In this document: one piece after another, positions 1 through 19,839 of the stretch | How positions within the stretch are numbered: the first letter of the stretch is position 1 | Layout: each line of letters starts with the position of its first letter | Assembly: GCA_019057735.1 (NCBI GenBank) | Contig: JAHLWV010000013.1 | Location: 1 to 19,839 of the forward strand | Source: Promethearchaeota archaeon | Lineage (GTDB): Archaea > Asgardarchaeota > Lokiarchaeia > Sigynarchaeales > SOKP01 | Direction: 5' to 3' | Length of the DNA stretch: 19,839 nt | Program-made: the position numbers and the translations under genes | The notes under the pieces: model-generated | Told to the model about the DNA's origin: nothing | The model's input: only the letters and a program-made list of their open reading frames with translations | Database searches by the model: none

Positions 1-120
1 TTGATTAATTTTTTAGAAGTATAATTCACATTTATTAACTATTTTTGAGAATTTCATTCCCTACCAAATAGATCACGTTCTCCTCAAAAACTAATGCTAT
101 AATTCTATTTATATCTCATC

Positions 121-1803
121 CTAAATTTTCTTAGAATCTTTAAATAAGTCAAAGATATCCATTTCATAATCTATTGTATCTTCAGGTAATAGATTTGGCT
201 CCTTAATTAATTTAGCAAGATAATATGTTTTTGATCCTCTCTCTAAATATTGTAGTACCGTGTAAGCTCCTTCTAAATGACTTCCACAACATAGACTCCC
301 ATGGTTGGCAAGGATTACTGCGCTTCTATCTTCTAAACTTGCTTTTACATTATCAGCTAATTCTTCACTTCCAGCCTCACCGTAATCCGAACATAAAACC
401 TCTCCGCCTAAGTAGGGCACAAGTTCTTCCATAATTGGAGGTAACGACAAATTGAGAGTACTGAGTATTGTTGAATACATTCCGTGAGAGTGAATAATTG
501 CATTCACGTCTTCTCGATCTTTGTATATTCCTAAGTGCAGGTGTTTTTCTACTGAGGGATTTCTTTCTCCCTCGATTACTTTGCCTTCAAGATCAATAAT
601 TAAGATATCCTTTGGTTCCATTTCTTTGTAGTTAACGTTACTAGGGGTGATCAAAACGAATTCTTTATCACCATTTTTAACTCTCATACTTACATTTCCG
701 GCTGATCCAATAACATGGCCGTCGCTTAATAACTTCTTACAAATTTTTACAATTTCTTCTTTAAATTTATTACTTGGTTTATCTAGTATCTCCTTTTTTT
801 CCTTAAATCCTTCAAATACTTCGGGATTTAATACATGAGAAGGAATCCCATTATTTAACCAAATGTTAATATCTTTAAGGAGCATTTTAGATTGTCTCTT
901 AACTACTTCAGTTGTATTTCCACCAATATGGGGCATCACTATAACATTATCTAATTCTAAAAACTCATTATCTTCATCAATGGGCTCTAAAGGGAATACA
1001 TCTAAAGCAGCTCCTGCGATCTCGTTTTTCTTTAAAGCTCCGTATAAATAATCGTAATCAACGAGGCTTCCTTTGGCCAGATTTATTAAATACCCTGAGC
1101 TTTTCATCATTTTTATCCGTTCTTCGTTAATAAGATTATCATTTTCATCAGTTGCCACAGCATGTAATGTAATAAAATCTGATTCTTTCATTAAAAAGTC
1201 AAGGTCTGTCTTGTCGCCGTACTCTTTAATTTTTTCTTCGGAAACATACGGATCATATATTAGAAATTTAACACCAAATGGTTTTAATCGTTCGGCTACT
1301 CTTTGCCCAATTTGACCAAAACCAACTATGCCTATTGTTTTACTTTCTAATTCGCTTCCCATGAATTTATTATAGCAATTAATCCAATCTTCAAACTCAA
1401 TAATTTCAAAATCATCTGAATGTAGGAATCGGTCTAGTTTAGTAAGATTTCTAGCCATAGATATTATTAAACCAACAGTTAATTCAGCAACTGCAACGAC
1501 ATTCCTGTTTGGAGTGTAAATAATAGGTATATTTTTTTTGGTAGCAGCGTCTAAATTGATATTAAAAGGATCCCCGCGACAAGACGCAATCAGCTTCAAA
1601 TTTGTCTGTTCAAAAAGTTCTGCTTTTTTTAAATCATCCGCTACAGTTATGAAGACATCGTAATTCCTTAATTTTTCAGTCATCTCTTTAATGTCAAAAT
1701 ATATATTTCCAGTATCCCTCCAACTTTCATAGGTTACTTCCATTTTCTTTCGCAATTCTTCTAAAACTTCATCAGTTATACTTGCTGTTATAAAAGCTCT
1801 CAT
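121..1803 (-). CDS. Fusion protein: D-isomer-specific 2-hydroxyacid dehydrogenase + class II aldolase/adducin domain
   Basis: This 560-residue protein joins two enzymes. Residues 1-330 are a D-2-hydroxyacid dehydrogenase of the SerA/PdxB superfamily. They carry the dinucleotide-binding GxGxxG (G161, G163, G166), acidic D184 after beta-2 as in NAD-preferring members, E273 and the catalytic His292 in a PHIGG motif. Residues 345-545 are a class II (zinc) aldolase of the fuculose-phosphate aldolase type, with E419 in a PSVE motif and zinc ligands H438, H440 and H501, all intact. One oddity is K244 in a NLAKG motif, where the family normally has the substrate-binding arginine (NxxRG). The ATG at 1803 begins the first beta-strand (MRAFIT). 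The gene is last in a minus-strand run after an FGGY kinase and an SCP2-like gene, so I infer oxidation plus cleavage of a sugar acid or its phosphate. The substrate is unknown. Both domain calls are firm; the pathway is not. Confidence 0.9.
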   Translation of the reverse strand: MRAFITASITDEVLEELRKKMEVTYESWRDTGNIYFDIKEMTEKLRNYDVFITVADDLKKAELFEQTNLKLIASCRGDPFNINLDAATKKNIPIIYTPNRNVVAVAELTVGLIISMARNLTKLDRFLHSDDFEIIEFEDWINCYNKFMGSELESKTIGIVGFGQIGQRVAERLKPFGVKFLIYDPYVSEEKIKEYGDKTDLDFLMKESDFITLHAVATDENDNLINEERIKMMKSSGYLINLAKGSLVDYDYLYGALKKNEIAGAALDVFPLEPIDEDNEFLELDNVIVMPHIGGNTTEVVKRQSKMLLKDINIWLNNGIPSHVLNPEVFEGFKEKKEILDKPSNKFKEEIVKICKKLLSDGHVIGSAGNVSMRVKNGDKEFVLITPSNVNYKEMEPKDILIIDLEGKVIEGERNPSVEKHLHLGIYKDREDVNAIIHSHGMYSTILSTLNLSLPPIMEELVPYLGGEVLCSDYGEAGSEELADNVKASLEDRSAVILANHGSLCCGSHLEGAYTVLQYLERGSKTYYLAKLIKEPNLLPEDTIDYEMDIFDLFKDSKKI

Positions 1804-1901
1804 AATTTATCGATCCACCTAAAAGATTATCTATTCTTTAAGTATTAGATTATAATCATGCAATTAAATTTAGATTAAATGATTAAAACAATTGAATTTA
1901 G

Positions 1902-2252
1902 CTAAAACATCAAGCTCTTCAGTTTCATTAAATTTCTAATGTTTCCTTCAATGACCTTTATTTTTCCTGAAGAATACGCTTTCACCGCTCCGAGCTCTTT
2001 GTTAAATAAATCCAGCATTGTTTTTTCTGATACAAACTCGATTTTCACGGTAGCAGTTTCGTCGCTAGCGTTATCTTTTACCTCTATTCCTTGATCCTTA
2101 TTAACAAGTATCAAAACTTTGCGGTTTGTGTCTAAAAATGAAATTTGTATCGGTTCATTATAGTTTGCTAATTTTTTTCTCACTTTTTCTGTATTAACAT
2201 AACGATTTTCAATTTCCTTTAAACAAGACTCAAAATTTTCAAAATTTGACAT
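1902..2252 (-). CDS. SCP2-like (sterol-carrier-protein-2 fold) small protein
   Basis: This 116-residue soluble protein has no signal peptide or membrane segment. Residues about 63-114 have the SCP2 pattern: an acidic turn, a strand (TATVKIEF), a helix (SEKTMLDLFNKEL), then SSGKIKVIEGNIRNLMKL, which matches the family's closing 'G-K-l-k-v-x-G-n-x-x-x-l-x-x-l' motif. SCP2 domains bind lipids or other hydrophobic ligands, and stand-alone prokaryotic forms are mostly uncharacterised. The gene sits between the FGGY kinase (102 nt upstream) and the dehydrogenase-aldolase fusion (98 nt downstream) on the same strand. It may therefore be co-transcribed with them, although the gaps also allow its own promoter. 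Any role with those enzymes, such as holding a hydrophobic substrate, is inference. Confidence 0.65.
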   Translation of the reverse strand: MSNFENFESCLKEIENRYVNTEKVRKKLANYNEPIQISFLDTNRKVLILVNKDQGIEVKDNASDETATVKIEFVSEKTMLDLFNKELGAVKAYSSGKIKVIEGNIRNLMKLKSLMF

Positions 2253-2354
2253 TTTTAATCACCCTTAAAATACGAAAACAAGTTTTAATATTAATTTTAA
2301 TGTTAGTAATTTACTATCGTTTATAAAAATATTAAAATTAAACACCAAAAGAAA

Positions 2355-3863
2355 TCATAAACTATCAATTTTTGATTTTAGGTTATTCCACTCAAGATAA
2401 ATTGTTTTAAATTTATCAGAGACACTAGGATCGTTTTTTACTTCTTCAAATGCTAAAAGATTACTAACGATCGATTTGTAATTGGAATAGTACTTCAAAC
2501 CCATTAGAGTATTTATTGCAGCACCAATAAATGCTGAATCTCTAATGCAGGCAACAGAAATTTGATTATCTAATATGTTAGCTAACAACTTGCAAAACTC
2601 ATTAGATTTAGCCATCCCACCTGCAACATAAGTTTTTGTACGAAGGTCAGTTTGATTGCGTAGCACTTGATGATTTTCAAATATACCGAAAGCTATGTTT
2701 TCAAGAACGCTCCGGGCAAAATTTTCAATTTTAGGGACATTCTCAGACACCATAATAGGTGGTGGAAAAATAAAAGCACCTCTCTTAATAGAAGTGGTAT
2801 TCTTTATATTCATCTTTTCAGGACCCAAGTAGGTGTAAGTCGAAAAAGCTCCGGGGGTTGTTCTTTTTAGATAATCCTCTATTAATGAATCTGGATTGTC
2901 AGTAAAGCTTGATAAGAATGCTTCTTTAAACCAATTGTAGGAAGCGCCCGTGTTGCCCGCATTGCTTTCAATTAACCATTTTCCTTTTATCGAATGGCAT
3001 GTGGTCCAGAAATTAGAATTAGGATCAAAAATGGGTTTATTTACAACGAGATGAAGTGGTGATGTAGTACCTAAACTAATGCCTATGTCACCTTCTTCGA
3101 TTACACCCATACCTAATAAAGTTGCTTGCGTATCTCCTCCAGATTTTACAAAAGAAATATTTTTAAGGACTTCATCGAATCTTTTGTTTAAGTTTTCTTT
3201 TAATTCGCCCACAATAGTTCCTGATTCAACAATTTCTGGAAAAAAATCGGGATCAAAATTAAAAGTATCTATTATTTCAGAACTCCAATCCCCTTTTTTA
3301 ATATCCAGTATTTGGGACTCAGCTGCAGAAGATAGATCAGTACAAAAATTTCCAGTAAATTTGTAGACTAACCAATCATCTAATGTCAATACTTTTTTAA
3401 TTTTTGCGTATACTTCTTCCGCTTCTTCTTTAAACCACAATAATCTTGCTAGACAAAATAGTAGAGACGGACTATGTCCCGTTATTTTAAATAGATCCCT
3501 TTCTGAAAATGCATCGTCTATGAGATAGGCTGAATCAATACCGCGAATATCGATATTAGGTCCTCCATACAAGACATTTCCTTTTTCGTCTAGAAAAACG
3601 GAGGCAATTCTTTGAGTACAGCTCGACAAACCTACAATCCTTTTGTTTTTAGATTTAGATAGTACAAAATCTATTCCTCTCATAACCTTTTTCCAAAGGT
3701 CATCCATGTCAAAGCGTTTAGCAAAACCATCTAAATCTTCATTAAATATTTTTAATTCTTGAGTGTTATAGATTTTTATTTTTAATTGGTCGGATACTAA
3801 TCCTACCTTTATTGAATTAGAAGAAATATCTATCGTTAAAATTAAATTTTCATCTTTTTCCAT
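2355..3863 (-). CDS. FGGY-family carbohydrate kinase (xylulokinase-like)
   Basis: This is a two-domain FGGY sugar kinase of 502 residues, a normal length for the family, and it acts in the cytosol. Numbering from the ATG at 3863, the first phosphate-binding strand-loop is LTIDISSNS (D12). The catalytic aspartate lies in GGDTQ (D244). The second phosphate loop is SLGTTS (about 264-268), and an AGG motif (about 414-416) forms the adenine pocket. An in-frame TTG at 3872 would add only three residues, and I prefer the ATG. The sugar-binding motifs do not match glycerol kinase, so a ketose, polyol or sugar-acid substrate is more likely. It starts 26 nt after the AMMECR1 stop and lies upstream of the SCP2-like gene and the dehydrogenase-aldolase fusion. 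It may phosphorylate the substrate that the fusion enzyme then processes; that link is inferred. Confidence 0.85.
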   Translation of the reverse strand: MEKDENLILTIDISSNSIKVGLVSDQLKIKIYNTQELKIFNEDLDGFAKRFDMDDLWKKVMRGIDFVLSKSKNKRIVGLSSCTQRIASVFLDEKGNVLYGGPNIDIRGIDSAYLIDDAFSERDLFKITGHSPSLLFCLARLLWFKEEAEEVYAKIKKVLTLDDWLVYKFTGNFCTDLSSAAESQILDIKKGDWSSEIIDTFNFDPDFFPEIVESGTIVGELKENLNKRFDEVLKNISFVKSGGDTQATLLGMGVIEEGDIGISLGTTSPLHLVVNKPIFDPNSNFWTTCHSIKGKWLIESNAGNTGASYNWFKEAFLSSFTDNPDSLIEDYLKRTTPGAFSTYTYLGPEKMNIKNTTSIKRGAFIFPPPIMVSENVPKIENFARSVLENIAFGIFENHQVLRNQTDLRTKTYVAGGMAKSNEFCKLLANILDNQISVACIRDSAFIGAAINTLMGLKYYSNYKSIVSNLLAFEEVKNDPSVSDKFKTIYLEWNNLKSKIDSL

Positions 3864-3889
3864 AATTCTCAAGAAAATTTTAATTTACT

Positions 3890-4531
3890 TTAAATAGGAG
3901 AAAAATATTTACGAACAACCTCTCCCATCGGAGTTTTTTCTTCAAATATAATTGCTTGAAATGAAGATATTTTAGTTCCTTTTATATCTTTCCAAGCGTC
4001 AGAAGAAAGCCACGCTTTACTACATGTATGATTAAGGAAAGTCTCTACATCCCAATTCCTATCGTGATCTATTGGAACTTGTGGAAGGAGCAATCCTCTT
4101 CGCATTCCTCTCTCCACTATAAGTCCATCCCTCCCTATTACAATTTTTTCAAGATATTCATTCGGAGTGTTAACTTCTATTACTTTAGGAGGAGTTAATA
4201 TTGAAATTTCAATAGTAATATTGTCCATTTCATCAATAGATACAGATGAGAAACGAGTATCTTCAGTTGCTGAACTGATTGAAACTTTATGAATAACATC
4301 GTATAATGCAAATTTTGGTTCTATATATCCTATACAACCTCTTAAAGGATTACCTTTCGCATTATGAGTATTTAAAGTGACAAATGCTCCATAATTTCCC
4401 TTAAATTTTTCTTTTAAAACCTCAGGTATCATGATACCTTCACTATTCTTAAGATAATATTCGATATTATCTCTTGCAAATTGTATTAGCTCTTTTCCGT
4501 CAGCTACGGTGAAGATTTCTTCATCTGCCAT
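3890..4531 (-). CDS. AMMECR1 domain protein
   Basis: This 213-residue protein is one complete AMMECR1 domain. It carries the hallmark LRGCIG (63-68) after GAFVTLNT, the following helix with SSATEDTRFSSV (86-97), the conserved RGLLLPQVP (145-153), and FLNHTCSKAWLSSDAW (165-180), which matches the family's C-terminal motif. C66 and H168/C170 are the family-conserved candidates for an active site. Archaeal homologues have known structures, but the biochemical role is unsettled. In many genomes it occurs beside MEMO and radical-SAM genes (AmmeMemoRadiSam), and neither is present here. It lies 61 nt downstream of the dihydroorotase gene and 26 nt upstream of the FGGY kinase start, consistent with one transcript. 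The family call is firm and the function is unknown. Confidence 0.93.
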   Translation of the reverse strand: MADEEIFTVADGKELIQFARDNIEYYLKNSEGIMIPEVLKEKFKGNYGAFVTLNTHNAKGNPLRGCIGYIEPKFALYDVIHKVSISSATEDTRFSSVSIDEMDNITIEISILTPPKVIEVNTPNEYLEKIVIGRDGLIVERGMRRGLLLPQVPIDHDRNWDVETFLNHTCSKAWLSSDAWKDIKGTKISSFQAIIFEEKTPMGEVVRKYFSPI

Positions 4532-4592
4532 GTTTTCACTTCAAGATTTTACATTCAGTATTATATAGGAGATGACAAATTATAATAATTAC

Positions 4593-5987
4593 TTAAATTG
4601 CTCCTTTAATTATGTTTCCCTTCGGATTAGATTCATCAATATTTACTTCTATGCCTCTTAAAAATACTTTCCATATGTGAACGCTTGTTTGATAATTTTG
4701 ATAAGGTGAAAACTTTGCTTTTGATTTGAATTTTTTAGATTCAATAGGATAATCCACTCCACGATTTACAATAATTAAATCAGCATCGTATCCCTCTTTT
4801 ATAATACCTTTATTATTTAATTTAAAAGTCTTCGCTGGATTTTCTGAAGTAATTTTAACGAATGTTTCTAAAGAAATTTCATTTTTAAAAACTCGATCTA
4901 GTACTGTTAAAGGATATGACTCAAATCCCGGAAATCCTGAGGGTGCGTCGAGAAATGCTTTACTTTTCTCTTCAGATGTGTGTGGTGCATGATCCGTGCC
5001 CATTAATTTCACATTACCTTGTTTAAGCTCTTGAAATAGATAAAAAGCGTGCTTTTTGTCTCTTAAAGGTGGGAGAACTTTAGCATAATTAGGATTTTCA
5101 ATCCGAATAGAATCATTTAATAAAAGATGATGTGGTGTTATCTCAAATGTAATTTTTAAGAATTTATTCGTACTTAACGCTTTTTTAATCAAGGAGTAGC
5201 TATCTTGGCAACTAATATGACAGAAATGGATAATAGGATAATCTTCAGGAATTAAATCTAAATCTACAACAACTTTATAATAATTTTCAAGAATAAAATT
5301 CACATATTTAGCTTCCATGTAGGTTGGGTATAATTTATTATGCAGTTTCAAAAGCGGTAATTTTTCTTCAACACTTCTTTGAAATATCTTCTCTTTCTCT
5401 TCGGCGTTTAAAGGCCAATCGGGATGAATAAAAATCGGGAGTTGGAATTTTGAGGATATATTAAGAAGTTTTTGAATAATTAAGTGATCTGTCCAATCAA
5501 TACCGTTTAAAGAATTTAATGGGTAGATTTTAAAACCTATAACACCTAAGTCAATAATCGAAATTATTTCTTCGAAATCGAAATCCCTTGGAATCCCCGC
5601 TATAAACCCTACATCTACATGTATATTATTGCGTGCTTTTTCCATCCATCCTTTAACCTGGTTTGCACTTATAGCTGGGGGTTTTGTATTCGGCATAGTG
5701 AAAACCGTTGTTATTCCTGAGAAAGCTGCTGCTAAAGTTCCTGTTAAAAAGGTTTCTTTTTGACTCTGTTCCATATCCCTTAAGTGGGAATGAATATCAA
5801 TTATCCCGGGTATGATCGTTCTCTTCTCACAATCAATTTCTATTCCGTCTAAATTTCGACTCCTTATTGATCGTAGGCTCTCCTCGGTTATATTATAAAT
5901 AACTACTCTAATTACACCATCGAGTATTAAAATAACGCCATTACGAAGAGAACCATCATTGTATATGAGCCCATTTTTTAAGATCAT
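4593..5987 (-). CDS. pyrC: Dihydroorotase (amidohydrolase family)
   Basis: The enzyme interconverts N-carbamoyl-aspartate and dihydroorotate in pyrimidine synthesis. The metal-site motifs of the cyclic amidohydrolases are complete: D64-I-H66-S-H68-L-R70, K153 in GFKIYP (the lysine that is normally carboxylated), H188, H257 in the FCH motif, and D332 in GTDHAPH. R70 and N100 (MPNT) are the substrate-binding Arg and Asn expected of dihydroorotase. The FEITPHH segment (281-287) is also typical, and these residues favour dihydroorotase over allantoinase. At 464 residues it is slightly longer than usual, with extra sequence around 200-240. The ATG at 5987 is 17 nt downstream of the TrmY-like gene's stop. 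No other pyrimidine genes are visible in the window. Confidence 0.92.
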   Translation of the reverse strand: MILKNGLIYNDGSLRNGVILILDGVIRVVIYNITEESLRSIRSRNLDGIEIDCEKRTIIPGIIDIHSHLRDMEQSQKETFLTGTLAAAFSGITTVFTMPNTKPPAISANQVKGWMEKARNNIHVDVGFIAGIPRDFDFEEIISIIDLGVIGFKIYPLNSLNGIDWTDHLIIQKLLNISSKFQLPIFIHPDWPLNAEEKEKIFQRSVEEKLPLLKLHNKLYPTYMEAKYVNFILENYYKVVVDLDLIPEDYPIIHFCHISCQDSYSLIKKALSTNKFLKITFEITPHHLLLNDSIRIENPNYAKVLPPLRDKKHAFYLFQELKQGNVKLMGTDHAPHTSEEKSKAFLDAPSGFPGFESYPLTVLDRVFKNEISLETFVKITSENPAKTFKLNNKGIIKEGYDADLIIVNRGVDYPIESKKFKSKAKFSPYQNYQTSVHIWKVFLRGIEVNIDESNPKGNIIKGAI

Positions 5988-6004
5988 CGATCTGTGTCAG
6001 TTCT

Positions 6005-6637
6005 TCAATAATTTTTGTGATCATATAAGAAGTTAATATATAAGATTTTATTTTCAATTCCTCTTATTTTTGAAAGATCAATACTTTTTAAACTACATTC
6101 TTCATTAACTTTATGTAAAAACCTAAGAAAAGAGATTGATTCTTGAGAAAATGAAAAAATATAGCATTGTGAGCTATTTTCATCAATCTTGTCTCCATAC
6201 ATAACATTTTGTTTAACTTTTTCTTTAGAAATATCAGTAATAAATATCCTATTATCATTAAAGTTGCTGTAAATGTTTTCCAAAATAAATTCTGAGCTAG
6301 GCACCTTTTTGACATATATCCCTGGAGTTGACTTAATCCATTCTCGATCGTTATAATTTTCATTGGTTTCGATTTTCATAATAGCTCTCAATAAAAGTAA
6401 AGCTTGGGATCTCTCATCAGAACCTAAATATCTCACAGATTTACCTTCAATCTTTATAAAAAGGTTATCTGTTTCAAAATACAAGTATAAATTATTATTT
6501 TTTCTTATTGTATAAGATATACAAAAAGATTCTCTTATAATAGCGCAGAGCGTATATACATCGAGGGGAGTTTTTCCTTTATCAATGTCGCTTTTGGTAT
6601 ATTGAGTAACGCAATCCAAAAATATTAAGAAATCCAA
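6005..6637 (-). CDS. Divergent TrmY-like (DUF358) SPOUT tRNA methyltransferase homologue
   Basis: This 210-residue protein resembles archaeal TrmY, the SPOUT methyltransferase that makes N1-methylpseudouridine at tRNA position 54. The matching segments are the N-terminal strand DFLIFLD, PLDVYTLCAIIRESFCISYTIR (24-45), VRYLGSDERSQALLLLRAI (68-86; TrmY has an R-Y-L-x-P-D-E-R-S motif), and STPGIYV (103-109). The C-terminal half is weak. Where TrmY has a glycine-aspartate SAM-pocket loop, this protein has YIFSFSQES (159-167), so it may have lost or altered activity. Translation starts at a TTG (6635-6637), which places the first strand correctly; there is no nearby ATG and no clear Shine-Dalgarno. 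It lies 24 nt after SRP54 and 17 nt before the dihydroorotase gene. The fold is likely; activity is uncertain. Confidence 0.6.
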   Translation of the reverse strand: MDFLIFLDCVTQYTKSDIDKGKTPLDVYTLCAIIRESFCISYTIRKNNNLYLYFETDNLFIKIEGKSVRYLGSDERSQALLLLRAIMKIETNENYNDREWIKSTPGIYVKKVPSSEFILENIYSNFNDNRIFITDISKEKVKQNVMYGDKIDENSSQCYIFSFSQESISFLRFLHKVNEECSLKSIDLSKIRGIENKILYINFLYDHKNY

Positions 6638-6661
6638 CTTAATCAGATTAAAATATACATG

Positions 6662-8005
6662 TTAAAATTTAAAGTCTTTTCCTAATCCTTGAAGACCCGG
6701 CATTCCTTTTCCCTTTTTTTGCATTTGTAGAGCTTTTTTCATGAACTTTTTCATTTGGTTATATTGATCAAGCATTTTATTTATTGTAGTATAATCAGTA
6801 CCACTCCCAATAGCAATTCTTCTTTTTCGGGTTTTTTTGATAATTTTTGGATCGTCTTTTTCTGCTTGAGTTAAAGAATTCAAAACAACTTCCCATTTCT
6901 CTAGATTTTTTTCAGCGTCATCAGATAACGCCTCAGGAATATTACCTCCTCCCATCATTGCTAAGATATTTTTCATTTTACCGACTTTTTTTATAGATTT
7001 CAATTGTAAATAAAGATCGTCCAATGTGAATTTTCCTTTCATCATTCTTTTAACCAAATCAGGATCAACATCAATCTCAGCTTCTTGTACCTTTTTGACC
7101 AAACCTTCTATATCAGGAATGCCTAATAGAGAACCTACAAATGTTGTTGGATTAAATTCTTCCAAATCCTCCAATTTTTCACCGACTCCAATGAACCTAA
7201 TGGATTGATTAGTGGCAGCACAAGCAGAAAGTGCTCCACCTCCTTTAGCTGTTCCATCTAGTTTGGTAACGATTATACTACCAATATTTGTAGACTTAGC
7301 AAATTCTTCTGCTTGTGAATAAGCTTGTTGCCCTAACGTTCCATCAATTACTAAGATAACTTCGTTAGGTTTTAAACTTGATTCGATTTTTTCCATCTCT
7401 TTCATTAATTCTTTTTCTTCTTTATGTCGGCCAGCAGTATCTACAATTATTATGTCATGCTCGTCATTTATTGCTTTTTTAGTTTCTCTAACTGCAAGTT
7501 TGATCGCATTTTTTTCATTTGGGTTGCCATAACATTTAACTCCAATTTGGTCTGTTAATTGTACTAATTGTTCATAAGCCCCCGGACGCCATGTATCAGT
7601 AGTAACTGCGGCTACTTTGTATCCTTTATTCTTATAAAATCGTGCTAACTTGCCGATAGAAGTAGTTTTACCTGAACCTTGGATTCCAACAAGTAAAATA
7701 ACATTGCTTTTTCCTGGCTTTATTCTTATAGGGGCAGATTTCCCTCCGATTGTTTTCACTAACTCATCATGAACGAGCTTAATTATAAAGTCTTTCCTTC
7801 TCGCTCGTTTTAAATCTGTATTCATTGCTTCTTTTTTGATATTTTCAGTCATCTGGAAGACTAATTCTACTTTCACATCTGCTCCCAAAAGACTTTTTTG
7901 TAGCTCCTTTATTGCCATGTTAATTGCATCCTTATCGATTTTTGGCAAACCTCGCAACTTTCGCATTATTGATTCTAAATCTTTCCCTAATTTATTAAAC
8001 GCCAT
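6662..8005 (-). CDS. srp54: Signal recognition particle 54 kDa protein
   Basis: This is the SRP GTPase, which binds 7S RNA and signal peptides of nascent chains. Its 447 residues cover the N domain (about 1-90), the G domain (about 95-295) and the methionine-rich M domain (about 300-447), the normal archaeal size. Visible motifs are the P-loop GIQGSGKT (107-114), DTAGRH (189-194), [10 protein letters not shown] (247-256), RRIAIGSGT (395-403) in the RNA-binding part of the M domain, and the Met/Lys-rich C-terminus. The ATG at 8005 is the first gene of the minus-strand run and lies divergent to aIF5A across 154 nt. An AT-rich TATA-like stretch (about 8017-8030) lies close to the start, which would fit a very short leader. 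Confidence 0.97.
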
Positions 8006-8159
8006 AGTATAAATGAAATTTTATTTATGTTTTAGTAATTAAAATAAACAAAAACTAATATTTTTTTTTAAATGATTATAATTATAATATAAAAAAAGAT
8101 ATGTGAAAATAATAAACATTACTTATTAACAATACAGAAAAAAAAGGAGATTTTAGAAT
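8006..8159. promoter_or_regulatory. Divergent promoter region between srp54 and aIF5A
   Basis: These 154 nt separate two head-to-head genes, so both promoters should lie here. On the plus side an A/T-only block at about 8080-8097 is a TATA-box candidate for aIF5A and would give a leader of roughly 45 nt. On the minus side the block at about 8017-8030 would leave almost no leader for srp54. The whole interval is so AT-rich that exact boxes cannot be fixed by eye. Confidence 0.45.
8146..8150 (+). promoter_or_regulatory. Shine-Dalgarno site of aIF5A
   Basis: The sequence GGAGA lies 9 nt before the ATG at 8160 and pairs with the usual archaeal 16S 3' end. It confirms the start and shows that this genome uses Shine-Dalgarno initiation for at least some genes. 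Confidence 0.7.
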
Positions 8160-8588
8160 ATGAGTATTAGAAGAACTGAAATTCAGAAGTTAAAAACGGG
8201 ACAATATATCATGGTTGAAGAAGAACCTTGCCAAATTAAAGCAACTGAAAGGAGTAAGTCTGGAAAGCATGGACATGCGAAAGTTCGGGTTGTATGTGTC
8301 GGAGTATTTGATAATAACAAGAGATCTCTCACCATACCCTCTGGTCACATGGTTGAAATTCCAGAGATCCTCAAAGGCACAGCTCAAATTAATTTTATTG
8401 AAGATGCATCGATTAACATAATGGATCTTGAATCTTATGAATCTGTGGATGTTAATTGGCCCGCAGATGAAGAATTAAAACAAAAAATAAAAGATTTACA
8501 AAAGGATCCAGGTAAAATGTCTTTAGCACAAGTAGAATATTGGCAACTTGCAGGAAAGACTTTGATAAACAGAGTTATTATTACCTAA
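8160..8588 (+). CDS. eif5a: Translation initiation factor aIF5A (hypusine-containing)
   Basis: This 142-residue protein is the archaeal orthologue of eIF5A, which binds the ribosomal E site and helps peptide-bond formation at difficult sequences. The N-terminal SH3-like domain carries the loop SKSGKHGHAK (32-41). K36 aligns with the lysine that deoxyhypusine synthase modifies. The C-terminal OB domain follows from about residue 72. Length is normal for archaea. A good Shine-Dalgarno site supports the ATG. It is the first gene of the plus-strand housekeeping run, with NAD kinase following after 111 nt. No deoxyhypusine synthase gene is in the window. Confidence 0.97.
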   Translation: MSIRRTEIQKLKTGQYIMVEEEPCQIKATERSKSGKHGHAKVRVVCVGVFDNNKRSLTIPSGHMVEIPEILKGTAQINFIEDASINIMDLESYESVDVNWPADEELKQKIKDLQKDPGKMSLAQVEYWQLAGKTLINRVIIT

Positions 8589-8635
8589 TAAGCTATTAGA
8601 ACAGAATAAAGCATAACAATAGATTTAATTTCCCA

Positions 8636-8648
8636 AATTTTTATATTT
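8636..8648 (+). promoter_or_regulatory. Candidate TATA box for NAD kinase
   Basis: The AT block AAATTTTTATATT follows a short C-run (TCCC) that could serve as a BRE-like context. It would place the transcription start about 30 nt before the ATG at 8700, just upstream of the Shine-Dalgarno site. The 111-nt gap after aIF5A leaves room for an independent promoter. Confidence 0.35.
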
Positions 8649-8686
8649 CTTATTGTGTATTACTATTCAAGAAAAAACGCTTAAAA

Positions 8687-8695
8687 GAGGGGGAG
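8687..8695 (+). promoter_or_regulatory. Strong Shine-Dalgarno site of NAD kinase
   Basis: GAGGGGGAG ends 4 nt before the ATG at 8700. It is the most purine-rich ribosome binding site in the window and fixes the NAD kinase start. Confidence 0.7.
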
Positions 8696-8699
8696 TAAT

Positions 8700-9626
8700 A
8701 TGGAAAAAAAACCAATTTCATTAGCTTGCAGAATGGACTCAGAGAGAGCGATTAAATTAACAAAAAAGATTTTCGAATTTTTAGTAAAAAAGGGTGAGAT
8801 TGTTCAAATGGAGACTAGAATCGCACCTAAAATCTTTCCTCATAGTGGAAAAGATCTAAAGGAAATGACGAAAGATAACACAAAATTTTTAGTCTCTGTA
8901 GGGGGAGACGGAACTATATTAAGAGTAGCAGGTGGATTGCCACCTCGAAACGCACCACCTATATTAGGTGTTAACATCGGATCCATAGGATTCCTAGATG
9001 AAACAAATGAAAGGAATGTTTTTAACGATATAAATCGTGTTTTAAAAGGAGAATTTTTAATTGAAAGATGCTCTAAATTAACTGCTTTCTTATTAAGGGA
9101 TTCTGAAGAAATTCGATTGAGTAACGCTCTAAACGAAATTTTAGTAATCTCATCAAAGAGTTCAAAAGTTCTTTTGGCATCTATAAAAATAAATGGATGT
9201 TATCTCAATCGTAGTTATCTAGATGGAATTATTGTATCTACTTCCGTTGGTTCTACTGCATATAACCTTAGCGCAGGTGGAGCGATTGTTAAATCAACGA
9301 TGGATATAATGCAAATTACACCGTTAAATAGTTTTGCTCGATCAGGCTTGAAACCTCTCGTACTACCAATAGACAGCGAAGTTGAAATCCAACTTTTGAG
9401 ACCAAGATTAAGCGCTAAGATTATTATTGACGGTCAAAAAACTTTAAAGGATGTCCAGCCAAAATCAATAATTAGAGTTCGTAAAGCAAATTCTCATACA
9501 AGTTTTATTCGTCTTTCTAAAAGTATTAGCGATAATTATATTAGAAGATTAAGGAAAAAGATAATTGGAACTATAAAGGTGCCGTTAGACGACAGCCCAG
9601 AAGAAGAAATCAATTCTAGTTTTTGA
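8700..9626 (+). CDS. nadK: NAD kinase
   Basis: The enzyme phosphorylates NAD to NADP in the cytosol. The 308-residue protein has the signature GGDG (68-71) in SVGGDGTIL, GVNIGSIGFL (90-99), the NE pair N145/E146 (NALNEI), LDGIIVST (174-181) and GSTAYNLSAGG (184-194), in the order expected for the family. After the usual end of the fold (about residue 288) there is an extra acidic tail, PLDDSPEEEINSSF. The DNA encoding this tail also holds the start of nob1 in the +1 frame. The ATG is fixed by a strong Shine-Dalgarno site. The stop TGA (9624-9626) overlaps the codon for Nob1's first catalytic aspartate. Confidence 0.96.
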   Translation: MEKKPISLACRMDSERAIKLTKKIFEFLVKKGEIVQMETRIAPKIFPHSGKDLKEMTKDNTKFLVSVGGDGTILRVAGGLPPRNAPPILGVNIGSIGFLDETNERNVFNDINRVLKGEFLIERCSKLTAFLLRDSEEIRLSNALNEILVISSKSSKVLLASIKINGCYLNRSYLDGIIVSTSVGSTAYNLSAGGAIVKSTMDIMQITPLNSFARSGLKPLVLPIDSEVEIQLLRPRLSAKIIIDGQKTLKDVQPKSIIRVRKANSHTSFIRLSKSISDNYIRRLRKKIIGTIKVPLDDSPEEEINSSF

Positions 9627-10143
9627 TACAAATATATTTTTAACTGGCGTAGATTTTAATTACTTTCCAGAAAGAATTTTCACAACACCAGAGATTGTGA
9701 ATGAGTTAAAAGTGCCAAAATACCTCAATCGAAACAGAATTATTTTGCTTAGAATAGAATTAGCAATTGAGACTGGAAAACTAGTCGTTAAGAGAAGTCA
9801 GGATAAGTACTCAAACATAGTTGAGGAAAAATCCAAATCCACTGGTACTACGAAGGTTTTATCTAAGAACGACATCAACTTAATGGGTTTAGTATTAGAA
9901 TTAATGGACACATACCCGGAAGATATCATACTATACACTAATGATTATTCCATGGAAAATTTATGTACTATGTTAAAAATTAGGTTCAGACCTCTATATA
10001 AAAAAGGAATAGAGGAAAAAATGTACTTCGAAGTATATTGTCCTTATTGCAAAACCCTACACAAACCAGAAGATTTAGACAAAAAATGTGAAAGGTGTGG
10101 ATTGCAACTTAAGAAGCGTTTGTTAAAAAAGGAAAAAATATAG
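9613..10143 (+). CDS. nob1: Ribosome maturation endonuclease Nob1 (PIN domain + zinc ribbon), non-canonical start
   Basis: Nob1 is the PIN-domain nuclease that trims the 3' end of 16S rRNA precursor. Numbering from the ATT at 9613 gives 176 residues: strand ILVFDTN with D5, E31 (IVNEL), S85/D87 (LSKNDINLMGL), TND with D111, and a zinc ribbon C143-x2-C146 / C159-x2-C162. These are the PIN acidic residues plus the Nob1 ribbon, at normal archaeal length. The first ordinary start codon, the GTG at 9697, would delete the first strand and D5, so it cannot give a complete enzyme. Upstream, the frame is open only back to a stop at 9586-9588 and contains no ATG, GTG or TTG. ATT 9613 is my best guess for the start. 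The gene overlaps the end of nadK by 14 nt, implying coupled translation. FEN1 follows after 57 nt. Confidence 0.85.
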   Translation: MLVFDTNIFLTGVDFNYFPERIFTTPEIVNELKVPKYLNRNRIILLRIELAIETGKLVVKRSQDKYSNIVEEKSKSTGTTKVLSKNDINLMGLVLELMDTYPEDIILYTNDYSMENLCTMLKIRFRPLYKKGIEEKMYFEVYCPYCKTLHKPEDLDKKCERCGLQLKKRLLKKEKI

Positions 10144-10200
10144 TGGAAAATATATAGCATAAAACTTAGATAATTATTGGACATAAATTAAAGATAAACC

Positions 10201-11256
10201 ATGGGCACTAAAATAAACGAACTAGTAAAAGAAGTAAGGAGAACTATAACTTTTGATAATTTATTAAATAAACAAATTGCTATAGACGCCTTTAACACGA
10301 TATACCAGTTCTTAGCTATTATCCGGCAAAGAGATGGAACACCACTAAAAGACTACAATGGAAATATCACTTCCCATCTATCCGGATTATTTTATAGAAC
10401 CATTAATTTTTTAGAGCATAGTATAAAACCTATTTATGTGTTTGACGGAATTCCTTCTGAGCTAAAAATGGAGACTATAAAAGAAAGAAGAAAAATCAAA
10501 GAAGATGCAAAGAATAAGATGATCAAAGCACAAGAGGATGGGGATTATAGAGAAGCTAAAAAATATGCTCAGATGACTTCCAAATTGGATACTAGCATGA
10601 TTGAGGAAAGTAAGAAATTATTAAAGTATCTTGGAATACCCATCGTTGATGCTACTTCTGAAGGTGAAGCTCAATCTGCTTTTTTAGTCGAAAAAGGAGA
10701 TGCATGGGCATGCGCTTCTCAAGATTACGATACATTACTCTTTGGTGGAGAGAGGTTAATACGAAATTTTGCTGTGAGCCGGAGTAAGAAACTTAAAAAC
10801 ACGACCGTTACACTTGATATCGAGTACATCTCCCTATCAAAATTTCTTGAAAATTTACACATAACACGCGAACAGCTAGTAGAAATGGGAATATTAATAG
10901 GAACGGATTTCTATCCCGGTATTAAAGGGATCGGGCAACATAAAGCTCTCGAACTTATTAGGAAGCACGGGTCATTAGATAATATCATAAATAATAAAGT
11001 TAAAGTTGGGAATATTGAAATTCAAGTTGATAGAAGTACTATTGAACAAATAAAAGAGATCTTTTTATACCCAAATATAAAAAAAGACTATCCAAAGATA
11101 ACCTGGGAAAAAAGCAAATACGAAAAAGTCGAAGAACTTCTGATAGAACAACACAATTTTTCAAGGCAAAGGGTTGAAAACGCGATTGAACGCTTAAAAA
11201 AACAAACTTCTTCCAAAACACAAGTTTCATTAGATAGTTTCTTCAAAAAAAATTAA
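10201..11256 (+). CDS. fen1: Flap endonuclease 1
   Basis: This structure-specific 5' nuclease removes flaps during lagging-strand maturation and repair. Its 351 residues show the XPG N-domain (1-100) with D29 (AIDAFN) and D82 (VFDG), and the I-domain with E154/E156 (SEGEAQ), D175/D177 (SQDYD) and D236 (GTDFYPG), which together are the metal-binding acids. The helix-hairpin-helix GIKGIGQHKAL (240-250) follows. The C-terminus carries a PCNA-interacting peptide, QVSLDSFF (341-348), matching QxxLxxFF exactly. The ATG starts the usual MG-x-x-I N-terminus, although a Shine-Dalgarno is not obvious. It lies between nob1 (57 nt) and cdc48 (87 nt) in the same direction. Confidence 0.97.
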   Translation: MGTKINELVKEVRRTITFDNLLNKQIAIDAFNTIYQFLAIIRQRDGTPLKDYNGNITSHLSGLFYRTINFLEHSIKPIYVFDGIPSELKMETIKERRKIKEDAKNKMIKAQEDGDYREAKKYAQMTSKLDTSMIEESKKLLKYLGIPIVDATSEGEAQSAFLVEKGDAWACASQDYDTLLFGGERLIRNFAVSRSKKLKNTTVTLDIEYISLSKFLENLHITREQLVEMGILIGTDFYPGIKGIGQHKALELIRKHGSLDNIINNKVKVGNIEIQVDRSTIEQIKEIFLYPNIKKDYPKITWEKSKYEKVEELLIEQHNFSRQRVENAIERLKKQTSSKTQVSLDSFFKKN

Positions 11257-11300
11257 AATTAATCTTCAAAAAAAAGCAAAAATTTTTACAAAATTATTCT

Positions 11301-11337
11301 TTTATATTTTTAGAATACTCAAAATAGTATTAAAGGT
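11301..11337 (+). promoter_or_regulatory. Candidate TATA box and Shine-Dalgarno site of cdc48
   Basis: A TTTATATT block (11301-11308) lies about 36 nt before the ATG, and AAAGGT (11332-11337) lies 6 nt before it. Together they would give a leader of roughly 15 nt. T-runs just upstream (about 11283-11287) could end the fen1 transcript. These sites are proposed from position and composition only. Confidence 0.4.
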
Positions 11338-11343
11338 CCTAAT

Positions 11344-13560
11344 ATGTCAACAAAAGAAAACAACTCAAATGGCAAGGATGATCTTAAAGTATCTTTACGA
11401 GTACAAGAAGCAAAAAAAAGGGATATTGGTCGAAATATAGCTAGAATTGATCAGGAAACCATGGAAAAGTTAGATATAAAAACAGGTGACGTCATCGCCC
11501 TTGTTGGAAAGAAAGAGAGTGCTGGAATAGCTTGGCCCAGTTATCCGCAAGATAGTGGTTTAGGGATCATACGTATTGATTCTAGATTGAAAAAGAATAT
11601 CGGAACGAGTATAGACGAAACGATTCAAATCAAAAAAGTAAAAATTCATTCCGCTCAAAATATCGTTCTAGCACCAATTAGTGTTAAAATAAAATCAAAC
11701 CCAAGGTTTGAAACCTTCGTTAAACGAAAATTGAGTAATTATCCTGTTACTATTGATGATTTCATATTTATATCAATAGGCATCAGCCGGGAAATTACTT
11801 TTAAGGTTATAAGTATGAGACCAAGTGGAATTTGTACTATTAAACCAGAGACATCTCTTCACATTAGCGAACATACTACTGAAGATGAAGAGCAGGGGAC
11901 CGATTATGTTACGTACGAAGATGTTGGAGGTTTAGATCGTGAAATAAAAAGGGTTAGAGAAATGGTTGAGCTCCCATTAAGACATCCTTCATTATTTAAG
12001 CATTTAGGTATTGACCCTCCAAAAGGTGTTTTATTAAGAGGACCTCCAGGATGTGGCAAAACTCTATTAGCTAAAGCCGTAGCAAACGAAAGCGAAGCCT
12101 ACTTTATTTCAATAAATGGACCTGAAATAATGAGCAAGTTTTATGGTGAGTCAGAAAAAAAATTACGGAAAATATTCATTGAGGCTGAAGAAAAAAGTCC
12201 TTCAATAATTTTTATTGATGAAATTGACGCTATCGCTCCTAAAAGAGAAACTGTTACAGGGGAAGTTGAAAGAAGGGTTGTCGCTCAATTATTAGCATTA
12301 ATGGATGGGTTGCATAGTAGAGGTAAAGTAATCGTTATAGGTGCAACTAATAGACCAAATAGTTTAGATCCTGCATTAAGGCGCCCAGGTAGATTTGATC
12401 GCGAAATAGAGATAAAAGTACCGAATGAGAAAGGAAGGAGAGAGGTTTTTCAAATTCACACGAGGAACATGCCCCTCGATAAAAAAATATCATTAAAAGA
12501 ATTTGCGAATATAACTCATGGATTTGTAGGAGCAGACATATCTGCGGTCTGCCGAGAAGCAGCAATGGCTGCTCTTAGAAGATATCTACCACAAATTAAC
12601 TTAGATTCTGAAATTATTGATCCTGAGTTATTAGAACAAATAGAAGTGACCAAAGCAGATTTTGAGGAAGCTTTAAAAGAAGTAATGCCCTCTGGAATAA
12701 GAGAAGTGTTCGTCGAGATACCAAATGTCACTTGGGATCAAATAGGTGGATTGGAAGATTTAAAGCAAAAGTTGATAGAATCTGTTGATTGGCCTTTATC
12801 TCATCCTAAAATATTCGAGCGAATGGGAATAAGTCCTCCAAGAGGAATCCTACTTTATGGCCCCCCTGGATGTGGAAAGACGCTCTTAGCTCGCGCAGTA
12901 GCAACCGAAACAAAAGCAAATTTTATATCAATTAAGGGACCTGAATTGCTATCAAAATATGTTGGAGAAAGCGAAAAAGCAATTCGTGAGGTATTCCGAA
13001 AAGCTAAAATGGCAGCGCCATGTATTATATTTTTTGATGAATTTGATTCGATAGCTCCAAGTAGAGGTAGGCACACTACCGATTCAGGAGTTTCAGAAAA
13101 AGTACTCTCGCAATTTTTAACTGAATTGGATGGATTAGAAGTAAAAAAAGATATTATAGTGATTGCTGCTACAAACCGCCCCGACATTTTAGACCCTGCA
13201 TTAATAAGACCAGGAAGAATTGATAGAATACTCCTCGTTCCCGCTCCTGATGAGGATGGAAGACTACAAATACTAAACCTATTTACCAAAGACATGCCTT
13301 TAGCAGCTAATATTGATTTAGATAACTTAAATAAGATGCTAGACGGTTTCACTGGAGCAGATGTAGAAACTTTATGTCGTGAAGCTGGCATGATTGCTTT
13401 AAGAGAAAATTTGAGAGCAAGGAAAATTACTGAGGAACACTTTAAAATGGCATTAGAATCGGTTTACCCCAGTATTACATCAGAAATAAGTAAGTGGTAT
13501 GAAGATTTTGGAAAAAAATTAAAAAGTAGAATCATTCAACAAGATCAGATGGTTGTGTAA
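11344..13560 (+). CDS. cdc48: Cdc48/VCP (VAT-type) tandem AAA+ ATPase
   Basis: This is the archaeal Cdc48/p97 unfoldase, a hexameric ring that extracts and unfolds proteins. The 738 residues comprise an N-domain (about 14-180, double-psi barrel plus a second lobe), D1 with Walker A GPPGCGKT (233-240), Walker B with D292/E293, pore loop KFYGES (265-270) and Arg-finger region RRPGR (346-350), and D2 with Walker A (506-513), Walker B D565/E566, pore loop KYVGES (538-543) and IRPGR (621-625). All catalytic residues are present in both rings. The C-terminus ends QDQMVV, without the HbYX motif that some proteasome-linked ATPases use for docking. It is the longest gene in the plus-strand run, after fen1, and is followed by a small winged-helix-like gene. 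Confidence 0.97.
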
Positions 13561-13618
13561 TATTCATAAAATTAATTTGTTGGATTATATTTTATATTAT
13601 AGTAACAAAATTTAACGT

Positions 13619-13625
13619 AAAGGTG
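13619..13625 (+). promoter_or_regulatory. Shine-Dalgarno-like site upstream of the winged-helix-like gene
   Basis: AAAGGTG lies 1-7 nt before the ATT/ATT/ATC codons at 13627-13635, and more than 60 nt before the first conventional start (TTG 13687). A TATA-like block lies at about 13589-13598. Both point to initiation near 13630, not at the TTG. Confidence 0.45.
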
Positions 13626-13629
13626 CATT

Positions 13630-13905
13630 ATTATCGAAAGTCACAGATGGAATCAAAAACCTGTCGTAAATTCTTTAATAGATATTTTGATAAAAAATAA
13701 AGGCGAAATTTTAGATAAGCGTTTAGAAGAATTACTAAGGAAAGAATTCTCTTTTATTCAAACACTAATGTTAGAAGAGCTCCTAATGAAACTGGAGAGT
13801 CGAAGTATAATTAATGTATTTAGGGTTTCAAAAACAAAAAAAATGATTGTACTGAACAAACGAAACCAGCATATTAGAAGTGAAATAATGGATGAGTTAA
13901 ATTGA
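13630..13905 (+). CDS. Small winged-helix-like protein, non-canonical start
   Basis: This is a small basic protein of about 91 residues from ATT 13630, or 72 from TTG 13687. The sequence NSLIDILIKNKGEILDKRLEE suggests two helices, followed by a third helix (FIQTLMLEELLMKLESRSII) and a beta hairpin, NVFRVSKTKKMIVLNKR. That is the order of a winged helix. The first helix begins upstream of TTG 13687, so the TTG start would cut it; the upstream frame is open to 13621 and holds a Shine-Dalgarno-like AAAGGTG but no ATG/GTG/TTG. It follows cdc48 by about 70 nt and overlaps the convergent herA gene by 9 nt at the 3' end. A DNA- or RNA-binding role is inferred from fold pattern only. Confidence 0.6.
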   Translation: MIESHRWNQKPVVNSLIDILIKNKGEILDKRLEELLRKEFSFIQTLMLEELLMKLESRSIINVFRVSKTKKMIVLNKRNQHIRSEIMDELN

Positions 13906-15414
13906 GTGGATTTTTTTCCAGTTAATGCACTCTTGAGCTAAAGTTGCGTGTTCAGTTGGAGATTTATATTTTCTTTCTCGTATATCTACAAATATTGGAT
14001 AATTTACGGCATTCCCCATTAATAACATTTCACCAACGCCAAGACTTGAAATCATATTAGCGAAATCTTTTGTGATTGCTTCGGAACTATCCATTAGATG
14101 CTTTAGATCGTAAGGATTTTTAATATTAAGAATTAATTTCGAATTGGTTTGCGATAAAGCAGTAGTACTTAACTTTTTAGGTCTTTGACTTATTAAACAT
14201 AAACATGCCATAAACTTCCTTCCTTCTCTTGCAATTGTTTCAATTATATGTTTTGAAATTGCTTTTGAATGAGCTGCTTCTGGGCAGAATTGGTGAGCCT
14301 CTTCAATTATCAATAGAAACGGAGGAATCTTATTCATTCTTCTTAGATAAAACAGGCGAGTACATATATAATCAACAATTATCTGTTTTTTCCGAATTGA
14401 AATTTCATTTTGGAGATTCAAAATAGATATTTCCCCTTGATTCACAAAATTATTTAAAACTGGATTTTCTTGCGGTCCGAATAATTTTAACCAGTTTAAT
14501 TCAGATAACCACCCTATCAAAGCTTGTTTAGTATTTTTACTGCCCTCCGGATCATTCTCAATTTCTTCAATAATTTCATTAAGTGAGTATTTTTTTTTAT
14601 TTTTTCTCAATTTCTTAATGTATTTAGCTAACTCTCTAATTTGAACATATGAAATTTGTTCTTGATATTTTTTAAAAGTATAAGCACTTAAGCTAGGGGT
14701 TGAAATTTGAAAGTACGAAGTGTCTACGACTTTAACCTTATTCTTTAACGATGGAATGTTTTTAAGATACGTATATTCACCGTGTACATCAACCATAATG
14801 ATCGCTGGCGTTCCATAGCTATTCTCTCTTGTTAACAATTCTTCTATCAATACTGAAGTAAGATAACTTTTGCCTCCTCCAGAAATGGAAAGAATTGCAA
14901 AATGTTTGTTTAGCAATCGATCCATATCGATAAGAGCTTCGATGTCAGATACTTTAACTTTTCCAAGATTTAATCCGTGCTTACGATTAATACCAATAAA
15001 ATCATCTAGGGTTTCTTCTTCAACTAAAAATACTTCTTTGCCTGGACTTGCTGGATACATCATCCTTTTTATCCTGTTAAACTCAGTTTCTTTAAGGTCA
15101 CTGAATTCTACTATTCCTAAGTTTCTTACAATTGCAATAGCGTATTCAAAATCGTCACTAGGAAAGAGTCCTTTTAGAATGTTTGGGTTTGTTTCGCTGT
15201 TATAAGCCTTGATTGTAAGAGCATCAGAGAAATATTCGTTTAATAGCACAATTTTTTCAATTATACCTATTAAATAACCTTCAATAGATTTAGTGTATAC
15301 AAACAATCCCTTTTTAACGAGTAATCCACCACTCCTCTTATTTATTACAAAAGGATAATTTGAAACATCAGGTAATTGAAGAAAATTAAAAACTATACCA
15401 AGCTTTAAAGACAT
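13897..15414 (-). CDS. HerA-like DNA translocase ATPase (DUF87 family)
   Basis: The 505-residue protein has a HerA/FtsK-type P-loop fold. The N-terminal 1-130 look like the beta-rich HAS-barrel of HerA. Walker A is SISGGGKS (176-183), the strand MVDVHGEY (207-214) is the typical D-x-H-x-E-Y motif, and Walker B is FLLIIEEAH (366-374), with the two glutamates in HerA position. SQRPKKLSTTALSQ (409-422) carries the sensor/arginine-finger region. HerA normally works with the nuclease NurA in DNA-end resection, usually from an adjacent gene. NurA is not in this window, so this may be a paralogue with another partner. The ATG at 15414 is the only sensible start. The 3' end overlaps the winged-helix-like gene. 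Confidence 0.85.
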   Translation of the reverse strand: MSLKLGIVFNFLQLPDVSNYPFVINKRSGGLLVKKGLFVYTKSIEGYLIGIIEKIVLLNEYFSDALTIKAYNSETNPNILKGLFPSDDFEYAIAIVRNLGIVEFSDLKETEFNRIKRMMYPASPGKEVFLVEEETLDDFIGINRKHGLNLGKVKVSDIEALIDMDRLLNKHFAILSISGGGKSYLTSVLIEELLTRENSYGTPAIIMVDVHGEYTYLKNIPSLKNKVKVVDTSYFQISTPSLSAYTFKKYQEQISYVQIRELAKYIKKLRKNKKKYSLNEIIEEIENDPEGSKNTKQALIGWLSELNWLKLFGPQENPVLNNFVNQGEISILNLQNEISIRKKQIIVDYICTRLFYLRRMNKIPPFLLIIEEAHQFCPEAAHSKAISKHIIETIAREGRKFMACLCLISQRPKKLSTTALSQTNSKLILNIKNPYDLKHLMDSSEAITKDFANMISSLGVGEMLLMGNAVNYPIFVDIRERKYKSPTEHATLAQECINWKKIHSI

Positions 15415-15525
15415 TGAATTTAGATAGGTAAAAATATTAATAAATATAGATAAGAGCCAAAATTTACTGATTTAAAAAGAAAGCAAATTAGTAATAAAAA
15501 ATATGGATGAAATAAAATTTAAGCT

Positions 15526-16122
15526 TTACCTCTCCAATTTTCCCATTATTCTTAATATTACATAATATCCGTTTTTCCAAAAGTAAATCATGAATAGAGA
15601 AACAGCCAGCAATGCAAATAATGAAATCCCTGTGAATAAAATCCAATTACCAGCTGAAAATGAGGCTAATAATGCAGAAAAAGGTGAACTTTGGGTAGGA
15701 CCAAGCAAAATTTCTTGAATTATAGCGATTACAAGGCCTATAATAATTGCCATTATGCTTATTAACAAGCCCCCAGCTGCGATTTTAACATCTATGCGAT
15801 TTTTATACCTTTCTTCAATTTCTCTTACTTTGAAAACGAAATGTAACACCCATTTTCTTCCTTTTCTGAATAATCCGAAGAAAAATATTAAGAGAAAAAA
15901 CAATCCTGCTAAAATTCCAGCGATTAAAGCTATTTGGTATCCTAAAGTTAATCCTAAGAAAGATTCTAATTTCCCAGTTGGCATGATATAATCAAATATT
16001 GACCAGATACCTCCAGTAATGCAAATTAAGCAAGAAATAACGATAAAAACATAAAATAATTCTCCTACTACTTTTTGTTTTGAATTATAAATTTGGTCTG
16101 AACTTGAGTATGATTCTTCCAT
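15526..16122 (-). CDS. Four-helix integral membrane protein of unknown function
   Basis: I do not recognise a family. From the ATG at 16122 the protein has 198 residues. It shows four hydrophobic stretches at about 19-42, 55-85, 114-140 and 157-184. A basic amphipathic segment lies between helices two and three (RKGRKWVLHFVFKVREIEERYKNR region), and the C-terminal tail is short and basic. The N-terminus is acidic and hydrophilic, without a cleavable signal peptide. By the positive-inside rule the loop between helices two and three faces the cytosol. A GTG at 16131 is also in frame, but a GGA four bases before the ATG favours the ATG. It lies about 110 nt upstream of herA on the same strand. 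Confidence 0.7.
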   Translation of the reverse strand: MEESYSSSDQIYNSKQKVVGELFYVFIVISCLICITGGIWSIFDYIMPTGKLESFLGLTLGYQIALIAGILAGLFFLLIFFFGLFRKGRKWVLHFVFKVREIEERYKNRIDVKIAAGGLLISIMAIIIGLVIAIIQEILLGPTQSSPFSALLASFSAGNWILFTGISLFALLAVSLFMIYFWKNGYYVILRIMGKLER

Positions 16123-16225
16123 AATTTCCACGATACTATTTTAGTTAACAAATTTATAACAATCTAAGTATATAAAATTGTTTATTATTGCTTAAAATTA
16201 AAGAACAGAACTCGAAATGAAATGT

Positions 16226-17764
16226 TTAATTAATTTTTTTATTTTGGAGCGTTTTGACGAATGTTTTAAAGAAATTTTTTTCCTCTAAATGTGAATATAA
16301 ATTGTTTGACATTTTGTAAACCTCATTATAAATCATCTGATGATCTATGTTAGGAGTCCATTTCTTATCCACCTTACAAATATTCTCAGCAGCTTTAACA
16401 ACATCAGGAAACAATCCAGCACCTGCTGCTGCTAAAATTGCTGCCCCTAAAGACGTTGCTTCCTCAATCACATTTCTTACACAAATTATACCTATAACAT
16501 CAGAGTAGATTTGATTCCAAAAATCCGAGCGAGATCCGCCTCCAGTTAACTTCAATTCTTTTGGAGCGATTCCTAACTCTCTAAATATCTCAACATTCTT
16601 TCTAATTTCAAATGCTACTCCTTCCATAATAGAACGTATAATATCTCTTCTTTTATGACCTAATGATAAACCATATATTAAACCTCGAGCATACGGGTTC
16701 CAATGAGGTGCTCCAGCACCAACCAAATGGGGGATGGCTAATAGTGAGTTAGCTCCAACGGGCGACTTTTCAGCTTCTTCAGTTAAAATAACATAAGGAT
16801 CTTGGTTTTGTTTTTTAGCCTGTTCACACTCTTCTGCTCCAAGTTCGTCCCTAAACCACCTTAAAAAGGCTCCGGTAGTAAAGATACTAGCTTCTTGAAC
16901 CCATGCGCCAGGAATTGCATGGCAACTACATAAAACACGCCTTTTCGGATCAAGTTTAGGTTTTTCTAGATAAGCTAGTATAAAACTTCCCGTTCCAGTC
17001 GTGACTTTTATGTTCCCGGGGGAGACGACTCCTACACCCAGTGCCGCTGATTGCTGATCACCTGCTCCGGTTATTACTAAAGTTTTTTTGTCAAATAATG
17101 TATCCTCAGTTAAAATTTCGCCAATATCGATTCCACTCTCTACGGGTTCTGGCATTTTATCCAAGTCAATTTCGAGTTCGGAGGCGATCTCATCTGAATA
17201 CTTAATTTTATTAATATCGAAAAGCATAGTTCTTGATGCGTTAGAGTGGTCTGTATAAAATTGTCCCGTTAATTTATAAAGAATGTAATCTGACACAAGT
17301 AAGAATTTATGAGTTTTTTGATATATCTCTGGTTTTTCATCTTTGAACCATAAAATTTTTGTCGCTGAAAAATATGGATCAATTATTAACCCCGTAGTGT
17401 TATATATTTTATCTTCTCCTATTTTTTTCTTAATGAAGTCAACCTGATTAGTAGTTCTTCGATCTTGCCACACTAACGCATTATGTAAAGTGTTTCCTTC
17501 TCGATCTACAGGAACAATTGTTTCGCGTTGATTAGCAATAGAAAGACTTACAATTTCTGATTTATCGATTCCGCTTTTTTTAATAGCTATTTCGATAGTA
17601 TTCTTTAGTGATTCCCACCAAGAATTAGCGTCTTGCTCCACATAAGAAGGAACGGGATAAAAACTCTCCCACTCCTGATACGCGCTTGATATTATAGTAC
17701 CAGTCATATCAAAAATAAAAGTTCTACATCCTGTAGTTCCTAGGTCAAGTGCGGCAACAAACAT
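16226..17764 (-). CDS. FGGY-family carbohydrate kinase with glycerol-kinase signature residues
   Basis: This 512-residue FGGY kinase phosphorylates a polyol or sugar in the cytosol. The phosphate loop is LDLGTTGCR (6-14), the catalytic site GAGDQQ (D236) and the adenine loop LTGGGSRS (405-412). Residues that contact glycerol in E. coli GlpK have counterparts here: R80-E81 (NQRET), Y131 (DPYFSATK), D236-Q237 and F261 (GTGSF). WQDRRT and SNASRTMLFDI are also glycerol-kinase-like. The C-terminal half (IPHLVGAGAPHWNPYARG and onward) reads more like xylulokinase-type members, so glycerol is likely but not certain. No glycerol-3-phosphate dehydrogenase or transporter is adjacent. The ATG at 17764 begins the usual MFVAALDLGTT. 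About 100 nt separate it from each neighbour. Confidence 0.85.
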   Translation of the reverse strand: MFVAALDLGTTGCRTFIFDMTGTIISSAYQEWESFYPVPSYVEQDANSWWESLKNTIEIAIKKSGIDKSEIVSLSIANQRETIVPVDREGNTLHNALVWQDRRTTNQVDFIKKKIGEDKIYNTTGLIIDPYFSATKILWFKDEKPEIYQKTHKFLLVSDYILYKLTGQFYTDHSNASRTMLFDINKIKYSDEIASELEIDLDKMPEPVESGIDIGEILTEDTLFDKKTLVITGAGDQQSAALGVGVVSPGNIKVTTGTGSFILAYLEKPKLDPKRRVLCSCHAIPGAWVQEASIFTTGAFLRWFRDELGAEECEQAKKQNQDPYVILTEEAEKSPVGANSLLAIPHLVGAGAPHWNPYARGLIYGLSLGHKRRDIIRSIMEGVAFEIRKNVEIFRELGIAPKELKLTGGGSRSDFWNQIYSDVIGIICVRNVIEEATSLGAAILAAAGAGLFPDVVKAAENICKVDKKWTPNIDHQMIYNEVYKMSNNLYSHLEEKNFFKTFVKTLQNKKIN

Positions 17765-17863
17765 AGTTAATAAAACTCTTTGAATAATTAGTTTTAGTAG
17801 TAATGTATAGATTGTGCTATGAAATAAAAACTATTATTAACAATTATAAGAAAATACTTAATT

Positions 17864-18541
17864 TTATTTCACTTTTTTAAACCCACATTGTTGACACACT
17901 AATCCAACTTTAGGACTATATACTTGTGTAAGGGGTCCATTACAAATTGGACACTTCACATCAAATGTTGGAAACCATTTACCTTTAATATTGGGCATAT
18001 ACTTTAAAGTATTAACGAATTTCAATCTATCTAGATCCTGCTTATTAATTTGTAGCAACTGTTGTTCTTCAGCAATAGATTTTCCTTTTGGAGCTAAAAC
18101 TATTAAGAATTTCATTTTTTTCGGATTATTTAGCAATGATAATGTTCGCAAAATAGCTCCTTCTTTATATTCATCAAATAACTTAGCTAGTTCTGGAGGG
18201 GCTAAAGCTACTAATACAGCTTGCGAATCCCTCGATTCCACTTCGACTTTTTGAATGAGGAATTGGAACATTCTCTTTTCATGGTCCATCCCCCAAATAA
18301 AAATCCATGGTTTTATATCGTAATCCTCGTTATCAGGCCCAATTATTCTTTTAATACTTTCCACCCAGGAATAATGGTTAAATTTATACAGGTTAGAGCG
18401 TAAATCATCAAAAAATCCTGGTTCAACTACAGGAAAAGTTTTCATTACACTTTTCAGAGATAAAAGTTTAACTTCAGCTAAAACTTCTGAGTTAAGATTA
18501 TCCCATGGTGTATATGTGAAAACTGAAAAGAAATTGTTCAT
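17864..18541 (-). CDS. Unknown protein with C-terminal zinc ribbon
   Basis: I do not recognise a family. The 225-residue protein has a mixed alpha/beta body, with FIWGMDHEKRMFQFLIQKVE (84-103), a hydrophobic strand AVLVALAPPELAKLF (108-122) and KFLIVLAPKGKS (164-175). A C-terminal zinc ribbon follows: C197-P-x-C200 and C216-x2-C219 with a 15-residue loop, typical of archaeal nucleic-acid or ribosome-associated proteins. There are no membrane segments. It is divergent from the nucleotidyltransferase-like gene across 133 nt and lies about 100 nt upstream of the FGGY kinase. The metal-binding tail is clear; what the body does is not. Confidence 0.65.
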   Translation of the reverse strand: MNNFFSVFTYTPWDNLNSEVLAEVKLLSLKSVMKTFPVVEPGFFDDLRSNLYKFNHYSWVESIKRIIGPDNEDYDIKPWIFIWGMDHEKRMFQFLIQKVEVESRDSQAVLVALAPPELAKLFDEYKEGAILRTLSLLNNPKKMKFLIVLAPKGKSIAEEQQLLQINKQDLDRLKFVNTLKYMPNIKGKWFPTFDVKCPICNGPLTQVYSPKVGLVCQQCGFKKVK

Positions 18542-18674
18542 AATCTTTAAGACTAATATATAATATCCTTTTAACTTTTTTATTTCTAAGATAGATAATG
18601 ATTTAAATTATAAAAATAAGATTTAAGAAGCATTACGGCTATAATCATATTAAACTAATTGTCGAGATTAATAA
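18542..18674. promoter_or_regulatory. Divergent intergenic region with promoters for two unknown genes
   Basis: These 133 nt lie between head-to-head genes and must hold both promoters. A/T-only blocks lie at about 18554-18566 (minus side) and about 18602-18626 (plus side). Neither start has a purine-rich ribosome binding site, so short or absent leaders are plausible. Confidence 0.35.
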
Positions 18675-19826
18675 ATGAACGGAATTTGGGATAGTAAATC
18701 GGACGCAATAAAGAAAGGTGATAACCTTAGGGACGTCTCACATATTATCGAAAAAACTAGAAAAGACGAGGAAGGCTTTATTCATTACGTTTTTAGCAAA
18801 GCTAATTTTTTTAATCCTTGGTATACAATTCCCGAAGATGATTTCAAACTTTTTGAAAACTTTCTAGAAGGCGGTTCTAGAGCATACCCTTCTGATGGTA
18901 GCATCCCCTGTGATATAGTAGCTAAAGAAGCAAGAAAAGTTTTGAAAAAAATAGAATTATGTTCCCAAGACCCTAATCATCATTATTGTGAAGCAGCTCG
19001 CGAAGTGTTAAAAAAAGGGAAATTCTCGTCAGTAAGAGGGACGCTAAAACTCTATTTAGGTAAATACACGACAAGAGATTGGAGAAGAAAGAGATTTACG
19101 GACGATATAGATTTCTGGATGTTTCACACGAACCTATTAGATTCATCTTTAAAAGAGTGCAGTTTTTTAAAAAATAAAGAAACAGGAGAATGGGAAAAAA
19201 CTGTTGAATGGAAGAAATTTGAAACTAAAGAAAATAGGCGCGAAACTTTGTTTGCTGCAAACAATCTTAATCAGTTACTTGATTTTGGAGCTGGTAGTTA
19301 TCTCGAAGGTTCAAGTTTAAAAGAAATTTTTGATAAAAAAATTAAAAGAGGACACGATGTCGATTTAAGCGATATTATTAATGTCGCAATGATGAACAAT
19401 GGCGTCGATGGTATTCACAAAGATGAATGGTCAGATGCATGGAATTCTTTTGAACAGGCAGCCAATACACGAAATACTAGAACCACATCTAATCTAATAA
19501 GTATTTGTCGTTATTCTTTTGCAATTGCAGACCACCTTGAAAAAGTTAGCAAAGCTATTAAAAAACATAAAGATATTATTTTAGATAAATCTAAATATTC
19601 AGACGAGAAGATAAAATCTCTCTGTAGAATCTCTACTCATTGGGAAAAATTCTACGATGCTAACGGAGTAGATGAAACTAGAAAAATGATTCGTGATTTT
19701 TACCATGAACAAGCAGAAGAGAAACCATTTCACGCACAAAACCTAAGAATACTTGCGAAAAATATCCTAAAATTACTTAATTCCAAATACGAATATCTTA
19801 AGGTTACATTCGAAATTGAGCAATAA
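18675..19826 (+). CDS. Putative nucleotidyltransferase-fold protein (AbiEii-like signature)
   Basis: This is a 383-residue soluble protein without a confident family. Residues 116-150 resemble the nucleotidyltransferase core of AbiEii-type proteins: VRGTLKLYLGKYTTRDWRRK followed by RFTDDIDFWMF, with D144-x-D146 as the likely metal-binding pair. In AbiEii proteins this reads as a GG-T-x-L stretch and then R-x-S/T-x-D-I-D. A later KKIKRGHDVDLSDIIN (221-236) fits the family's 'K...R...RDxxDl' segment. The C-terminal 250-383 is helical and charged. The ATG at 18675 has no Shine-Dalgarno; it could be leaderless. No AbiEi-like antitoxin gene is visible, but the window ends 13 nt after the stop. The fold call is inferred from short motifs. 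Confidence 0.55.
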   Translation: MNGIWDSKSDAIKKGDNLRDVSHIIEKTRKDEEGFIHYVFSKANFFNPWYTIPEDDFKLFENFLEGGSRAYPSDGSIPCDIVAKEARKVLKKIELCSQDPNHHYCEAAREVLKKGKFSSVRGTLKLYLGKYTTRDWRRKRFTDDIDFWMFHTNLLDSSLKECSFLKNKETGEWEKTVEWKKFETKENRRETLFAANNLNQLLDFGAGSYLEGSSLKEIFDKKIKRGHDVDLSDIINVAMMNNGVDGIHKDEWSDAWNSFEQAANTRNTRTTSNLISICRYSFAIADHLEKVSKAIKKHKDIILDKSKYSDEKIKSLCRISTHWEKFYDANGVDETRKMIRDFYHEQAEEKPFHAQNLRILAKNILKLLNSKYEYLKVTFEIEQ

Positions 19827-19839
19827 TTTGAAATTATAA

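Follow-up and report, generated by a model that had tools for sequence, protein, structure and literature searches.

A conserved kinase, SCP2 and dehydrogenase-aldolase gene cassette in Asgard archaea with a predicted catabolic role

Of the known prokaryotes, Asgard archaea are the nearest relatives of eukaryotes, and as they are mostly uncultured, their diet is read from genomes. In L-fucose and L-rhamnose catabolism, an FGGY kinase feeds a class II aldolase and a third enzyme handles the aldehyde, while the OtnC acid-sugar pathway brings together a dehydrogenase, a kinase and a class II aldolase-fold enzyme, of which OtnK and LtnD belong to families other than FGGY and D-2-hydroxyacid dehydrogenase. 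Bacillus subtilis YoaC and YoaD presumably represent the same subfamilies as the cassette enzymes considered here. PMC6079011 describes DrdK-DrdI-DrdA of Bacillus thuringiensis as a 5-deoxyribose disposal cluster, which the Asgard cassette resembles in the kinase step, in the acid/base Glu and metal-site His residues that the two class II aldolases share and in the predicted aldehyde product. It differs in that a dehydrogenase replaces the isomerase, an SCP2 protein and an aldehyde:ferredoxin oxidoreductase (AOR) are added and the aldolase is of another clade. In contrast to L-fucose and L-rhamnose catabolism, the cassette has a 2-hydroxyacid-family dehydrogenase and reaches none of the FucK, RhaB and FucA model cut-offs; in contrast to the OtnC pathway, its kinase is of the FGGY and its dehydrogenase of the D-2-hydroxyacid type, and the OtnC (3-oxo-tetronate 4-phosphate decarboxylase) equivalog scores 112.9 of 250 bits. 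The pathway looks undescribed within the open-licence literature searched: its full texts yielded no description of an FGGY, hydroxyacid dehydrogenase and aldolase trio, none of an Asgard SCP2 with AOR and nothing on sterol carrier protein or SCP-2 in Asgard archaea, and the only paper found for Lokiarchaeota with fuculose aldolase concerns halophiles. The accessible portions of the FGGY family paper PMC3245297 and of PMC6302742 mention neither YoaC or 2-hydroxyacid nor yoaB, yoaC and yoaD, respectively.

The window, a 19,839-nucleotide stretch of lokiarchaeal DNA, carries the three genes of the cassette on its minus strand (Table 1). Open reading frame and Pfam analyses confirmed the FGGY kinase, SCP2 protein and dehydrogenase-aldolase fusion of the initial annotation in content, order and coordinates. 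No AOR was found among the called genes of the window, and because the window stops 120 bases past the fusion stop codon, genes further on were read in relatives instead.

Table 1. Cassette features in the window.
Feature	Position	Strand	Remarks
Fused D-2-hydroxyacid dehydrogenase/class II aldolase	121..1803	-	560 aa, single uninterrupted ORF
Dehydrogenase part of fusion, residues 1-335	799..1803	-	PF00389, PF02826
Class II aldolase part of fusion, residues about 345-560	121..771	-	PF00596
SCP2 (sterol-carrier-like) domain protein, 116 aa	1902..2252	-	PF02036
FGGY carbohydrate kinase	2355..3863	-	In-frame ATG at 3863; longer TTG start at 3872

The neighbourhood is conserved. Of the fused loci, 39 are flanked on both sides by 3.5 kb of sequence or more (“well-covered”); a kinase gene is near 38 of them and an SCP2 gene near all 39, which makes SCP2 a conserved member of the cassette and supports the proposal that the three form one functional unit. 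The one fusion of these 39 without a neighbouring kinase (L074, genome G153) has its kinase orthologue about 38 kb off on the same contig. The 58 relatives contain 331 FGGY_N matches over about 211 Mb, so that about 0.02 FGGY genes are expected per 14-kb stretch, which rules out a chance neighbourhood. This genome-wide background replaces a count within the loci (101 cluster kinases against three other FGGY genes in 1.49 Mb), which was set aside as not independent because the loci had been cut out around the cluster. An assembly artefact is ruled out as well, since matches spanning both fusion domains occur in 30 of the 58 relatives (with one internal stop codon in two of the 30) and all 120 homologues listed of 1,855 in the protein database have Pfam domains for the dehydrogenase as well as the aldolase half. 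In the 37 genomes of the nearest family, kinase, SCP2, dehydrogenase and aldolase are jointly present. The fusion is absent from many Loki genomes, although these metagenome-assembled genomes are incomplete.

In a quick tree, the 54 fused copies form one clade (SH-aLRT 98) together with L093, which is truncated at a contig end, and L036, which a stop codon splits; the aldolase tree likewise unites the 54 copies and L036 (98/91). Repeated independent fusions are ruled out by this grouping. Judged from the two trees, the fusion is of single origin and has been broken up again at least once.

Both halves of the window fusion score well above their Pfam gathering thresholds. The dehydrogenase half belongs to the D-2-hydroxyacid dehydrogenase family (PF00389, 46.6 bits, cut-off 24.6, best stretch residues 5–326; PF02826, 183.7 bits, cut-off 25.1, residues 110–294), whose catalytic triad is Arg-Glu-His. 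It has a complete GxGxxG nucleotide motif (161–166), the family motif R76-x-x-P79-x-N81 in the substrate loop, E273 and H292, and Lys244 at the usual position of the catalytic Arg. Across 111 dehydrogenases (113 loci minus the remnant L067 and the aldolase-only L142), His292 is invariant and Arg76 is found in 106, while the catalytic Arg position holds Arg in 80, Lys in 29 (all one clade, window included) and Ser in two. L055, L141 and L143 are devoid of R76, branch apart and are probably not orthologues; they were kept in the counts. The aldolase half (PF00596, residues 349–527, 162.6 bits, cut-off 22.2) retains the acid/base E419 and the metal ligands H438, H440 and H501, as do all 54 fused copies, and the Ser beside the Glu is replaced by Val (V418) in 28 of the 54, including the window clade. 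The Lys at the catalytic Arg position and V418 mean that the window enzymes could differ in activity. In the aldolase tree, which has 122 rows and some long branches, Escherichia coli FucA, Streptococcus pneumoniae FucA, B. thuringiensis DrdA (all PDB) and three bacterial sequences form a clade of their own (100/99) that includes neither the fused copies nor any other Asgard aldolase; a very long branch leads to the aldolases of one family (L107, L113 and four others).

The window kinase matches FGGY_N (139.4 bits) and FGGY_C (47.6 bits), and its Asp247 is conserved in all 101 cluster kinases. Among solved structures, the AI-2 kinase LsrK is closest to the kinase family profile (360 bits versus 212 for gluconate kinase). 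No curated cut-off for any named function was reached by the cassette enzymes, the NCBIfam equivalog scores also including 179.6 of 528 bits for LsrK, 126.7 of 648.55 for FGGY gluconokinase, 86.5 of 434 for PdxB (4-phosphoerythronate dehydrogenase) and 184.5 of 264 for PRK06833, the best of FucA/DrdA type. In a simple hydropathy scan, the SCP2 protein of the window (35.5 bits against PF02036, cut-off 21.3) lacked hydrophobic segments, and the SCP2 family profile retrieved SCP2 structures. Long SCP2 proteins carry two to four hydrophobic segments preceding the SCP2 domain in 26 of 26 cases. With SCP2 present, the substrate or the product may be lipophilic.

In the unfused Asgard relatives, dehydrogenase and aldolase are separate genes, in many cases with the kinase gene between them, and 23 of 57 unfused loci have all five genes (SCP2, dehydrogenase, kinase, aldolase, AOR) in one of two orders. 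Of the 38 well-covered unfused loci, 26 have an AOR gene nearby, compared with just five of the 39 fused ones. The AOR of L122 is nearest to Pyrococcus AOR (1aor, 409 bits); an assignment as glyceraldehyde-3-phosphate oxidoreductase (GAPOR type) was rejected (31 of 1,300 bits). [NiFe]-hydrogenase genes lie beside the unfused genes of L122 and two Nfn-like flavoprotein genes at L131. SCP2 is missing near 10 of the 38 loci, and no separate aldolase gene was recognised in nine. In ten unfused loci (L097, L098, L099, L104, L106, L109, L114, L116, L117 and L132), the nearest SCP2 gene is 3.5–4.4 kb upstream beyond genes on the opposite strand, so SCP2 is not necessarily co-transcribed. In a non-systematic reading of the cassette neighbours, no isomerase gene was noticed.

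Gene content, conservation, single fusion origin and catalytic residues are established; activity, substrate and direction are putative throughout. Our preferred reading, with a probability of about one half, is a catabolic cassette in which kinase, dehydrogenase and retro-aldolase would yield a triose phosphate and an aldehyde. The FGGY kinase would phosphorylate a polyhydroxylated substrate at a primary hydroxyl, and the NAD(H) dehydrogenase, whose additional conserved arginine (Arg76, substrate loop) fits an anionic substrate, would interconvert hydroxyl and carbonyl on the phosphorylated compound. The aldolase, as its complete metal site and its family suggest, would then cleave the product to an aldehyde and a triose phosphate, with DHAP the likeliest. 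When the cluster includes AOR, this enzyme would oxidise the aldehyde to the acid and reduce ferredoxin; in copies with neighbouring hydrogenase or Nfn-like genes, the encoded enzymes might then reoxidise NADH and ferredoxin. In the weakest step of the scheme, SCP2 might hold or deliver either the aldehyde or a lipophilic moiety of the substrate. The fusion in Loki-type genomes would join dehydrogenation and cleavage and possibly allow hand-over of an unstable keto intermediate. For the catabolic reading speaks that kinase, SCP2, dehydrogenase and aldolase are co-conserved against a low FGGY background. The AOR genes near many unfused loci (that of L122 not of the GAPOR type), the retained aldolase metal site, His292 and Arg76 of the dehydrogenase, the hydrogenase and Nfn-like neighbours and an alcohol-dehydrogenase-like gene behind the trio in Enterococcus also count for it. 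Against it count the rarity of AOR near fused loci, the SCP2 or aldolase genes missing near some unfused ones, the distant SCP2 genes of ten others, the Lys244 and V418 of the window clade and the long-branch aldolases. A conserved set combining SCP2, an NAD step and often ferredoxin-linked aldehyde oxidation near hydrogenase or Nfn-like genes would constitute a so far unassigned energy-yielding route; the cassette supplies testable enzymes, and the fusion offers a natural case for studying intermediate hand-over.

The normal substrates of the D-2-hydroxyacid dehydrogenase family are 2-hydroxy acids, not polyols, which favours a rival that we hold only tentatively, namely that a sugar acid of four to six carbons is phosphorylated at its far end, oxidised to the 2-keto acid and cleaved or decarboxylated by the aldolase. 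Glu, His and Arg or Lys stand at the catalytic positions in nearly all copies, and on Rhodobacterales plasmids, dehydrogenase, aldolase and kinase genes come with ABC importer genes and, where the stretch extends that far, an IclR regulator, as expected of a soluble imported substrate. However, the OtnC, PdxB and FGGY gluconokinase cut-offs are far off, the kinase profile is nearest to LsrK rather than gluconate kinase, and SCP2 and a non-GAPOR AOR are left unexplained; the sugar-acid substrate initially proposed is therefore possible but unsupported in that form. DrdA (6btd, 155.5 bits), the top PDB match of the aldolase part as a single sequence, and LsrK, the top match of the kinase profile, point instead to disposal of a 5-deoxypentose-type compound (5′-deoxyadenosine, methylthioadenosine or an AI-2-like dione) via a 5-deoxyketopentose 1-phosphate to DHAP and acetaldehyde or a thio analogue. 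In Enterococcus raffinosus (L147), moreover, dehydrogenase, FGGY kinase, aldolase and an iron-alcohol-dehydrogenase-like gene are followed by MtnK (methylthioribose kinase, 369.8 bits, cut-off 275) and MtnA (isomerase, 334 bits, cut-off 271), a further likeness to the drd cluster. Yet no relative of MtnK or MtnA was detected at E 1e-5 among 1,508 proteins of 113 Asgard loci, so that none has the drd-type kinase and isomerase beside the aldolase, the Asgard aldolases fall outside the DrdA/FucA clade and SCP2 is not needed, which makes deoxypentose disposal rather improbable.

Class II aldolases are reversible, and the cassette might run in the biosynthetic direction, AOR reducing an acid to an aldehyde that the aldolase condenses with DHAP to a lipid head group or signalling compound, with SCP2 as lipid carrier. 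The conservation of SCP2 and the hydrophobic segments of its long forms would suit such a role, but a kinase that consumes ATP, and neighbours of the hydrogenase or Nfn-like kind, would fit oxidation better, and the patchy occurrence of the fusion, incomplete genomes notwithstanding, argues against an essential lipid; we consider biosynthesis very unlikely. Equally slim are the chances that the cassette degrades an SCP2-delivered lipid whose C5 tail is polyhydroxylated, such as bacteriohopanetetrol. The side chain of this hopanoid derives from a 5′-deoxyadenosyl unit and amounts to a 5-deoxypentitol that bears hopane on its methyl end, which fits the cassette chemistry: once the terminal hydroxyl is phosphorylated and the adjacent one oxidised, aldol cleavage would release DHAP and C32 hopanal, which AOR would convert to C32 hopanoic acid. 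In one deposit formed by an anaerobic community, this acid is reportedly more abundant than any other hopanoic acid, and the scheme, if true, would show how enzymes can turn hopanoids into a molecular fossil under anaerobic conditions.

The cassette also provides a lead on dehydrogenase-FGGY-aldolase clusters in bacteria. Among the annotated neighbours of plasmid matches in Halapricum, Listeria, Leclercia and Rubrobacter, the trio was not found; in all four Rhodobacterales plasmid records examined (two Paracoccus, Pseudosulfitobacter, Sagittula), dehydrogenase, aldolase and FGGY kinase are adjacent, accompanied by CoA-transferases, a ThDP enzyme and a molybdenum oxidoreductase. Unlike the Asgard cassette, this cluster has no annotated SCP2 or AOR, with an ABC importer and CoA chemistry instead. 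Its two aldolases placed in the tree (Paracoccus denitrificans and Sagittula) cluster with E. coli FucA, and its four dehydrogenases read S-R-G-G-P-V-N where the window counterpart has C-R-G-D-P-F-N. The alcohol-dehydrogenase-like gene after the Enterococcus trio is a predicted second kind of aldehyde handling. The FGGY kinase of this trio is the top plasmid match of the window kinase; its own relatives in a protein search are mostly unnamed, two are labelled AI-2 kinase, and the named ones come from Enterococcus, Lachnospiraceae, Oscillospiraceae/Ruminococcaceae and other Firmicutes.

The FGGY kinase, SCP2-domain protein and dehydrogenase-aldolase fusion lie consecutively on one strand, as the initial annotation had claimed. 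The window is lokiarchaeal DNA: all 15 named fusion loci (L013-L027) come from Lokiarchaeota or Lokiarchaeia records, and their fusion proteins are 66-96% identical to that of the window, one of the 15 being cut at residue 72. The closest genome among those compared (G001) has 29% of the window's sampled words in common. Upstream of the cassette and on the same strand are genes for AMMECR1, a dihydroorotase-like protein, a TrmY-like protein and what we take to be SRP54, an order kept in many near relatives. The TrmY-like protein is strongly diverged (37-90% identity among relatives) and is matched by its family model over residues 22-118 only, with 34 bits. A second FGGY kinase, glycerol/xylulose-kinase-like, lies outside the cassette and scores 369.1 of 380.25 bits for XylB and 343.7 of 590.35 for GlpK.

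Coordinates of the cassette genes and of further window features
Feature	Position	Strand	Remark
FGGY kinase	3863 or 3872 to 2355	(-)	first of cassette in transcription order
SCP2-domain protein	2252-1902	(-)	second of cassette in transcription order
Dehydrogenase-aldolase fusion, 560 residues	1803-121	(-)	third of cassette in transcription order
TrmY-like protein	6005-6637	(-)	
Second FGGY kinase	16226-17764	(-)	
ORF	15526-16131		no Pfam match at E 0.001
ORF	17864-18541		no Pfam match at E 0.001
ORF	18675-19826		no Pfam match at E 0.001

Matches at E <= 1e-58 occurred in 109 of 227 Asgard genomes, all of whose neighbourhoods were taken; with two further genomes (G057 and G004) this gave 112 loci. 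Genes were called with a simple longest-ORF script on MAG contigs that are short. A dehydrogenase is present at 111 loci including the window, 54 of them fused and 57 unfused, and many lie at contig ends. Neighbours were counted at well-covered loci, with at least 3.5 kb present on each side, and the search for the kinase spanned 6 kb upstream and 8 kb downstream. A kinase is near 38 of 39 fused and 36 of 38 unfused well-covered loci, and SCP2 is near 39/39 and 28/38, respectively; 29 of the 38 unfused loci have a separate aldolase gene. Aldehyde:ferredoxin oxidoreductase (AOR) is near 5/39 fused and 26/38 unfused loci. The FGGY_N background (331 matches in ~211 Mb of 58 relatives) is ~0.02 per 14 kb, which, set against the kinase at 38 of 39 fused loci, rules out a chance neighbourhood. 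At L074, the only well-covered fused locus with no kinase in that range, the contig encodes a kinase of 54% identity at a distance of ~38 kb.

Across the 37 genomes of the nearest family (G001-G037), the cassette genes agree in presence and absence. The window-type fusion gene (at least 56% identity) is found in 18, with the G030 copy split by a stop, and all 18 have the matching kinase (E < 1e-150) and SCP2 (E < 1e-39). Three genomes (G009, G019 and G024) have the window-type kinase without the fusion; in all three, less than 0.7 kb of contig remains beyond the kinase on the side expected for the fusion. The other fused type is present in G005, G012 and G025, and G033 has that type's kinase and SCP2 on a contig that stops ~360 bases past SCP2. 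In the remaining 12 genomes neither fusion nor matching kinase was found; in one of them, G004 (locus L067), the kinase and SCP2 genes are gone together with most of the fusion, and a 103-residue aldolase piece is left, flanked by the usual neighbours.

In a quick dehydrogenase tree, with some long branches flagged, the 54 fused rows form one clade with L093, which is cut by a contig end, and L036, which is split by one stop codon (SH-aLRT 98). The aldolase tree, also with long branches, unites the 54 fused rows and L036 (98/91). Both trees thus place the fusion at a single event, with L036 as a later split. At L050 the dehydrogenase and aldolase genes are adjacent, but its dehydrogenase branches elsewhere. 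In the window's half of the clade (28 fused) the SCP2 proteins are short at 27 loci, and at 25 the kinase is on the same strand, with no kinase nearby at three. In the other half (26 fused), 25 loci encode SCP2 proteins longer than 200 residues, and at 23 of 25 the kinase is on the opposite strand. By a simple scan, the long SCP2 proteins have two to four hydrophobic segments in 26/26 cases, so a membrane anchor is likely by prediction.

The dehydrogenase keeps its nucleotide motif, H292 (111/111) and E273 (106/111, Asp in five); position 244 is Arg in 80, Lys in 29 and Ser in two, the Lys copies being the window's half of the fused clade plus L036. A motif R76-x-x-P79-x-N81 is aligned where 1wwk has a G-V-G loop, and from this place R76 would contact the substrate. 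R76 is kept in 106/111 dehydrogenases, three of the five exceptions probably not being orthologues, and an alignment of 18 sequences, Paracoccus and Enterococcus included, shows this Arg and Pro in every row. All 54 fused aldolase parts have N370, E419, H438, H440 and H501; V418, where FucA and DrdA have Ser, is found in 28. The C-terminal KFxTYG motif of two bacterial aldolases, catalytic in FucA, is absent from all 16 Asgard sequences aligned. D247 is present in 101/101 cluster kinases.

No NCBIfam cut-off was reached by the window's fusion (25 best of 51 models) or kinase (all 12), nor at the unfused locus L122 by the dehydrogenase (all 21), kinase (all 12) or aldolase (25 best of 31). With a profile of the kinase family (18 rows, two bacterial), the AI-2 kinase LsrK (5ya0) scores 359.8 bits, ahead of xylulose kinase with 234. 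The aldolase part alone matches DrdA first (6btd, 155.5 bits), but the aldolase tree, long branches present, groups DrdA with two FucA and three bacterial sequences in a clade of their own (100/99). The SCP2 profile matches the solved SCP2 proteins 3cnu, 2c0l and 1c44.

Among the 57 unfused loci, 17 have the one-strand order SCP2-dehydrogenase-kinase-aldolase-AOR, six have AOR-SCP2-aldolase-kinase-dehydrogenase and seven have dehydrogenase-kinase-aldolase alone. SCP2 lies 3.5-4.4 kb upstream, past opposite-strand genes, in eight of the 17 and in two further loci, and directly adjoins in the other nine (L094, L122, L124, L129, L130, L131, L134, L137 and L138). The AOR encoded at L122 has both AFOR_N and AFOR_C in full and is nearest to Pyrococcus AOR (1aor, 409 bits); family-model comparison ruled out the glyceraldehyde-3-phosphate oxidoreductase type (GAPOR). 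L122 also has [NiFe]-hydrogenase large- and small-subunit genes just upstream. L131 has a NAD-binding/DHODB-like protein two genes before the SCP2 position and a Fer4_20 flavoprotein after AOR, a putative pair that we read as Nfn-like; L052, where no SCP2 was found nearby, has a fatty-acyl-CoA-ligase-like gene after the aldolase (nearest solved relative FadD5, 232.9 bits). Neighbours of this kind would be in keeping with an oxidative catabolic route that disposes of electrons.

Dehydrogenase, aldolase and FGGY kinase are also adjacent in all four Rhodobacterales plasmids examined (L144, L150, L151 and L152), accompanied by CoA-transferases, a ThDP enzyme and a molybdenum oxidoreductase, with ABC importer genes opposite; this plasmid cluster is a conserved set. 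Enterococcus raffinosus has, in order, a transporter-like gene, dehydrogenase, FGGY kinase, aldolase, an iron-alcohol-dehydrogenase-like gene (202.8 of 645 bits), MtnK and MtnA, the last two above cut-off. No MtnK or MtnA relatives were found among the 1508 proteins of the Asgard loci. Bacillus subtilis YoaD and YoaC presumably belong to the cassette's dehydrogenase and kinase subfamilies. According to a passage in PMC5519356, yoaB and yoaC are induced by methionine starvation and are named beside S-box genes, and part of PMC2885750 offers the guess that YoaD/YoaC make glycerate and phosphoglycerate. A related set, the kinase-isomerase-aldolase DrdK-DrdI-DrdA, converts 5-deoxyribose to DHAP and acetaldehyde (as excerpted from PMC6079011).

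We assign a probability of about one half to a general route in which the FGGY kinase would act first on the candidate substrate, the NAD-linked dehydrogenase would follow, retro-aldol cleavage would release a triose phosphate and an aldehyde, and the aldehyde would be oxidised in loci encoding AOR. Rival readings differ in the candidate substrate. The acid sugar proposed in the initial annotation best fits the dehydrogenase family, a deoxypentose-like compound fits LsrK, DrdA and the Enterococcus cluster, and a lipophilic substrate or product fits SCP2.

In a section of PMC12583986, the hopanoid side chain arises from the 5'-deoxyadenosyl radical and diploptene, through ribosylhopane to bacteriohopanetetrol. 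Since the bacteriohopanetetrol chain is a lipid-tailed 5-deoxypentitol, kinase, dehydrogenase, aldolase and AOR would turn it into DHAP and a C32 acid; we consider it very improbable that the cassette degrades a side chain of this type. Of the hopanoic acids in one rock deposit that formed with an anaerobic community, the C32 acid is the most abundant (from a portion of PMC11884234).

At L099, L114, L123, L139 and L140, dehydrogenase, kinase and AOR keep their usual spacing and nothing between kinase and AOR was recognised as an aldolase, which may reflect a broken or diverged gene or a gene-calling error. The aldolases of L107, L111, L113, L115, L118 and L121 stand apart on a very long branch, yet in the same gene setting, and are perhaps a replacement. 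Many Loki genomes also encode, 3-8 kb downstream from where the fusion begins, a class II aldolase paralogue that stands alone (L056, 10130-11653, and similar loci; ~33-37% identity to the fusion's aldolase part); at several loci a gene for a xylose-isomerase-like TIM barrel comes after it. A DHDPS-type aldolase joined in one protein to an APH-type phosphotransferase, mostly ~680-700 aa long, is encoded a short way downstream from the fusion gene at L032 (5930-7981), L062, L068 and others; members of its family are present at 15 of 113 loci.
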